Below, piece by piece: positions 1 to 64,000 of a DNA stretch of 64,000 bases. Under the pieces are notes generated by a model. The model saw nothing but the letters and a program-made list of their open reading frames with translations, had not been told where the DNA came from and searched no databases. Origin of the DNA: Methylocella tundrae (GTDB lineage Bacteria; Pseudomonadota; Alphaproteobacteria; Rhizobiales; Beijerinckiaceae); contig NZ_CP139089.1 of assembly GCF_038024855.1 (NCBI RefSeq), positions 1,302,001 to 1,366,000 of the forward strand, given 5' to 3'. Made by a program: the position numbers and the translations under genes. How positions within the stretch are numbered: position 1 is the stretch's first letter; each line of letters opens with the position of its first letter.

Positions 1-2
1 TT

Positions 3-1604
3 TATGTCGGGTTGGCTGCTGGAGATCAGGTTTCCAACGGCGGCAGCGTCTACGAGGTCGTCATCGCGGGCCTTCCGGCAACGAGCGGCGCCGGCCCAAC
101 AGGATTTTCGTCCGCAATCATGGACGGCACGATCGTCTGGAAATATGTCGGGCCGCAAACGGCGCCCGTGGCGACGAACGCCGCTGGTCATAACGCTTCG
201 CTGACAAATTTCTATGGCGCGACGCAAGGGCTGCCGGCCAACGCTCTGATTCCAGATAATTCTGGCGCCGTGCGGTTCGAGGGCGGCTGGCCTTTCGTAC
301 AGAATGCGACGGCGACGGTGGCAGGACCGAACGTCGCCCCGAATGCTAACGGCGCGGGTTGTGGGCGAAACCTGACGATCCTGGGCGATAGCGGGCTTGA
401 TATTCAGTGCAACTATCAATCTTTTACTGTTTTATCACAGGCAAATATAATTGAGTTTGCACTCGGCAATAGCTCAGCAATAAATATTATTGTAGATGAT
501 AGCTATGTCTCACCTGTCAGAAAATATATAATCTGGGATAATCCTGCTTATCTTCAGTTGGACTTCACCAACTCGGGCGGCAGGAAGTTCCGCAAAATCA
601 AAGTCGAGTTCTCCAGCGCCAATGGGTTGGCCGGCGTCGCCGTCGGACCAACAGACAGCCTTTTCTACCCGGCCGAGTCCGACAATTTCGGGATAGCGCT
701 CGTCGGGAGCAGCCTCTCCGTTGCGACGACGGCGTCGAGCCAGGCCATGGGCTGGGGAAACCGCTTCAGATATCTCGTCGGCCTTCCCGATTATGCGACC
801 TTCGCCATCGGAGCGACGGGCATCCTCAATCCCGCCGCTCCATCCTCCTCATACGGGACAAATTATGCGGGCCATTTTATCGGTGATTTGAAGCGCTACG
901 CTCATTTCAGGGGGGCGCCAAAGGTCATTTTGATAGAGGCCCCGATCAATGACACGAAAGTGGGCGACCCGTCCTTTACCCCTGCGGCGCTGCAGACGGC
1001 TGCGCTCGCGCTGCTCAAGGACATCAGATCGCAGTATCCGAACGCGCTGATTATCGGGGTCGGGTCGGCCTGGGGATCAGACAACCACCTCAAAGGAACA
1101 GTCAGCACGACCGATGCGGCTAATTCCGTGGTGACGCTCAGCGGGGGTGACAGATTTGGTCTGACCGGAATGACCACGATCGACATTGATAATGTCGTCT
1201 ACCCGGTCTCGAGCGTGTCCAATCCTACGCAACTGACCATCTCCGGGAACGCGGGCGCGCACGGCGGTCTTCCCTATTATGCGCCCTACCCGCTCGCCAT
1301 CGCCGTCGAATATGAGACGGCTTTCATGAACGCGGTGACGCTGTTGCAACGCGCCGGTGATCATCTGACCTATTTCATTCAAAACAATAGTCTGAAGCCT
1401 CCGCAATATCCCTTCATCATGGGAGCCGGAAGGCAGACGGTCGCGGACGGCACGTGCGCCACCGCCCATATGAGCGGCTCGAAAGCCGGCAACGCCATTT
1501 TCGACGTGAGCAGCGGCGGCCCCCATCTCACCGATTGCGGATATGACGAATGGGGGCGGCGAGTGGCCGAAGCCTATAGGGTGATCATAGAAAAATTGCC
1601 GTGA
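3..1604 (+). CDS. SGNH/GDSL-type hydrolase, 5' end outside window
   Basis: The reading frame is open from the window edge, so the true start lies upstream; the TTG at 12 is only the first possible start inside the window. The C-terminal half (from about residue 215 counted from that TTG) looks like an SGNH hydrolase. It has a nucleophile-like block LVGSSLS, a following GATG, a block with PINDT, and a late GPHLTDCGYDEWG that fits the Asp/His block. The middle part (about 120-215) reads as a beta-rich domain, as seen before SGNH domains of carbohydrate esterases. The first 50 residues resemble phage-tail or surface-protein repeats. The polymerase-like and acyltransferase genes that follow suggest de-acylation or trimming of a surface polysaccharide. 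Family assignment is from motifs; the substrate is unknown. Confidence 0.6.
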   Translation, partial: YVGLAAGDQVSNGGSVYEVVIAGLPATSGAGPTGFSSAIMDGTIVWKYVGPQTAPVATNAAGHNASLTNFYGATQGLPANALIPDNSGAVRFEGGWPFVQNATATVAGPNVAPNANGAGCGRNLTILGDSGLDIQCNYQSFTVLSQANIIEFALGNSSAINIIVDDSYVSPVRKYIIWDNPAYLQLDFTNSGGRKFRKIKVEFSSANGLAGVAVGPTDSLFYPAESDNFGIALVGSSLSVATTASSQAMGWGNRFRYLVGLPDYATFAIGATGILNPAAPSSSYGTNYAGHFIGDLKRYAHFRGAPKVILIEAPINDTKVGDPSFTPAALQTAALALLKDIRSQYPNALIIGVGSAWGSDNHLKGTVSTTDAANSVVTLSGGDRFGLTGMTTIDIDNVVYPVSSVSNPTQLTISGNAGAHGGLPYYAPYPLAIAVEYETAFMNAVTLLQRAGDHLTYFIQNNSLKPPQYPFIMGAGRQTVADGTCATAHMSGSKAGNAIFDVSSGGPHLTDCGYDEWGRRVAEAYRVIIEKLP

Positions 1605-1927
1605 CGGGGATCATTGCGCCGCCCTTTGCAGCGACGCCAATGCGTCTGTCGCCCAACGAAACCAAAACGGAGTTCGGCCCGCACCGTCGGGGCGCCTCCG
1701 TTAAGCCCAGCAGCGGTTCTGCTGCATCGCGAAAGCATTAAAGACATAGAACGGAATTTCGTGTTAAGAAGAGCCGGAAAGAGTTCTGTACGGCGGACGT
1801 GCATTCAATCGCGAACGATAGAAGCTATCCATGACCCTGGCGCCGGAGACGTCGTCCGCGCTAGGAAAAGTGGGCCACTCGGCGACTTACAGCCTGGCTC
1901 AGCGGGATCGAAAGAGAAGGCTCTCCT
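1605..1927. other. Intergenic stretch, no gene seen
   Basis: About 320 bases between the SGNH hydrolase and the polymerase-like gene. An open frame on the plus strand (1614-1958) is Arg/Pro-rich and runs into the next gene in another frame, so I do not accept it. The only clear signal is the GAGAAGG ribosome binding site at 1914-1920 for the next gene. No convincing terminator or promoter was found by eye. Confidence 0.5.
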
Positions 1928-3421
1928 TTGGCAAATTACATCGGTTCGATTGACCTAAAATCGACACGAGTTCCGATCGCCATTCCCTTGGGCGTGACGT
2001 GCGTTTTCGAATTTATCCAGTTATACTTAGGAGCCGATCCGCTCATTGTCTTTATGAGCGCCGCCGGGATCACGATTACATTTATTCCATTGTATATATA
2101 CGGTCGCGACCTTTATGCAATGTTTTCGATATTATTCAGCATTCGTTATATAGGCGCAGCTTTAGTTATAAAGACTCTGTACGGCCAGCCGCTACAAAGC
2201 AATCTCCTGGATCCCACCGCCTCCTACGCGTGGGCTCTGCTTCTTATGGCTATTACTACAACGGTCATATTGGCTGCACGCCACTTTGATCCGGGAAAGA
2301 CATTGTTTCCCTTTCCCAACGACCCAAAGAGCTTGCGCCGTTTGGCCCTTATCTGTTTTGTCATTGGCACCATAAGCTACGCCATTGTCGGAGCGACCGA
2401 TAGCAATGGCACTGCCAGCGCTGGAGTTTTATTTATCGTCGTGTCGTCGCTGGCGAGCCTGAGCAATTTGGGTTTGATCGCCGAAGCGGCTTACGCCATC
2501 GAAAAGTCCGGTCGGCGCACCCTATTTTCTCCACGGCTATTAGCCATGCTGGCCGCAACTCTTCTTATCGTTATCGCGCTGAATGCGCGCGGCGCATTTT
2601 TGAATGGCGTCATCGCCATAGTCGTCATAGCCTTCATTTATCGTGTAATACACTTTCGATATATTGTGATCGGTGCCTTGTTCCTAGCATTTTTTATGTA
2701 CTTCTTGTCACCAATGACACTATACCTTCGCATGCAAAGAATGCCAAAGCTGCAATTTATTCAGCTGGCTTTGGACACCGCGGTGAAAGCCACATTCGAT
2801 TCCAATTTTCGTAAGACAATTTACGATACAGCAAAATATACAGCTCTCGAAGATATAAAAGACGAGCCGCCTTATGACTACTATGGGGATCGGTCGAACG
2901 TTGGCAACAGACTCTCTTTTATCGGATTGCTCGACGCGGTCTATAGTGGCACCAAAACGCGAGCACTCATTGGAAGCACGGCAATCAAACGAAGTCTGTC
3001 TGACATCATGCCGGGCTTTCTAGGCTATGTTAAAGAGGACGCGAATTTGGGCGACTGGATGGGCTGGCAAGTCGGCATATTGCAGCCTCCCTACATTACT
3101 TACATTAATTTCGGCCTGCCAATGGAAGGGCTGGCGACCTGGGGATGGCCCGGTTTCATAGCCTATCCAATAATATTCATTCTTCCTGTGCTTCTTGCCT
3201 TTGCGCGTATTTCAAGCTTCCGCATGCCTCTCCCTCTAAGCATATATTTGTTCACAATTTTGCAAACGGGCATGATCGAATGGCTGTCGAACGGTTTCAT
3301 GGTTGCTCTAACAAGAGAAATTCCAGTTTTATTGGTCGCTCTAACCGGAATATACTTTGTCTTCTTTCGTCATTCCACCCGGCGCCATCCGCTTGCAATC
3401 GCCTCGTCTACCCCGAGTTGA
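1928..3421 (+). CDS. Polytopic membrane protein, Wzy/O-antigen-polymerase-like
   Basis: A 497-residue protein with roughly ten to twelve hydrophobic segments and a large soluble loop at about residues 275-385. That layout is typical of Wzy-type polysaccharide polymerases, O-antigen ligases and related EPS membrane proteins. No family signature is strong enough to separate these. The start is a TTG preceded by GAGAAGG (1914-1920) with 7-base spacing. The sequence is visibly more AT-rich than the flanking housekeeping genes, as is usual for surface polysaccharide loci. Between an SGNH hydrolase and an acyltransferase 3 gene, it most likely acts in the inner membrane on a lipid-linked or nascent exopolysaccharide. 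Confidence 0.55.
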   Translation: MANYIGSIDLKSTRVPIAIPLGVTCVFEFIQLYLGADPLIVFMSAAGITITFIPLYIYGRDLYAMFSILFSIRYIGAALVIKTLYGQPLQSNLLDPTASYAWALLLMAITTTVILAARHFDPGKTLFPFPNDPKSLRRLALICFVIGTISYAIVGATDSNGTASAGVLFIVVSSLASLSNLGLIAEAAYAIEKSGRRTLFSPRLLAMLAATLLIVIALNARGAFLNGVIAIVVIAFIYRVIHFRYIVIGALFLAFFMYFLSPMTLYLRMQRMPKLQFIQLALDTAVKATFDSNFRKTIYDTAKYTALEDIKDEPPYDYYGDRSNVGNRLSFIGLLDAVYSGTKTRALIGSTAIKRSLSDIMPGFLGYVKEDANLGDWMGWQVGILQPPYITYINFGLPMEGLATWGWPGFIAYPIIFILPVLLAFARISSFRMPLPLSIYLFTILQTGMIEWLSNGFMVALTREIPVLLVALTGIYFVFFRHSTRRHPLAIASSTPS

Positions 3422-3561
3422 GCCACGCGAGCGATCTAATCGCCATTACGACGGCAGAGCATTGCCGCAAACGCGAGGGCAAGATCGCGCAATAGCGGCC
3501 GCATGGGACAAAAGCATAGACGTTGTTGTCCGTCCGCAATCGTTTCTAGAAGGTGCCTTAC

Positions 3562-4731
3562 ATGGTCAGTGCCGTGGACGACGTTGATCAAAAAGATATC
3601 TCGAACACATCAGCGCCTTCAGAGAAACTTGCCAAGCCAAAGCTTCGTCTGCATCTGCTCGATTCGATCCGCGGGTGGGCTTCGTTACAGGTTCTTTTCT
3701 TCCACGTCGCCCATGAAATGTTCGCCCATAAAGTGCCCGAGCTTGGGTCGGATTGGCTGGGTTTTATTCTGAACGGCGGCTTTGCCGTCGCTGTATTCTT
3801 TGTTTTATCCGGAGAAGTTCTGGCGCACGGATACTTCGTTCGGAATGACATCAATATAGTGCGCAAGCTTGCGATCAAACGCTATGTACGTCTGACGATA
3901 CCGATTATCGCGTCCTGCTTTATCGTATTCTGCCTGATGAAGGCAAACCTGATATTTTCTCATCAAGCAGCGGGCCTGCTCAATCGCGAGGACTGGCTTG
4001 GACAATTCCTGCGCTTTGAACCCAACATTCGAACCTTCTTGTCCTATTCACTCTACGGAGTATATTTTGATTACTCTAAAGAACTATCATATAATTCGTT
4101 TTTATGGACTATGAGTTTCGAATTATTTGGATCAGGGTTTGTTTTTCTTACTCTTTTTGTAACCCGAACCGCGGCGCAAAGATGGGCAGTTTACGCCGTC
4201 ACGGGAGCTTTTATGCTTGTCTTCAGCCCGCTGCTTATGTGTTTTCTTTTTGGGATGATTTTTGGCGAAATGCGGGTGTCTGGCGTTTTCAAACGTTTTG
4301 CCGCGCATCCCGCGGCAAACTGGATCGCTCTCTTCATAGTGCTAGATGTCGGGCTCGGATTGACCATCTATCCGATGCTCCCGATACCGCAAGCGGGCGT
4401 CGCTCATCGGCTGAGTTTTGCGGCGGCGCTTTTTCTTTTTGCGATCTATAGCTCGAACTGGCTGGGAAGCGTGTTCGATAATCGTCTGTCCCATTTTTTG
4501 GGCGAGTTATCGTTTCCGATCTATCTCGTTCATTTCCCGATCATCGTGTCGCTACAGTCCTATCTTGTCCTGCGCATGTTTTCGGATGGCGTCGTCACTC
4601 GTCCAGGAGCATATCTCATCATCTTGACGACCATCAGCGCGAGTCTTCTCGCCGCATTCGCATTTCGCTATGTCGAGCGATTCGCAATCAAGGCCTCCAA
4701 TTCATTCTTCGCATTTATCGACGGGTTTTGA
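3562..4731 (+). CDS. Acyltransferase 3 family membrane protein (polysaccharide O-acyltransferase-like)
   Basis: A 389-residue integral membrane protein with the acyltransferase-3 pattern. It has an N-terminal LLDSIRGWASLQVLFFHVAHE, where the R and H after the first helix are the family's conserved residues, followed by about ten hydrophobic helices and a C-terminal ELSFPIYLVHFPI segment (approximately residues 310-325). I chose the ATG at 3562 because AGAAGG at 3548-3553 sits 8 bases upstream; a GTG at 3553 lies inside that binding site. Such proteins transfer acetyl or other acyl groups to extracytoplasmic sugars. With the two preceding genes it fits modification of a secreted polysaccharide. 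The exact substrate is not readable. Confidence 0.8.
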   Translation: MVSAVDDVDQKDISNTSAPSEKLAKPKLRLHLLDSIRGWASLQVLFFHVAHEMFAHKVPELGSDWLGFILNGGFAVAVFFVLSGEVLAHGYFVRNDINIVRKLAIKRYVRLTIPIIASCFIVFCLMKANLIFSHQAAGLLNREDWLGQFLRFEPNIRTFLSYSLYGVYFDYSKELSYNSFLWTMSFELFGSGFVFLTLFVTRTAAQRWAVYAVTGAFMLVFSPLLMCFLFGMIFGEMRVSGVFKRFAAHPAANWIALFIVLDVGLGLTIYPMLPIPQAGVAHRLSFAAALFLFAIYSSNWLGSVFDNRLSHFLGELSFPIYLVHFPIIVSLQSYLVLRMFSDGVVTRPGAYLIILTTISASLLAAFAFRYVERFAIKASNSFFAFIDGF

Positions 4732-4841
4732 CCTGCCGATCCGCCGCACAAGCCGCCAGGAATTGAGATTCGATGCAGGCGATTACGCCAAATCGCGGCC
4801 CGCGCCGCAGTCCCCACAGCGATAGATGAGAACCAATCCGC

Positions 4842-6038
4842 ATGATCCATGATTATGGCGTCATCGGCGGCGGCATTGTCGGCCTCGCCGCCGCGCGCGA
4901 AATCGCTAAGGCGCGTCCGGGCGCCGCGATGGTCCTGTTTGAAAAGGAGGCCGCCATCTCGCGGCATCAGACCGGACATAATAGCGGCGTCATTCACTCC
5001 GGCATCTATTATGCGCCGGGAAGCTTCAAGGCGCGCTTGTGCCGGGACGGCGCGCTGGCGACCAAGCTTTTCTGCGCCGAGCACGGCATTCCGTTCGAGA
5101 CTTGCGGCAAATTGCTCGTCGCCGCCAGCGCGGCCGAACTCACGCGCATGGAAGCCCTTTACGAGCGCGCGCGAGAGAACGCCATCGATGTCGAGCGTAT
5201 CGACGCGAAGGAGCTGACGCGGCGCGAGCCGAATATCGTCGGCCTCGCAGCCCTCTTCGTACCCGCCACCGCGATCGTCGATTACAAGCGGGTCAGCACC
5301 GCCCTGGCGGATGATTTCAAAGCCGCGGGCGGCAATGTGGAGCTGTCGTCCGAGGTCGTCGCCATCGAGGAAGAGGCCGACGCGGTTTCGGTTTCGACGC
5401 GATCACAGACTTTCAGGACGCGAAGGCTCATCGTTTGCGGCGGCCTGCAAGCCGATCGCATCGCGCAAATGGCGGGCGTCGCGATCAGTCACCAGATCGT
5501 GCCGTTCCGCGGCGAATATTATACCGTGAACCCAAGGCGCGCCGGACTGATCAATGCGCTCATCTATCCGATACCCGACCCCGAGCTGCCGTTTCTCGGC
5601 ATTCACCTGACGCGCACCATGGACCGCGGCGTCATCGTCGGCCCGAACGCCGTGCTTGGATTGGCGCGGGAGAAATATCAAAAATTCTCTTTCGAGGCGC
5701 GTGACGTTGCTTCCTTTGTCGCCTTTCCAGGATTCTGGCGCGCCATTCGTCCTCATTGGCGATCGGGACTGAGAGAATTCAGAAACGCGCTTTCGAAGCG
5801 GGCCTATCTCGAGGAATGCCGCAAATATTGTCCGAGCCTCACGATCGAGGATCTTGAGCCGGCCGTCGCCGGAATCAGGGCGCAGGCTGTGCTGCGCGAC
5901 GGCAGCTTTGCCCATGATTTCCTTTTCGCCGAAACAGCGAGGACATTGCATGTCTGCAATGCTCCCTCTCCAGCGGCGACGTCGGCGATTCCGATCGGCC
6001 GCGTCATCGCGTCGAAAATTTTAGAGCGCGACAAATGA
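4842..6038 (+). CDS. lhgO: L-2-hydroxyglutarate oxidase/dehydrogenase family (LhgO)
   Basis: A 398-residue FAD-dependent DAO-fold oxidoreductase. The dinucleotide-binding motif VIGGGIVGLAAA is at residues 7-18, followed by the family-typical RHQTGHNSGVIHSGIYY (about 42-58). A C-terminal ATSAIPIGRVIA-like segment closes the FAD site. Length and N-terminal pattern match LhgO, which oxidises L-2-hydroxyglutarate to 2-oxoglutarate and passes electrons to the membrane quinone pool. The protein is peripheral to the membrane and has no signal peptide. No clear ribosome binding site precedes the ATG. The gene is free-standing: the upstream gap of about 110 bases and the promoter-terminator unit downstream suggest its own transcript. 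Confidence 0.85.
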   Translation: MIHDYGVIGGGIVGLAAAREIAKARPGAAMVLFEKEAAISRHQTGHNSGVIHSGIYYAPGSFKARLCRDGALATKLFCAEHGIPFETCGKLLVAASAAELTRMEALYERARENAIDVERIDAKELTRREPNIVGLAALFVPATAIVDYKRVSTALADDFKAAGGNVELSSEVVAIEEEADAVSVSTRSQTFRTRRLIVCGGLQADRIAQMAGVAISHQIVPFRGEYYTVNPRRAGLINALIYPIPDPELPFLGIHLTRTMDRGVIVGPNAVLGLAREKYQKFSFEARDVASFVAFPGFWRAIRPHWRSGLREFRNALSKRAYLEECRKYCPSLTIEDLEPAVAGIRAQAVLRDGSFAHDFLFAETARTLHVCNAPSPAATSAIPIGRVIASKILERDK

Positions 6039-6091
6039 CGAATGACTTTCACCGCCCTCAACAGATATTTCCCGGGAGGCAAAACGCGCCA

Positions 6092-6120
6092 TTGGCGAAT
6101 CGCTTCTTCGCGGCTATATT
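6092..6120 (+). promoter_or_regulatory. Sigma-70-type promoter of the small mRNA
   Basis: TTGGCG (6092-6097) and TATATT (6115-6120) are separated by exactly 17 bases. The predicted transcription start is near 6127, giving a transcript of about 164 bases up to the terminator ending at 6290. Confidence 0.6.
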
Positions 6121-6156
6121 CCTTTCATCTTCAACGTAACGGAAGGAGGTGATCCA

Positions 6157-6222
6157 GTGTCTCATTGTCTCATGCTGCGGGCCCGGACCTGGACTCGCGC
6201 CTTTGAGGTTCTCGCCTCCTAA
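6157..6222 (+). CDS. rreB: rreB-like small ORF with extended Shine-Dalgarno sequence
   Basis: A 21-codon frame starting with GTG at 6157 and ending with TAA at 6220-6222. It is preceded by AAGGAGGTGATCCAG (6143-6157), complementary over 15 bases to the usual 3' end of proteobacterial 16S rRNA. This is far longer than a normal Shine-Dalgarno sequence and overlaps the start codon. A promoter (6092-6120) and terminator (6259-6290) frame a transcript of about 164 bases. From memory, the small mRNA rreB of Bradyrhizobium has the same design: about 165 nt, 17-nt SD, GTG start and a very short peptide. The peptide (basic, with two Trp/Arg-rich turns) has no recognisable domain. CCTCCT at 6215-6220, next to the stop codon, could pair with AGGAGG of the SD (6144-6149). 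Homology to rreB is inferred from architecture, not alignment. Confidence 0.65.
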   Translation: MSHCLMLRARTWTRAFEVLAS

Positions 6223-6258
6223 GGTGATCAGGCATCGCGCACCGCGGTGTGACAATGG

Positions 6259-6290
6259 AAGGGCTGTCCTATCGGGCGGCCCTTCTTTTT
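6259..6290 (+). terminator. Rho-independent terminator of the small mRNA
   Basis: Arms AAGGGCTGTCC (6259-6269) and GGGCGGCCCTT (6274-6284) pair with G-T wobbles and are followed by TTTTT at 6286-6290. The position gives a compact transcript from the promoter at 6092-6120. Confidence 0.8.
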
Positions 6291-6438
6291 GCATCCGATC
6301 AACCCCCTCCGCTGTGCGCCGAATAAAGACACGCCTGCATTCGAACGGGATCTGCTCAAATCCTCGCCTGAAGCGAAGGATAACTGGCGTGATCAATCCG
6401 ATGCGGAATCATCGTGGCGGAATCATCGCGCGTGCGGA

Positions 6439-7185
6439 TCAGGCGCGCGAGGCGACCGACACGCCGGCAAGCCAGACACGCCAATCCTTGGCGGTGCCGT
6501 TAAAGGCGTTGCGGTCCACATAGCCCTTGATGCCGGCGACATGTCCTTCCGCCGTATGCTGCCAGAAGCGCCATTTTCGCGCGCCATATTTCAGCGCCGG
6601 ATGGCATTTCACGCTTCGCACCCAGATCGGATAATCGTTGAACTCGCCCTGCATCACGTCGCGGTGAAAATCGACCGAGGTGTAGATGACCGGCCGCTTG
6701 CCGTAGGCGCGCTCCATCGCCGCGAGAATTGTCTTCATCTCGGCAATCGCCACTTCGCGCGGCAGCTTTCTCGGGCAGGTCTTTGATTGACCGTTCCACT
6801 CGACATCGAGAACGGGCGGCAAGGCGTCGGGATCGTTCGGCACATTGGCGGTGAACCAGGCCGCCTGCTCTTCCGCCGGCCGGCACCAATAGGCAAAGTG
6901 ATAGGCGCCGCGCGGGATGCCGGCGGCTTTCGCGGCGGCCCAGTTCCGGGCGAATTTCTCATCGACGTGATCGCCGCCTTCCGTCGCCTTGATCCAGGCG
7001 AACTGAACGCCCGAGGCGCGCACGCTGTCCCAATCAATGTCGCCTTGATATTTGGAGACGTCGATGCCGTAGACTTCGTAATCCGACGGACTCGGAAACG
7101 GATCATCGCCAAGGCCGCCGCCGGCGCAGCCAGCGACGAGAAGCGTGAGCGCGAGCGCAAAGAAGGAAAAGGAAAGCTGCCGCAT
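6439..7185 (-). CDS. GH25 family muramidase-like lipoprotein
   Basis: A 248-residue protein with an N-terminal lipoprotein signal: a hydrophobic stretch at residues 5-17 and lipobox LVAGC with Cys20. It is probably anchored to the outer or inner membrane facing the periplasm. The body is a glycoside hydrolase 25 (Chalaropsis-type lysozyme) domain. It opens with YGIDVSKYQGDIDW (about 38-51), holds the catalytic-type PPVLDVEW (about 131-138) and ends with WRFWQHTAEGHVAGIKGYVDRN. The family cleaves the beta-1,4 link between MurNAc and GlcNAc. Similar lipoproteins are common in Hyphomicrobiales and probably act in cell-wall remodelling. The gene stands alone on the minus strand. Confidence 0.88.
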   Translation of the reverse strand: MRQLSFSFFALALTLLVAGCAGGGLGDDPFPSPSDYEVYGIDVSKYQGDIDWDSVRASGVQFAWIKATEGGDHVDEKFARNWAAAKAAGIPRGAYHFAYWCRPAEEQAAWFTANVPNDPDALPPVLDVEWNGQSKTCPRKLPREVAIAEMKTILAAMERAYGKRPVIYTSVDFHRDVMQGEFNDYPIWVRSVKCHPALKYGARKWRFWQHTAEGHVAGIKGYVDRNAFNGTAKDWRVWLAGVSVASRA

Positions 7186-7865
7186 AATGCCTAAGCCAAA
7201 TTCAATGCAATCAATCTAGCTGAAGTTTAGTAAAGCCTCGTTAACAAGTCGAAAAAACGGCGGCGCGGAGTCAATTTCACAGTCAGGCGCCGACGAAGCC
7301 GCCCGCCCGCGGCGCCGGGCCGCCATCGAATGGCAATCGCCTTGCTGCTGGAGCGCCTCTTTTCATTATTCTCGACCCCCAACAAAAGGGGGAAGGAGCC
7401 CAGCCTCCTGGACGCGGCGGCGACGCGAGAGACAAAAGCCGTCCTTTACCTTGTTTCCAACTTTACGCTTGCTTGGCGCTGGCGCTCCCGCCTTTTTCGC
7501 GCCGCGGAACGGTCAAGGGTTATGGTTTTCTCCGGCGCGGCGAGCCGTGCGAGTTCTCCCCCGCGCCCTTGGCCGCGCAATATTTTGCGAGAAGCTTCAG
7601 ACCGCGGGCAAGCTCGATCCAGATGACAAAAACTCGGCCGTGAAATGGCTTGCGGTCTTTGAAATTTCATACAAATACGACATGCTCAACTGCACGATCC
7701 ATCCGCAGGCGCGCGCCGCTTGAGGTGAGCCGCGCCGGATTTATGTTCATTTGAATCGGCCGCGGAAAGTCCATAAGAGCGCGCTGTCCATCGGAGGCGA
7801 TGGCGCCCCTGTCCTCCGTCTGAATTCGCGCCGCCCGCCCTCTTCCTCGTCCGCGAAAGTCTTTT
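7186..7865. other. Intergenic stretch of 680 bases, no gene accepted
   Basis: Open frames exist on both strands (for example 7451-7723 plus and 7446-7670 minus), but they are Arg/Pro-rich, mutually antisense and lack ribosome binding sites or recognisable domains. The stretch separates two divergently transcribed units (GH25 minus, ABC permease plus), so it must hold both promoters. I could not pin them down. A small RNA is possible but not shown. Confidence 0.4.
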
Positions 7866-9602
7866 ATGCTCTCCCAGTTTGTCGCATTCACGTCGCTCGG
7901 CCGCAGAGCGCTGCCCAATCAATATGACGTGCTCGCCCTTGCGCTGATCTTCGCCGCCTTCATCGCGGCGGCGCATCTCTCGAGCGGCCTGACTTTGCCG
8001 ATCGCCGCGCCGGAATCGACGGTCACTTCGCTTGATTATGCGCTTTTGCCCTATTACGCGCTGCGCACGACTCTGCGCATGTTCGCAGCGATGGGACTTT
8101 CGCTGGTCTTTACCTTTATCTATGCGACGCTCGCCGCCAAGAGCCGTCGCGCCGAGCTTGTCCTCATTCCCATCCTCGACGTTCTCCAGTCCGTTCCTAT
8201 TCTCGGCTTTCTCTCTTTCACGGTGACCTTTTTTCTCGGGTTGTTTCCGGGCTCCATTCTCGGCGCCGAGTGCGCGGCCATCTTCGCCATTTTCACCTCG
8301 CAAGCCTGGAACATGGCGTTTTCCTTCTATCAGTCCCTGCGCAGCGTTCCGCGCGATCTGAACGAGGTGGCGCAGGGGTTCCAGCTTTCGGGGTGGCAGC
8401 GTTTTTGGCAATTGGACGCGCCCTTCGCCATGCCGGGGCTCATCTGGAACATGATGATGTCGATGTCGGGCGGCTGGTTCTTCGTCGTCGCCGCCGAGGC
8501 GATCTCGGTTGGCGACACGACCATCAAATTGCCCGGCATCGGCTCCTACCTCGCCCTCGCCATCGAACAGAAGCGGATAGACGCCGTCTTCGCGGCGATC
8601 GTCGCCATGGCCGTCGTCATCCTGCTCTATGACCAATTGTTGTTTCGCCCCCTTGTCGCCTTCGGATCGCGCTTTCGCGTCGAACTTTCGGCCGGCCAGG
8701 TCGAGGCGCGATCATGGGTCGCGCAAATGTTCGCGCGCACGCGCTGGCTCCGCGCTTTGACGCATCCGCCGGCCCAGCTTTTCCAGAGCATCGCTCTGCT
8801 GCGCCTGCAATGGCCGCGAGCGGCGGTTCGCCCGGGCGCGGCAAATCCGCTCATGAGCCGCATCATCGACATAGTCTGGCTGCTCGCGATCGCCGCGGTA
8901 ATCCTTTGGGCGGGGCGTCAGATCGTCCAATATGTGAGCACTGAACTGAGCTGGAGCGATTTCTGGGTCAGCGTCGAATACACATGTTTCACCATGCTCC
9001 GCGTCATCATCTTGATGATTCTTGCGACGATCGTCTGGGTTCCTGTCGGCGTCTGGATTGGCCTTCGGCCCCGGATCGCGGAAAAAGTTCAGCCGCTGGC
9101 GCAATTCCTCGCAGCCTTTCCGGCCAATGTGATCTTTCCCATCGCCGTCGTCCTCATCTTGAGGTTTTCGCTCAATCCCGACATCTGGCTCAGCCCCCTT
9201 ATCGTCTTCGGCACGCAATGGTACATTCTGTTCAATGTGATCGCCGGCGCTTCGGCCTTTCCGAATGATCTCAAGGAAGCCGTCGCGGGTTTTCGCATTC
9301 GTGGCTGGGACTGGTGGAAGAGCGTCATCATCCCGGCGGTGTTCCCGTTTTACGTGACCGGCGCCTTGACGGCTTCCGGCGGCTCATGGAACGCCGCGAT
9401 CGTCGCCGAATATGTGAAGTGGGGCGACAAGACGATATCGGCGCATGGCATTGGCGCCTATATCGCCAAGGCGACCGAGGACGGCGACTTCCCGAAGATC
9501 GTGCTCGGCGTCGCCGTGATGTCGGTCTTCGTCATCTTGTTCAACCGGCTGCTGTGGCGGCCTCTGTTTGGTCTGGCCGAACGCCGCCTGCGTTTGGATT
9601 AA
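7866..9602 (+). CDS. ABC transporter, tandem-fused permease (NitT/TauT type)
   Basis: A 578-residue membrane protein made of two BPD_transp_1-type permease modules in one chain, one in about residues 60-270 and one in about 350-570. Each has the family pattern of membrane helices around an EA-like coupling loop (DLNEVAQGFQLSGWQRFWQL in the first, DLKEAVAGFRIRGWDWWKSV in the second). The ATPase follows 9 bases downstream, so the two make a complete inner-membrane importer core. Family members move nitrate, sulfonates, taurine or bicarbonate. No periplasmic binding protein is encoded next to it, so the substrate cannot be named. The ATG at 7866 is the first in-frame start. Confidence 0.85.
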   Translation: MLSQFVAFTSLGRRALPNQYDVLALALIFAAFIAAAHLSSGLTLPIAAPESTVTSLDYALLPYYALRTTLRMFAAMGLSLVFTFIYATLAAKSRRAELVLIPILDVLQSVPILGFLSFTVTFFLGLFPGSILGAECAAIFAIFTSQAWNMAFSFYQSLRSVPRDLNEVAQGFQLSGWQRFWQLDAPFAMPGLIWNMMMSMSGGWFFVVAAEAISVGDTTIKLPGIGSYLALAIEQKRIDAVFAAIVAMAVVILLYDQLLFRPLVAFGSRFRVELSAGQVEARSWVAQMFARTRWLRALTHPPAQLFQSIALLRLQWPRAAVRPGAANPLMSRIIDIVWLLAIAAVILWAGRQIVQYVSTELSWSDFWVSVEYTCFTMLRVIILMILATIVWVPVGVWIGLRPRIAEKVQPLAQFLAAFPANVIFPIAVVLILRFSLNPDIWLSPLIVFGTQWYILFNVIAGASAFPNDLKEAVAGFRIRGWDWWKSVIIPAVFPFYVTGALTASGGSWNAAIVAEYVKWGDKTISAHGIGAYIAKATEDGDFPKIVLGVAVMSVFVILFNRLLWRPLFGLAERRLRLD

Positions 9603-9611
9603 GGATGCCGC

Positions 9612-10946
9612 ATGCTTGACGCCGCCGCAAAAACCTCGCTCGGAACCCGCGAACCGCTTCTCGAAGTCAAAAACGTCAGCCAGCACTATCAGACCGGATC
9701 GGGCGAGCAGGGTCCCGCCGTTCTCGACAATGTCTCGCTCTCTTTGAAAGAGGACGAGATCGTCGGCCTGCTCGGACGCTCCGGCTGCGGCAAATCATCT
9801 CTTTTGCGCATCGTCTCCGGCCTTGTCAGACCGGCCAGCGGCGACGTCAGCTATCTCGGCGCGCCGGTCGAGGGGCCGGTCGACGGCGTGGCGATGGTGT
9901 TCCAGAGTTTCGCGCTTTTCCCGTGGCTTTCCGTGCTCGCCAATGTGGAGCTTGGCCTTCGTGCTCGAAAAGTGCCGAAGGAGGAGGCAAGGCGGCGCGC
10001 TCTGAAGGCGATCGACCTCATCGGCCTTGATGGTTTCGAATCCGCTTTTCCAAAGGAGCTCTCGGGCGGCATGCGCCAGCGCGTCGGCTTCGCCCGCGCC
10101 CTTGTCGTGCATCCGAACATTTTGTTGATGGACGAGCCCTTTTCGGCGCTCGACGTCCTCACCGCCGAGACCCTGCGCACCGATCTTCTCGACCTTTGGG
10201 TCGAAGGGCGCATGCCGATCAAATCAATCCTGATGGTGACGCATAATATCGAAGAGGCGGTGTTGATGTGCAATCGCATCATCGTCCTCGCCTCCAATCC
10301 GGGCCGCATCGCCGCCGAGATCACGGTGACGCTACAGCATCCGCGCAATCGCCTCGATCCCGAATTCCGCCAGCTCGTCGACAAGATCTACGCGCTGATG
10401 ACGAAGCGTCCCGAGCCTGTCTCTCCCGGCCGCGAGGGGACCTTTCCAGGCCTTGGCTTTGCGATGGCCTTGCCTCAAGTCTCAACCAACACCCTCGCCG
10501 GCATGATCGAAGAAGTCGCCGCCGAACCCTATCATGGCCGCGCCGATCTGCCGGCGCTCGCCGACAGCCTGCAAATGGAGATCGACGAGCTGTTCCCCGT
10601 CGGCGAAACCCTGCAACTGCTGCGCTTCGCCGAAATTGAGGAAGGCGACATCAAGCTGACCCCCGCCGGCGCGCGCTTCGCCGACCTTGAAACCGACGCC
10701 CGCAAAAAGCTTTTCGGCGATCATCTGCTCGCCTATCTGCCGCTCGCAGCGCGCATCAAGGCGGTGCTGGAAGAGCGCCCGAGCCATACCGCGCGAGCAA
10801 CCCGTTTCCTTGGGGAGCTCGAGGATTACATGTCCGAGGAATATGCCGAGCAGACGCTCAAAAGCGTCATCACCTGGGGCCGGTACGGCGAGGTCTTCGC
10901 CTATGATGAGAGCTCGGAAACGCTGAGCCTCGAGAATCCGCAATAG
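9612..10946 (+). CDS. ABC transporter ATP-binding protein with AAA-associated C-terminal domain
   Basis: A 444-residue protein. Residues 1-260 are a classic ABC ATPase: Walker A GRSGCGKSS (55-63), signature LSGGMRQRV (about 152-160), Walker B LLMDEPFSALD (about 173-183) and H-loop THNIEEA. Residues 300-440 form an extra domain that matches the AAA-associated C-terminal region found on some nitrate/sulfonate-type ATPases (named from memory). It probably has a regulatory role. Only 9 bases separate it from the fused permease, so the two genes form an operon for an importer. A palindromic repeat follows the stop codon directly. Confidence 0.85.
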   Translation: MLDAAAKTSLGTREPLLEVKNVSQHYQTGSGEQGPAVLDNVSLSLKEDEIVGLLGRSGCGKSSLLRIVSGLVRPASGDVSYLGAPVEGPVDGVAMVFQSFALFPWLSVLANVELGLRARKVPKEEARRRALKAIDLIGLDGFESAFPKELSGGMRQRVGFARALVVHPNILLMDEPFSALDVLTAETLRTDLLDLWVEGRMPIKSILMVTHNIEEAVLMCNRIIVLASNPGRIAAEITVTLQHPRNRLDPEFRQLVDKIYALMTKRPEPVSPGREGTFPGLGFAMALPQVSTNTLAGMIEEVAAEPYHGRADLPALADSLQMEIDELFPVGETLQLLRFAEIEEGDIKLTPAGARFADLETDARKKLFGDHLLAYLPLAARIKAVLEERPSHTARATRFLGELEDYMSEEYAEQTLKSVITWGRYGEVFAYDESSETLSLENPQ

Positions 10947-11040
10947 AGCATGATCCCGAAAAGTTGCTGACTTTTCATCCCCAGTATGGATTAAAACAAG
11001 CCCTAAAGAGCGGAATGCAATTCCGCTTAAATGCGTTCTG
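10947..11040. repeat. Palindromic intergenic repeat of the GATCCCGAAAAGT family
   Basis: It starts right after the ATPase stop. It carries GATCCCGAAAAGT (10952-10964), seen again in reverse orientation at 25602-25614. A second perfect hairpin has arms GCGGAAT (11010-11016) and ATTCCGC (11020-11026). Mosaic repeats of this type are widespread between genes in Hyphomicrobiales. It may act as a mild transcript-end structure for the ABC operon. Confidence 0.65.
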
Positions 11041-11059
11041 CTCCAGAGGGACGACCGAT

Positions 11060-12475
11060 ATGTTCTCCCGGCGCGCGTTTCTTGGCGGCTCGCTTGCGAC
11101 CTGCGCGACATCTTTCGCACGCGGGCAAACAAGCGAGCCGCAGCCGACGATCCTGCGGCTGGAGCGCCGCGACATCGAGGTGAACGGCAAGGCTGCTTCC
11201 ATTCTGGACATTCGTCAGCCGGGCGGCATGCTTGGCGTCGAGACGGAAGTCGGCAAGGCTTTTCGCGTGCGCGTCGAAAATCACCTCTCGGAACCGAGCC
11301 TCATTCACTGGCATGGGCTGAAGCCGCCGTGGCGACAGGATGGCGTGCCCGGCATCTCTTCGCCGCCGATCGCGCCGGGCGAATCCGCCGATTACGACTT
11401 CCCGCTCACATTCGACGGGACATTCTTCATGCATTCGCATCAGGGACTGCAGGAGCAGCTGCTGATGTCCGCGCCCTTGATCATCCGCGATCCTCAGGCG
11501 CCGAAGCAGCAGGAAATCATCATCGAACTCGCCGATTTCAGCTTTACGCCGCCGGAGGAGATCTATGCGGGGCTGCGCAAGCCCGCCATGGGCGTCATGA
11601 GCGGCATGTCTATGGGCGCCGGCATGGCCGATAAGCCGGACATGAAGATGGGCGGCGACGCAAAGCCCGACCTCAATGACGTCAAATATGACGCATTTCT
11701 CGCCAACCGCCGCACGCTGGCGGACCCCGAGGTCACGAAGGTCGAGGCTGGCGGGATGGCGCTGCTGCGCATCATCAATGGTTCGGCAATGAGCGCCTAT
11801 CATATTGATCTCGGACAGATCGAAGGCGATCTCGTCGCCGTCGACGGGCACGCCGTCGCGCCCATCCGGGCGCGGCGTTTTCCGATCGCGCCGGCGCAGC
11901 GGCTCGACATCGGCCTGATATTTCCGAAAGGACCGGGCGCCTATCCCATTCTGGCGATCCTCGAAGGAGATCGGAGCCAGACCGGCGTCATTCTCGTCGC
12001 GGGCGACGCCGAAGTCCGGCGCGCGCCGGAGCTTGCGGATCAAGCCTCGGCGCCGCTCGATTTCGATCTCGAAAGCCGGCTTCGCGCCGAAGATCCTCTG
12101 GCGGCGCAGCAGGCGGATCGGGTGCATAGGCTGGAGCTGACGGGCGCCATGTCAGGCTATCAATGGTCGATCAATGGCGTCGCCTACACGAAGGACACGC
12201 CGCCCTTGCCGGTCTTCGCCGGCGAGCGGGTGGAGCTCGTCTTCGTCAACAGGACAATGATGTCGCATCCAATGCATCTGCATGGCCATTTCTTTCAGGT
12301 CGTCGACATCAACGGCGAAAGGTTTGCCGGCGCGATGCGCGACACCGTGCTTGTGCCGCCAAAGACGACGGTGACGGTCGCCTTCGACGCAGACAATCCC
12401 GGCTGGTGGGCGCTCCACTGCCACCTGCTCTATCATATGGAGGCCGGCATGTTCACGACGATCCGCTACGTCTGA
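11060..12475 (+). CDS. Tat-exported multicopper oxidase
   Basis: A 471-residue periplasmic oxidase. It begins with a twin-arginine signal (SRRAFLGGS) and a cleavable hydrophobic stretch. Copper ligands are visible in order: IHWHGL and MHSHQG in the first cupredoxin domain, HPMHLHGHFF near residue 410, and HCHLLYHMEAGM at the C-terminus, with the type 1 Cys, His and axial Met. Between domains lies a Met-rich insert (about residues 178-205, many Met and Asp), as in copper-tolerance oxidases (CopA/CueO-like) that oxidise Cu(I). I chose the ATG at 11060 because AGAGGG lies 9 bases upstream and the signal peptide starts there; the frame is open further upstream through the repeat. The next gene is convergent. 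No copper ATPase or copZ is nearby. Confidence 0.87.
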   Translation: MFSRRAFLGGSLATCATSFARGQTSEPQPTILRLERRDIEVNGKAASILDIRQPGGMLGVETEVGKAFRVRVENHLSEPSLIHWHGLKPPWRQDGVPGISSPPIAPGESADYDFPLTFDGTFFMHSHQGLQEQLLMSAPLIIRDPQAPKQQEIIIELADFSFTPPEEIYAGLRKPAMGVMSGMSMGAGMADKPDMKMGGDAKPDLNDVKYDAFLANRRTLADPEVTKVEAGGMALLRIINGSAMSAYHIDLGQIEGDLVAVDGHAVAPIRARRFPIAPAQRLDIGLIFPKGPGAYPILAILEGDRSQTGVILVAGDAEVRRAPELADQASAPLDFDLESRLRAEDPLAAQQADRVHRLELTGAMSGYQWSINGVAYTKDTPPLPVFAGERVELVFVNRTMMSHPMHLHGHFFQVVDINGERFAGAMRDTVLVPPKTTVTVAFDADNPGWWALHCHLLYHMEAGMFTTIRYV

Positions 12476-12484
12476 GCCAATAGC

Positions 12485-13900
12485 TCATCCAAGGCTGAAC
12501 CAGAGCGTCGCAATGCCAAGGAACGATCCGTAGCCGACGACATCCGTCACCGTGGTGACGAAGGCGCTCGATGAGACCGCCGGATCAATGTCGAAATGAT
12601 CAAGGATTCTCGGGATCAAAATGCCACCGAGCGCGCCCGCGACAAGGTTGGTCAACATGGCGAGCGCGATGACGACGCCTATTCCGGCAAGGCCGAACCA
12701 ATAGCCGGCGACGACGCCGGTCAGAACGCCAAAGGCGGCGCCGTTCAAGGCTCCGACCAGAATCTCGCGCCAAAGAACGCGCGTGGCGTTGGAATGCGAC
12801 AGTTCCCTTGTCGCCAGGGCGCGCACCACCACCGTCATCGTCTGCGTCGCCGCATTGCCGCCCTGGCTCGCGACGATCGGCGCGAGCACGGCGAGCGCCA
12901 CCATTTTTTGCAGCGAACCCTCGAACAGCCCGAGCACAGCGGACGCGACGAAGGCGGTGATCAGATTGACGAAGAGCCAGACGAAGCGGCTTTTGGTGGT
13001 CCACCAGACGGTATCGGAAAGCTCTTCCGATTCGGAGACGCCGCCGAGCGCCTTCAGATTGGCGTCGGCCTCCTCCTGTATGACGTCGACGACGTCATCG
13101 ATGGTGATGACCCCGACAAGACGCTCGCCCTCGTCGACGACGGCGACCGAGATGAGATTGTAGCGCTCAAAGACACGGGCGACATCCTCCTGATCCTCGG
13201 TCACTTCCACCCGGCGGCGGTCCGATGACATGATGTCCTGGAGCAAGGCCGTGCTTCTGGCGCGCAGCAATGTGTCGAGGAACAGCGTTCCGAGTAGCCG
13301 GTGCGCCGGATCGACGATAAATATCTCGAAGAATGAGTCCGGCAGGTCGGCTTCATCGGCGTCGCGCATGACGTCGATCGCCTGCCCCGCCGTCCAATAG
13401 GGCGGCGCCGTCACAAAGGTCGTCTGCATCAGACGGCCGGCCGAATGCTCCGGATAGTCGAGCGAGCGTTGCAATTGCGCGCGATCAATCGGCGGCAGCG
13501 CGCCCAGAATTTCGGCCTGGTCCTCCGGCTCGAGATCTTCGAGCAGGGTCACGGCATCGTCGCTCTCGAGTTCGCGCACGCCCTCGGCGACGGCCCGGTT
13601 CGGCAATTCCTCAAGAATTTCGTCGCGAATATTGGCGTCGATTTCGGTCAGCGCGGCAAAGTCGAAGTGCGGCCCCATCAATTCGACCAGCCTCAATCGC
13701 TGATCGGAATCGAGCGCGACGAGAAGCGCGCCAAGATCGGACTCGTGCAGGGCGCCGGCGAGCTCGACGACGCCCTCAGCATCGCCGGCCGCGAGCGCCG
13801 CCTTCACTTTATCGAGAAATTCCGATTTGAAGCCGCCATCTTCATCGTAGATCGATGCGGAGCCGGCGGCGATGAGGTCCTGCTCTTCCATATCGGCCAT
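12485..13900 (-). CDS. mgtE: MgtE family magnesium transporter
   Basis: A 471-residue protein with the full MgtE layout. A superhelical N domain (about residues 20-140) holds acidic motifs such as LLEDLEPEDQAEIL. A CBS pair follows (about 140-270, ending VVDEGERLVGVITIDDVVDVI). The C-terminal pore domain of five helices (about 300-471) has the selectivity-type segment APIVASQGGNAATQT. The protein is a homodimeric inner-membrane Mg2+ channel gated by cytosolic Mg2+ bound to the N and CBS domains. The gene stands alone and converges with the multicopper oxidase, with 9 bases between their stops. Confidence 0.93.
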   Translation of the reverse strand: MADMEEQDLIAAGSASIYDEDGGFKSEFLDKVKAALAAGDAEGVVELAGALHESDLGALLVALDSDQRLRLVELMGPHFDFAALTEIDANIRDEILEELPNRAVAEGVRELESDDAVTLLEDLEPEDQAEILGALPPIDRAQLQRSLDYPEHSAGRLMQTTFVTAPPYWTAGQAIDVMRDADEADLPDSFFEIFIVDPAHRLLGTLFLDTLLRARSTALLQDIMSSDRRRVEVTEDQEDVARVFERYNLISVAVVDEGERLVGVITIDDVVDVIQEEADANLKALGGVSESEELSDTVWWTTKSRFVWLFVNLITAFVASAVLGLFEGSLQKMVALAVLAPIVASQGGNAATQTMTVVVRALATRELSHSNATRVLWREILVGALNGAAFGVLTGVVAGYWFGLAGIGVVIALAMLTNLVAGALGGILIPRILDHFDIDPAVSSSAFVTTVTDVVGYGSFLGIATLWFSLG

Positions 13901-14020
13901 GCCCGCGATCGATCCTCGTCAGCCTGTGCAATCTGGTTCATAGAGTGCTTTTATGATCTGGCAAATCGACAAGCAGCCGAAACCTCCGGGCGGCGCTTGA
14001 GTTTCATGTGGAGGCGCACA

Positions 14021-14992
14021 ATGCCCGCGGGCAAGATGCTGCGAGCGGGCGCGCCGCGCGCGAGCTGTCTCGCGGTGGGTCTATGGATGGGCGCGGCGGC
14101 GGCCGCGGCTCCGCCCTCTGTCGGGGCCTGCGGGCCGGACAAGCTCGGCGTCAGCCGCACCTTGTCCCTGAACACGCAGGGCGGATTTGAAGCCGGCCTC
14201 AAAACCTATCCGAGGACGCTCGCGCTCGCCGACCATGAAATCGTCCTGACCTTCGACGACGGCCCGGCCAGCGGCTCGACCGCCAAGGTGCTGGACGCTC
14301 TCGCCGCCGAATGCGTCAAGGCGACGTTTTTTCTCATCGGCCGCAATGCGCAAAGCCTCCCGCGCCTGGTGCGGCGCGAAATCGCCGAAGGGCATAGCGT
14401 CGCCCATCATACGTTTTCGCATCCGGCCGCGACCCTGCGCCGCCTCAGCGAAGCCGCCGCCAAAGTGGATATCGACAGGGGCTTTGCGGCCGACGACAAG
14501 GCCGCCTATGGGGCGCCCGGCGCGGAGCCGCGCGTAAAATTCTTCAGATTTCCCGGCTTTGCCGATACGCCAGAGCTCGACGCCTGGCTCGCCTCGCGCA
14601 ATATCGCAATCTTCGGCGCCGATGTCTGGGCCTCCGACTGGCTGCCGATGTCGCCGAAGGCCGAGCTTGCCCTTATCCTTTCCCGGCTCGAGCAGACGAA
14701 GGGCGGCATCCTTTTGATGCATGACATCAAGGCGCAAACCGCGGCGATGCTGCCGGATCTCTTGCGCGAATTGAAGCAGCGCGGCTTCCATATCGTGCAT
14801 ATCCAGCAGGGCGACGATCCGCCGCCGCTGCGCCCTGCCCCCTCCGGCTGGACGTCCGAAACGGAAAAGATCATCTCGCAGATTTTTTCGCAGGAATCCG
14901 CGCAAAAAAGCCGCGGCGCAGCGGGAAAAGGCGGCGCGGGAAAAGCCGCGATTCCGCAAATTCCCGAGGGCTCCGGCGCAGCGCGCCCTTAA
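14021..14992 (+). CDS. Polysaccharide deacetylase (NodB/CE4) family, secreted
   Basis: A 323-residue protein with an N-terminal signal-like segment rich in Ala (about residues 10-30). The CE4 fold shows motif 1 LTFDDGPA (metal-binding Asp pair) and motif 2 HSVAHHTFSHP (metal His residues). The late GGILLMHDIK fits the final catalytic His motif. The frame stays open far upstream (to 13445), but that part is antisense to mgtE. I therefore chose the ATG at 14021 with GGAGG 6 bases before it. The C-terminal tail (about residues 280-323) is Gly/Ala/Lys-rich and probably disordered. Family members remove acetyl groups from peptidoglycan, chitin-like or exopolysaccharide chains. Confidence 0.85.
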   Translation: MPAGKMLRAGAPRASCLAVGLWMGAAAAAAPPSVGACGPDKLGVSRTLSLNTQGGFEAGLKTYPRTLALADHEIVLTFDDGPASGSTAKVLDALAAECVKATFFLIGRNAQSLPRLVRREIAEGHSVAHHTFSHPAATLRRLSEAAAKVDIDRGFAADDKAAYGAPGAEPRVKFFRFPGFADTPELDAWLASRNIAIFGADVWASDWLPMSPKAELALILSRLEQTKGGILLMHDIKAQTAAMLPDLLRELKQRGFHIVHIQQGDDPPPLRPAPSGWTSETEKIISQIFSQESAQKSRGAAGKGGAGKAAIPQIPEGSGAARP

Positions 14993-15019
14993 AAAAAACG
15001 ACGCCTGCTTTGGCGTCGT
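14991..15019 (-). terminator. Rho-independent terminator of tRNA-Leu
   Basis: Read on the minus strand, arms ACGACGCC and GGCGTCGT (15012-15019 and 14998-15005) with a 6-base loop are followed by eight T. It lies 27 bases past the tRNA end and overlaps the deacetylase stop codon. Confidence 0.85.
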
Positions 15020-15045
15020 CATCGCGCTCAAGAGCGCGAAAAGAT

Positions 15046-15130
15046 TGGTGCGGCCAAGAGGACTCGAACCTCCACCCCTTTCAGGACTAGCACCTCAAGC
15101 TAGCGCGTCTACCAGTTCCGCCATGGCCGC
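15046..15130 (-). tRNA. tRNA-Leu (anticodon GAG)
   Basis: An 85-base tRNA including an encoded CCA. The acceptor stem GCGGCCA pairs with TGGCCGC. The long variable arm typical of Leu is present, and the anticodon loop TTGAGGT gives GAG. The T arm reads GGTTCGAGTCC. A terminator follows immediately. Confidence 0.93.
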
Positions 15131-15354
15131 GGATAACCGTGCTTGTGAGCAAGAAGCTCCGCACGGGGCAGGCGCGTCGTCTAACAAATGCGTGGGCCGC
15201 TGGCAAGGCCGCGTTGGGGATTTCCGCCGATCGCGTGAGAAGGCGCAAAAAGTGCAGACTCCCGGCCCCGGATCGTGCAGAGCATAATCGCAATGCGCGC
15301 CGTTTTCCGGCCGATCCCGCGACGATATGGAAAGACAAGCAGGCCTGACGAATC

Positions 15355-16074
15355 ATGACCTCACGCGACAGGCTGGAAACAGGTTCATGGAAGCGGACGG
15401 ACGGCGCGCCCGTCGAATGGCGTGTGTCCGGCGGACTAACGCCCTACGCGGCTGCGCTCGCCTTCATGGAGGAGCGAGCCGTGGCAATCGCCGCCGACGA
15501 GGCGCGGGAACAAGTGTGGCTCCTCGAACATCCGCCGATCTATACGGCGGGAACGTCGGCGAAAGAGGCCGATCTCGTCGATGCGCGCTTTCCTGTGCAC
15601 AAGACCGGCCGGGGGGGCCAATATACCTATCACGGACCCGGCCAGCGGGTCGCTTACGTGATGCTCGACCTCAGGCGGCGCCGGCCCGACATCCGCGCCT
15701 TTGTCGCGGCCCTCGAGAGCTGGATCATCGCGACGCTCGACGCCTTTAACGTCACAGGAGGCCGGCGCGAGGATCGGGTCGGCGTGTGGACGCCGCGGCC
15801 GGACAAGCCGCGTGGGCTGGGCGGCGAAATCGCCGAGGACAAAATCGCCGCGATCGGCATCCGCATCAAGCGCTGGGTGTCGTTCCACGGCGTTTCCCTG
15901 AACGTTGAGCCCGATCTGTCGCATTTTTCCGGCATCGTTCCGTGCGGCATCGCGACGGCGCATTATGGCGTGACGAGCCTCGTTGATCTTGGCCTTCCGA
16001 TCGCCATGAGCGACGTCGACGCGATTCTGGCGCGCGAATTCGAAGCGATTTTCGGCCCGATCCTTCGAATTTAG
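15355..16074 (+). CDS. lipB: Octanoyl-[acyl carrier protein]:protein N-octanoyltransferase
   Basis: A 239-residue LipB. It transfers octanoate from octanoyl-ACP to the lipoyl domains of 2-oxoacid dehydrogenases and the glycine cleavage H protein, the first step of lipoate assembly in the cytosol. Family motifs are clear: [12 protein letters not shown] (about 86-97), the Lys of DKIAAIGI (about 161-168) and the catalytic Cys in FSGIVPCGI (about 194-202). Its length is normal for alphaproteobacteria. It converges with the GNAT-like gene on the minus strand and is not next to lipA. Confidence 0.95.
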
Positions 16075-16085
16075 TGCTTTGCGAA

Positions 16086-17042
16086 TCAGCAAAGATAGCG
16101 ATTGGCGCGGCGCGCTTCCTTGAGATCCCAGACCAGTCGCCCGATGCCCGAGGTGCGCGTCACAATGTACCGCGGCGTCAAACGGCCGCCGAATCCGGCG
16201 TAAAAGGCGACGCTTTCATTGCTGCTTATGCCGTCGAAATCAAAAACGAGACCAAGTTGCATTGCATCCTGGACCGCTTCCCAGAGCAGAGAGCTCACGG
16301 CTCCATCATGGGCGTCCAAGCTGCGCGTCGTCATGAAATAATAGGCCGACGTCTTGTCCCAGATGCACCAGATCGCGGCGGTCAGACGATCGTCCTTGTC
16401 TCTTGCCGCATAAATGCGCCCGCGCTGGCGCAGCAGGCACTGTTCGGCGCAGGCGAGGACAGCATCCTTTTTATAATGATTTGGCAGGCCCCGCTCGCTG
16501 ACGTTCTTCTCGTAGAAGCGCCAGAAAAGTTCAGGATCGTTGATCGTTGACGCCTTCAAGATCTCCTGCGCCCTGCGAATCTGGCTGCGTTTCTTCTTGC
16601 GCATGCCGCTCCAGATGGCGTCAGCCGATTTTGGCGCAAGTTCCTGCGTGAACTGGACGGAGGTCGCAAATTTTTCCTGCTGAAAGGCGATGACGTCGGT
16701 CACGTCGCGCTGGCATTTATAATTATAGATGGCGGCGGGCGGCAGCTTGGCGATCAGTTCGCGCGTGATGGCGGTGCGATTATAGGCTTGGGCGTCCGCG
16801 TCTCCGCCGCCAGCGTCGATGGCGGGTCCGAGAACATGGGTCATACCAGGCGGGACGCTGAATTTCAGCCCGAATTTATTTTTCATGAAATAGGGCAGCC
16901 AGCCGACGCGTTTGCCGTTGGTTATAACCTCGACGCATTCATATCGACCGCCGGTGGCAATATCGAGCCACCATTTCTCATGATAAATGGTCGGCGCGAG
17001 CTCATCGATCATGACTTTTGGCGCTGGAAAAACATGTTCCAT
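16086..17042 (-). CDS. GNAT-fold (FemAB/Acetyltransf_6-like) protein
   Basis: A 318-residue cytosolic protein. The region of about residues 150-290 reads as the FemAB/BioF2-like GNAT fold. It has KKKRSQIRRAQ, a central GRIYAARDKDDRLTAAIWCIWD and SSLLWEAVQDAMQLG, and ends with FYAGFGG. Such proteins are frequent in exopolysaccharide and peptidoglycan-modifying loci and transfer an acyl or aminoacyl group. The actual substrate is unknown. A strong GGGAGG ribosome binding site precedes the ATG at 17042. The upstream region is unusually AT-rich, which hints at local acquisition. The neighbours are housekeeping genes and give no functional clue. Confidence 0.65.
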   Translation of the reverse strand: MEHVFPAPKVMIDELAPTIYHEKWWLDIATGGRYECVEVITNGKRVGWLPYFMKNKFGLKFSVPPGMTHVLGPAIDAGGGDADAQAYNRTAITRELIAKLPPAAIYNYKCQRDVTDVIAFQQEKFATSVQFTQELAPKSADAIWSGMRKKKRSQIRRAQEILKASTINDPELFWRFYEKNVSERGLPNHYKKDAVLACAEQCLLRQRGRIYAARDKDDRLTAAIWCIWDKTSAYYFMTTRSLDAHDGAVSSLLWEAVQDAMQLGLVFDFDGISSNESVAFYAGFGGRLTPRYIVTRTSGIGRLVWDLKEARRANRYLC

Positions 17043-17699
17043 CGGGCATTCCTCCCGTCAATATAATTGAAATAGTTTTAGGAGGAAATTTACAGTGCAC
17101 ACTAACCCCCTTAGTATACAATCTATTCTTTCAATTTCTATTAAAAAAATACAGCCTTAGAAGATACATGCAAATCAATTGCTCGCATAAATCGGAGCTT
17201 AAGTAAGTCCCAATCCATTGCCTCAATGAAGCATTTCTCTGAAAGTCTTCCTCCAGGCGGGCCTATGAACGACGCCCAGGATTCAGAGGAATGTCCCAAC
17301 GCATTGAATCTCCGTTTACCTTGTAGCACGCTTTTCCTTGAACGCCGGATCGACAGGGATCAAAGAGAAACGCTCCCGCGCAGAGTCCTATCAATATTTG
17401 TTTATTCAGAAGAGTTATCGCAAAATGGCCGATTGCAGTGCCGGCTGATCCACCCGCCGCATGAGAACCAGGCCCCACTCGCTCGCGGCCGCCCGTTTTT
17501 TTTGCCCTCTGACGCGACTCCAATCGAATTGTGAAATCTTTTGGTCCGATCGGCGACTGGTTGATACACCGCGCTCCAGAGTAGGTCTGCGTATTTCGAC
17601 ACATTCCGAGGGTCTGCGCAAGCACGCCAGAAGCCAAGCATTATGGGTCCTCAGTATGACGAGCTGACAACCCTCGGGCCGGACAATGAGCAATGCGCT
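17043..17699. other. AT-rich intergenic stretch, possible short ORF
   Basis: A 650-base gap between the GNAT-like gene and lolD. The first 160 bases are strikingly AT-rich for this genome. They include AGGAGG (17080-17085) set 9 bases before a GTG at 17095 that opens a 21-codon frame to TAG at 17160; its reality is unproven. Longer frames further on (17226-17534 plus, 17415-17693 minus) overlap one another antisense and show no domain, so they are not accepted. Confidence 0.35.
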
Positions 17700-18383
17700 C
17701 TATGGAAGTTCAACCAGAAGCCCGTCCCGCAGCGTGATGCGGCGATCCATGCGGTCCGCGAGCTCCATATTATGCGTCGCGATCAAGGTTGCGAGCCCAG
17801 TCGCCCTGACGATGGCGTCGAGGGCCTCAAAAACGTGATGGGCGGTTTTCGGATCGAGATTGCCCGTGGGCTCGTCCGCCAGCAGGAGCCCCGGCCCGTT
17901 CGCCACCGCCCTTGCGATCGCGACGCGCTGCTGTTCGCCGCCCGAAAGCTCCGCGGGCCGATGGTCAGCGCGCGCCGAAAGACCGAGATAATCCAGAAGC
18001 TGGGTGGCTCGCTCCCGCGCTTCCTTGCGCGAATGTCCGGCGATCATCTGCGGCAGCATGATATTTTCGAGCGCGGAGAACTCCGGCAACAGATGATGAA
18101 ACTGGTAGACGAATCCGATCTCGCTGCGCCGCAGAGCGGTGCGGGATTCATCCGCCATAGCGACCGTTGGCACGCCTGAGATATAGACCTCGCCCGCGTC
18201 CGGACGCTCGAGCAGGCCCGCGATATGCAGCAAGGTCGATTTGCCAGCGCCGGAGGGCGCGATCAGGGCGGCCGACTGGCCCGCCCACAGTCCGAAATCG
18301 GCGCCGCGCAAAATGTCGAGCGGCGCGCCCGCCTGATCGTAGCGGCGTTCAACCTTCTCCAGATAGAGGGCCGGGGCGGACAT
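17700..18383 (-). CDS. lolD: Lipoprotein-releasing ABC transporter ATPase
   Basis: A 227-residue ABC ATPase with Walker [13 protein letters not shown], signature [14 protein letters not shown], Walker [13 protein letters not shown] and H-loop THN. The length and the PTGNLD form are typical of the LolD/MacB-type subgroup. It lies 2 bases downstream of the LolC/E permease on the same strand. Together they would extract lipoproteins from the inner membrane and hand them to LolA. In alphaproteobacteria one permease gene (LolF-like) often replaces LolC plus LolE. Confidence 0.92.
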
Positions 18384-18385
18384 CG

Positions 18386-19657
18386 CTATTCGTAACGCAG
18401 CGCTTCGACCGGATCGAGCTTTGCGGCGCGCCAGGACGGGTAAATCGTCGCAAGGACGGAAAGCGCCAATGTCATGCCAACGACAGTCAGCACGTCGACA
18501 GGATCGACCACCGACGGCAGGCGCGACAGAAAATATAGCTCGGCGGGAAACAGATTGGCGTGCAGCAGATGGTTCAGGAGCTGGCGGATCGTCTCGACAT
18601 TGCCGGCGACGAGAAGGCCGAGCAAAAAGCCAGCGAATGTGCCGACGACGCCGATGGAGGCTCCGGTGATGAGAAAGATCCGCATGATGCCGCCGCGCGT
18701 CGCGCCCATCGTGCGCAGCACCGCTATGTCGTGGCTCTTGTCTTTGACCAGCATGATAAGGCCGGAGATGATGTTCAGCGCGGCGACTAGGACGATCAGC
18801 GTCAAGATCACGAACATGACGTTGCGCTCGACGTTCAGCGCGTCGAAGAATGTCCGGTTGCGCTCGCGCCAGTCGGTCATGATCATCGGACGCGTCACCG
18901 TCCCGTCGATCTTGCTGCGCACCGCGTCGAGATCTTCGGGCCTGTTCAGGAAGACTTCGATGACGCTCGCCTCATTGTCCTTGTTGAAGAAGCCCTGCGC
19001 CTCCGGCAACGGCATATAGACGAAAAGATTATCGAATTCCGCCATGCCGATCTGAAAAATCGCAGTCACGGGGTAGACCTTGCTGCGCGGAGCGACGCCA
19101 AAGGGCGTCTGCGGCCCATTGGCGATCAGCACCTTGATCTTGTCGCCGACGCGCAGTCCGAGATTTTCCGCGATCCTCTGCCCGATCGCAACGCCGCCAG
19201 CCTTGTCGAAGCCGTCGAGCGCGCCAAACTTGACATTGCCGGCGATGCCCGGGAGGCGCTTGATATCAGCCTCTCGAATGCCGCGAACGAGGGCGAAGGC
19301 CATGCTGGTGGTCGAGACCGCGGCGGGTCCTTCGACCATGGGAATGGCGAGCTGAACCCCCGGAATGGCGGCGACTTCGCGCGACACTTCATCATAATCG
19401 GTCAGCGGCGAATCGGCGGCCTGCAGAAAAATATGGCCATTGATGCCGACAATCTTGTCGAGCAGATCCTTGTGAAATCCGTTCATCACCGACATGACGA
19501 CAATCAGGGTCGCGACGCCGAGCATGATTCCCGCGAAAGAAAAACCGGCGATGACGGACACAAAGCCGCTTGAGCGTCGTGCGCGCAGATAGCGCAGCGC
19601 GACCATCCATTCAAACGCCGCGAAAGGCCGCGCGCCGCCGGGTGAGGATCGCATCAT
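18386..19657 (-). CDS. lolC: Lipoprotein-releasing system permease (LolC/LolE family)
   Basis: A 423-residue permease with a first membrane helix at about residues 25-50, a large periplasmic MacB-like domain (about 50-270), and three C-terminal helices of the FtsX fold. It ends with the family-typical [11 protein letters not shown]. It overlaps proS by 4 bases (the GTG/ATG start lies over the proS stop) and precedes lolD by 2 bases, so proS-lolC-lolD is one operon. Only one such permease is present, so it probably works as a homodimer in the manner of LolF. The symbol lolC is used by convention; lolE or lolF would be equally defensible. Confidence 0.92.
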
Positions 19658-20976
19658 GCGAGCGTCAGACGTGAGATCGCCTCGTCGACGCTCAGCGACT
19701 CGCGCGCCCCGGTCGCCCGCGTCTTCACCTCGACTTTTCCTTCGGCCAGGCCTTTGGGGCCGACGATGAGCTGATATGGCAGGCCGATGAGATCGAGCTT
19801 GGCGAATTTCGCGCCCGGCCTCTCGTCGCTGTCCTCATAGAGCACGTCGACGCCCGCCGTTTCGAGGGCCTCGTAAATTTTTGCGCAGGCAGCGTCGACG
19901 GCGGCGTCGCCGACTTTCAGATTGGCGAGCCCGACCTTGAACGGCGCGACGGACGCCGGCCAGATGATGCCGGCTTCGTCATGGTTGGCCTCGATCAGCG
20001 CCCCGACGAGACGCGAGACGCCGACCCCATAAGAGCCGCCCTGGAACGGACGCTCGACGCCGTCGGGCCCCGTGATCATGGCGTGCATCGGCTTTGAGTA
20101 TTTGTCGCCGAAGAAAAACACCTGTCCGACCTCGATGCCGCGGGTGTGGATGCGCCTGCCTTCCGGCGTCTCGCGCTCGAAACGGGCCTCGTCATGGACG
20201 TCCTCGGTCGCGGCATAGAGGCTCGTCCACTGCTTGACGATGGGCGACAAATCGCCGTCGTAATCGACGGTCTCATCGGGAACGGGCAATTCCAAGACGC
20301 CAGCGTCACAAAATACGGCCGATTCGCCGGTTTCGGCGAGAATGATGAATTCATGACTCTGATCGCCGCCGATCGGCCCGGTTTCCGCGCGCATTGGAAT
20401 GACGCGCAAGCCCATGCGCGCGAAGATGCGCAGATATGAGACGAACATACGGTGATAGGCGAGCCGCGCCGACGCCTCGTCGACATCGAAGGAGTAAGCG
20501 TCCTTCATCAAGAATTCGCGACCCCGCATGACGCCGAACCGCGGCCTTTGCTCGTCGCGGAACTTCCATTGGATATGATAGAGGATTTTCGGCAATTCGC
20601 GATAGGAGCGCACATAAGCGCGAAAAATCGCCGTGATCATGTCCTCATTGGTCGGCCCGTAGAGCAGCTCGCGCTCGTGCCGGTCCTTGATCCGCAGCAT
20701 TTCCGGCCCATAGGCCTCATAGCGGCCGGTCTCCCGCCAAAGGTCCGCAAGCTGCAGCGTCGGCATCAACAGCTCGATCGCCCCGGCGCGATTCATTTCC
20801 TCGCGCACGATCTCAGTGACCTTCTGCAAAACGCGAAGGCCGAGCGGCAGCCAGGTATAGATGCCGGCGGCTTCCTGCCGGATCATGCCGGCGCGAAGCA
20901 TCAAACGATGCGAGACGATTTCAGCTTCTTTAGGCGTTTCGCGCAGAATCGGCAGAAAATAACGGGAAAGGCGCAT
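19654..20976 (-). CDS. proS: Prolyl-tRNA synthetase (short alphaproteobacterial form)
   Basis: A 440-residue class II synthetase that charges tRNA-Pro. Motifs include [13 protein letters not shown], the motif 2 region [25 protein letters not shown] (positions about 131-155) and motif 3 [16 protein letters not shown]. The length lacks the roughly 180-residue editing insertion of the long bacterial form, which is normal for alphaproteobacteria. The C-terminal anticodon-binding domain (about 340-440) is intact. It is the first gene of the proS-lolC-lolD operon. Confidence 0.96.
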
Positions 20977-21273
20977 GGATCAGGGACACGTGTCTTGAGA
21001 GCGGGCAAAATGGAAAACGAGGTTTAGGACGCGCGCCGCCGAAAGGCAAAGGCGCAAACGCAAGCGCGGCGGCCAAATCGCCTCGACGCCCGTTCATCCG
21101 GCTCTCATCAACAAGGAAGACTTTATGTCGGTTTCCGCCTTTCGGCGGCATGCCCTACCGTCAGTCCGACTTTCGCCTGAGATTTCGTATCACTTTAATG
21201 GGAAGATCGGCATTCACTTTTTGCAAACGGCGCTTACGCTCGAGGGGCTTATCGCCGTGAACAGAGGCCGCCC

Positions 21274-21861
21274 ATGCGCGCGTTGATCGTCGTCGCCCAT
21301 CCGCTAGAGGAAAGTTTCACCCACGCCGCCGCCGCGCGCGTGAAAGCGACGCTGGAGCGGCGCGGATTGGCGGTCGATCTGATCGACCTCTACGCGGATA
21401 ATTTTGACCCACGGCTCACCGCCGCCGAACGCCGGGCCTATTTCACGGCGCCGCATGATTACAGCGCCGTCGCCGGTTACGCCGACCGGCTGCGGCTGGC
21501 GCAAAAGCTCGTGCTGGTCTTTCCACAATGGTGGTTCGATGCGCCGGCGATCCTGAAGGGCTTTTTCGATCGGGTTCTGGCCCCGGGCCTCGCCTTCACG
21601 CATGCGCCGGGCGGCGGGCTCACCCCGCTGCTGACGCAGATCGACGCCCTTTGGGTGGTGAGTTCGACCGGCGCGCCCTGGTGGGCCGCCCGCCTCGTCA
21701 TGGGCGATCCGGTCCGCCGTCAGATCGCGCGCGGCGTCAAACCCTGGATCTGCCCGAAAGCGACGTTCCGCATGCTGACCTTGCATAATATGGATCGATT
21801 TACGCCAGCAAAGGGAAGCGTCTTTCTCGACCGTCTCGAACAGGCCTTTCAGCGCTTTTGA
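21274..21861 (+). CDS. NAD(P)H quinone oxidoreductase, flavodoxin-2 family
   Basis: A 195-residue protein of the flavodoxin-like NQO1/MdaB/KefF family. The N-terminus MRALIVVAHPLEESF is the FMN/FAD phosphate-binding start of the family. LVFPQWWFDAPAILKGFFDRVL (about residues 80-101) is the flavin and substrate segment. It is a cytosolic two-electron quinone reductase, or a regulator of K+ efflux if KefF-like; no kef gene is nearby, so the first is more likely. It sits alone on the plus strand between proS (divergent) and adk (convergent), exactly where rpsM-rpsK-rpoA would be expected. Confidence 0.85.
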   Translation: MRALIVVAHPLEESFTHAAAARVKATLERRGLAVDLIDLYADNFDPRLTAAERRAYFTAPHDYSAVAGYADRLRLAQKLVLVFPQWWFDAPAILKGFFDRVLAPGLAFTHAPGGGLTPLLTQIDALWVVSSTGAPWWAARLVMGDPVRRQIARGVKPWICPKATFRMLTLHNMDRFTPAKGSVFLDRLEQAFQRF

Positions 21862-21954
21862 GCGGCCTCGCGAAATGGACGCGCCAGCAGTCAGCCGGAC
21901 GCCCTCTCGGCGCCCCGCCGTCCCCGCTTTCATCAATTGGCGTTTCGAACCGAA

Positions 21955-22536
21955 TCAGCCTTGCAAAGCGCGCTCGATCGCAGCGGACACTTCATCGATC
22001 GGCGCCATGCCGTCAACCGCCTGCAAAGCGCCCGTCGCTGCGTAAAACGCCGAGACCGGGGCGGTCTGGGCATGATACGACTCGAGCCGCTTCTTGAACG
22101 CCTCCGGATTGTCGTCGGCGCGAACGGCCTCTCCTTTGGTGATGGATTCCTGCGCCCGATTCTCGATTCTGGCGAGCAGAGCCTTGTCGTCGACCTTGAG
22201 CTCGATCACCGCATCAAGATCCATGTTCTTGCCATGGAGGATTTTCGCGAGCGCCTCGGCCTGCTTCACCGTGCGCGGAAAACCATCGAGGATAAAGCCC
22301 GCCTTGGCGTCGGGCTCGTCGATGCGATCGGCGATGATGCCAACCACGATTTCATCCGAAACGAGTTCCCCCGCATCCATCACCGCCTTCGCCTTGAGGC
22401 CGATCGGCGTCCCGGCCTTGACTGCTGCGCGCAGCATATCGCCGGTCGACAATTGAGGAATTTTGTATTTTTCCTGCAGACGCGACGATTGCGTCCCCTT
22501 CCCGGCCCCTGGCGGGCCAAGAAATACAAGCCTCAT
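21955..22536 (-). CDS. adk: Adenylate kinase
   Basis: A 193-residue short-form adenylate kinase that interconverts ATP + AMP and 2 ADP in the cytosol. The P-loop [10 protein letters not shown] is at residues 7-16, the AMP-site STGDMLRAA follows, and FILDGFPRT is intact. The LID is short and lacks the zinc Cys set. The start overlaps the secY stop by 4 bases (ATGA), so translation is probably coupled. It is the last gene of the ribosomal cluster. Confidence 0.96.
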
Positions 22537-23861
22537 CTGCGTCTCCCCTTCAATTTTGCTTTTTTGACAAGGCCTTCATATTGATGCGCCTGCAGATGGC
22601 CAAGGACCTGAGCCACAGTGTCCATCGTCACGCTCACCACGATGAGAAGCGAAGTGCCGCCAAAATAGAACGGAAGCGCCGCGTAGGAAATAAGCATTTC
22701 TGGTAATAGACAGATGACCGCGAGATAGGCCGCGCCAATCACCGTAATCCGCATCAGGATCGTGTCGATATATTGAGCCGTGCGCTCGCCCGGACGGATT
22801 CCGGGGATGAAGCCGCCATGTTTCTTCAGATTATCGGCGGTTTCCACCGGATTGAACACGATGGCCGTATAGAAGAATGCAAAAAATACAATCAACGCCA
22901 CATAGGCGACCATATAGAGCGGCCGGCCATGGCCGAGATAGCTCGAGATGATCGCGACGACGCCGGACTGGTTTTGCGAGAAATTCGCGATCGTCGTCGG
23001 CAGCAACAGCAGTGAAGAGGCAAAAATCGGCGGAATGACGCCCGAGGTGTTGAGCTTCAACGGCAGAAACGAAGTCTGTCCCTCATAGACCTTATTGCCC
23101 TGCTGGCGCTTTGGATAGGTGATCAGCAACCGGCGTTGCGCCCGCTCCATGAAGACGATGAAGGCGACGACGCCGATCGACATCGCGAGGACGCCGATGA
23201 TCACGCCCGTCGAAATGGCGCCCTGCCGGCCAAGTTCAAGCGTGTTGACGATGGCGGAAGGGAAAGCCGCGACGATGCCGGCGAAGATAATGAGCGACGA
23301 ACCATTGCCGATGCCGCGCGAGGTGATCTGCTCGCCGAGCCACATCAGGAACATCGTGCCGCCCATCAGCGTCAGCACGGTCGAGATGCGGAAGAAGAAA
23401 CCGGGATCCGTGACGACGCCCGGTTGGCTCTCGAGCCCTACGGAAATGCCATAGGCCTGGAATGCGGCCAGCACCACGGTCAGATAGCGCGTATATTGGT
23501 TGATGACCTTGCGCCCGGATTCGCCCTCCTTCTTCAAGGCTTCCAGCGTCGGAAATACCGAAGTCAGAAGCTGAATGATGATCGAGGCCGAAATATAGGG
23601 CATGATGTTCAGCGCGAAGATCGCCATGCGCTGCACGGCGCCGCCCGCGAACATATTGAAAAGTTCGAGAACGCCCTGCTTGTTGCCGGTGAAATTTGCT
23701 TCGAACGCGGCGGGGTCGATCCCCGGCAGGGGAATATAGGTGCCAAACCGATAGATGATCAGCGCGCCGAGAGTGAACCAGATGCGCTTCTTGAGTTCCT
23801 CGGCCTTGCCGAACGCGCTCCAATTGACGTTTGCCGCAAGCTGTTCTGCCGCCGATACCAT
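22533..23861 (-). CDS. secY: Protein translocase subunit SecY
   Basis: A 442-residue polytopic inner-membrane protein, the channel of the Sec translocon. It opens with [29 protein letters not shown], and the recognisable [19 protein letters not shown] and [16 protein letters not shown] segments are present. Ten helices are expected. GAGGAG lies 7 bases before the ATG. Unlike the tightly packed upstream genes, a gap of 311 bases separates it from rplO, which could hold a second promoter. Confidence 0.97.
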
Positions 23862-24172
23862 TCAGTGCTCCTCAGGCGCCGCAAGCGCCGGAATGCTCAT
23901 ATTGAGGCCAGGCGCCCGGGCCGGGAATTCACGGATGCGCACATGGGAGGCGTCCAGCGGCTCCGCGTCAATGTAGGATCGCCGCCGGGGATGCGCCACC
24001 GTCACCTCGCTCGCGACCCCTCATCAGGACGCCGACGCTTTCCTTATAGGTCAGCCGCGAAAGGAGCAAAAGCCCTTCCGCGAAGCTTTGCGAACAGGTC
24101 GCCAGAGCCCTGTCACGGCCTCCTGCGTTCTGCGAGAAGCTCGCGGCGAACGCCCGAAGGCGCTGCGACGGC
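23862..24172. other. rplO-secY gap, no gene
   Basis: A 311-base gap inside an otherwise compact operon. The plus-strand frames that cross it run antisense through secY and L15 and are shadows. No strong hairpin was seen. A secondary promoter for secY-adk is possible but I cannot point to clear boxes. Confidence 0.4.
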
Positions 24173-24661
24173 TCAGCCAGCGTCGGCGGGAGCCTCGGCC
24201 GTGGCCTTCAACAGGCGAATGGAGCCGCCGGCGCCTTCAATCGCGGCGACCGCGCTTTTCGACGCGGCGGCGACCTCAAACGACAGCTTGGCCTCAAGCT
24301 TGCCGACGCCGAGGATTTTCACGCCGTCGCGGGGCTTCGAGATCAGGCCGCACTGAATCAGGGCTTCGTTAGTGATCGCAGTCGCCGGGTCGAGCTTGCC
24401 CGCTTCGACCGCTTCCTGAATCCGGCCAATGTTGATCTCGTTGTAATCCGTTCCGAAGGGATTCCAGAAGCCGCGCTTGGGCAACCGCCGGTGCAAAGGC
24501 ATCTGACCGCCCTCGAAACCCTTGATCGCCACGCCTGTGCGGGCCTTCTGCCCCTTGACGCCGCGCCCGCAGGTCTTGCCCTTGCCGGAGCCGATGCCGC
24601 GTCCGACGCGCATACGGGATTTCGACGAACCGGGATTGTCGGAAATGTCATTCAGTTTCAT
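24173..24661 (-). CDS. rplO: 50S ribosomal protein L15
   Basis: A 162-residue L15 starting [20 protein letters not shown] at 24661. The glycine/arginine-rich assembly arm [20 protein letters not shown] follows. The longer open frame upstream is read-through of rpmD in another frame and is not used. The C-terminus (about 145-162) is Ala-rich and slightly extended. L15 binds 23S rRNA late in 50S assembly. It is 26 bases downstream of rpmD. Confidence 0.95.
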
Positions 24662-24687
24662 GTCAGTGTCCTTAGCCGGCCGCGGCC

Positions 24688-24897
24688 TCAAGCGCCTTCG
24701 ACGATGCGCAGGAGATGAGCGACTTTCGCGATCATGCCGCGCACCGCCGGGGTGTCCTCGAGCGAAGAGCGGCGGCCGATTTTGTTGAGCCCGAGGCCCT
24801 TCAGCGTCGCGCGCTGCTCCGCGGGCCGTCCAATGGGGCTTTTGGTCTGCTCCAGGGTAACCCTGGCGGCGGACCCGGATTGGGCGTTGCTGGTCAT
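24688..24897 (-). CDS. rpmD: 50S ribosomal protein L30
   Basis: A 69-residue L30. I chose the ATG at 24897 (MTSNAQ) because GGAG lies 6 bases upstream; starts at 24900 or at a GTG at 24912 are also in frame. The core [23 protein letters not shown] followed by [15 protein letters not shown] is typical of bacterial L30. It is encoded between rpsE and rplO as in the standard spc order. Confidence 0.93.
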
Positions 24898-24908
24898 CAT
24901 CGGCTCCT

Positions 24909-25478
24909 TCACCCTTCGCTGACGGCTTCGGCTTCGCCGCCTTGGCGGCGGGCCTGAAGGGTGGACACTTTGAGATTGCGGCGCGCCGCGACAGCGCGCG
25001 GGGAATCCTCATGGGTCAGCGCGTCGAAGGTCGCGCGCACCATGTTGTAGGGGTTCGAGGACCCCTGCGACTTGGCGACGACGTCATGCATTCCGAGCGT
25101 CTCAAAAATGGCGCGCATCGGACCGCCGGCGATGATGCCCGTGCCAGCGGGAGCCGCGCGCAGCACCACGCGCCCTGCCCCATGACGCCCGTTGACGTCA
25201 TGATGCAGCGTCCGGCCTTCACGCAGAGGCACGCGGATCAGAGAGCGTTTCGCCGATTCGGTCGCCTTCCGGATCGCCTCCGGCACCTCGCGCGCTTTGC
25301 CGTGACCGTAGCCGACGCGACCCTTCTGGTCGCCGACGACGACGAGCGCCGCGAAGCCGAACCTGCGGCCGCCCTTCACCACCTTGGCGACGCGATTGAT
25401 ATGGACCAGGCGGTCCATGAATTCGCTGTCGCGCTCCTCGCGGTCGCGGCCACGGCCGCCTTCACCTTCACGCGCCAT
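24909..25478 (-). CDS. rpsE: 30S ribosomal protein S5
   Basis: A 189-residue S5 with an Arg/Glu/Gly-rich N-terminal tail (residues 1-20), then the double-stranded RNA-binding fold beginning [20 protein letters not shown]. The region that contacts S4/S8 and controls decoding fidelity follows. Its C-terminus is rich in Gln/Gly/Glu. A gap of 141 bases separates it from rplR and holds a palindromic repeat. Confidence 0.96.
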
Positions 25479-25588
25479 GTCTTTGTTCCATCTTCACGTC
25501 AATTTCCTATCCGTCACTGTCGCGCGGCCGCCAATTGCGTCCCGCTCGCTCCGGTCCTGGCATTCATCGCCTCGCCGCATGACCTCAT

Positions 25589-25614
25589 CCGAAAAGTCAG
25601 CACTTTTCGGGATC
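25589..25614. repeat. Palindromic repeat inside the spc cluster
   Basis: Perfect 9-base arms CCGAAAAGT (25589-25597) and ACTTTTCGG (25602-25610) with a 4-base loop. ACTTTTCGGGATC (25602-25614) is the reverse complement of the repeat at 10952-10964. It lies between rplR and rpsE, so it is transcribed in the ribosomal mRNA and would form a stable hairpin there. Confidence 0.75.
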
Positions 25615-25619
25615 ACCCG

Positions 25620-25982
25620 TCAGAAGCTAAGACCACCTTCGCGCGCGCCTTCGGCCAACGCCTTGACGCGCCCGTGATACATGTAAGAGCCGCGATCGAA
25701 CACGACTTCCTTGACCCCGGCCGCGGCCGCGCGCTCGGCGATCAGCTTGCCGATCGCTTTCGCCGCCTCGACGTCGGCGCCGGTCTTCAGGCTTTCGCGA
25801 TTGGCCTTCTCGAGAGACGAGGCGGCCGCCAGCGTGCGGCCGGCGGCGTCGTCGATGATCTGGCAATAGATCTGTTTCGACGAGCGGAAGACCGAAAGCC
25901 TTGGCTTGCCGTAAGCGCGCGCGCGCAGCGAGCGTCTGACGCGCGCCTGGCGACGGGCTGTGGCCACATTGTCTTTTGCCAT
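25620..25982 (-). CDS. rplR: 50S ribosomal protein L18
   Basis: A 120-residue L18, the 5S rRNA-binding protein of the large subunit. The sequence has the basic N-terminal tail, [17 protein letters not shown], and a C-terminal [23 protein letters not shown], all diagnostic of the family. Its stop codon is 9 bases before the palindromic repeat. It follows rplF by 27 bases. Confidence 0.96.
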
Positions 25983-26009
25983 GACTGGCTCCTGATCCTT
26001 AGCTCGAAA

Positions 26010-26543
26010 TTACTTCTTCTTGCCTTCCTTGCGGAAGATGAATTCGCCGGCGTATTTGACGCCCTTGCCCTTATAGGGCTCCGGCGGACGCAAAGCGCGT
26101 ATTTCGGCGGCGACCTGTCCGACCTGACGCTTGTCAATGCCGGTGATCGACACTTCCGTCGGCTTCGGCGCGACGATGGCGATGCCTTCCGGTATCGGAA
26201 AGCTCACATCATGGCTGAAGCCGAGCGAGAGCTGCAGGTTTTTGCCTGAAACCGCCGCTTTATAGCCGACGCCGGTGATCTCGAGCTTGCGCTCGAAGCC
26301 TTTCGAGACGCCAGTGACGAGATTATTCACCATGGAGCGGGTCATGCCCCATAAGGCTCGCGCCCGCTTGGTTTCGTTGCGCGGCGCAACCTCGATGCCG
26401 CCGTCGCCCAAAACAACGCTGACGTCGTCAGGCGCGGCGAAGGACAACGCGCCTTTGCCGCCCTTCACCGAAATCAACTGCCCTTCGATCTTGGCCGTGA
26501 CGCCGGAGGGAATGACGACCGGCTTCTTTCCGATACGAGACAT
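26010..26543 (-). CDS. rplF: 50S ribosomal protein L6
   Basis: A 177-residue L6 with the start [15 protein letters not shown]. The conserved C-terminal [27 protein letters not shown] is the diagnostic L6 end. The protein sits near the sarcin-ricin loop and the factor-binding site of the 50S subunit. Normal length. Confidence 0.97.
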
Positions 26544-26567
26544 AACTTAAATTCCTCGGTCTTTCGG

Positions 26568-26966
26568 TCAGAAGACCTTGCAAAGGACTTCGCCGCCAAC
26601 ATTGGCTTCGCGAGCGGCATGATCAGCCATCACGCCTTTCGGCGTGGAGATGATCGTGATGCCAAGGCCGTTCGCCACGCGGGGCATGGCGTCGACGGCG
26701 GCGTAAACGCGCCGCCCGGGCTTCGACACGCGCTGGATCTCCCGGATCACCGGAAGGCCATCGAAATATTTGAGTTCAATCTCGAACTCTGTGCGGCCGT
26801 TGCCATATTCGGTCGTCGAATAGCCCCGGATATAACCTTCAGACTGCAGCACGTCGAGCACATGCGCGCGAAGGCGCGAGCCTGGCGTCTGCACTTTGCC
26901 TTTGCGACGCATCTGCGCGTTGCGGATACGGGTGAGCATATCGCCCAACGGATCGTTGACAGCCAT
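26568..26966 (-). CDS. rpsH: 30S ribosomal protein S8
   Basis: A 132-residue S8, beginning [22 protein letters not shown] and ending [22 protein letters not shown], both typical. It binds the central domain of 16S rRNA and, in many bacteria, represses the spc operon by binding a hairpin near the rplE start. Such a hairpin was not verified here. Confidence 0.97.
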
Positions 26967-26978
26967 GATCCGTCCCTC

Positions 26979-27284
26979 CTACCAGCTCGACTTGACGAGA
27001 CCGGGAATGAGGCCCTGCGACCCCAGTTCCCGCAACGCGATGCGCGACATCTTCATCTTGCGTGTGAAGGCGCGCGGGCGACCGCTGACTTCACAGCGGT
27101 TGCGGATGCGCACGGCGGATGAATTGCGCGGCAGCTCGGACAGTTTGAGGCGCGCGGCAAAGCGCTCCTCGCCGTTCAGGCTTTCATCATTGGCGATCGC
27201 CTTGAGGCGGGTCCGCCGGTCGGCATACTGCTTCACCAATTTGATCCGGTGCTTGTTCTTCTCGATCGAGCTTTTCTTAGCCAT
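26979..27284 (-). CDS. rpsN: 30S ribosomal protein S14 (zinc-free form)
   Basis: A 101-residue S14 of the long, zinc-free class: it has no CxxC pairs. [20 protein letters not shown] is the typical start, and it ends with [11 protein letters not shown]. It is a component of the 30S head. It lies 12 bases upstream of rpsH and 41 bases downstream of rplE. Confidence 0.96.
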
Positions 27285-27325
27285 AAACCTCTACCCCTGG
27301 TCGCCGCGTCTGAAACGAGTGTGTT

Positions 27326-28048
27326 TCACTGCCGGAACGGGAAGTTGAATGCGCGCAACAGGGCGCGCGCCTCGTCGTCGGTTTTCGCCGTCGTGCAGAC
27401 GATGATGTCCATGCCGACGATGCTTTCCACCTGATCATAATTGATCTCGGGGAAAATAATGTGTTCCTTGATGCCCATGGCGTAGTTGCCGCGGCCATCG
27501 AAGCTTTTCGGGTTCAGGCCGCGGAAGTCGCGAATGCGCGGCAGCGCAATCGTCACCAGACGGTCGAGAAACTCGTACATGCGCGTCTTGCGCAAAGTGA
27601 CCTTCGCGCCGATCGGCATGTTTTCGCGCACCTTGAAGGTCGCGATCGCCTTGCGGGCGTGCGTGATGACGGGCTTCTGTCCGGCGATCAGACCGAGATC
27701 CGCCGCCGCCAGCGTCACCTTCTTGGTGTCGTTGACTGCTTCGCCGACGCCCATGTTCAGGACGATCTTTTCGATTGTCGGCACTTCGAGCGGGTTCTTG
27801 TAGCCGAACTGCTCGGTGAGCTGCTGGCGCACGACCTCGTCGTAATGCTTCTTGAGACGCGGCGCGTAATCCTTCGGCGAGGCAAGATCCGCCGCCGAAG
27901 CGGTCGCATAAGCTGCGCGCTCACGCCCACCGCCCTCGCCGCCGCCCTTGGCAACGGTCTTGGGGGCAACGCTCTTTGCGCCCTTGGCGTCTTTGCCGCC
28001 TTTGGGAGCGGCGCCCTTGCCGCCCTTCCCTGCTTTGGAATCAGCCAT
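27326..28048 (-). CDS. rplE: 50S ribosomal protein L5 with N-terminal extension
   Basis: A 240-residue protein. The usual L5 starts at about residue 60 ([18 protein letters not shown]) and is complete to the [15 protein letters not shown] end; L5 binds 5S rRNA and contacts P-site tRNA. The first 55 to 60 residues are a low-complexity extension rich in Lys, Gly and Ala, absent from the common 180-residue form. The extended start is supported by GGGAG before the ATG at 28048 and by an 8-base overlap with the rplX stop. No other ATG exists before the core. Confidence 0.93.
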
Positions 28049-28358
28049 CGATCACGTCTCCCGACCGTTTCGCCACGCGAACCTTGCGGCCGTCATCTTG
28101 AATCTTGAAGCCAACCCGCGTCGCTTTGCCATCCTTGGGGTCGGCGATCGCGAGGTTCGACAAATGAATGGTCGCCTCTTTCGAGACGATGCCGGCTTCC
28201 TGGCTCGCAGTCTGCCGCTGATGGCGCTTTACCAGGTTCACGCCGCGAACGATGGCGCGATCCTCTTTCGGAATGACCTTAAGCACCTCTCCCGAGCGGC
28301 CCTTGTCGCGACCGACCAGGACGACGACCTTGTCGCCCTTCTTGATCTTGGCGGCCAT
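28041..28358 (-). CDS. rplX: 50S ribosomal protein L24
   Basis: A 105-residue L24 starting [20 protein letters not shown], the KOW motif that starts 50S assembly. The start overlaps the rplN stop by one base (TAATG), and its stop overlaps the rplE start by 8 bases. The frame stays open upstream through rplN, but that part is a shadow. Confidence 0.96.
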
Positions 28359-28726
28359 TACAGCACCTCCGGGGCGAGCGAAATGATCTTCATCTGGTTG
28401 CGCGCGCGCAATTCGCGCGGCACCGGCCCAAAGATGCGGGTGCCGATCGGCTCCGACTGATTGTTGATCAGCACCGCAGCGTTGGAATCGAAGCGGATCA
28501 CCGAACCGTCGGCGCGCTTGATGTCCTTCGCCGTGCGCACAACGACCGCCTTCATGACATCGCCCTTCTTGACGCGGCCGCGCGGAATAGCCTCCTTGAT
28601 CGACACGACAATGATGTCGCCGACGCCGGCATATTTCCGCTTCGAGCCGCCGAGCACCTTGATGCACATCACGCGGCGCGCGCCGGAATTGTCCGCGACG
28701 TCGAGATTCGTCTGCATCTGGATCAT
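28358..28726 (-). CDS. rplN: 50S ribosomal protein L14
   Basis: A 122-residue L14 with the near-invariant start [20 protein letters not shown] and end [14 protein letters not shown]. It lies at the subunit interface and forms the B8 bridge. A 108-base spacer with a hairpin (28790-28807) separates it from rpsQ. Confidence 0.97.
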
Positions 28727-28789
28727 CGTTTCATACCTTTCTTGTCAGAACGGTTTCCGGAGCGTCAACCACGCCGCGGACTACGTCTG

Positions 28790-28807
28790 AAGGAGGCCCG
28801 CCTCCTT
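28790..28807 (-). promoter_or_regulatory. SD/anti-SD hairpin in the rpsQ-rplN spacer
   Basis: Arms AAGGAGG and CCTCCTT pair perfectly around a 4-base loop. On the mRNA (minus strand) the element lies 28 bases after the rpsQ stop and 63 bases before the rplN start. It contains a full Shine-Dalgarno core paired with its own complement. There is no T tract, so termination is unlikely; an RNA processing or ribosome-standby role is possible. Confidence 0.5.
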
Positions 28808-28834
28808 AGCGTCTAAAGAGCAATCTCAAAAGCC

Positions 28835-29074
28835 TCAGGCGTTTTCCGTCGGCACGACGATCCATCGTTTCAGCTTAGAGATCGGCTTGGTCTCCTCGAT
28901 GGACACCGTGTCGCCGACCTTGAAGGCCTTTGTCTCGTCATGCGCGTGGTAGTTCTTCGACCGCCGCACCGTCTTCTTCAAGAGCGGGTGCGTAAATCGA
29001 CGCTCCACCTTCACGACAATGGTTTTTTCCTGCTTGTCGCTCACGACGACGCCCTGGAGAATTCGCTTCGGCAT
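28835..29074 (-). CDS. rpsQ: 30S ribosomal protein S17
   Basis: A 79-residue S17, starting [20 protein letters not shown], with the family core [24 protein letters not shown] primary 16S rRNA binder of the 5' domain. Normal length. The spacer after rpmC is 64 bases. Confidence 0.96.
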
Positions 29075-29138
29075 AGTCTTTCAAACCTGTTCTTTTCCGA
29101 CCGGGCGGAGCCCGCGGCGCAAGCCTATTTCAGCAAGC

Positions 29139-29351
29139 CTATTTTACGGCCCCGCTCCGCAACTGCGCAGCGATCGTCTTGAGGCGGGCGATGTCGCGGC
29201 GAACGACCCGCACGCGCGCGGTGTTTTCGAGCTGCCCGGTGGCGCGCTGGAAGCGGAGATTGAACTGCTCTTTCTTGAGGTTCAAAATCTCCTGCTCAAG
29301 CTGATCGCCGGACATGACCTTGAGATCGGACAAACGCTGTGTCGCTTTCAT
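29139..29351 (-). CDS. rpmC: 50S ribosomal protein L29
   Basis: A 70-residue L29, [20 protein letters not shown], the helical hairpin protein at the peptide exit tunnel that contributes to the SRP and trigger-factor docking site. The frame is open upstream through rplP, but the ATG at 29351, 11 bases after the rplP stop, is the standard start. Confidence 0.95.
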
Positions 29352-29362
29352 GACCGCTCCCC

Positions 29363-29776
29363 TTATTCCTGAATGCGCTGGATGAAGCGCGTCTTGATCG
29401 GCAGCTTCGCGGAGGCGAGCCGCAGCGCCTCTCGCGCGAGATCGACAGGAACGCCGTCGAGTTCGAACATGATGCGGCCCGGCGCGACGCGAACCGCCCA
29501 AAGCTCAGGCGCGCCCTTGCCCTTACCCATGCGCACTTCAGTCGGCTTCTTCGAGACCGGCACATCCGGGAAGATGCGGATCCAAACACGGCCGGCGCGC
29601 TTCATGTGACGCGTCATGGCTCGGCGAGCCGCCTCGATCTGACGCGCGGTGATCCGCTCGGGCTCGAGCGCCTTCAGGCCGAACTGCCCGAAGTTCAGTT
29701 CGAAACCACCCTTCGAGGCGCCGTGAATACGGCCCTTGAAGGCTTTCCGGAATTTGGTGCGCTTGGGTTGCAGCAT
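29363..29776 (-). CDS. rplP: 50S ribosomal protein L16
   Basis: A 137-residue L16, [20 protein letters not shown], with the conserved [20 protein letters not shown] segment near the A site. It shapes the peptidyl transferase centre and tRNA positioning. Normal length and standard place between rpsC and rpmC. Confidence 0.97.
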
Positions 29777-29807
29777 GATTCAAAAACTCTCAGATGTTCA
29801 GTCGCGC

Positions 29808-30524
29808 TCAGGCGGCGTCGCGATCGCGCCGGCGCCGCTCGCCGCCGCCGCCGTGGTCCTGCTCGGCCAATCGCTTGTCCTGAGCCATTGGATCATGTTC
29901 CAGGATTTCACCCTTGAAGATCCAGACCTTGATGCCGCATGTGCCATAGGCCGTATGAGCCGTCGCCGTGCCGTAATCGACGTCCGCGCGCAGCGTATGC
30001 AGCGGCACCCGGCCCTCGCGATACCATTCAAGCCGCGCGATTTCAGCGCCGCCGAGGCGACCCGAGCAATTGATGCGGATGCCTTCCGCGCCGAGGCGCA
30101 TCGCCGATTGCACTGCGCGCTTCATGGCGCGCCGGAAGGCGACGCGACGCTCGAGCTGCTGCGCAATCGAATCCGCGACGAGGGTCGCGTCGATCTCGGG
30201 CTTACGCACCTCGACGATGTTGATGAGGACTTCGCTGTCCGTCATCTTCGCGACGAGCTTGCGGATCTTGTCGATGTCCGCGCCCTTCTTGCCGATGACG
30301 ACGCCGGGGCGAGCGGAATGAATCGTCACGCGGCACTTCTTGTGCGGACGCTCGATGATGATCTTCGAGACGGCGGCCTGCTTCAGCGTCTTCATCAGAG
30401 CCTCGCGGATCGCCATGTCCTCATGCAGGAGCTTGCCATATTCGCCCTTGCCTGCGAACCAGCGCGAATCCCAGGTCCGGTTGATGCCGAGCCGAAGGCC
30501 GATCGGGTTGACTTTCTGTCCCAT
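29808..30524 (-). CDS. rpsC: 30S ribosomal protein S3
   Basis: A 238-residue S3, [20 protein letters not shown], with the KH domain [16 protein letters not shown] and the C-terminal [15 protein letters not shown]. The last 20 residues are a basic, Arg/Asp/Gly-rich tail. It forms part of the mRNA entry tunnel. Confidence 0.97.
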
Positions 30525-30533
30525 CTTCTCTCC

Positions 30534-30920
30534 TCAGGCCTCAGCCGCAGCGGCGACTTCGCGCAGCACGATGGTCAGATGCGAGAACGGCTTCTCGATC
30601 CGGCCCGACCGGCCGCGCGCACGCGCGCTGAACCGCTTCATCACCAAAGCCTTGCCGACATGGGCCTCGGCGACGACGAGATCGTCGACATCGAGGCTAT
30701 GATTGTTTTCCGCATTCGCGATCGCGCTCTCCAACGTCTTCTTGACGTCGAAGGCGATGCGCTTGCGCGAAAATTGCAGATCGGCCAGCGCCCGGTCGAC
30801 CTTCTTGCCGCGAATGAGCTGGGCAAGCAAATTCAGCTTCTGCGGGCTGACGCGCAACATGCGCGCCACCGCCTTGGCCTCATTGTCTTTCAGCGCCCGC
30901 TGCGTTTTCTCCTTGGACAT
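30534..30920 (-). CDS. rplV: 50S ribosomal protein L22
   Basis: A 128-residue L22. Start [20 protein letters not shown] at 30920; the open frame upstream (to 30953) is in rpsS read in another frame. The beta-hairpin that lines the exit tunnel, [20 protein letters not shown], is intact. It follows rpsS by one base. Confidence 0.96.
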
Positions 30921-30921
30921 A

Positions 30922-31200
30922 TCAGCCTCTCCTGGCTTTCTTGTCCGCCGCATGGCCGTGGAAGGTCCGCGTCGGAGAGAATTCGCCGAACTTATGGCCG
31001 ATCATTTCCTCGGTCACAATGACGGGGACATGCTTGTGGCCATTGTAAACGCCGAACGTCAGCCCGACGAACTGCGGCAGAATGGTGGAGCGCCGGCTCC
31101 AGATCTTGATGATTTCGGAGCGTCCCGAAGCGCGAGAGGCGTCTGCCTTCTTCAGCAGATAACCGTCGACGAACGGGCCTTTCCAGATCGACCGAGCCAT
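30922..31200 (-). CDS. rpsS: 30S ribosomal protein S19
   Basis: A 92-residue S19 with [20 protein letters not shown] and the diagnostic [20 protein letters not shown] end. It is in the head of the 30S subunit. The start codon was placed at 31200, two bases after the rplB stop region; upstream open frame is a shadow of L2. Confidence 0.97.
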
Positions 31201-31202
31201 GA

Positions 31203-32042
31203 TCAGCCCTTCTTCTTGCTCTTGTGACGCGAGGTCACGATGAATTTCGTTGTGGACTTGTTCGAGCGCGTCTTCTTGCCCTTGGTCGGCTTGCCCCATG
31301 GGGTCACCGGATGACGACCGCCCGAAGTGCGTCCCTCGCCGCCGCCATGCGGGTGATCGACTGGGTTCATGGTCACGCCGCGATTGTGTGGCCGCCGGCC
31401 GAGCCAGCGGCTGCGTCCCGCTTTGCCAACCGAGGCGTTCATATGATCGGGGTTCGACACCGCGCCGACAGTGGCGAAGCACTGGCCGTGGATCAGCCTC
31501 TGCTCGCCCGAATTCAGCCGGATGATGACATAGCCCTGGTCGCGGCCGACAACCTGCGCGAAGGTGCCCGCCGAACGAACCATCGCGCCGCCCTTGCCGA
31601 TTTTCATCTCGACATTATGCACGATCGTTCCAACCGGCATGTTGGCGAGCGCCATCGCATTGCCCGGCTTCACGTCCGTCTGCGCCGAGGCGATCACCTC
31701 ATCGCCGACCGCAAGCCGCTGCGGCGCAATGATGTAGGACTGCTCACCGTCCGCATAGCGCACCAGCGCGATGAACGACGTGCGGTTCGGATCATATTCG
31801 ATCCGCTCAACCTTCGCCGGCACGTCGAGCTTGCGGCGTTTGAAATCGATGATCCGATAGCTCTGCTTATGACCGCCGCCGCGAAAGCGAACGGTGATCC
31901 GCCCATTGTTATTGCGTCCGCCCGACGACGACTTGCCCTCGGTCAGCTGCTTCAGCGGCTTACCTTTATAAAGGTCGCTGCGATCGACGATCACGAGCTG
32001 GCGAAGGCTCGGCGTGACCGGTTTGAACGTCTTCAGTGCCAT
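31203..32042 (-). CDS. rplB: 50S ribosomal protein L2
   Basis: A 279-residue L2, [20 protein letters not shown]. The conserved C-terminal [20 protein letters not shown] contains the functionally critical His next to the peptidyl transferase centre. L2 is needed for subunit association. Normal length and order. Confidence 0.98.
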
Positions 32043-32069
32043 CGGCGCAAATCCCTAAAATCCTAAAGT

Positions 32070-32381
32070 TCAAAGACCAGTCGTGACGTCGATCTTGTGA
32101 CCGTCAGCGAGGGTCACAACCGCCTTCTTCACGTCTGACTGAACGCCCCGCGTTCCTTTGAACGTTTTCTTCTTGCCCTTGCGGATCAGCGTATTGACGC
32201 CGGTCACCTTGACGTCAAACAGCCTTTCGACCGCCGCCTTGATCTCAGGCTTTGTCGCCGTCCGGCGAACCTTGAAGATCACCTGGTTCGCTTCCGAGGC
32301 GAGCGTCGCTTTTTCGGTGATCACCGGCGCGAGGATGACGTCGTAATGATGCGCATCGAGCGCGAGTTTCGAGCTGCTCAT
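32070..32381 (-). CDS. rplW: 50S ribosomal protein L23
   Basis: A 103-residue L23 with [20 protein letters not shown] and [19 protein letters not shown], typical of the family. It is the main docking site for trigger factor and SRP at the exit tunnel. Its start overlaps the rplD stop by 4 bases. Confidence 0.97.
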
Positions 32382-32998
32382 TTGAAACGCGCCTCCAAGG
32401 CGTCGATCGCCGCTTTGGTCAAAACGAGTTTGTCCCGGCGCAGAATGTCGTAGACGTTGATGCCCTGCACGGGCAGCACGTCAATTTGAGGAATGTTGCG
32501 CGCGGCGAGTGCGAAATTCACCTCAGGCTCCGCGCCGTCGATGATCAGGGCGTTGGTCAGGCCAAGCTTGGCGAAGCTGGCCTTGAGGCCCTTCGTCTTC
32601 ACATCGGGAACCGCGGCTTCCGACCAGACGATGATCCCGCCATCCTGCGCCTTTGCCGACAGCGCATGCTTCAACGCCAGCGCCCGCACCTTCTTGGGCA
32701 GGTCGTGCGCATGGGAGCGCACCACAGGACCGAAGGCGCGACCGCCGCCGCGGAACTGCGGCACGCGCGCCGAGCCGTGTCGCGCCGAGCCAGTGCCCTT
32801 CTGCTTATAGAGCTTCTTGCCGGTGCGCGCGATTTCCGCCCGCCCCTTGGTCTTGTGCGTTCCAGCCCGCCGCTTGGCGAGCTGATAGCGGACCATACGC
32901 GCGATCAGATCATGGCGCGGTTCGAGTCCGAAGATCGCATCGTCAAGGTCGATCGACCCGGCCGCCTCGCCGTTCAAAGAGGTAATGTCGATCTTCAC
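32378..32998 (-). CDS. rplD: 50S ribosomal protein L4
   Basis: A 206-residue L4. The conserved loop [20 protein letters not shown] followed by [16 protein letters not shown] enters the exit tunnel. The protein can also repress S10 operon expression in some bacteria. It overlaps rplC and rplW by 4 bases on each side. Confidence 0.97.
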
Positions 32999-33723
32999 GA
33001 TTCCGCTCCCGTCCCCGTCTCGGCGACATCGCCCTCGACGGCGCCTTCGGCCAGGCGATATTTGCCAGGCTTCGGCGCGTCTTTCGGAAGCGCCTTCTTC
33101 ACAGCGTCGCGCACATAGATCCAGCCGCCGGCGGTGCCAGGCACCGCGCCTTCGACCAGGATCAATCCGCGCTCGATATCGAGCTGGACAACCCGAAGAT
33201 TAAGCGTCGTTACCCGCTCGGTCCCCAAATGTCCGGCCATCTTCTTGTTCTTGAAGGTCTTGCCGGGATCCTGACGGCCACCAGTCGAACCATGCGAGCG
33301 GTGCGACAGCGACACGCCATGCGTTGCGCGCAAGCCGCCGAAGTTCCACCGCTTCATCGGGCCGGCAAAGCCCTTGCCGATGCTCGTGCCCGTCACATCG
33401 ACAAACTGACCAACGACGAAATGATCCGCCGTGATCTCCGCGCCGACCGGAAGCAGCGCATCTTCCTCAACGCGGAATTCGGCGAGCTTAAGCTTCGGCT
33501 CGACCTTCGCGACGGCGAAGCGGCTACGCTCCGCCTTCGACACGTTCTTCACCTTGGCTCGGCCAATGCCGAGCTGAAGCGCCGTGTAGCCGTTCTGCTC
33601 TTTGGTCCGGTGCGCGACGACCTGGCAGCCGTCGAGCTTCAAAACCGTGACCGGCACATGCTCGCCGACGTCGCTGAAAACGCGAGTCATGCCGAGCTTC
33701 TGTGCGATGACACCTGACCGCAT
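32995..33723 (-). CDS. rplC: 50S ribosomal protein L3
   Basis: A 242-residue L3, [20 protein letters not shown], with the conserved [23 protein letters not shown]-type loop near residue 150 that reaches the peptidyl transferase centre and carries the methylated Gln in many bacteria. The C-terminal 20 residues form an acidic Glu/Gly/Ala tail. It is 84 bases after rpsJ. Confidence 0.97.
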
Positions 33724-33807
33724 GGTTCAATCCTTCAAGTCCCAAGCATGACGCAGCCATTTGGCCGCCAAGCGAGGGGATTCGTCTCTTGCAACAGCCC
33801 GCTTGCG

Positions 33808-34116
<309 letters not shown>

Positions 34117-34245
34117 CAATTCAATCCCTGTCGGCCCGCGTCGGAAATATCCGGTTCGCCGGCTTTAACCCTGTCCCATGCCGCCCCCGCATGGCTGACG
34201 GCGCAAAGCCGCCAGCCCGGGGACTTATCGTCTTGTCCGCAATCG

Positions 34246-35436
<1,191 letters not shown>

Positions 35437-35477
35437 CGTATGGCTCCTCTAGAATCTCTTAGCGCTTGGCTCGCCGC

Positions 35478-37553
<2,076 letters not shown>

Positions 37554-37590
37554 ATTCAATTCCCTTCAAGCGCGAAACGCTCAAAATTCT

Positions 37591-38082
<492 letters not shown>

Positions 38083-38142
38083 TCAATTTCTAAATGGGGC
38101 CAAGATGCAAGGCCGGCTATGGTGCTTTACGCGAAAGCCCGA

Positions 38143-38514
38143 TTATTTCGGCCGCTTCGCGCCATATTTCGAACGGCGCTGCTTGCGGTTCTTGACGCCC
38201 TGCGTGTCGAGCACGCCGCGCAGGATGTGATAGCGCACGCCGGGCAGATCCTTGACGCGGCCGCCGCGGATCATCACCACCGAATGCTCCTGCAGATTGT
38301 GGCCCTCGCCCGGAATATAGCCAATGACCTCGAAACCGTTGGTGAGGCGCACCTTGGCGACCTTGCGAAGCGCCGAGTTCGGCTTCTTCGGCGTGGTCGT
38401 GTAGACGCGCGTGCAGACGCCGCGCTTCTGCGGGGAGGCGCCGAGATGGCGGGCCTTTTCCCGGTAGGTCTTTTCCTGTCGCGGCTTGCGGATCAATTGA
38501 CTGATCGTCGGCAT
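38143..38514 (-). CDS. rpsL: 30S ribosomal protein S12
   Basis: A 123-residue S12, [20 protein letters not shown]. The decoding-site motif [19 protein letters not shown] includes the Lys residues that are the usual sites of streptomycin resistance; here they are the wild-type Lys. [20 protein letters not shown] is intact. It is the first gene of the whole cluster, with a promoter at about 38853-38881. Confidence 0.98.
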
Positions 38515-38913
38515 GCTTCGTCTTTCCAAACAATTAGAGGCAAGAGCCATTCTGCCCTTGCCGAGGTAGCGATATCGCCAGAATCCCCGCTTTGCCCGCC
38601 GACCGGCACGCAAAAACGCGAAAAAATCAGCGCCAATAGCCGCTTAAGGCTTTCGGCGCTGGGTTCACGCAGAGGACCACGGCAAACCATGGTCTTGCCT
38701 CTCGTCGACCCAAGACGAATCCGCAAGGAATCGCACAGAGGATCTTTATTGTGACATTACAGTCGCTGGATCCGACAGCGTTTAGGCTTCAATGGGTTCA
38801 GGACGAGACGTCCCCGAAACGTAAAAGCCTACTGCCTGTCTGAGGTGGGCGGAACTTAGTGAGGTCCACCTGACCCGTCAACCCCTTTCCGCATGAAATT
38901 CATCTCTCTTTAG
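38515..38913. other. rpsL upstream region (long leader), no gene
   Basis: A 399-base stretch between serS and rpsL. It holds the promoter at 38853-38881 and a predicted leader of about 330 bases. Short minus-strand frames here (for example 38493-38726) lack ribosome binding sites. A long leader before rpsL would allow RNA-based control, but I saw no convincing attenuator hairpin. Confidence 0.5.
38853..38881 (-). promoter_or_regulatory. Sigma-70-type promoter of the str-S10-spc cluster
   Basis: On the minus strand TTGACG (38876-38881) and TAAGTT (38853-38858) are 17 bases apart. It lies 32 bases after the serS stop and about 340 bases before rpsL. It is the only consensus-like promoter I found before this very long gene block. 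Confidence 0.6.
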
Positions 38914-40323
<1,410 letters not shown>

Positions 40324-40355
40324 TCACCATGAGGGCTGGGGGATGCGCAGTGTTC

Positions 40356-41141
40356 TTAAGCGCCCGGCGCCTGCCCCGCGCTTTGGGTCATGCGCTTCTT
40401 TTCGATCATCCCCACCGCCACAATGGACAGCTCGTAAAGAAGCAGAGCCGGCGCCGCAAGCGCGAGCATCGAAAAAATATCGGGCGGCGTCAGCACAGCG
40501 GAAATAATAAAGACGAGCACCACGGCATAACGCCGCTTGTCGCGCAAAAAGGCCGAGTCGATAATTCCGACCTGCCCGAGAAGCGTGAGAACGACCGGCA
40601 GCTGGAAGGTGACGCCAAAGGCGAAGATCAAGGTCATGATCAGCGAGAGATATTCGCTGACGCGCGGCAAAAGCTCGATCTGCGCCCTGCCCGGTTCCTT
40701 TGCCTGCTGCATGCCGATGAAGAAATGCAGCAGGTTCGGCATCACGACGAAATAGACGAGCAAAGCGCCAAGGGCGAAAAAGATCGGCGTCGCCATCAGA
40801 TAAGGAGCGAAGGCCTTGCGCTCATGCTTATAAAGCCCCGGCGCCACAAAGGCGTAGATTTGCGCGAAAATCACCGGACAGGAGAGGAAGGCGGCGGCGA
40901 AAATCGCGACGCGAATCTGAGTGAAGAAATACTCCTGCGGCGCCGTGTAAATGAGTGTCGCGTCAGGGCCCGCGACATGCTCAAAGGGCACCAGAAGAAC
41001 ATTATAAATGTCCTTGGCGAAAAAGAAGCTGATGAGAAACATCACGAGAAAAGCCGCCACCGCCTTGATGAGCCGCGAGCGCAGCTCGATCAGGTGCTCC
41101 ATCAACGGGGCTTTGCTGGCCTCGATATCAGCGTCGGTCAT
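40356..41141 (-). CDS. tatC: Sec-independent translocase protein TatC
   Basis: A 261-residue protein with six membrane helices. The conserved start MEHLIELRSRLIKA (about residues 14-27) and the first periplasmic loop segment are typical. TatC recognises twin-arginine signals, such as those on the multicopper oxidase at 11060 and the island protein at 60367. It lies 138 bases after tatB, a larger gap than usual. Confidence 0.96.
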   Translation of the reverse strand: MTDADIEASKAPLMEHLIELRSRLIKAVAAFLVMFLISFFFAKDIYNVLLVPFEHVAGPDATLIYTAPQEYFFTQIRVAIFAAAFLSCPVIFAQIYAFVAPGLYKHERKAFAPYLMATPIFFALGALLVYFVVMPNLLHFFIGMQQAKEPGRAQIELLPRVSEYLSLIMTLIFAFGVTFQLPVVLTLLGQVGIIDSAFLRDKRRYAVVLVFIISAVLTPPDIFSMLALAAPALLLYELSIVAVGMIEKKRMTQSAGQAPGA

Positions 41142-41279
41142 CGAAGGCTCGTCTTTGTAGGCTGCTGCTTGGGCAGTTGGTTGGCGGACGCCGGCCGGAG
41201 ACCCACGGGGAGCCGGCGCGACGCGGCCGGCGGCCTGGTCCGCGCCCTCGGGAGATCGAGCGCTTGCGCCCTCTCGAAA

Positions 41280-41918
41280 TCACGCATTGTCTTGCAGCGA
41301 TGGGTCGCGACGAAGGGGAGCCGCCGAATGATCGCCCTCGACATGCGGCTGCCCGGCGTGCGGCTGCTCGGGGCGAGGCGCGGTTTCGATTTCAGCCTTG
41401 AGAGCGGTCGCCAGAGCCTGCATCTCTGCGTCTATTCCCGCCTTCGAGCCTTCCTGGCCCTTTTGATCCGCGCCGGCGCCCTCGTGCGGGCCTTCCGGCG
41501 ATACAGGCAGATCCAGCTCCTTCAGCGCCGGCCCGGAGCCATCAGAGGCAGCCGGCAAGCCTGGCGGGGACAAGGCCTGGGCGGCTGCGGGATCAGCCAC
41601 TGGGAGGGCGCTGGATTTGGCGGCCGGCGCGGCGCCGTCGATCGCGCCCTTGAGCTCATTCTTAATATCGGCGAGAGGGTTGAATGGAATGTCGACCTTG
41701 GCGCTTTGGGCGAGCTTTTCGACGTCAGCCTTGACGTCGGCCATGTCGGCTTCCCGCATCGCCTCCATGAACTGGCCCTGAAATTCCGCCGCCATCCGCC
41801 GCATCTTGCCGACAGCCTGCCCAAGCTGACGCAGCACGCGCGGCAGCTCCTTGGGCCCGATGACGATCAGCGCCACGATCCCGATGATGATGAGTTTGCC
41901 AGCGTCGAAATCGAACAT
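41280..41918 (-). CDS. tatB: Sec-independent translocase protein TatB
   Basis: A 212-residue TatB. MFDFDAGKLIIIGIVALIVIGPKELPRVLR is the membrane helix plus hinge (about residues 1-30), and an amphipathic helix follows (to about 90). The remaining 120 residues are an Ala/Pro/Glu-rich, probably disordered tail, longer than in enterobacteria but usual in Hyphomicrobiales. It works with TatC in the receptor complex. Confidence 0.94.
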   Translation of the reverse strand: MFDFDAGKLIIIGIVALIVIGPKELPRVLRQLGQAVGKMRRMAAEFQGQFMEAMREADMADVKADVEKLAQSAKVDIPFNPLADIKNELKGAIDGAAPAAKSSALPVADPAAAQALSPPGLPAASDGSGPALKELDLPVSPEGPHEGAGADQKGQEGSKAGIDAEMQALATALKAEIETAPRPEQPHAGQPHVEGDHSAAPLRRDPSLQDNA

Positions 41919-41956
41919 GCGGGACGGTTACTCGAATCTGCTCGCAGGGGCTCGGC

Positions 41957-42205
41957 TCAGCTGACCTTGCGAGTCTCCGAGACCTTCGCCGGATCGCCAG
42001 CGACCTGATGGTCGATGCTCCGCAACGGAGCCTCGCCGGCCCGCTGGGCCTCAGCCTTCTCGTCGTCTTCCGAAAGGCCCTTCTTGAATGATTTAATGCC
42101 TTTGGCGACATCGCCCATGATGTCGGAAATTTTGCCCTTACCGCCGAACACCAGCAGCACGACCGCCCCGACGATAAGCCAATGCCAGATGGAAAGACCG
42201 CCCAT
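41957..42205 (-). CDS. tatA: Sec-independent translocase protein TatA
   Basis: An 82-residue Tat[21 protein letters not shown], then the [24 protein letters not shown] amphipathic helix (residues 20-43) and a polar tail. It is the pore-forming subunit. It lies 38 bases upstream of tatB on the same strand and is the first gene of the tat-serS block. Confidence 0.96.
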
Positions 42206-42534
42206 GGCGAAAACCCCTTGAATGAGAGCGCGCCGGCGCCAGGCGCGCGTTTAAGCGCAGAACTTATGGCGCCCCCGGTCCAAAAACAAGGAAGGCCGTG
42301 AGGAAATTCAGGCGTCGCATTTAATCTTGTGCCTCGTTCTTAAGCAAATGGCGCAGCTTTGAGCGCACATGACGTCTCGATGCGCGCGCCCAAAACCGCC
42401 ACCCGTGTTTGTGGGCCGCATTTTCCGAACATTCCCTCGAAGCAACTATTATTCCCAAATCCCGCAGCAGGCGGTGGCACATGGATTGCCAAGAAGTTTT
42501 TTTCACTTTTAGGAAACCAAGCTGCGAGGCTTCC
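42206..42534. other. Divergent promoter region, no gene
   Basis: About 330 bases between tatA (minus) and the APC permease (plus). The plus frame that enters the permease is open from 42409, but the part before 42535 has no domain character. No clear boxes were identified. Confidence 0.4.
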
Positions 42535-43947
42535 ATGTCTGAATTGCGAAAAGATAGTCTCTCCTTCGTCGAGACACTCGGCCAGTCGGTCGCCAATGTC
42601 TCGCCGACGCTGACTCCCGCCCTTGCCGTCGCGGTCGTCGCGGGCATGGCGGGAACAGCGTCCTGGCTGGTCTATATCGCGGCGACCATCGCTCTGCTGA
42701 TCGTCGGTCTCAATGTCGGCAAGCTCGCCAAGCGGATTCCCGCCGCCGGCTCATTCTTCGTCTACGTCTCCCGTTCGCTCGGGCCGTCCTACGGGCTGCT
42801 CTCCGGCTGGTCCATGCTAGCGGCTTATCTCTTCACTGCGATGGCGCTGACCATCGCAACCTCGCTTTTCATCAAGACCCTATTGACGACGCTGCAGATC
42901 GGCGCGGCGCCGCCGAGCATCATTATCTATCTCGCGGTGTCGGGTTTGGCGCTCTGGTTCGCGTTCCGCGACATTCGCCTGTCGTCGCGGGTCGGCCTGA
43001 CGCTCGAAGCAATTTCCGTCGCCATTATCCTCATCGTCAGCGTTTCCGCGCTAGCCCAGGTGGGCTTTGCTCCCGACGTCAAGCAATTCAGCCTCGAGGG
43101 AGCCGATCTCGGCAAGTCGCTTCAGGCGATCGTCTTCGCGATTTTCTCCTATGTCGGATTCGAGAGCGCCGCCTCGCTCGGCAAGGAGGCGCGCGATCCT
43201 CAGCGCGTAATCCCTAAAGCCATTCAATGGACCGCGCTGTCCGCCGGACTTTTCTTCGTGTTCACGACCTATGTCATCACGCAAGGGTTCCAGGACGATG
43301 CGACGAAGCTCGGCGCCAGCGGCGCGCCGCTCGGCGACATTCTCGCCGGGCAAAGCGCCTGGATCATCGCCCTTGTCTATTTTGGCGCCGCCATCAGCAG
43401 CTTCGCTTGCGCCCTTGCGTCGATCAACGCCTTCGGCCGCACCCTGTTCTCGCTTGGCCGCTACCAGATTTTGCACAGGTCTCTCGGGCTCGCGCATCAA
43501 AAACACAAGACGCCCCATGTCGCCGTGACGATCGGGGCGGTCGTCAATTTCGTGCTGGTCGCGCTGCTCAGCGGAAATTCCGAAGTCGACACCTTCGGCT
43601 GGTACGGCACGATCGCCTCTTATGGCTTTATCGTTGTCTATTTTCTGGTCTCGATCGCAGCTCCGGTCTACCTCAAGAAAACCGGCGAACTCACGACGCG
43701 CGATACGGTCATTGGCGCCGTCGGCGCGACGCTGATGGCGCTGTCCCTCGTCGGCAGCCTGTATCCGCCGCCGCCCTATCCCTATAATCTGCTCCCCTAC
43801 GGATTCCTTGTTTACATGCTGCTCGGCGTTGCCTGGTTCTATGTGCTGAAGGCGCGGGCGCCCCACACCCTGCTCGGCATAGAAAACGATCTCGAGGAGG
43901 CTGCGGCCGCGGCTGGCTCTCCAGCTACGGCCGTGGCGGCTGAGTAA
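42535..43947 (+). CDS. APC superfamily amino acid permease
   Basis: A 470-residue integral membrane protein of the amino acid/polyamine/organocation type. It has about 12 helices. FVETLGQSVANVSPTLTPAL at the start of helix 1 is the substrate-binding G/S-rich unwinding region of this family, and AIVFAIFSYVGFESAASLGKEARDPQRVIP marks helix 6 and the following loop (about residues 200-232). The ATG at 42535 has GAGG 5 bases upstream; longer starts are possible. It probably imports an amino acid by proton or other coupling. It stands alone; substrate unknown. Confidence 0.82.
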   Translation: MSELRKDSLSFVETLGQSVANVSPTLTPALAVAVVAGMAGTASWLVYIAATIALLIVGLNVGKLAKRIPAAGSFFVYVSRSLGPSYGLLSGWSMLAAYLFTAMALTIATSLFIKTLLTTLQIGAAPPSIIIYLAVSGLALWFAFRDIRLSSRVGLTLEAISVAIILIVSVSALAQVGFAPDVKQFSLEGADLGKSLQAIVFAIFSYVGFESAASLGKEARDPQRVIPKAIQWTALSAGLFFVFTTYVITQGFQDDATKLGASGAPLGDILAGQSAWIIALVYFGAAISSFACALASINAFGRTLFSLGRYQILHRSLGLAHQKHKTPHVAVTIGAVVNFVLVALLSGNSEVDTFGWYGTIASYGFIVVYFLVSIAAPVYLKKTGELTTRDTVIGAVGATLMALSLVGSLYPPPPYPYNLLPYGFLVYMLLGVAWFYVLKARAPHTLLGIENDLEEAAAAAGSPATAVAAE

Positions 43948-43992
43948 ACGAAAGACAATGAAGCGCGGCGGAGCATTTCCGCCGCGCCGCGA

Positions 43993-45087
43993 TCAAGCCG
44001 CGGCTTCTGGCGTGGCGGCGGCGCGTGTAAAGAAGATGGTGACGCGCATGCCGCGGCCAGGGCTCGACTCGACCGTCAGCGCGGCCTTGGCGTTTTCGCG
44101 AAGCGAACGGACGATCAAGGCGCTGAGCTTGCCGCGCTTTGGCCATTCATCGCCTTCAGGCAGGCCAGCGCCGTCATCGGCGATCACGACGCGGCACCCC
44201 TCGCTGTCCGTGAGGCTCTGCAACGAGATGGTGCCTTGCTCGCGCCCTCGAAATGCGTGCTTGAGGGCGTTGGTCAAAAGCTCATTGACGACAAGGCCGG
44301 TCGGCATGGCGACGTTGACCGAGACAGGATAGGCGTCGACCTTGAGGTCCAGCCGCACGCCCTCTGTTGCGTGAGCGCGCATGACGGCCGAGGCGATCTG
44401 GGTGAGATAGGCGCCAAGATCGACCTCCTGGCCAGGCTGATCGTCGCCGAGTGAATTATAAAGCAGCTGCAGCGCCTCGATGCGGCCGGCGATTTTATCG
44501 AAAGAGCCGCCTGCCGCGTCCGCGCTGGCGGTCTTCGCTTCATAGCGGATTAAGGCTGTGATCATCTGCAAATTGTTCCGGACGCGGTGCTGAATTTCCC
44601 GCAGGGCGGTGTCCTTCTCGCGCAATTGCCGCTCGAATTCTTCGCGCGCGCCATCGCGGTCGATATGGACGCAGACGAGCGCGGCGAGCCTGAACACAGT
44701 TGTTCCAGCCTCGTCCTCGATTGTGTTCGAATAAGCCTCGACGGCGACCTCTTCGCCGTCGGGGCGCTCGATCATGAACGAGCCGACATGATCGCTGTTT
44801 TCAATGATGGCCTGGCCGAGAAGCCGAGCGGGGTCGCCACCCAGCGCGCGGCCGCGCACAACGCCCCAAGGCCTGCCTTCCACCTCGCCGAAAGCTTGGC
44901 CGGACAGTTTTTCAAACTCTGGATTGACGTAGACGATGCGTTCGCCCTCCGCCATCTCGGAAACGATAAGAGCGACAGGGACCTGATCGAGAAAGCGGCG
45001 GAATTGCTCGCTTTCAAGCGCCCCGGCCAAATCGGGCGTCGTGAGCAGGTTTTCGATTTGCTCGGCCTTGTCGTCGTCTTTGGTCAT
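43993..45087 (-). CDS. Sensor histidine kinase, PAS plus HisKA_2/HATPase
   Basis: A 364-residue soluble kinase. Residues 25-150 form a PAS-like domain (VALIVSEMAEGERIVYVNPEFEKLSG). The dimerisation and phospho-acceptor helix is EIQHRVRNNLQMITALI (about 168-184), which marks the HisKA_2 type used in alphaproteobacterial general stress and light signalling. The ATPase domain follows with NELLTNALKHAF and DDGAGLPEG. PAS-HisKA_2 kinases often feed PhyR/EcfG-type pathways, but no response regulator is adjacent. No membrane helix is present. It is divergent from the HAD gene. Confidence 0.85.
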   Translation of the reverse strand: MTKDDDKAEQIENLLTTPDLAGALESEQFRRFLDQVPVALIVSEMAEGERIVYVNPEFEKLSGQAFGEVEGRPWGVVRGRALGGDPARLLGQAIIENSDHVGSFMIERPDGEEVAVEAYSNTIEDEAGTTVFRLAALVCVHIDRDGAREEFERQLREKDTALREIQHRVRNNLQMITALIRYEAKTASADAAGGSFDKIAGRIEALQLLYNSLGDDQPGQEVDLGAYLTQIASAVMRAHATEGVRLDLKVDAYPVSVNVAMPTGLVVNELLTNALKHAFRGREQGTISLQSLTDSEGCRVVIADDGAGLPEGDEWPKRGKLSALIVRSLRENAKAALTVESSPGRGMRVTIFFTRAAATPEAAA

Positions 45088-45405
45088 GGCGCGGAAGAAA
45101 ACTCTCTATCGGAAGTCGCGGAGCAAGCTGAGCCGGGAACGCCGCCTTGAACGACTCTAAGCAAGGTTGCGCTGTGGCGCCAACGCAACCTTGCTGAGGG
45201 AGCCGCCGATTTCGAATTGTTTTCGTTGGAAAACCGGCGTCCGGTTTTCAGAACGATATGCAGTTTCGATGCTTCTCGACTTAAATAATAGCAGAAAATT
45301 CGCGAATGCGGGCTTTCATTCGCGGCGCGCCGGCCGCCGGCTCACTTTGATGGCGGCGCCATTGCTGCATAATTACGCACGCTGTCGAACGAAAGCGAAG
45401 ATCAA
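45088..45405. repeat. Divergent intergenic region with two inverted repeats
   Basis: Holds AGCAAGGTTGCG (45160-45171) with its exact reverse complement CGCAACCTTGCT (45184-45195), loop 12. It also holds GAAAACCGG (45229-45237) with CCGGTTTTC (45241-45249), loop 3. The second resembles the GATCCCGAAAAGT-type Hyphomicrobiales repeat mosaic. The region separates the kinase (minus) and HAD gene (plus). Confidence 0.55.
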
Positions 45406-46191
45406 GTGTCACAGGTGAAGAAGCCCGAGCAAGCCGTCAAAGGCGTTCTCCTCGATATAGACGGCGTTGTCTGCGTTGGCCCCAGGGCTCTTGCGGGCTC
45501 GCTCGACGCAATCGCCCATATCCGGGAATTGTGCGTGCCGCTGAAGTTTGTCACCAATACGACGCGCCGTCCAAGGCGCGTCATCGTTGAGGATCTCATG
45601 CGCCTTGGACTCGAGGTCGCAACCGAGGACATCTTCACGCCGGCAAGCATTGCACGCAATCTGCTGGCGCAGAAAAATCTTGCGCCCTTGCTGATCGTGC
45701 ACCCGGACCTTCGCGAGGATTTTGCCGGTTTGCCGCCAGGCAGCGTCGAGGCCGTCGTGATCGGCGACGCGGGCGACTGCTTCAGCTATGATAATTTGAA
45801 CAAGTCCTACCGGAAGCTTATCCATGGCGCCGAGTTTTTCGCACTCGCGAAAAATCGGAATTTCCTCGACAGCGACGGTGAGCTCAGCCTCGACGCCGGT
45901 CCTTTCGTCGCGGCGCTGGAATATGGATCCGGGAAAACCGCGACGGTCCTCGGCAAGCCCTCCCCCGCCTTTTTCAAGCTCGCCGTCGAGAGCATGGGGC
46001 GCCCAAAGGAGCATGTCGTCATGATCGGCGACGATGCGGAAGCCGACGTCGGCGGCGCTATGGCGGCCGGCCTTCAGGCAATCCTCGTGCGCACCGGCAA
46101 ATATAGGCCCGGCCAGGAGACGCATTTACCGACTCCGCCGACGGCCGTCGTCGCCGATCTTAAGGCCGCGGTCGAATGGATGTTTGGCTGA
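45406..46191 (+). CDS. HAD-IIA family phosphatase (LHPP/TIGR01458-like)
   Basis: A 261-residue HAD hydrolase with motif 1 LLDIDGVV (residues 14-21), motif 2 FVTNTTRRP and motif 3/4 GKPSPAFF followed by VVMIGDDAEADVGGA. The type IIA cap lies between motifs 2 and 3. The family includes NagD and the mammalian phospholysine phosphohistidine phosphatase; the bacterial substrate is unknown. It starts with GTG at 45406. It ends 166 bases before tRNA-Ser. Confidence 0.85.
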   Translation: MSQVKKPEQAVKGVLLDIDGVVCVGPRALAGSLDAIAHIRELCVPLKFVTNTTRRPRRVIVEDLMRLGLEVATEDIFTPASIARNLLAQKNLAPLLIVHPDLREDFAGLPPGSVEAVVIGDAGDCFSYDNLNKSYRKLIHGAEFFALAKNRNFLDSDGELSLDAGPFVAALEYGSGKTATVLGKPSPAFFKLAVESMGRPKEHVVMIGDDAEADVGGAMAAGLQAILVRTGKYRPGQETHLPTPPTAVVADLKAAVEWMFG

Positions 46192-46357
46192 TGAACCGGC
46201 TCGGGCGCTATGACGCTTGACCTCCACCTCCGGCGCCGCTCACGGTCATTCTGCGTCAGGCGCCGCCGCCTGCAAAACGACAGTTGGAATCGCGCGCGGT
46301 TCTGCGTATAGACACGAAGCTTCGCCGTGCGTCGTCGGACGGGTCGTCATGATTGCC

Positions 46358-46447
46358 GGAAGGGTGGCCGAGTGGTTTAAGGCAGCGGTCTTGAAAACCG
46401 CCGTGGGTGCAAGCCCACCGTGGGTTCGAATCCCACCTCTTCCGCCA
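46358..46447 (+). tRNA. tRNA-Ser (anticodon TGA), integration target
   Basis: A 90-base tRNA including encoded CCA. The anticodon loop CTTGAAA gives TGA. The long variable arm CCGTGGGTGCAAGCCCACCG and T arm GGTTCGAATCC are typical for Ser. Its last 14 bases plus one form the left att repeat of the island; the tRNA stays intact after integration. Confidence 0.95.
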
Positions 46448-46448
46448 C
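46434..46448. repeat. Left attachment site (attL core) in tRNA-Ser
   Basis: CACCTCTTCCGCCAC, the 3' end of tRNA-Ser(TGA) plus one base, repeated exactly at 61856-61870. It defines the left edge of the integrated element. Confidence 0.9.
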
Positions 46449-46556
46449 CGGCATGTTTGAGACTGTTTGTCAATGACCGAAACAACCTAAAAAATCAACG
46501 GCTTGACGAATATCTCATTTACACATGTTTGTCAGAATTTGCCTTAAGCACTGTTC

Positions 46557-46578
46557 GAAACTAGGATAGCACTAGGAC
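46557..46578. repeat. Left arm-type direct repeats (candidate integrase sites)
   Basis: GAAACTAGGATAG (46557-46569) and ACTAGGAC just after it. A near copy, GAAACTAGGATGG, lies at 61782-61794 inside the right end, with another CTAGGAT at 61774. The spacing from the att core (about 110 bases left, 70 bases right) fits accessory binding sites of a tyrosine recombinase or its directionality factor. Confidence 0.5.
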
Positions 46579-46595
46579 GGAAACCGAGTGCTTGA

Positions 46596-47774
46596 GTGGC
46601 AAAGCTTCATCTCTTATCGGCGCGATTCTGCGCGACCGTAGCGGAACCCGGCCGCCATGCGGACGGCGGCAATCTCTATCTGCGCGTCGACGCTTCGGGA
46701 GCGGCCCGCTGGACCTTCATGTGGATGCGAAATGGACGCCAGCGCGAGGCTGGCCTGGGATCGCGCGATCTCGTTTCTCTCGCTCAGGCGCGCGAGCTCG
46801 CCGGCCACATGCGCGAGTCGCTTTCTAAAGGGATCGATCCTCTCGACGCTCGCGCGGCCGAGCGACGCGCCAATGCGGCGCGCGTCACCTTTGGCGAGTC
46901 GGCTGATGCGTTGCTCGCATCAAAGGAATCCGGCTGGCGCAACGAAAAGCACAAGGCGCAATGGCGCATGACGCTTGAACATTATGCGGCAAGCTTGCGG
47001 CCGATCGCCGTGGCGGACGTCTCGACGCAGGACGTTCTACGCGCCTTGCAACCAATCTGGCGCACCAAGCCGGAAACGGCCAGCCGGCTGCGCGGGCGCA
47101 TTGAGGCGGTGATTGATTCGGCCCGCGTCGCCGGCCATATCGACGATCGCGCGCCGAACCCCGCGCGTTGGGGCGGACATTTGGAAATGCTGCTTCCGAA
47201 GCCCGCAAAGCTCTCGCGCGGTCATCATGCGGCGATGCCATATCAGGAAATCCCCGCCTTTCTGGCCCGGCTGCGCCAAGCGGAAGGCATGGGCGCCCGC
47301 GCGCTTGAGCTCGTCATCTTGACGGCCGCCCGTAGTGGCGAGGTGCTGGGCGCCGTATGGCCCGAGGTCAATTTCGAGGCGAGGATCTGGACGGTGCCGG
47401 CAAGCCGTATGAAGGCCGCGCGCGAGCACCGAATCCCTCTTTCGGAAGCGGCGATCAAACTATTGGCCGCGATCGCCGAGTTCAAAATCGGTGACTTCGT
47501 TTTTCCGGGCCAAAAGCCGGGCAAGTCGCTCTCGAATATGGCGCTCGATATGACGCTTCGCAGGCTAAAGGCCGATGGCGTGACCGCGCACGGCTTTCGC
47601 TCGGCCTTCCGCGATTGGGCCGGCGAAGAAACGCACTATGCCCGCGAGATCGCCGAGGCGGCGCTCGCTCACCAGATCGGCGACAAAGCAGAGCAAGCCT
47701 ATCGGCGCGGCGATGCGCTGGAAAAGCGGCGGGCGCTTATGGACGATTGGGCCGCGTTTTGCGGGGCCAGTTAA
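46596..47774 (+). CDS. int: Tyrosine-type integrase of the element
   Basis: A 392-residue phage-type integrase of the P4/DUF4102 class. The N-terminal arm-binding domain spans about residues 10-90 (GRHADGGNLYLRVDASGAAR), the SAM-like core-binding domain about 100-190, and the catalytic domain about 205-380. Active-site residues are visible: R in TAARSGEVLG, HGFRSAFRDW, H in ALAHQIG and the nucleophile Y in EQAYRRGD. It starts with GTG at 46596, only 148 bases from the tRNA, the usual position for an integrase that uses the tRNA 3' end as attB. Confidence 0.95.
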   Translation: MAKLHLLSARFCATVAEPGRHADGGNLYLRVDASGAARWTFMWMRNGRQREAGLGSRDLVSLAQARELAGHMRESLSKGIDPLDARAAERRANAARVTFGESADALLASKESGWRNEKHKAQWRMTLEHYAASLRPIAVADVSTQDVLRALQPIWRTKPETASRLRGRIEAVIDSARVAGHIDDRAPNPARWGGHLEMLLPKPAKLSRGHHAAMPYQEIPAFLARLRQAEGMGARALELVILTAARSGEVLGAVWPEVNFEARIWTVPASRMKAAREHRIPLSEAAIKLLAAIAEFKIGDFVFPGQKPGKSLSNMALDMTLRRLKADGVTAHGFRSAFRDWAGEETHYAREIAEAALAHQIGDKAEQAYRRGDALEKRRALMDDWAAFCGAS

Positions 47775-47800
47775 TGTCGCGGGTTAACAACGGGCCAGCT

Positions 47801-47869
47801 CCGTTTATCGGATAAAATCTCCGATGTTCTTGACATGCGTTTTTATCGGCTATAATTTCCGATAAACGG
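47801..47869. promoter_or_regulatory. Promoter with flanking 12-bp operator dyad
   Basis: TTGACA (47830-47835) and TATAAT (47851-47856), 15 bases apart. CCGTTTATCGGA (47801-47812) and its exact reverse complement TCCGATAAACGG (47858-47869) flank the promoter. A shorter arm pair TTATCGG/CCGATAA surrounds the -10 box itself. The right arm ends one base before the first ATG of the HTH gene, so the transcript is almost leaderless. Confidence 0.75.
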
Positions 47870-47884
47870 ATGAGGGCAAGAGCA

Positions 47885-48541
47885 ATGGCGACACCGAGTA
47901 ATCTAATCGAGAGTGTTGCGAGAGCACTCGGTGTGCCTGAAGCGACTGTATCGTCTCACTATCGCGCACTTCGGGAAGCGGGCCTTGTTAGCAAGGCTGG
48001 TCGCGGGCGAGGTTCGGCAAAAATGACGACTCAAGATGCGGCTAACCTTTTGATCGCCGTAGCCGGCAGTTCCGCCCTGAAAAACGCCATTGAAACTGTG
48101 ACCGAAATTGTTGCGCTTCCGGTTGTTCTTACGTTTGGCGGGAAAAATCCGATCTTTGGGAAATGGACAACCGTACCGATTCCGCTTCTGCAAGCGCTGC
48201 CAGCCAAACATACTTTTGGACAGGTTTTTGCGGCGTTAATCCAAGCCGCTGCCGATGGATCTCTACTGGAAGCGCGTGCACATTTACCTGCCAACAAGCG
48301 TTTTATAGAGATTAGTTTCTTAAGCCCCGGCTCTAACGCAATGCTTAGATTCTTCGAAGAGTCGGGAAAAAACCTAGAGGGCGCGCAATATTCTTCGATC
48401 CCGTACGACAAAAGATCATCTCAAAATGTTGATGAGCTCAAAGGACATAGTACTACGCCTAAATTCTACGGGGATTTGACGCAAAAGCGCTCATTCAGCG
48501 AAAATACAATCATAGCTGTAGCTGAATTACTTCGAAAATAA
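47885..48541 (+). CDS. HTH regulator of the element (repressor candidate)
   Basis: A 218-residue protein. Residues 5-45 form a winged-HTH-like DNA-binding unit (VARALGVPEATVSSHYRALREAGLV). The C-terminal 150 residues have no family I recognise. A start at 47870 (5 codons longer) is possible, but GAGG at 47872 favours 47885. The gene sits directly behind a strong promoter whose boxes lie within a 12-bp dyad, so it probably represses itself. By position it could be the switch that holds the element in the chromosome. Confidence 0.6.
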   Translation: MATPSNLIESVARALGVPEATVSSHYRALREAGLVSKAGRGRGSAKMTTQDAANLLIAVAGSSALKNAIETVTEIVALPVVLTFGGKNPIFGKWTTVPIPLLQALPAKHTFGQVFAALIQAAADGSLLEARAHLPANKRFIEISFLSPGSNAMLRFFEESGKNLEGAQYSSIPYDKRSSQNVDELKGHSTTPKFYGDLTQKRSFSENTIIAVAELLRK

Positions 48542-48556
48542 GGTAAGGATCAAAAA

Positions 48557-48853
48557 ATGCTCAATAAGTGCATCCGGGCCGAGGTTTCCTCGGACCGAAG
48601 ACAGAATAATTTTGCCAATCCGCAACTACGGACGCTATTGAAAGCATCGGCATCGAGCATTTCGGAGCCGGTCATTCCACCGATTAAACTGCTGTATTCG
48701 GTTGTCGAAGTATTGAAATTGCTGAGCATTGGCAGAAACACATTCTATGCGTTGATAAAGAACAATGAGCTGAAGGCGACCAAAATTCGAGGTCGGACAT
48801 TGGTTCATATCGATGAAATCCATCGATTCCTACGTAGTCTTCCGACTATTTAG
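48557..48853 (+). CDS. AlpA/excisionase-like HTH protein
   Basis: A 98-residue protein. The C-terminal half (YSVVEVLKLLSIGRNTFYAL, about 46-65, then IKNNELKATKIRGRTLVHIDEI) is the MerR-like winged helix of the excisionase/HTH_17 family. The N-terminal 40 residues are Ser/Arg-rich. In P4-like satellites AlpA proteins activate excision and bind near att. It lies 15 bases after the HTH regulator gene and 17 before the primase, suggesting one transcript. Confidence 0.8.
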   Translation: MLNKCIRAEVSSDRRQNNFANPQLRTLLKASASSISEPVIPPIKLLYSVVEVLKLLSIGRNTFYALIKNNELKATKIRGRTLVHIDEIHRFLRSLPTI

Positions 48854-48870
48854 CGCGCACGCCTCCCGCC

Positions 48871-50142
48871 ATGCCGGCGCAATCTCTTTCCTTTGAACAA
48901 TGGATCGCTCAAGGCCGCGGTCGCACCGTGCACAGCGAGCTTGAGCGCCGAGGCCTTTTAACGCGCAGCATGCTCGGCGACGCCGGCGTGCCTTGTCCTG
49001 GCTGTGGCGGCCGCGATCGCTTCGCGGTCAATTTCAAGAAAGACGTCTGGAATTGCCGCGCCTCGGGAATCGGCGGCGACGCCATCGCCCTGGCGCAGCA
49101 TATCGACGGCTCAACTTTCCTCGTCGCCGTGGAGACCGTGCTTGGCGAGCCTCCACCCGGCCGGGGATCGACTGAAAGCGACGAAGAGCGCCGCGTGCGC
49201 GAAGACAGGCTTGCAAGGGCGCGCGCAGACTTTGAGCGGCGCGAACAGGATGACGCCAAAACCGCGCAGCGCTTCCGCGAGCGCGAACGTTGGGCGGCTT
49301 GGAAGCTTTGGACAAGCGCGGCCCCGATCGCCGGCACGATGGCGGAAGCCTATTTGGGCTTGCGCGGCGTTGAAGCGCCGCCCGGCGCGCGGCTACGGTT
49401 TCACGCCAACGCGCCGCTATGGGATCGCCCGAAAGACCAGGGCGGCAAGATCATTCATTTCGGCCCGGCGCTGATCGCGGCCATCGAGGGCGCGAGCGGG
49501 CGCTTTTCCGGCGTGCAGCGGACTTGGATCGATCTCGCGCAGCCCAAAGGCAAGGCGCTGATCGTCCATCCTGAGACTGGCGAGATCCTGCCGGCAAAAA
49601 AGGCGCGAGGCTCGATCAAGGGCGGCGCGATCCTTTTGGTCAAGGGCCGCGACGGCTCCGATTTTCCTGGCGATTGCAAGCCTGCGCGCCGTCTCTTTCT
49701 CGGCGAGGGAATCGAGACGGTGCTCTCGGTTTACTGCGCCATGCGCGAGGCCAATGATCCCTTGCTCGAAGGCGCAGAGTTTCGGGCGGCGGTCGACCTC
49801 GGCAATCTATGCGGGCCGGCGGCCGGACGCATCCCGCATCCGACCTTGAAAAAGGCCGATCGCAACGGCGTCGAGCGGCGGCTGTTCGTCCCGAATAACG
49901 AGCCGAAAGATGATCCTGCTTTTCCGTTGATCCCGATCGCGCGCAGCGTCGACGATCTGTGGTTGTTGGGCGACGGCGACAGCGAGCCGTTCTTTACGCG
50001 GATGGCGCTCGAGCGAGCGGGGAAGCGGTTTTCGAGGGCATATCCCTGGCTCGTCATTCGACTGTTCATGGCGACGGCCGGACGCGACTTCAACGACATG
50101 AGGCTCGCCTCGCTTCGAACCGCCGCGGAGGCCTGCGCCTGA
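48871..50142 (+). CDS. Primase-like protein with CHC2-type finger and Toprim domain
   Basis: A 423-residue protein. The N-terminal zinc-finger region CPGCGGRDRFAVNFKKDVWN has Cys42, Cys45 and Cys62, but the fourth ligand position is Ser65 (CRASGIGGD), where relatives have Cys. A DUF7146-like middle part follows. The Toprim fold begins RRLFLGEGIETVLSV (about residue 272), with the acidic Glu and later Asp needed for primer synthesis. It would prime replication of the element. Its stop touches the start of the helicase gene (TGAATG), so the two are translated together. Confidence 0.85.
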   Translation: MPAQSLSFEQWIAQGRGRTVHSELERRGLLTRSMLGDAGVPCPGCGGRDRFAVNFKKDVWNCRASGIGGDAIALAQHIDGSTFLVAVETVLGEPPPGRGSTESDEERRVREDRLARARADFERREQDDAKTAQRFRERERWAAWKLWTSAAPIAGTMAEAYLGLRGVEAPPGARLRFHANAPLWDRPKDQGGKIIHFGPALIAAIEGASGRFSGVQRTWIDLAQPKGKALIVHPETGEILPAKKARGSIKGGAILLVKGRDGSDFPGDCKPARRLFLGEGIETVLSVYCAMREANDPLLEGAEFRAAVDLGNLCGPAAGRIPHPTLKKADRNGVERRLFVPNNEPKDDPAFPLIPIARSVDDLWLLGDGDSEPFFTRMALERAGKRFSRAYPWLVIRLFMATAGRDFNDMRLASLRTAAEACA

Positions 50143-51786
50143 ATGGCCGATCCGAACGATATCGTTGCAGCCGCTCGGAGCGCGGAGATTCTCGCCTTTC
50201 CTGGCCGCGCGGGCGAGGCGATCGATGACGATGAGTCGGCGCAAGGGGAAGGAAAGGCAGAGACCGCTGCCGGCGGCGAGCGCGCCCGCATATCGGACGC
50301 CGAAAGCATCGACCTTCGTCTCGCGCGTTTTCCGCTGACCGATCTTGGCAACGCCGAACGATTCAAGGCGCGCCATGAAGACGATCTGCGCTACTGTCCC
50401 GACATTGGCTGGCTTTATTGGGACGGTAGGCGCTGGGCGCGCGACGGCGCCGAAGAGGTTGTGAAACGCGCCGAGCATATGACCGTGCGCGCGATCCAGG
50501 ACGAAGCCAGGGCCTTGCGCGAATCGGGTCAAGACGTTGTCTTTGTGGACGCCAAAGGCAAAGAAACGCTGCTGTCTGATAAGATCGTCGCGTGGGGACG
50601 CAACTCGGAAGCCGCGAGCCGCATGGCGTCGATCTCGAAGCGCGCCGATTCCATGATGGCCATTGCGGTTGGCGATCTCGACGCGGACAAAATGAAAATC
50701 AATGTGGCCAACGGAACGCTGCATATCGCCCCGCGCGACGATGGACCTTATGTCGTTCTCAAGCCGCATGATCCGGCCGACTACATCACCAAGATCTCGC
50801 CTGTAGAGTACGATGAGGACGCCGTCTGCCCTCGCTACGATCGTTTCTTGGATGAGGTGCAGCCGCCGGACGAGCATGGCGGGCGCGACATGCAGATTTT
50901 TCTCGATCAATGGGCCGGGCTCTCGCTGACTGGCGATACCAGCGAACAGAGAATCACCTTCCATTATGGCAAGGGGCGGAATGGCAAATCGGTGTGGGTC
51001 AAGACGATGTCCTTCGTCGCTGGCGACTATGCCGACTCCATTCCGATCGAAAGTTTCCTTGACAGCGGGCGCGCCCGAGCTGGCGGCCAGGCGACGCCTG
51101 ATCTTGCCGGCTTGCCGGGCGTCAGGATGTTGACGACGTCGGAGCCGAAAAAAGGCGCGACCTTGGACGAAGGTCTGATCAAATTGTTTTCCGGCGGCGA
51201 CGTGATCAAGGCGCGTCATCTCAACAAGGGATATTTCGCCTTCACGCCGCAAGCAAAACTGACCATGCAAGGCAATTATCGCCCACGCATCACGGGCGCC
51301 GACGAAGGCATTTGGAATCGGCTCTTGCTTGTGCCGTGGGGCGTTTATCTGCCGCCCGAAAAGCGCGATCGGAGGATGGCGGAAAAACTACAGCTTGAGG
51401 CCTCCGGCATTCTCAACAGGCTTCTCGACGGTCTGTGTTTATGGCTAGACAGCGGCTTGCGCATTCCAAGCAGCGTCGCGACCGCGACGGCGGACTATCG
51501 ATCCGACAGCGATCCGCTGAGTCGCTTCCTTGAAGCCTGCACGCGCCAGGCGCTTGGCAAGCGCGTGCAGGCGACCGACATGCATAATGTCTTCACGGCT
51601 TGGGCGAAGTCCAACGGCGAGACGCCATGGACCGCCAAGGGCCTCGGCTCGGCGCTTAAAGAGCGAGGCCTCGCGCAAAAGAAGAGCGGAAACGCCCTGT
51701 GGCTCGATATCGAACTAACGAAGGGCGTCACTGACTTTGCCGAAGCCGCCGGCGCGCATATGGACGAAGAAGCCGACGACGACTGA
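50143..51786 (+). CDS. P4/D5-type phage replicative helicase
   Basis: A 547-residue SF3 helicase. A DUF/D5_N-like domain is at about residues 150-260. The Walker A GKGRNGKS is near residue 275, Walker B-type and sensor segments LTTSEPKKGATL and TMQGNYRPRITG follow, and WNRLLLVPWG is the usual late motif of D5/P4 alpha-like helicases. A C-terminal winged-helix part (about 450-520) would bind the origin. It begins directly after the primase stop. Together with the AT-rich gap downstream it gives the element autonomous replication after excision. Confidence 0.9.
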   Translation: MADPNDIVAAARSAEILAFPGRAGEAIDDDESAQGEGKAETAAGGERARISDAESIDLRLARFPLTDLGNAERFKARHEDDLRYCPDIGWLYWDGRRWARDGAEEVVKRAEHMTVRAIQDEARALRESGQDVVFVDAKGKETLLSDKIVAWGRNSEAASRMASISKRADSMMAIAVGDLDADKMKINVANGTLHIAPRDDGPYVVLKPHDPADYITKISPVEYDEDAVCPRYDRFLDEVQPPDEHGGRDMQIFLDQWAGLSLTGDTSEQRITFHYGKGRNGKSVWVKTMSFVAGDYADSIPIESFLDSGRARAGGQATPDLAGLPGVRMLTTSEPKKGATLDEGLIKLFSGGDVIKARHLNKGYFAFTPQAKLTMQGNYRPRITGADEGIWNRLLLVPWGVYLPPEKRDRRMAEKLQLEASGILNRLLDGLCLWLDSGLRIPSSVATATADYRSDSDPLSRFLEACTRQALGKRVQATDMHNVFTAWAKSNGETPWTAKGLGSALKERGLAQKKSGNALWLDIELTKGVTDFAEAAGAHMDEEADDD

Positions 51787-52382
51787 GCGCCAGGCGCATC
51801 CTCCCAATCCTCCCATTTTTGGGAGGATCGAAGCGTTTCGATCCTATTTCGGGCCTTTAGGGACAAGAACCTCGGACGCCACGGCGGCTCTGATCGAGCT
51901 TTCATGTTGACCAATGACGGCCCCAGGGGGGGTACCAAAACCTTGAGAGGCCGACGCCTTAGACCGGTTGCTCAATAGCCGAGAAAATCCCGCGATATTC
52001 TCAGAAAGTTTTTTTTTATAGAACGATGCGTGCGATAAACAGAACACGCGCTGAAATCGTCCGAATTCTTACGCGAATCCGGGCGATGCTCCGCCAACTG
52101 CCTGCTCGCCAACTTCGGCTCAATCACTTGAGCGCCTGGCGCAGCGCCGCCGAAACGGCTCGCGGTGATCCGGACCTAAGCTGTTGTGCGTAGCCAATCT
52201 AAGCGCGCTTCGCGCAAAGGGCGCAAAAATCAAAAAAAAAATCGGACGCCTAAAAACCGTCAGCAACCATTAGCAAACAAAATAACAGAGTATAGCGAGA
52301 CGCCAGCAAACAACGGTTGCGGCTATTGCCTCGCATAACAAGCCGTGCAAGCTTGTCAATCGACAATAGAGCCGATCATCCA
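51787..52382. other. AT-rich, repeat-containing gap; candidate origin of the element
   Basis: About 600 bases without an accepted gene, right after the helicase. It holds a perfect hairpin ATCCTCCCA/TGGGAGGAT (51807-51828), A- and T-runs, and clustered AGCAA(A)C units at about 52262, 52272 and 52305. An inverted GCAACC/GGTTGC pair and TTGTC/GACAA at about 52355-52370 complete the set. P4-type helicases often recognise short repeats in such a region. A minus-strand frame (51844-52047, 67 codons) has no domain and is not accepted. Confidence 0.45.
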
Positions 52383-52577
52383 ATGAACTTGTGTGACAAT
52401 CCCGCGTGGCGTTACTTCAAATTTATGAGCCAGTTCTCGCAGCCGGCGCGATCCCCGCGCGCTCTCAGAGCCGAGTTTCGCCGACTGCTGCGCGAAAGAC
52501 GGCGCGCCCTCACAGCGGCGGCGACGGCCGATTTCGACGCCGGCCGCGCTCGCAAAACCCGCAGAGGAAAACCATGA
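52383..52577 (+). CDS. Small basic protein of unknown function
   Basis: A 64-codon frame, MNLCDNPAWRYFKFMSQFSQ, then an Arg-rich stretch (ALRAEFRRLLRERRRALTAA). A shorter start at MSQFSQ (about 52425) is possible. Its stop overlaps the start of the next gene by ATGA, which supports its being translated. No family recognised. The position ahead of the coiled-coil and capsid genes suggests a morphogenesis or nucleic-acid-binding role, but this is only inference. Confidence 0.45.
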   Translation: MNLCDNPAWRYFKFMSQFSQPARSPRALRAEFRRLLRERRRALTAAATADFDAGRARKTRRGKP

Positions 52578-53128
52578 GCAAGCCTTTCTCAAAGCCCGCG
52601 CCGCCCGCAATCAACTCGGCCGCGCCGGCAGAGACCGCTGAAACCGCGCTGGCGCGCGTCGACGCCGAGCGGCTCGCGGCCATCGCCGAGCGCGACGCTC
52701 TCATCGGCCGCCGCGCCGCGTTGTTCGCCGGCAACGCGACAGACGAAGAGATCGAAGCTGTCGACGTCGCCATCGCTCACGCGAACCGCACGATCGAGCG
52801 TCGCCAGCTCGCGCTCCCGGCATTACGCGGCCAGGCCGAAGAGGCGCGGCGCGCGAGCACGGAAGCCGAATTCGTTGCCGTCTATGACGCCTACAAGCGC
52901 GCGCAAAACGATTTCCTCATCGCCTATCACACCGCCGTCGAAACACGCGACCGTCTAGCGGCGCTGATTGACGCCGGCGCCGCGACGTTTCCGGGCCGCT
53001 TCCTTGCCTACGCCGCCTATCCGCAAGCCGAATATCTGACCCTCGAACACGCTCCCCTCGCGGCCTTCGAAGCCGAGGCCGAACGCGCCCTTTCCGCCGA
53101 GTCGCGCCGCCGCAAGGGCGAATGGTGA
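52574..53128 (+). CDS. Alanine-rich, helical protein before the capsid gene
   Basis: A 184-residue protein without a family I know. It is rich in Ala, Glu and Arg with long predicted helices (for example ARVDAERLAAIAERDALIGR) and is likely coiled-coil. The start at 52574 overlaps the previous stop (ATGA); the frame is open further upstream but the overlap decides. It lies 60 bases before the major capsid gene, where tailed phages carry the scaffold or protease. A scaffold-like role is plausible; no protease motif is visible. Confidence 0.6.
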   Translation: MSKPFSKPAPPAINSAAPAETAETALARVDAERLAAIAERDALIGRRAALFAGNATDEEIEAVDVAIAHANRTIERRQLALPALRGQAEEARRASTEAEFVAVYDAYKRAQNDFLIAYHTAVETRDRLAALIDAGAATFPGRFLAYAAYPQAEYLTLEHAPLAAFEAEAERALSAESRRRKGEW

Positions 53129-53188
53129 GCCAGCCCGAAAATTCCATTGTTTCCACGGCTATGCCAGCCATCATCGAAGGAAAATCAA

Positions 53189-54457
53189 ATGTCTCGACGT
53201 TCCCTTCAAGACCTCCGCGAAGAACGCTACGCCATCGCGGAGCAGATAAAGGCGCTGACTAATAAACAGCCGTACACGAAGCGTGACGCGAACGAATGCG
53301 ACGAGCTTTTTGCGAAAATCGAGCCCATCGATAATCAAATCCACAACATCGAAAGAGTCACTACGCTATCGGACAATCTCGAACAGCGCGCCGGCGATCT
53401 CTCCGTCTACAACGGCCGGTCGACGGACGAAAACGCGCATCAGATCAACGCAGCGCGCAAGGCGTTCTCAAATGCGCTGCGCTTCGGCATGGAGCGCCTG
53501 TCGCCGGAAGATCGCGCGCTCGTATCGGCTGACGCGCCGGGCAACTGCGGACGCGTCATGAACATCGCCGAAGGAACCTTGACGGCCGGCGGCTATATCG
53601 TTCCGACGATTGTCATGCCGACCGTGTTGCAAAAGCTGAAATATTTCGGCGGCATGCGCGACGTCGCGACAATCTTGCCAACGTCAGGCGGTGGTCCATT
53701 GAATTGGCCGACGACAGACGACACGGCGAGCTCCGGCGAGCTCGTCGCGGAGAACATGCCGGCGTCAAACGGCGACATGGCTTTCGGCGTCGCGACGTTG
53801 AACGCCTGGAAATTCTCGTCAAAGATCATTCCCGTCTCGTTCGAGGTTTTACAGGACGCGGCGGTCGACGTCGAATCGCTTGTGATGACCGCGATGGCGA
53901 CGCGCCTCGCGCGCGGCATGAACACATATTTCACCATCGGAACGGGTGTAAACCAACCACAAGGCGCTCTTACTGCGGCGTCGCTCGGCTACACCATGCC
54001 AACGGGCAACGCAACGAGCGTAACCTATGACGGTCTGGTCAACCTTTTTCACGCCTTGGATCCTGCATATCGCGTGAGCCAGAACTGCGCGTTCCAAATG
54101 AATGACCAGACCTTCAAGCAGGTCAAGCTCCTGAAGGACGGAAATGGGCGCCCGTTATGGCTGCCGTCGACCAGCGGCGCGCTCGGCGGCGATCAGGGCT
54201 TCGACACCCTGCTCGGCAAGCGCCTGGTCATCAACCAGGACATGCCGTCGATGGCGGCGAACGCCAAGCCGATCCTGTTTGGCGATTTTTCGAAATATAT
54301 CATTCGTGATGTGATGAGCATGATCATCCTGCGCTTTACGGATAGCGCCTACACGTCGAAAGGCCAGATCGGATTTTTGGGCTTTGCTCGGTCTGACGGT
54401 CGCCTGGTCGATGCTTCCAATGCGTCGATTCAATATTTGGCGAACAGCGCCACCTAA
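53189..54457 (+). CDS. HK97-fold phage major capsid protein
   Basis: A 422-residue major capsid protein. Residues 1-90 form a coiled-coil scaffold-like delta region (MSRRSLQDLREERYAIAEQI). The HK97 core begins near 120 with GYIVPTIVMPTVLQKLKYFG and contains TIGTGVNQPQGALTA, VSQNCAFQMNDQTFKQVKLL and LLGKRLVINQDMP, all hallmark segments. AAGGAA precedes the ATG at 53189. No portal, terminase, prohead protease or tail gene surrounds it, so the element may build its own capsid shell and borrow packaging and tails from a helper phage. A strong terminator follows 110 bases downstream. Confidence 0.93.
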   Translation: MSRRSLQDLREERYAIAEQIKALTNKQPYTKRDANECDELFAKIEPIDNQIHNIERVTTLSDNLEQRAGDLSVYNGRSTDENAHQINAARKAFSNALRFGMERLSPEDRALVSADAPGNCGRVMNIAEGTLTAGGYIVPTIVMPTVLQKLKYFGGMRDVATILPTSGGGPLNWPTTDDTASSGELVAENMPASNGDMAFGVATLNAWKFSSKIIPVSFEVLQDAAVDVESLVMTAMATRLARGMNTYFTIGTGVNQPQGALTAASLGYTMPTGNATSVTYDGLVNLFHALDPAYRVSQNCAFQMNDQTFKQVKLLKDGNGRPLWLPSTSGALGGDQGFDTLLGKRLVINQDMPSMAANAKPILFGDFSKYIIRDVMSMIILRFTDSAYTSKGQIGFLGFARSDGRLVDASNASIQYLANSAT

Positions 54458-54567
54458 TCGAGATTGGCGCGTCACACCGTCATCTTGGGTTCTTTTCCTT
54501 CCTTTGATGCCAGGCGCGCCATAGCGCCGGAGCCGCTGGGCTTGGGTTGCCAGCGTTCGGCGCATCG

Positions 54568-54602
54568 GGCGCGGCGGTTTGTGAGGACCGCCGCGCCTTT
54601 TT
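54568..54602 (+). terminator. Rho-independent terminator after the capsid gene
   Basis: Perfect 11-base arms GGCGCGGCGGT (54568-54578) and ACCGCCGCGCC (54587-54597), an 8-base loop and TTTTT. It closes the replication-capsid transcript. Confidence 0.9.
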
Positions 54603-54636
54603 CAATGCAGCGCCGCAGGGGCAAGGAGATAACGGC

Positions 54637-55011
54637 ATGAGCGCCGAAGCAGATCAATTCGCTTTGCGTAGCGTGTTCTCCCTCATCAATAAATTGCACG
54701 GGGAAATTGCCCGCCTCCAGATCCAAAGAGAGGTCGACCACGCCGTGCTCGGGGCGACGCTCAAAGTGCTGAATGGCTGCGACGCGGATTTCAAGAGCTC
54801 GATCGAGGCGTTCCTGAAAAGCATGGAAGCGCGCTTTATTGCGCGGATGAGCGAGAGCGATAATATTCTCGACAAGGTCTTTCTTGAAGAGGTGCAGCGA
54901 TTTTTCAACGCCGAGGCTGCGCCAGCCTCTCCGCGCTTCGAACTCATTCAGGGCGGCCTCGCCGACTTTCCAGAGGCCGGCCTCGGTGGGGCGAACGAGG
55001 CCGGGCAATGA
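54637..55011 (+). CDS. Unknown helical protein of the element
   Basis: A 124-residue protein starting MSAEADQFALRSVFSLINKL, with AAGGAG 9 bases before the ATG. It is predicted to be largely alpha-helical (two long helices at about residues 8-45 and 50-85) and has no family I recognise. Although it lies after a strong terminator, the spacing (34 bases) shows no clear promoter. It overlaps the next gene by ATGA and is probably co-expressed with it. Confidence 0.6.
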   Translation: MSAEADQFALRSVFSLINKLHGEIARLQIQREVDHAVLGATLKVLNGCDADFKSSIEAFLKSMEARFIARMSESDNILDKVFLEEVQRFFNAEAAPASPRFELIQGGLADFPEAGLGGANEAGQ

Positions 55012-55286
55012 GCAAGCTCGTTTGGGACAAGGGTATGGAGGCGAGGCTGGTTCGCGCGTGGAATGCGGGCGTTCCCGCAAGCCTGCTCGGCGAGCGCTTC
55101 GGGACAAGCGGCGCAGCGATCATCGTGAAAATCGGCGCGCTACGCGCCAACGGCGTCGAGCTGCGCTATGACCCTTCGGCGCTCGAAAGCTCGCGTCGCC
55201 GGCAGGCCCAGCGCTTGCGGCTCTATGATGCTCACTATCGCGGCGAAGCGACGCGCGGCCGCGCTATGGCACAAGGTTCGATTTGA
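55008..55286 (+). CDS. Small HTH-like protein (GcrA-like N-terminus)
   Basis: A 92-residue basic protein. The first 50 residues (VWDKGMEARLVRAWNAGVPA, then SLLGERFGTSGAAIIVKIGA) have the spacing of a GcrA/SANT-like or resolvase-like helix-turn-helix. The rest is Arg-rich. The ATGA overlap with the upstream gene points to coupled translation. A DNA-binding or transcription-modifying role is likely; the GcrA resemblance is by eye only. Confidence 0.5.
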   Translation: MSKLVWDKGMEARLVRAWNAGVPASLLGERFGTSGAAIIVKIGALRANGVELRYDPSALESSRRRQAQRLRLYDAHYRGEATRGRAMAQGSI

Positions 55287-55772
55287 AATGAACGGCTGCC
55301 TGTGGGCTTCCTGAAGGCTAATTGCGAGGGTGCGTGATCGCTGCTCACTTGGGAAATACGCGCGGCCGCGCAGCTGCTCGACCAGGTCGGCGCGGCACTC
55401 CGCGACGTGTACACCGCTCGCAGGCGCCTTCGATCTCTGAGCCTATGCGCATACGCGCCACGCGTCGGGGCATACGGGCGACGCGGGGGAAAGAGCCTCG
55501 CGAGGCCCGGAACGCTGGCGTCATCTCTTGCATCTGCGCCGAGATCGCGCAACTCGGCGGTGCTGGCATTGCGCCGCGATCGAGCGGAAATCGGCGCGCT
55601 GGACTGCGGGACGTATAAATGTAACAATTCGGGACGCGGTGGAACGCGTCCAGGAGAGATTCGCGTCCGGCGCAGTTTGCCAAGCCAACCTTTACCCTCG
55701 CCTTTTGCAGATTTCTATACATACAGCGTTTTGGTCGCTGCTGCGGCATAATTGATTACGAGGACTCTCGCG
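55287..55772. other. Gap before the ietA-like gene, no accepted gene
   Basis: About 490 bases. Open frames lie on both strands (55322-55618 and 55407-55751 plus, 55345-55749 minus), Arg/Ser-rich, overlapping antisense and without ribosome binding sites. The promoter of the ietA/ietS pair must be here; TATACA near 55717 is a possible -10 box but no matching -35 box is convincing. Confidence 0.4.
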
Positions 55773-56855
55773 ATGGCTTCGGCTCAGCAGCTGATAGGGC
55801 TCATAAGGAGCCATGCTGAAGGGAACGAGGAGCGATTCTTCGATCTTGCGATGCAACTCGCCGCCGCCGAGGAGCAAAAGGGCCACAAGCGCCTAGCTGA
55901 ACAACTCCGCCAATGGGCCGAAGCGAGTCAAACCCCTGCCAAAGTTGACCGGATCAAACCAACGCCGATCACGGCTCCGCGCGGAGACCTTACGGGCTTG
56001 CTGGGAGCAAGCTATCCGACGACACGTCTTGGTGACGTAATCCTGCCGGCTCATCTGGAAGATGAGCTCATCCATATCGTCACCGAAACGCGCATGACGG
56101 AACGACTGGAAGAGAAAGGCCTTCGACCAAGGAGGAGGCTGCTACTTGCCGGGCCGCCGGGGACGGGTAAGACTTTGAGCGCGGCCGCGCTCGCTGGCGA
56201 ACTTCGATTTCCTCTTTTTACTGTCCTGCTGCATGGCTTGATAACGAAGTTTATGGGCGAGACGGCGCAAAAACTTCGCATGATCTTCGATGCCATCCGC
56301 ACGACCCGGGGTGTCTATCTATTCGACGAAATTGATGCCCTCGCGGCGACACGTGGCTCAGAAAATGATGTTGGCGAAGCTCGGCGTATCCTCAATTCGT
56401 TTTTACAATTCCTGGACGAAGATACGGGATCTTCGATCGTAGTTGCGACGACAAATCTTCCGCAGATTCTTGATCGCGCCATTCTTCGACGTTTCGATCT
56501 GGTACTTCCGTACGAGATGCCCAATTCCCCCGCTATTGAGAAAGCCATGCGTCGTCGTCTGCACGGCTTCGACGTAAATGGAGTAGATTGGTCCAAGGTC
56601 ACTCAGTATGCGCGGGGTTTGTCGACGGCTGATGTTGTAGCCGCGGCGGAAGATGCTGCTCGGAGAGCGGTGCTGGATAACTCAAGCCTTATTGAGACAT
56701 CGGCCGCGATCGCTTCCCTCGAACGCCGTTGCTCATTGCAAGGAATAGGGACAATTGTTAATGCCGCGGGATCGCCGACACTTCATCGTAAACGGCCTAG
56801 GGCAACATCAAGTCTTCAAGCCAAAAGGCAATCCGAGAACAAAGCGACCAAATGA
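55773..56855 (+). CDS. ietA: AAA+ ATPase, IetA-like
   Basis: A 360-residue AAA+ ATPase. An N-terminal helical region (1-70) precedes a core with Walker A AGPPGTGKT (about 128-136), Walker B VYLFDEIDAL (about 178-187), sensor 1 VVATTNLP and the Arg-finger segment DRAILRRFD. The ATPase is directly followed by a subtilase, an arrangement known as ietA-ietS on the Ti plasmid pTiC58, where the ATPase counteracts the protease toxin; the pair is also reported as an anti-phage system. The ATG at 55773 has GAGGA 8 bases upstream. Its last 95 bases overlap ietS. Confidence 0.85.
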   Translation: MASAQQLIGLIRSHAEGNEERFFDLAMQLAAAEEQKGHKRLAEQLRQWAEASQTPAKVDRIKPTPITAPRGDLTGLLGASYPTTRLGDVILPAHLEDELIHIVTETRMTERLEEKGLRPRRRLLLAGPPGTGKTLSAAALAGELRFPLFTVLLHGLITKFMGETAQKLRMIFDAIRTTRGVYLFDEIDALAATRGSENDVGEARRILNSFLQFLDEDTGSSIVVATTNLPQILDRAILRRFDLVLPYEMPNSPAIEKAMRRRLHGFDVNGVDWSKVTQYARGLSTADVVAAAEDAARRAVLDNSSLIETSAAIASLERRCSLQGIGTIVNAAGSPTLHRKRPRATSSLQAKRQSENKATK

Positions 56856-59208
56856 TGTTGCCGATCGCGCGGCACACGCCCAGGCGCTGTTACAGGCTCT
56901 CGATCATCTTCCGGAGATAAAGCACGATGGGCGGCCGGGCATCTATCTCGATGTGCAGGGCCGTTCCGGCGAAGTTATGATCACGAGCGGTTTAGATGCG
57001 AGTGGCCTCACTCTTCTAAATGTCCAACCTGGCAGGCTCGAAGACAACGAGCCCCCAAAGGCAACAGTTTTCGCTTCGGTCGACGGCCTAGGTAAGCTGC
57101 GTCAAAAGATCGAAGACTTTGCTGAGAAAAATCGGCCGAATAAGGATGGTTCCGAGGGGCGGCCTTGCAATGCAAATCTGGTGCAGAGCATCGGCGCCAT
57201 CGTCGAAGCAGGGCTTCGCACATTATGGCGTAGTCCCGATGTAAGGTTTCCCGACGGAAAAAATATAGCAGCCTGGGAACTTTGGCTGGATAAGGCAGCG
57301 GCGGCTGCGTTCATGGCGTCTGCCGCCGAATACGGTGTCGCAATTGGCGCAGATCGCCTAGATTTTCCAGAAGACATCGTTGTGATCGCGACCGCTACTC
57401 GAGATGCTCTTGCGCTCGCGGTACGCAGACTTGGCGGCGTTCGAGCGCTTGCTGCCCCAACCATCACTGCAGATTACTTTGACGCCATGGAGATCGAGGA
57501 ACAAACAGAGTGGGTTGACACTTTGTTACGCTCCACAAAATTCGATATTGCCGCAGAGTCTGGCGTCGTCACCCTTCTTGACAGAGGTGTCAGCCGCGCG
57601 CATCCCCTTATAGCTCCGGCCCTGAGCGTCGACGATCGCCATGCCGCCGATCCTGCTTGGTCAGTGGAGGACTTTCATGGTCATGGGACCCAAATGGCTG
57701 GCCTGTCGCTCTACGGAGATTTGACCATTGCGCTTCAAACGATGTTGCCGATCCATATCCAGCATCGATTAGAATCGGTGAAGATCATACCGGATGCGGG
57801 GCATAATCCACATCATTTGCTGGGAGCAACGACTCGCGCTGCAATCAATGCAGTGGAAGCAACGAGCAGCCGTCGGCGCACGTTCGCAATGGCAAGCACC
57901 ACCGAGGAAGATACGCCACACGACGGAGCCCCGACTTCCTGGTCGAGCGAAATCGACCAGCTGACCTCTGGAGCATCGGGGCAAAAGAAGATCCGGCGTC
58001 TTATGCTTATTTCGGCTGGCAACACCAATCAAAATCTTTTTGGGAATAGTGACTACCTGACGGTCTGTCATCATCTTGATAACGAAATAGAGTCACCGGC
58101 TCACGCTTGGAATGCGATTTGCGTAGGCGCCTATACGCAAAAGTCTGTTATTCCAGTTGGAGAGCCGGGCGTTCCTTTCGCTCCAGCTGGCGATCTATCC
58201 CCTTCTTCTCGAACTGCGAGCTGGTCGCGCCATTGGCCGATCAAGCCGGATGTCGTTTTCGAGGGTGGTAATTGGGTACTTAGCGGATCTCCGCCGCCGA
58301 TGAAGCATCCCGCCCTGGCATTGCTGACGACCGACCGCCAGTATCCGATGAGAGCTTTCTCAAGTTGCGGCGAGACCAGTGGCGCAATGGCGCTGGCTTC
58401 GCGAGCAATCACAGAGCTTTGGTCCGAGTACCCAGAGATTTGGCCCGAAACCATTCGCGCGCTCTTCGTTTCCTCCGCACGCTGGACGCCGCAGATGCGT
58501 AGCCATCTGTCGCCGAAACCGTCGAAAGGGGATTACGCTCCATTATTTCAGCGCTACGGCTATGGTGTACCCGATATGGAGCGGGCGCGCAGGAGCGCGT
58601 CCAACGCCTTAACGCTGATTGTACAAGACAAGATCACGCCATACCGTAAGTCCAAAAAATCCGCTGTGCATACCAACAATGAAATGAAGCTTTTTGAGCT
58701 TCCTTGGCCAGTTGAAGAATTGCGCAGGCTCACAAACACGCCGATCACACTGAGAGTGGCGCTGAGCACTTTTATCCAGCCTAATCCTTCCGAGCCTATG
58801 CGCGGTTCAAAATTCCGCTACGCGTCACACAATTTGCGCTTCAAGTTGAACCGGCCGGACGAAGGAAGGCCTGAATTCATAGCTAGGATAAGTAAAATCT
58901 CCGATCAACATGAAGATCCGGCGGTCGAGGAAGATGACGGTTGGGCATTCGGTAGCAATCGCCGCAACGTCGGATCAATCCACGTCGACGAGCTGACTTG
59001 CCCAGCTTCCGATCTTGCTCGCCGCAACATCCTTGCCGTTCATCCTGTTGCCGGATGGTGGAAGACCAAGATGGTACCTGACCCCGAGCAGCACTCCGCG
59101 CGTTTTGCGTTGATTGTCGAGATTGATGCTGGTGTTGCCGAAGCAAACCTTTATGCCGAGGTGGAAACGGCGATCGACAATCTCAACCTCATTCAGAATG
59201 CCGTGTGA
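56761..59208 (+). CDS. ietS: Subtilisin-like S8 protease, IetS-like
   Basis: An 815-residue protein. After an N-terminal segment with VADRAAHAQALLQALD (about 36-51), typical of IetS-type subtilases, the S8 domain spans about residues 260-560. Catalytic Asp in VVTLLDRGVSRAHP, His in DFHGHGTQMAG and Ser in SSCGETSGAMALAS are all present, so it should be active. The C-terminal 250 residues are beta-rich with no known family. There is no signal peptide, consistent with a cytosolic toxin. A TTG at 56755 is an alternative start. It overlaps ietA by about 95 bases, so translation is coupled. Confidence 0.85.
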   Translation: MPRDRRHFIVNGLGQHQVFKPKGNPRTKRPNDVADRAAHAQALLQALDHLPEIKHDGRPGIYLDVQGRSGEVMITSGLDASGLTLLNVQPGRLEDNEPPKATVFASVDGLGKLRQKIEDFAEKNRPNKDGSEGRPCNANLVQSIGAIVEAGLRTLWRSPDVRFPDGKNIAAWELWLDKAAAAAFMASAAEYGVAIGADRLDFPEDIVVIATATRDALALAVRRLGGVRALAAPTITADYFDAMEIEEQTEWVDTLLRSTKFDIAAESGVVTLLDRGVSRAHPLIAPALSVDDRHAADPAWSVEDFHGHGTQMAGLSLYGDLTIALQTMLPIHIQHRLESVKIIPDAGHNPHHLLGATTRAAINAVEATSSRRRTFAMASTTEEDTPHDGAPTSWSSEIDQLTSGASGQKKIRRLMLISAGNTNQNLFGNSDYLTVCHHLDNEIESPAHAWNAICVGAYTQKSVIPVGEPGVPFAPAGDLSPSSRTASWSRHWPIKPDVVFEGGNWVLSGSPPPMKHPALALLTTDRQYPMRAFSSCGETSGAMALASRAITELWSEYPEIWPETIRALFVSSARWTPQMRSHLSPKPSKGDYAPLFQRYGYGVPDMERARRSASNALTLIVQDKITPYRKSKKSAVHTNNEMKLFELPWPVEELRRLTNTPITLRVALSTFIQPNPSEPMRGSKFRYASHNLRFKLNRPDEGRPEFIARISKISDQHEDPAVEEDDGWAFGSNRRNVGSIHVDELTCPASDLARRNILAVHPVAGWWKTKMVPDPEQHSARFALIVEIDAGVAEANLYAEVETAIDNLNLIQNAV

Positions 59209-59416
59209 GCAGCGGGTCACCCGCTGGCGCGCTCGGGTGCCGTCGCCATCCTTGACTTCCTAATTTTCCTTTGTCGAGCTCAGCCTTTCTCAACCTGATG
59301 CCTTGCCCCTCGCCGCTTTCCTCGACGTAGATCACGCCGACCGCCATGGCGCCGTTTGAGACGGCGATGAGCCACGCCGCGGTAAGTTTGGTTGGTTCGT
59401 TCTCAACGAGGCTCAC
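59209..59416 (-). pseudogene. Remnant of an XRE-type regulator C-terminus
   Basis: A minus-strand frame whose VGVIYVEESGEGQGIRLRKAE matches AGVIFVEENGEGPGVRLKKQA of the intact regulator at 59853-60278. The helix-turn-helix part is missing. It lies on the other side of the cytochrome c gene from the intact copy, in the same orientation, so it looks like the trace of a duplication. The stretch up to 59505 holds nothing else I can name. Confidence 0.65.
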
Positions 59417-59505
59417 GGCTTGGCTTTGCGGAGCCTGACGCTTGCCCGATTCGGCATTATCGCCAAAGTCCGGCGCTCCAAAAGCCGGCGGCGGGCGGTT
59501 GCGGC

Positions 59506-59856
59506 CTAATTCTTTGCGAGACCAACGATGTAAGCCGCGACGGAGTCCGTTTCCTCTTGGTTCAGTATGATGTTCGGCATGGTCGGGTGGGAGGACCGAA
59601 GGAAAACTTTGATGGCGAGTTCGGTTGTGGAACGCATGTGGCTGATGTCGAGGAAGCTAGGAGCCTTCGAGTTCATGGGTTGCGGCGTTGGAACGGCGCC
59701 GACCTGATGACAAGCGCTACAGACTGCGTTGGCAAGTCGCCGGCCGACGGCTGGATCTGCCGTTTGGGCGCTAGCATTCGACAAGGCGGCGATTAAGGCC
59801 AGAAGAGTCGTTGCGAATGAGTTGAATTTTATCATCGATCGGATTCCGTGGGTCAT
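59506..59856 (-). CDS. Small c-type cytochrome, cargo of the element
   Basis: A 116-residue exported cytochrome c. A Sec signal (IKFNSFATTLLALIAALSNA, about 9-28) precedes one heme-binding CSACH motif near residue 46-50. A later MPNIILNQEETDSVAAYI supplies the axial Met and the final helix of the class I fold. The start at 59856 overlaps the stop of the XRE regulator by ATGA and has GGAAGGGG upstream; a start at 59835 is possible. It would be a periplasmic electron carrier. Coupling to a phage-type regulator inside a satellite element is unusual. Confidence 0.85.
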   Translation of the reverse strand: MTHGIRSMIKFNSFATTLLALIAALSNASAQTADPAVGRRLANAVCSACHQVGAVPTPQPMNSKAPSFLDISHMRSTTELAIKVFLRSSHPTMPNIILNQEETDSVAAYIVGLAKN

Positions 59857-60278
59857 TTCGGCTTCCCCTTCCTTAAACTGGTGCGCCGGTTTTTGAGATT
59901 TGTCTGCTCGTTCTGAACGAGCGCCTTTTTGAGGCGGTTCATGCCGATCTCGGGGCTTGGCTCGCCTTCGACGTCTATCGCGGCGATTTTCTCGTCCAGG
60001 GCGTGAATTGTTTCGGTTAGCTCGGCGACGGCTGGCGCCTGCTTTTTCAACCTCACTCCTGGTCCTTCGCCGTTTTCCTCGACGAAGATCACGCCAGCGG
60101 CTTCGAGGGCGGCGCGGATGGCGGCTTGATTGGCCGGCGTCATCGAGAGCGCGCCATCCGTACCTTCCGCTCGCCTAATCGTGGCGATGCCAATCTTTGA
60201 CGCCTCCGCGAGGTCTTCAGCGCGCCAACGAACTAGCGCCCTTGCGGCCCGCATCTGTGCCCCTGTGATATCTGACAT
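59853..60278 (-). CDS. XRE-family transcriptional regulator
   Basis: A 141-residue protein. MSDITGAQMRAARALVRWRA followed by EDLAEASKIGIATIRRAEG is the XRE helix-turn-helix form common in Hyphomicrobiales (about residues 5-60). AIRAALEAAGVIFVEENGEG then GPGVRLKK closes that domain, and the remaining 50 residues form a coiled-coil-like tail (TETIHALDEKIAAID). I chose the ATG at 60278; the longer frame has no domain. It is divergent from the Tat-signal gene, with palindromic sites between them, and its stop overlaps the cytochrome gene. Confidence 0.85.
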   Translation of the reverse strand: MSDITGAQMRAARALVRWRAEDLAEASKIGIATIRRAEGTDGALSMTPANQAAIRAALEAAGVIFVEENGEGPGVRLKKQAPAVAELTETIHALDEKIAAIDVEGEPSPEIGMNRLKKALVQNEQTNLKNRRTSLRKGKPK

Positions 60279-60366
60279 ATCGTATGATCGCCTATTGATC
60301 AAAGAGTATCCATGTGATACGTAGCATATCACTAGATCGCTGACATACCAATAGGACATCACTTCA
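60279..60366. promoter_or_regulatory. Divergent control region with palindromic sites
   Basis: The 88 bases between the XRE and Tat-signal genes hold GTGATA-N7-TATCAC (60314-60332) and two CTGACATA units (60272-60279 and 60340-60347). These are good candidates for XRE binding that controls both directions. Confidence 0.55.
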
Positions 60367-61035
60367 ATGCCGAACACCTATGTTCCGGCAGCCGCTATCG
60401 GCTTGCCAAATCGCCGCCTGTTCCTCGCCGCCGGATCGGCCGGCGCCGTCTTTGGCGCGCTGTCTCACGCCGTCGCCGCGCCGGCGGTCTCGCCCGAGTT
60501 GCTCAACCTGATCGAAACGCATCGGCGCGCCGTCGGTATCCGCAAAAGGGCCTGGGATCACGAAGACGAAGCCTTGGAGCGCTTCAAGAGGGCTTGCAAG
60601 ATCTTCGATATTGATGGCGTTGATTTCAACGTCAATCATCCCGAGAGCACCCTTACGCTTCTGCTTGATCTCCTCGAAAACGAAAAGCTGCGCGAGTTCA
60701 GGCTGATCAAGATGGGATCGTCGCCCGCTATGCGCCGCCGATTCGACGAAATGTTCGAGGAGCTGCGCCGCGACAAAATCGAGCATTTCGAAACACTTTT
60801 GTCGGAGATGAGCGGTTTACGCGAGAGCTCGGGGCTCGCGGCGGCCGAGACAGCGGCCGAAGAGGCTGTCGAAGACGCCCTCAATATTCTGCTCAAGATA
60901 TGCGGCTTCCCATGCGCCTCGGTCGAAGATACCAGCGTAAAAGCAGAATATCTCGTCGAATGCGTTGACGAAATTGGGGGCGACAACGTGAAAGTTCTGC
61001 TCCGTTCCTTCGCAGGCCGGCCGCTGGAGGCGTGA
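60367..61035 (+). CDS. Tat-signal-bearing protein of unknown function
   Basis: A 222-residue protein. The N-terminus has a twin-arginine-like export signal (NRRLFLAAGSAGAVFGALSH, residues 15-34, cleavage near AVAA). The mature part is helical and highly charged (ENEKLREFRLIKMG, RFDEMFEELRRDKI). No domain recognised. Similar Tat-like leaders are common on small phage-associated proteins of alphaproteobacteria, so the signal may be only apparent. It is divergent from the XRE regulator and 4 bases before the next gene, so both belong to one operon. Confidence 0.6.
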   Translation: MPNTYVPAAAIGLPNRRLFLAAGSAGAVFGALSHAVAAPAVSPELLNLIETHRRAVGIRKRAWDHEDEALERFKRACKIFDIDGVDFNVNHPESTLTLLLDLLENEKLREFRLIKMGSSPAMRRRFDEMFEELRRDKIEHFETLLSEMSGLRESSGLAAAETAAEEAVEDALNILLKICGFPCASVEDTSVKAEYLVECVDEIGGDNVKVLLRSFAGRPLEA

Positions 61036-61039
61036 TCTG

Positions 61040-61768
61040 ATGGCGACCTTTGGGCCGATCGCGGTGGCTCTTGTCAAGGAAGGCTGCACGGCCGAACAGA
61101 TCGCGGCGGCCGTGGCGGCGCTCGAAGCCGCCAAAGAGCGCGAACGCGAAGAGCGCCTGGCGCGGCTGCGCGAAGCTGCAAGGCTCCGGCAGCAGCGTTG
61201 CCGCGAACGCCGGCGCACTGAGGCTCAGGCGTCACGCATGTCACGGCGTGACAGCGCGTTACCTCCTTCCCCCCTAAAAGAAAAATCCCCCACACCCCCT
61301 AAAGAAAATAACCCCCTAACCTCGGGGGAGCGCGCGCCCGCGCCGGCAAGCCGCCTGCCGGCCGATTTCGAGCCGAGCGCGGAAGACTTGGCCTTCGGCG
61401 CGGCCGAGGGGCTGAGCGGCGAGGAAATCCGGCGGGCGATCGAGGATCTGCGGCTTTGGGCGGCCGAGGCTGTCGGAGAGAAGGCGCTGCGGTCCGATTG
61501 GCACGCGACCTTGCGGCGGTTCATGCGCCGCGACGCCGACGCCAAGCGCATCTTGCGGCCGCCTTCGCGCTCGCCGCGCGAGGCGCCATCGCAAACCTTC
61601 CACGTCAAGCGCGATTCGCCGCAAGGCGACGCCTGGTGGGCTTTCGTCAAGGCGCGGACCGGCCGAACGCCGCCCCTCGATCGCAATGGCGGTTGGCGCT
61701 TCCCAAGCGAATGGCCGCCGATGAACGCGGCAACACTCTACGAGATCGACCCGCTCTCACGCGCTTAA
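61040..61768 (+). CDS. Phage replication accessory-like protein (DUF1376/DnaT tail type)
   Basis: A 242-residue protein. Residues 1-65 are a charged helix. A Pro/Ser/Lys linker (PLKEKSPTPPKENNPLTSGE, about 78-97) follows. The C-terminal part RLPADFEPSAEDLAFGAAEG with LRSDWHATLRRFMRRDA (about 150-166) matches the tail found on many phage DUF1376/replisome-organiser proteins. It may contact a helicase or the element primase. It is the last gene before attR and shares an operon with the Tat-signal gene. Confidence 0.6.
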   Translation: MATFGPIAVALVKEGCTAEQIAAAVAALEAAKEREREERLARLREAARLRQQRCRERRRTEAQASRMSRRDSALPPSPLKEKSPTPPKENNPLTSGERAPAPASRLPADFEPSAEDLAFGAAEGLSGEEIRRAIEDLRLWAAEAVGEKALRSDWHATLRRFMRRDADAKRILRPPSRSPREAPSQTFHVKRDSPQGDAWWAFVKARTGRTPPLDRNGGWRFPSEWPPMNAATLYEIDPLSRA

Positions 61769-61855
61769 ATCGGCTAGGATTGAAACTAGGATGGAACAAA
61801 ACCGTTTTTAAAAAACTATCTATATATCAGTATCATACTTGACTTCTTTGGGGGA

Positions 61856-61870
61856 CACCTCTTCCGCCAC
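61856..61870. repeat. Right attachment site (attR core)
   Basis: CACCTCTTCCGCCAC, an exact copy of the tRNA-Ser 3' end at 46434-46448. No other tRNA sequence precedes it, so it is a duplicated core, not a second tRNA. It marks the right edge of the element. Confidence 0.9.
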
Positions 61871-61931
61871 AGTGCCCAAAAGGTCTCGTTTCGCGAACGA
61901 ATTGCCGTCGAGAGCCGCCGATTTTCCTCTT

Positions 61932-62411
61932 TTATCCGATTTCAGTTGGAATGGCGCCGTTGGTCTGACTGTTGATCGACTGCTGCGAAGGGAATCTGTA
62001 TTCCATGGCGATCGCGATCGTGTCGAAGTCCGCCTGCGTAATTTCGAAGAAGCCCTGACGCATCAGCCATCCCCAATTCTGGTTCTCTCGCGAGAAGGAA
62101 AGCTGGCCGAGCAAAGGGGTGATCGGCGCTTCTTTTGTAGGCTGATAGTCGATATCGCGACGCCAGGGGTGGAAGCATCCGGATTGTTCGGCATGACATG
62201 CTGTACCCGGTCGCACCCGTCCGATAGCCGTAAAGGCGCGAATTAGCGCGCCCTCACCCATGCGTTCACGTGGCGAATAATAGACCACGCCATCTCCAGC
62301 CGAGAGCTTGCGAACGCGGGCCTCGCGCCCGTGGCAGAACTGGCAAAACCCGCCAGTCTCTGCCGCCTTGACATGATCGCGGCTCGCAACACCAATCCAG
62401 TAGCGCGTCAT
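61932..62411 (-). CDS. EVE domain protein
   Basis: A 159-residue protein with the EVE (PUA-like) fold: RYWIGVASRDHVKAAETGGF at the start, VVYYSPRERMGEG (about 43-55) and FSRENQNWGWLMRQGFFEIT later. EVE domains bind modified nucleic-acid bases. It lies just outside attR and its start overlaps the truncated VOC gene by ATGA, so the two were one operon before the insertion. A house-cleaning or base-sensing role is possible. Confidence 0.85.
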   Translation of the reverse strand: MTRYWIGVASRDHVKAAETGGFCQFCHGREARVRKLSAGDGVVYYSPRERMGEGALIRAFTAIGRVRPGTACHAEQSGCFHPWRRDIDYQPTKEAPITPLLGQLSFSRENQNWGWLMRQGFFEITQADFDTIAIAMEYRFPSQQSINSQTNGAIPTEIG

Positions 62412-62648
62412 GCGGTATGAACCGTGATCGTGTAGCCAAACGGATCACGGAACGCGAAATACCGGCCGAACGGACCGTCCTTCGGCGGAAAGGCGATGGC
62501 TATTCCTGCCGCCTTCAATTCCTCATGCAGCGCATCGGCGTCATCACAGCCAAACCACAGAGCAATGCCCCAGCCCAGTCTCCCCTGAGCTGCGTCCAGG
62601 TCCACCAAAGGCTTTCTTACTGCGAAGTGTTGATTTCCACTGAGAACT
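62408..62648 (-). pseudogene. VOC/glyoxalase-family gene truncated by the insertion sequence
   Basis: The frame reads as the C-terminal half of a glyoxalase/bleomycin-resistance-type protein (NQHFAVRKPLVDLDAAQGRL, then GIALWFGCDDADALHEELKA and FRDPFGYTITVHTA). It is open right up to 62648, where the insertion sequence begins, so the N-terminal half is lost. A GTG at 62608 is only an apparent start. Confidence 0.8.
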
Positions 62649-64000
62649 GGCTCTGACGCATTTTTGCTGAAGGCGATCAGCTACCCCGCGCCGATCAGTC
62701 GCGCCTGAAGCAGATCGATTTTGGCGCGCCCGTACATCTGGCGTTTGATGAGTTTCAGACGAGTGATCTGCCCCTCCGTCTGTCCATTGGACCAGGGCGA
62801 GATGATCGCATTTCGGACGGCGGCCAGATCTTTCTCGACACCATTGGCGAAAGATCCGACAAGGGTTCCCTTCCCAGCTTCGAGCCACGCGTCCAGCTTG
62901 GCGGCCGCCTTTGATCGGATCATGGATTGGAACTCCATGATGGCCTCGCGAGCAACAACCAGATCCTGGACATTTCCTTCAATGGCCGCCACCAGAATGG
63001 CTTCAGACTTTGTCAGGTCGTCACGTGCCGACGTCATTAGACGGGCGATGATCCGAGCTGACGGCGTTCGCGCCAGCGCGTTTTGACCTGCCTTTTCCGC
63101 AAGGCGTCTGCGTTGCGCCCATTGTGACACCACGCCGCTTCGCCCGGAAAAGCCCGCCACACGCATTTCGCGCCAAAGCGCCAGCGCATTGCGCTCCCCT
63201 TTCTCCCAGCGCTCATTCAGCCAGGGCGACCAGCTATCCAGCGAACTGGGCTTTGTCCGGAAGACATCCGTCCGCTGGCCGCGCAGGACGTCGCGAACAA
63301 GCTTGCGGCTGTGTCCCGTCTCCCTCACGATTTGCCTGATTGGGGCGCCTTGCTTCGACATTTTCAGAATGGCCTCATTTGTCTCCTGCCGACGCAGATA
63401 TCCCTGGTACTGGAGGCGCTCAGCACAGGTGAGAAGCTTGGGATCTATGACGCTGCTGCCGATGGCCTTTCTGATCTGCCGCATGGATTTGCCAACCGCA
63501 TCGAGAAAGGCCCGGCTCGAGTTCTCCAGGAGATGCCAACGATCCGCGACTTGTTCAGCGTGCGGCAGGGCTTTGGCGATGGCCTCGCCGTAACCGCCGC
63601 CCCGGTCCCGGGCGACCGTAAGTATTGAAGGCCGCTCAGCCAGCCACGCCCGAGAGGTGTCCAGCGCCCGATCTGGCAACAAGATCACGGGGCGACGGCG
63701 CTCAAGATCGCAGACGATCGTTCCATAGGTCTGTCCTCGACGAAACGCGAAGTCGTCAATGCCGATGACCGTAAGCTCGGCGCCATCGGTCTGGGTGCTG
63801 CGGCGACGCACGACACGCAGAAGCGTGTCGTTGCTGACGGGCATCATCAAGCGAAGGGCGAAAGCCGCCGCAGGTCTGCCACCCAAGGCCAGACCGAGAT
63901 GATGGACGATAGTCTCAAGCCTTCCGGTGCGCCGGCCGTATGGGGAAAGGACGCCAGTCTCAAATCGTTCGCAAAAGATGCGCCGACCGCACAAAACCGC
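62649..64000 (-). mobile_element. ISL3-family insertion sequence (right end outside window)
   Basis: It begins with a terminal GGCTCTGACGCATTTTTGCT (62649-62668), the typical ISL3 inverted-repeat start, exactly where the VOC frame ends. It carries a transposase on the minus strand that runs to the window edge. The other end and the 8-bp target duplication are not visible. Confidence 0.8.
62681..64000 (-). CDS. ISL3-family transposase, N-terminus outside window
   Basis: About 437 residues are visible. VIGIDDFAFRRGQTYGTIVC carries the first catalytic Asp, and TVARDRGGGYGEAIAKALPHAEQVADRWHL holds the second, as in ISL3 DDE transposases. WSNGQTEGQITRLKLIKRQM near the end has the final Glu. The zinc-finger N-terminus (CGRRIFCERF) is cut: the frame remains open past the last codon I can place (63994), so the true start lies beyond the window. 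Confidence 0.93.
   Translation of the reverse strand, partial: AVLCGRRIFCERFETGVLSPYGRRTGRLETIVHHLGLALGGRPAAAFALRLMMPVSNDTLLRVVRRRSTQTDGAELTVIGIDDFAFRRGQTYGTIVCDLERRRPVILLPDRALDTSRAWLAERPSILTVARDRGGGYGEAIAKALPHAEQVADRWHLLENSSRAFLDAVGKSMRQIRKAIGSSVIDPKLLTCAERLQYQGYLRRQETNEAILKMSKQGAPIRQIVRETGHSRKLVRDVLRGQRTDVFRTKPSSLDSWSPWLNERWEKGERNALALWREMRVAGFSGRSGVVSQWAQRRRLAEKAGQNALARTPSARIIARLMTSARDDLTKSEAILVAAIEGNVQDLVVAREAIMEFQSMIRSKAAAKLDAWLEAGKGTLVGSFANGVEKDLAAVRNAIISPWSNGQTEGQITRLKLIKRQMYGRAKIDLLQARLIGAG

Follow-up and report, generated by a model that had tools for sequence, protein, structure and literature searches.

What does a small mRNA do with a Shine-Dalgarno (SD) sequence that exceeds the needs of translation? 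The question is raised by positions 6092-6290 of the window, a 64,000-nucleotide stretch of the Methylocella tundrae genome. The original prediction described a complete unit in this interval, with a promoter, a 15-base match to the anti-SD of 16S rRNA, a GTG start overlapping that match, a 21-codon ORF and a terminator. All of these parts are present in the sequence, and the interval is correct.

Comparison with related genomes leans slightly towards a translated small RNA of the CC2171/rreB family in which the SD would pair alternatively with the 16S tail of the 30S subunit or with a mimic of that tail built into the RNA itself.

A small mRNA of the CC2171 family

The unit lies on the forward (+) strand. 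It opens with a sigma-70-like promoter at 6092-6120, recognized by consensus only, in which a 17-base spacer separates the -35 element TTGGCG (6092-6097) from the -10 element TATATT (6115-6120). The predicted transcript is about 164 bases long (6127-6290), its start being placed from the -10 box and its end from the terminator. The extended SD occupies 6141-6158. Within it lies a core, AAGGAGGTGATCCAG (6143-6157), that is perfectly complementary to 16S rRNA. The GTG start codon (6157-6159) shares one base with the SD match and opens a 21-codon ORF (6157-6222) that ends at a TAA stop (6220-6222); the peptide is VSHCLMLRARTWTRAFEVLAS, with the initiator read as Met. An intrinsic terminator (6258-6290) closes the unit, with arms GAAGGGC (6258-6264) and GCCCTTC (6279-6285) followed by TTTTT (6286-6290).

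A covariance-model search places this RNA in an alphaproteobacterial family that is known, though little studied. Positions 6133-6283 are a full-length match to RF01867 (CC2171, a Caulobacter sRNA), covering model positions 1-159 of 159 with 102.3 bits in cmscan against a gathering score of 75. Thus the gene itself is not new. The window RNA shares with CC2171 the SD-start block, the helix P1 and the terminator. The difference is that Rfam files CC2171 as an sRNA and that its consensus line places a GG-CC pairing within the SD and lacks any helix between SD and mimic. One covarying pair was added to the CC2171 entry in Rfam 15, according to excerpts of the paper (PMC11701678).

The layout of SD, GTG start and terminator, predicted to recur in related genomes, does so: of 60 genomes, the window's and those of relatives, 31 have an RF01867 match with E no higher than 0.001, and 14 exceed the Rfam cut-off. 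In a small-genome family (0.7-1.1 Mb) none of 20 genomes has a match, and among 14 well-known control genomes one is found in Caulobacter vibrioides only. The pattern AAGGAGGTGATCCAGTG occurs with at most one mismatch in 63 of the 385 genomes of the class, some matches lying in apparently ordinary coding sequences (L044; L051, a 57-codon frame). The pattern AAGGAGGTGATCCNRTG is found in 69 of 398 genomes of the phylum. The one genome from outside the window's class is G494, where the match begins a frame that stays open for at least 60 codons (L281). Genome G576 alone has two such matches; the second (L253) sits in an open frame of at least 60 codons, so that the small mRNA looks single-copy per genome by this pattern. 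Spread by mobile elements was considered and rejected, as plasmids gave short matches only, in four records.

The locus had been likened to rreB of Bradyrhizobium. The likeness to rreB, and to rreR of Rhodobacter (Hahn et al. 2017, RNA Biol 14:1353), extends to a length of about 165 nt, an extended SD, a GTG start, a short ORF and a terminator; the ORF of 21 codons and the different peptide set the window apart from rreB. The features that define rreB-like RNAs include a GTG overlapping the SD, a short ORF, and an RNA's own promoter and terminator, all found here (the promoter by consensus only). They also include at least 16 nt of complementarity to 16S rRNA, for which the window has 18 with G-U pairs and 15 if these are disallowed. 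rreB reportedly binds 30S subunits, is weakly translated and has a translation-dependent stability, and similar sites have reportedly been described in other alphaproteobacterial orders.

The same Rfam model connects these RNAs. At E 0.1 it matched 12 of 14 chosen loci. One of them, L133 from a Caulobacter bin, lies over the gathering score. Under it are L152, L091, the 14-codon L246 and L195, the 18-codon L264, L258, L266 and L276, and the ATG-start types L235, L055 and L040 (L040 at E 0.028). At this threshold neither the beta-labelled L084 nor the planctomycete L102 is matched. The 14-codon small mRNAs come from genomes of 6-9 Mb and score 51.9 bits (L246, E 7e-8) and 44.5 bits (L195), both sub-threshold. 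They fit the description of Bradyrhizobium rreB, and their hosts are presumably Bradyrhizobium. The rreB-like label holds in that one model matches both the window and, weakly, these 14-codon mRNAs; a find outside Bradyrhizobium is not new, the locus being a member of an Rfam family. The matches suggest that the Rfam "sRNA" CC2171 and the small mRNAs of the rreB and rreR kinds (14-codon rreB-like and 18-codon rreR-like forms) are one alphaproteobacterial RNA family. In Mesorhizobium huakuii, RNA-seq gave products for 34 of 35 predicted sRNAs other than riboswitches, the family member MH_s33 among them, according to excerpts of that study (PMC5596092).

For the comparison, 281 loci gave 258 distinct SD-start sites, each allowed no more than one mismatch within the 13-base core. 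Of these sites, 34 were dropped for an ORF over 45 codons or for a terminator not found, and the remaining 224 formed 171 clusters. Some of the 171 representatives may be chance sites. Among the matches listed, 70 of the 171 come from a scan for variant SDs (GRAAGGAGGTGATCCBGTG), which selected the SD base and not the partner base.

Comparison shows the layout of the locus to be shared across relatives. By consensus scoring without a shuffle control, the best -10-like site ends 18-24 bases 5' of the SD in 105 of 169 cluster representatives. The downstream gene, chosen by a longest-ORF heuristic, is on the same strand in 72 of the 171 representatives, on the opposite strand in 84 and not seen in 15, so there is no fixed neighbour. 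The next long ORF in the window is convergent to the small mRNA. A role as attenuator or leader of a fixed neighbour is rejected on both grounds.

The same long SD also stands ahead of frames of 54-63 codons (L034, L051, L078, L099, L103, L122, L124, L146, L150, L213, L214). These have a signal-peptide-like start, several with a CAACA-type leader, and look like small exported proteins that share the start block.

The long SD, the ORF and helix P1

In this genome the 16S gene (L062 27-1513, RF00177) ends in the complement of AAGGAGGTGATCCAG. The predicted 15-base match is therefore exact, with 15 perfect bases against the genome's own 16S gene. Against an assumed 20-base tail ending in UUUCU, the extended SD forms 18 contiguous pairs, two of them G-U, with an energy of -34.7 kcal/mol. 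By arithmetic, a given 15-mer is expected by chance in about 0.008 copies in this genome. Across the 4.42 Mb the 12-mer AAGGAGGTGATC is found twice, once in the small mRNA locus and once at the 16S gene. In Caulobacter an SD is present in just 24.6% of coding sequences, according to excerpts of one study (PMC4117421), a low frequency that makes the long SD of the small mRNA more notable.

The ORF is kept open in relatives. Among the 130 representatives whose second codon is TCT, TCG or TCA, the first in-frame stop falls at codons 17-31 in 123, compared with 18 and 29 in the other two frames. Comparison of the sequences shows constraint on the length of the ORF, while the peptides differ between lineages. 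Within lineages the peptides are kept, for instance as VSFTKRCHLAGIAR in the 14-codon forms. The genomes of family f38 (L266-L271, L273-L280) have a common GATCCGATG and peptides of 15-18 codons starting with MSHGSA or similar.

The ORF also contains one arm of the closing helix P1. In the window, CAUUGUC (6163-6169, codons 3-5) pairs with GACAAUG (6251-6257), as indicated by the RF01867 consensus and by covariation. In relatives the 5' arm starts from codon 3 or just before it, and the 3' arm lies directly before the terminator. The arm pairs found include UCAUUGUC/GACAAUGG, UCAUCGC/GCGAUGG, CAUUGUU/AACAAUG and CAAUGUC/GACAUUG, and further CAUGGUU/GACCAUG, GUGGGA/UCUCAC and GUGAUU/AAUCAC. A P1 score of 6 is reached by 72 of 132 representatives; 5,000 permutations of the arms give a mean of 24.9 and a maximum of 37. 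In the TCTCAT subset (79) as in the other sequences (53), none of the 5,000 permutations attains the observed mean score. Comparison shows that P1 covaries. A longer P1, CATGGTTCAGC with GCTGACCATG, is seen in several of the f38 genomes.

An internal copy of the 16S 3' end

In GTG-start forms the ORF carries an in-frame segment that copies the 16S 3' end, typically CUGGAUC, two or three further bases and RCCUCC. It complements the SD parts GAUCCAG and GGAGGU. The offsets of its core, [CT]NGGAT, from the start codon peak at 35, 38 and 41 bases, and one frame class holds 49 of the 66 cores between bases 20 and 59.

The original prediction pointed to CCTCCT at the stop codon and proposed that it could pair with the SD. 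The hexamer is indeed there, at 6215-6220, and its pairing with the SD gains support, CCTCCT being half of a larger 16S mimic. In the window's genus this mimic is split in two. Judged by duplex energy, the first part, CUGGA (6189-6193), has as its partner the SD bases UCCAG (6153-6157), and the second, GCCUCCU (6214-6220), has AGGAGGU/AGGAGG. The second part is also kept in relatives: within the genus, L002, L005, L006 and L009 all have GCCTCCT at the corresponding position (L002 and L003 do not differ over their first 124 bases), and L009 retains it although its stop codon is 30 bases further on. With both parts, the SD-mimic duplex of the window reaches -20.3 kcal/mol, a z of -3.4 against shuffles, which assigns it to the SD-mimic subtype.

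Evidence for the pairing is provided by position 14 of the SD. The window has CUGGAC and is consequently absent from the 48 representatives counted for [CT]NGGAT. Among these, SD base and partner are A:T in 12, C:G in 5, G:C in 10, T:A in 7, T:G in 6, G:T in 1 and mismatched in 7. Watson-Crick pairs thus number 34 of 48 (41 with G-U), against a permutation mean of 11.5 and a maximum of 24 in 20,000, figures that are not exact probabilities since the sequences are related and counted without a tree. The same motif past base 60 served as a control and gives 5 of 24, with 4.7 expected by permutation. When a Roseomonas-like group is reduced to one, 27 of 40 are Watson-Crick pairs (permutation maximum 21). 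The variant-SD set by itself gives 20 of 31 among the matches listed (maximum 19). In the remainder outside that scan, mostly with SD base A, the covariation is weaker, the count being 14 of 17 against a mean of 10.3, a level that 169 of 20,000 permutations reach. An earlier, looser table (31 of 58, maximum 28 in 20,000) is superseded by the stricter count of 48. With its own label, the duplex of SD and downstream sequence has an energy of -16.62, against a permuted mean of -16.05 (sd 0.10), and none of 20,000 permutations is as low.

The partner base is the first base of a codon yGG, so the residue shifts between Trp, Arg and Gly while the pairing stays. A conserved peptide as the sole product is rejected, as the residues at the mimic site follow the RNA pairing.

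The covariation shown by this comparison belongs to the GTG-start forms, in which a cis pairing of SD and mimic is well supported. Among ATG-start forms the SD does not favour its own partner over others (AA: 6 of 23 favourable; GA: 7 of 11, the own partner being best in 0). Representatives with SD base T are mismatched in 8-10 of 22 between bases 20 and 59 (partner C in 4, T in 4). In the GTG-start forms, selection appears to keep an internal imitation of the ribosome's mRNA-binding tail. The pairing is absent from the Rfam consensus, and this comparative finding is the new part; its priority is uncertain, as the literature searched, which makes no mention of it, excluded the full rreB paper.

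In addition to CCGGATCAC(C/T), Roseomonas-like loci (L071, L072, L081, L093, L152) contain another segment downstream, GGGTCACC or one resembling it. This segment could pair with the same SD via a G-U pair, and L071 has two more such segments.

The prediction had spoken of a switch. Folding energies do not select one: in nested folding of 64 representatives the SD-mimic pairing exceeds a probability of 0.5 in just 5, and P1 does so in 32. For the window the nested model gives SD:mimic 0.00 and P1 0.88, leaving the mimic pairing outside the predicted fold, and forcing it costs about 21 kcal/mol. A nested fold that hides the SD unaided is rejected on the count of 5 in 64. A pseudoknot estimate, before a penalty, is about level with the best nested fold (mean -0.7 kcal/mol) and keeps P1 in 50 of 64; for the window it is -73.5 against -71.9 for the best fold. 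After a penalty of 9.6 kcal/mol the pseudoknot is better in 1 of 64. Since energy models do not predict the SD-mimic pairing, the case for it in cis comes from covariation. The switch is plausible. The mimic lies between the arms of P1, and SD and P1 bracket the start codon, so the two pairings cross and would form either a pseudoknot or successive folds. A third segment competing for the mimic is a weak candidate, with a mean z of -0.51 against -1.47 for SD:mimic (n=64).

Proposed ribosome sensing and its rivals

In the favoured reading, the small mRNA would be transcribed independently, usually from one copy per genome. Its over-long SD would form as many as 18 base pairs with the 16S 3' tail and in this way dock 30S subunits. 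The ORF would be conserved for being translated more than for its product, and it would house one P1 arm and, in GTG-start forms, the copy of the 16S 3' end. Two near-identical partners, the real 16S tail and the built-in mimic, would then share the SD.

Pairing in trans between SD and 16S is the stronger by 11.5-16.4 kcal/mol (class means), and pairing in cis is stronger in none of 132; thus a 30S subunit can displace the mimic. Free 30S could win the SD, though against an intramolecular rival, which would probably compete either in a pseudoknot that spans P1 or in a fold formed early, while the RNA is still being transcribed. Whether a subunit docks would depend on free 30S and on how the RNA is folded, and a translating ribosome would open both P1 and the mimic pairing. 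The mimic may therefore act as tuning. Without it, a 30S subunit would be held almost irreversibly; with it, occupancy would follow free 30S and folding. An ORF kept open without a required sequence would suit a device that gauges ribosomes through its own translation.

The RNA may serve to measure free 30S or to titrate it, the read-out being RNA stability. It is a tentative proposal that alphaproteobacteria carry a small RNA that senses free 30S by means of a near-maximal SD and an internal 16S competitor. How it folds, how stable it is and how much 30S it titrates would then be set by ribosome occupancy, through translation of an ORF whose exact sequence is of little importance. The SD-mimic pair offers a testable reason for an SD that exceeds the need of translation: a tunable ribosome detector, not a strong start site.

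Alternatively, the mimic may merely delay translation of the nascent RNA, the finished 3' end forming P1 and freeing the SD, with no sensing of 30S. The order of transcription (SD, then mimic, then the 3' arm of P1) would suit such a delay, as would the preference of whole-RNA nested folds for P1 over the rare SD-mimic pairing. Masking of nascent toxin mRNAs has been described, according to excerpts of two papers (PMC11228461, PMC7708055). The start sites of type I toxin mRNAs such as tisB stay masked until processing; there, too, pairing between distant parts of the molecule conceals the SD, perhaps as a pseudoknot. The likeness is one of working only, as the masking sequence here resembles the 16S tail and a toxin-like peptide was not seen. 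However, the mimic reproduces the 16S tail opposite the first half of the SD as well as the second, which goes beyond what concealing a start codon requires, and a delay gives no reason for an SD stronger than useful. We regard it as an unlikely account.

Two further readings are less probable still. The peptide could be the product, the RNA pairings just tuning its translation; the strongly conserved length of the ORF and the conservation of peptides inside lineages agree with this, but the peptides differ across lineages and the codon yGG of the mimic switches between Trp, Arg and Gly together with the SD base, which makes this reading decidedly improbable. At the bottom of the scale stands a trans-acting regulatory RNA whose CCUCC-containing mimic would mask the SDs of other mRNAs. 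In its favour, the RNA ends in a terminator, contains an anti-SD-like segment and is listed by Rfam among sRNAs. Yet variant mimics follow their own SD and depart from the 16S tail, and hence from ordinary SDs: where the SD base is G, the mimic has C in 10 of 11, at a position where 16S has U.

Some beta-labelled and planctomycete lineages may have RNAs of a similar kind that encode other peptides. Bins titled Betaproteobacteria, Gammaproteobacteria or similar hold loci (L079, L084, L087, L089, L095, L097, L131, L135, L157, L160, L161, L163) in which a long SD of this type comes with a GTG start and an ORF of 24-27 codons that encodes another peptide family, VRDxxGxT...GSTR. These loci also contain a GGATCA segment, frequently together with a terminator, and in L079, L095, L097, L131, L135 and L157 a long helix spans the stop codon, scored without a shuffle control. 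The planctomycete loci L102, L162, L096 and L076 have GATCCTGTG SDs and ORFs of 11-14 codons, Cys-rich in L102, L162 and L096. Two of them, L102 and L162, hold CCAGGAT, complementary to their own SD.
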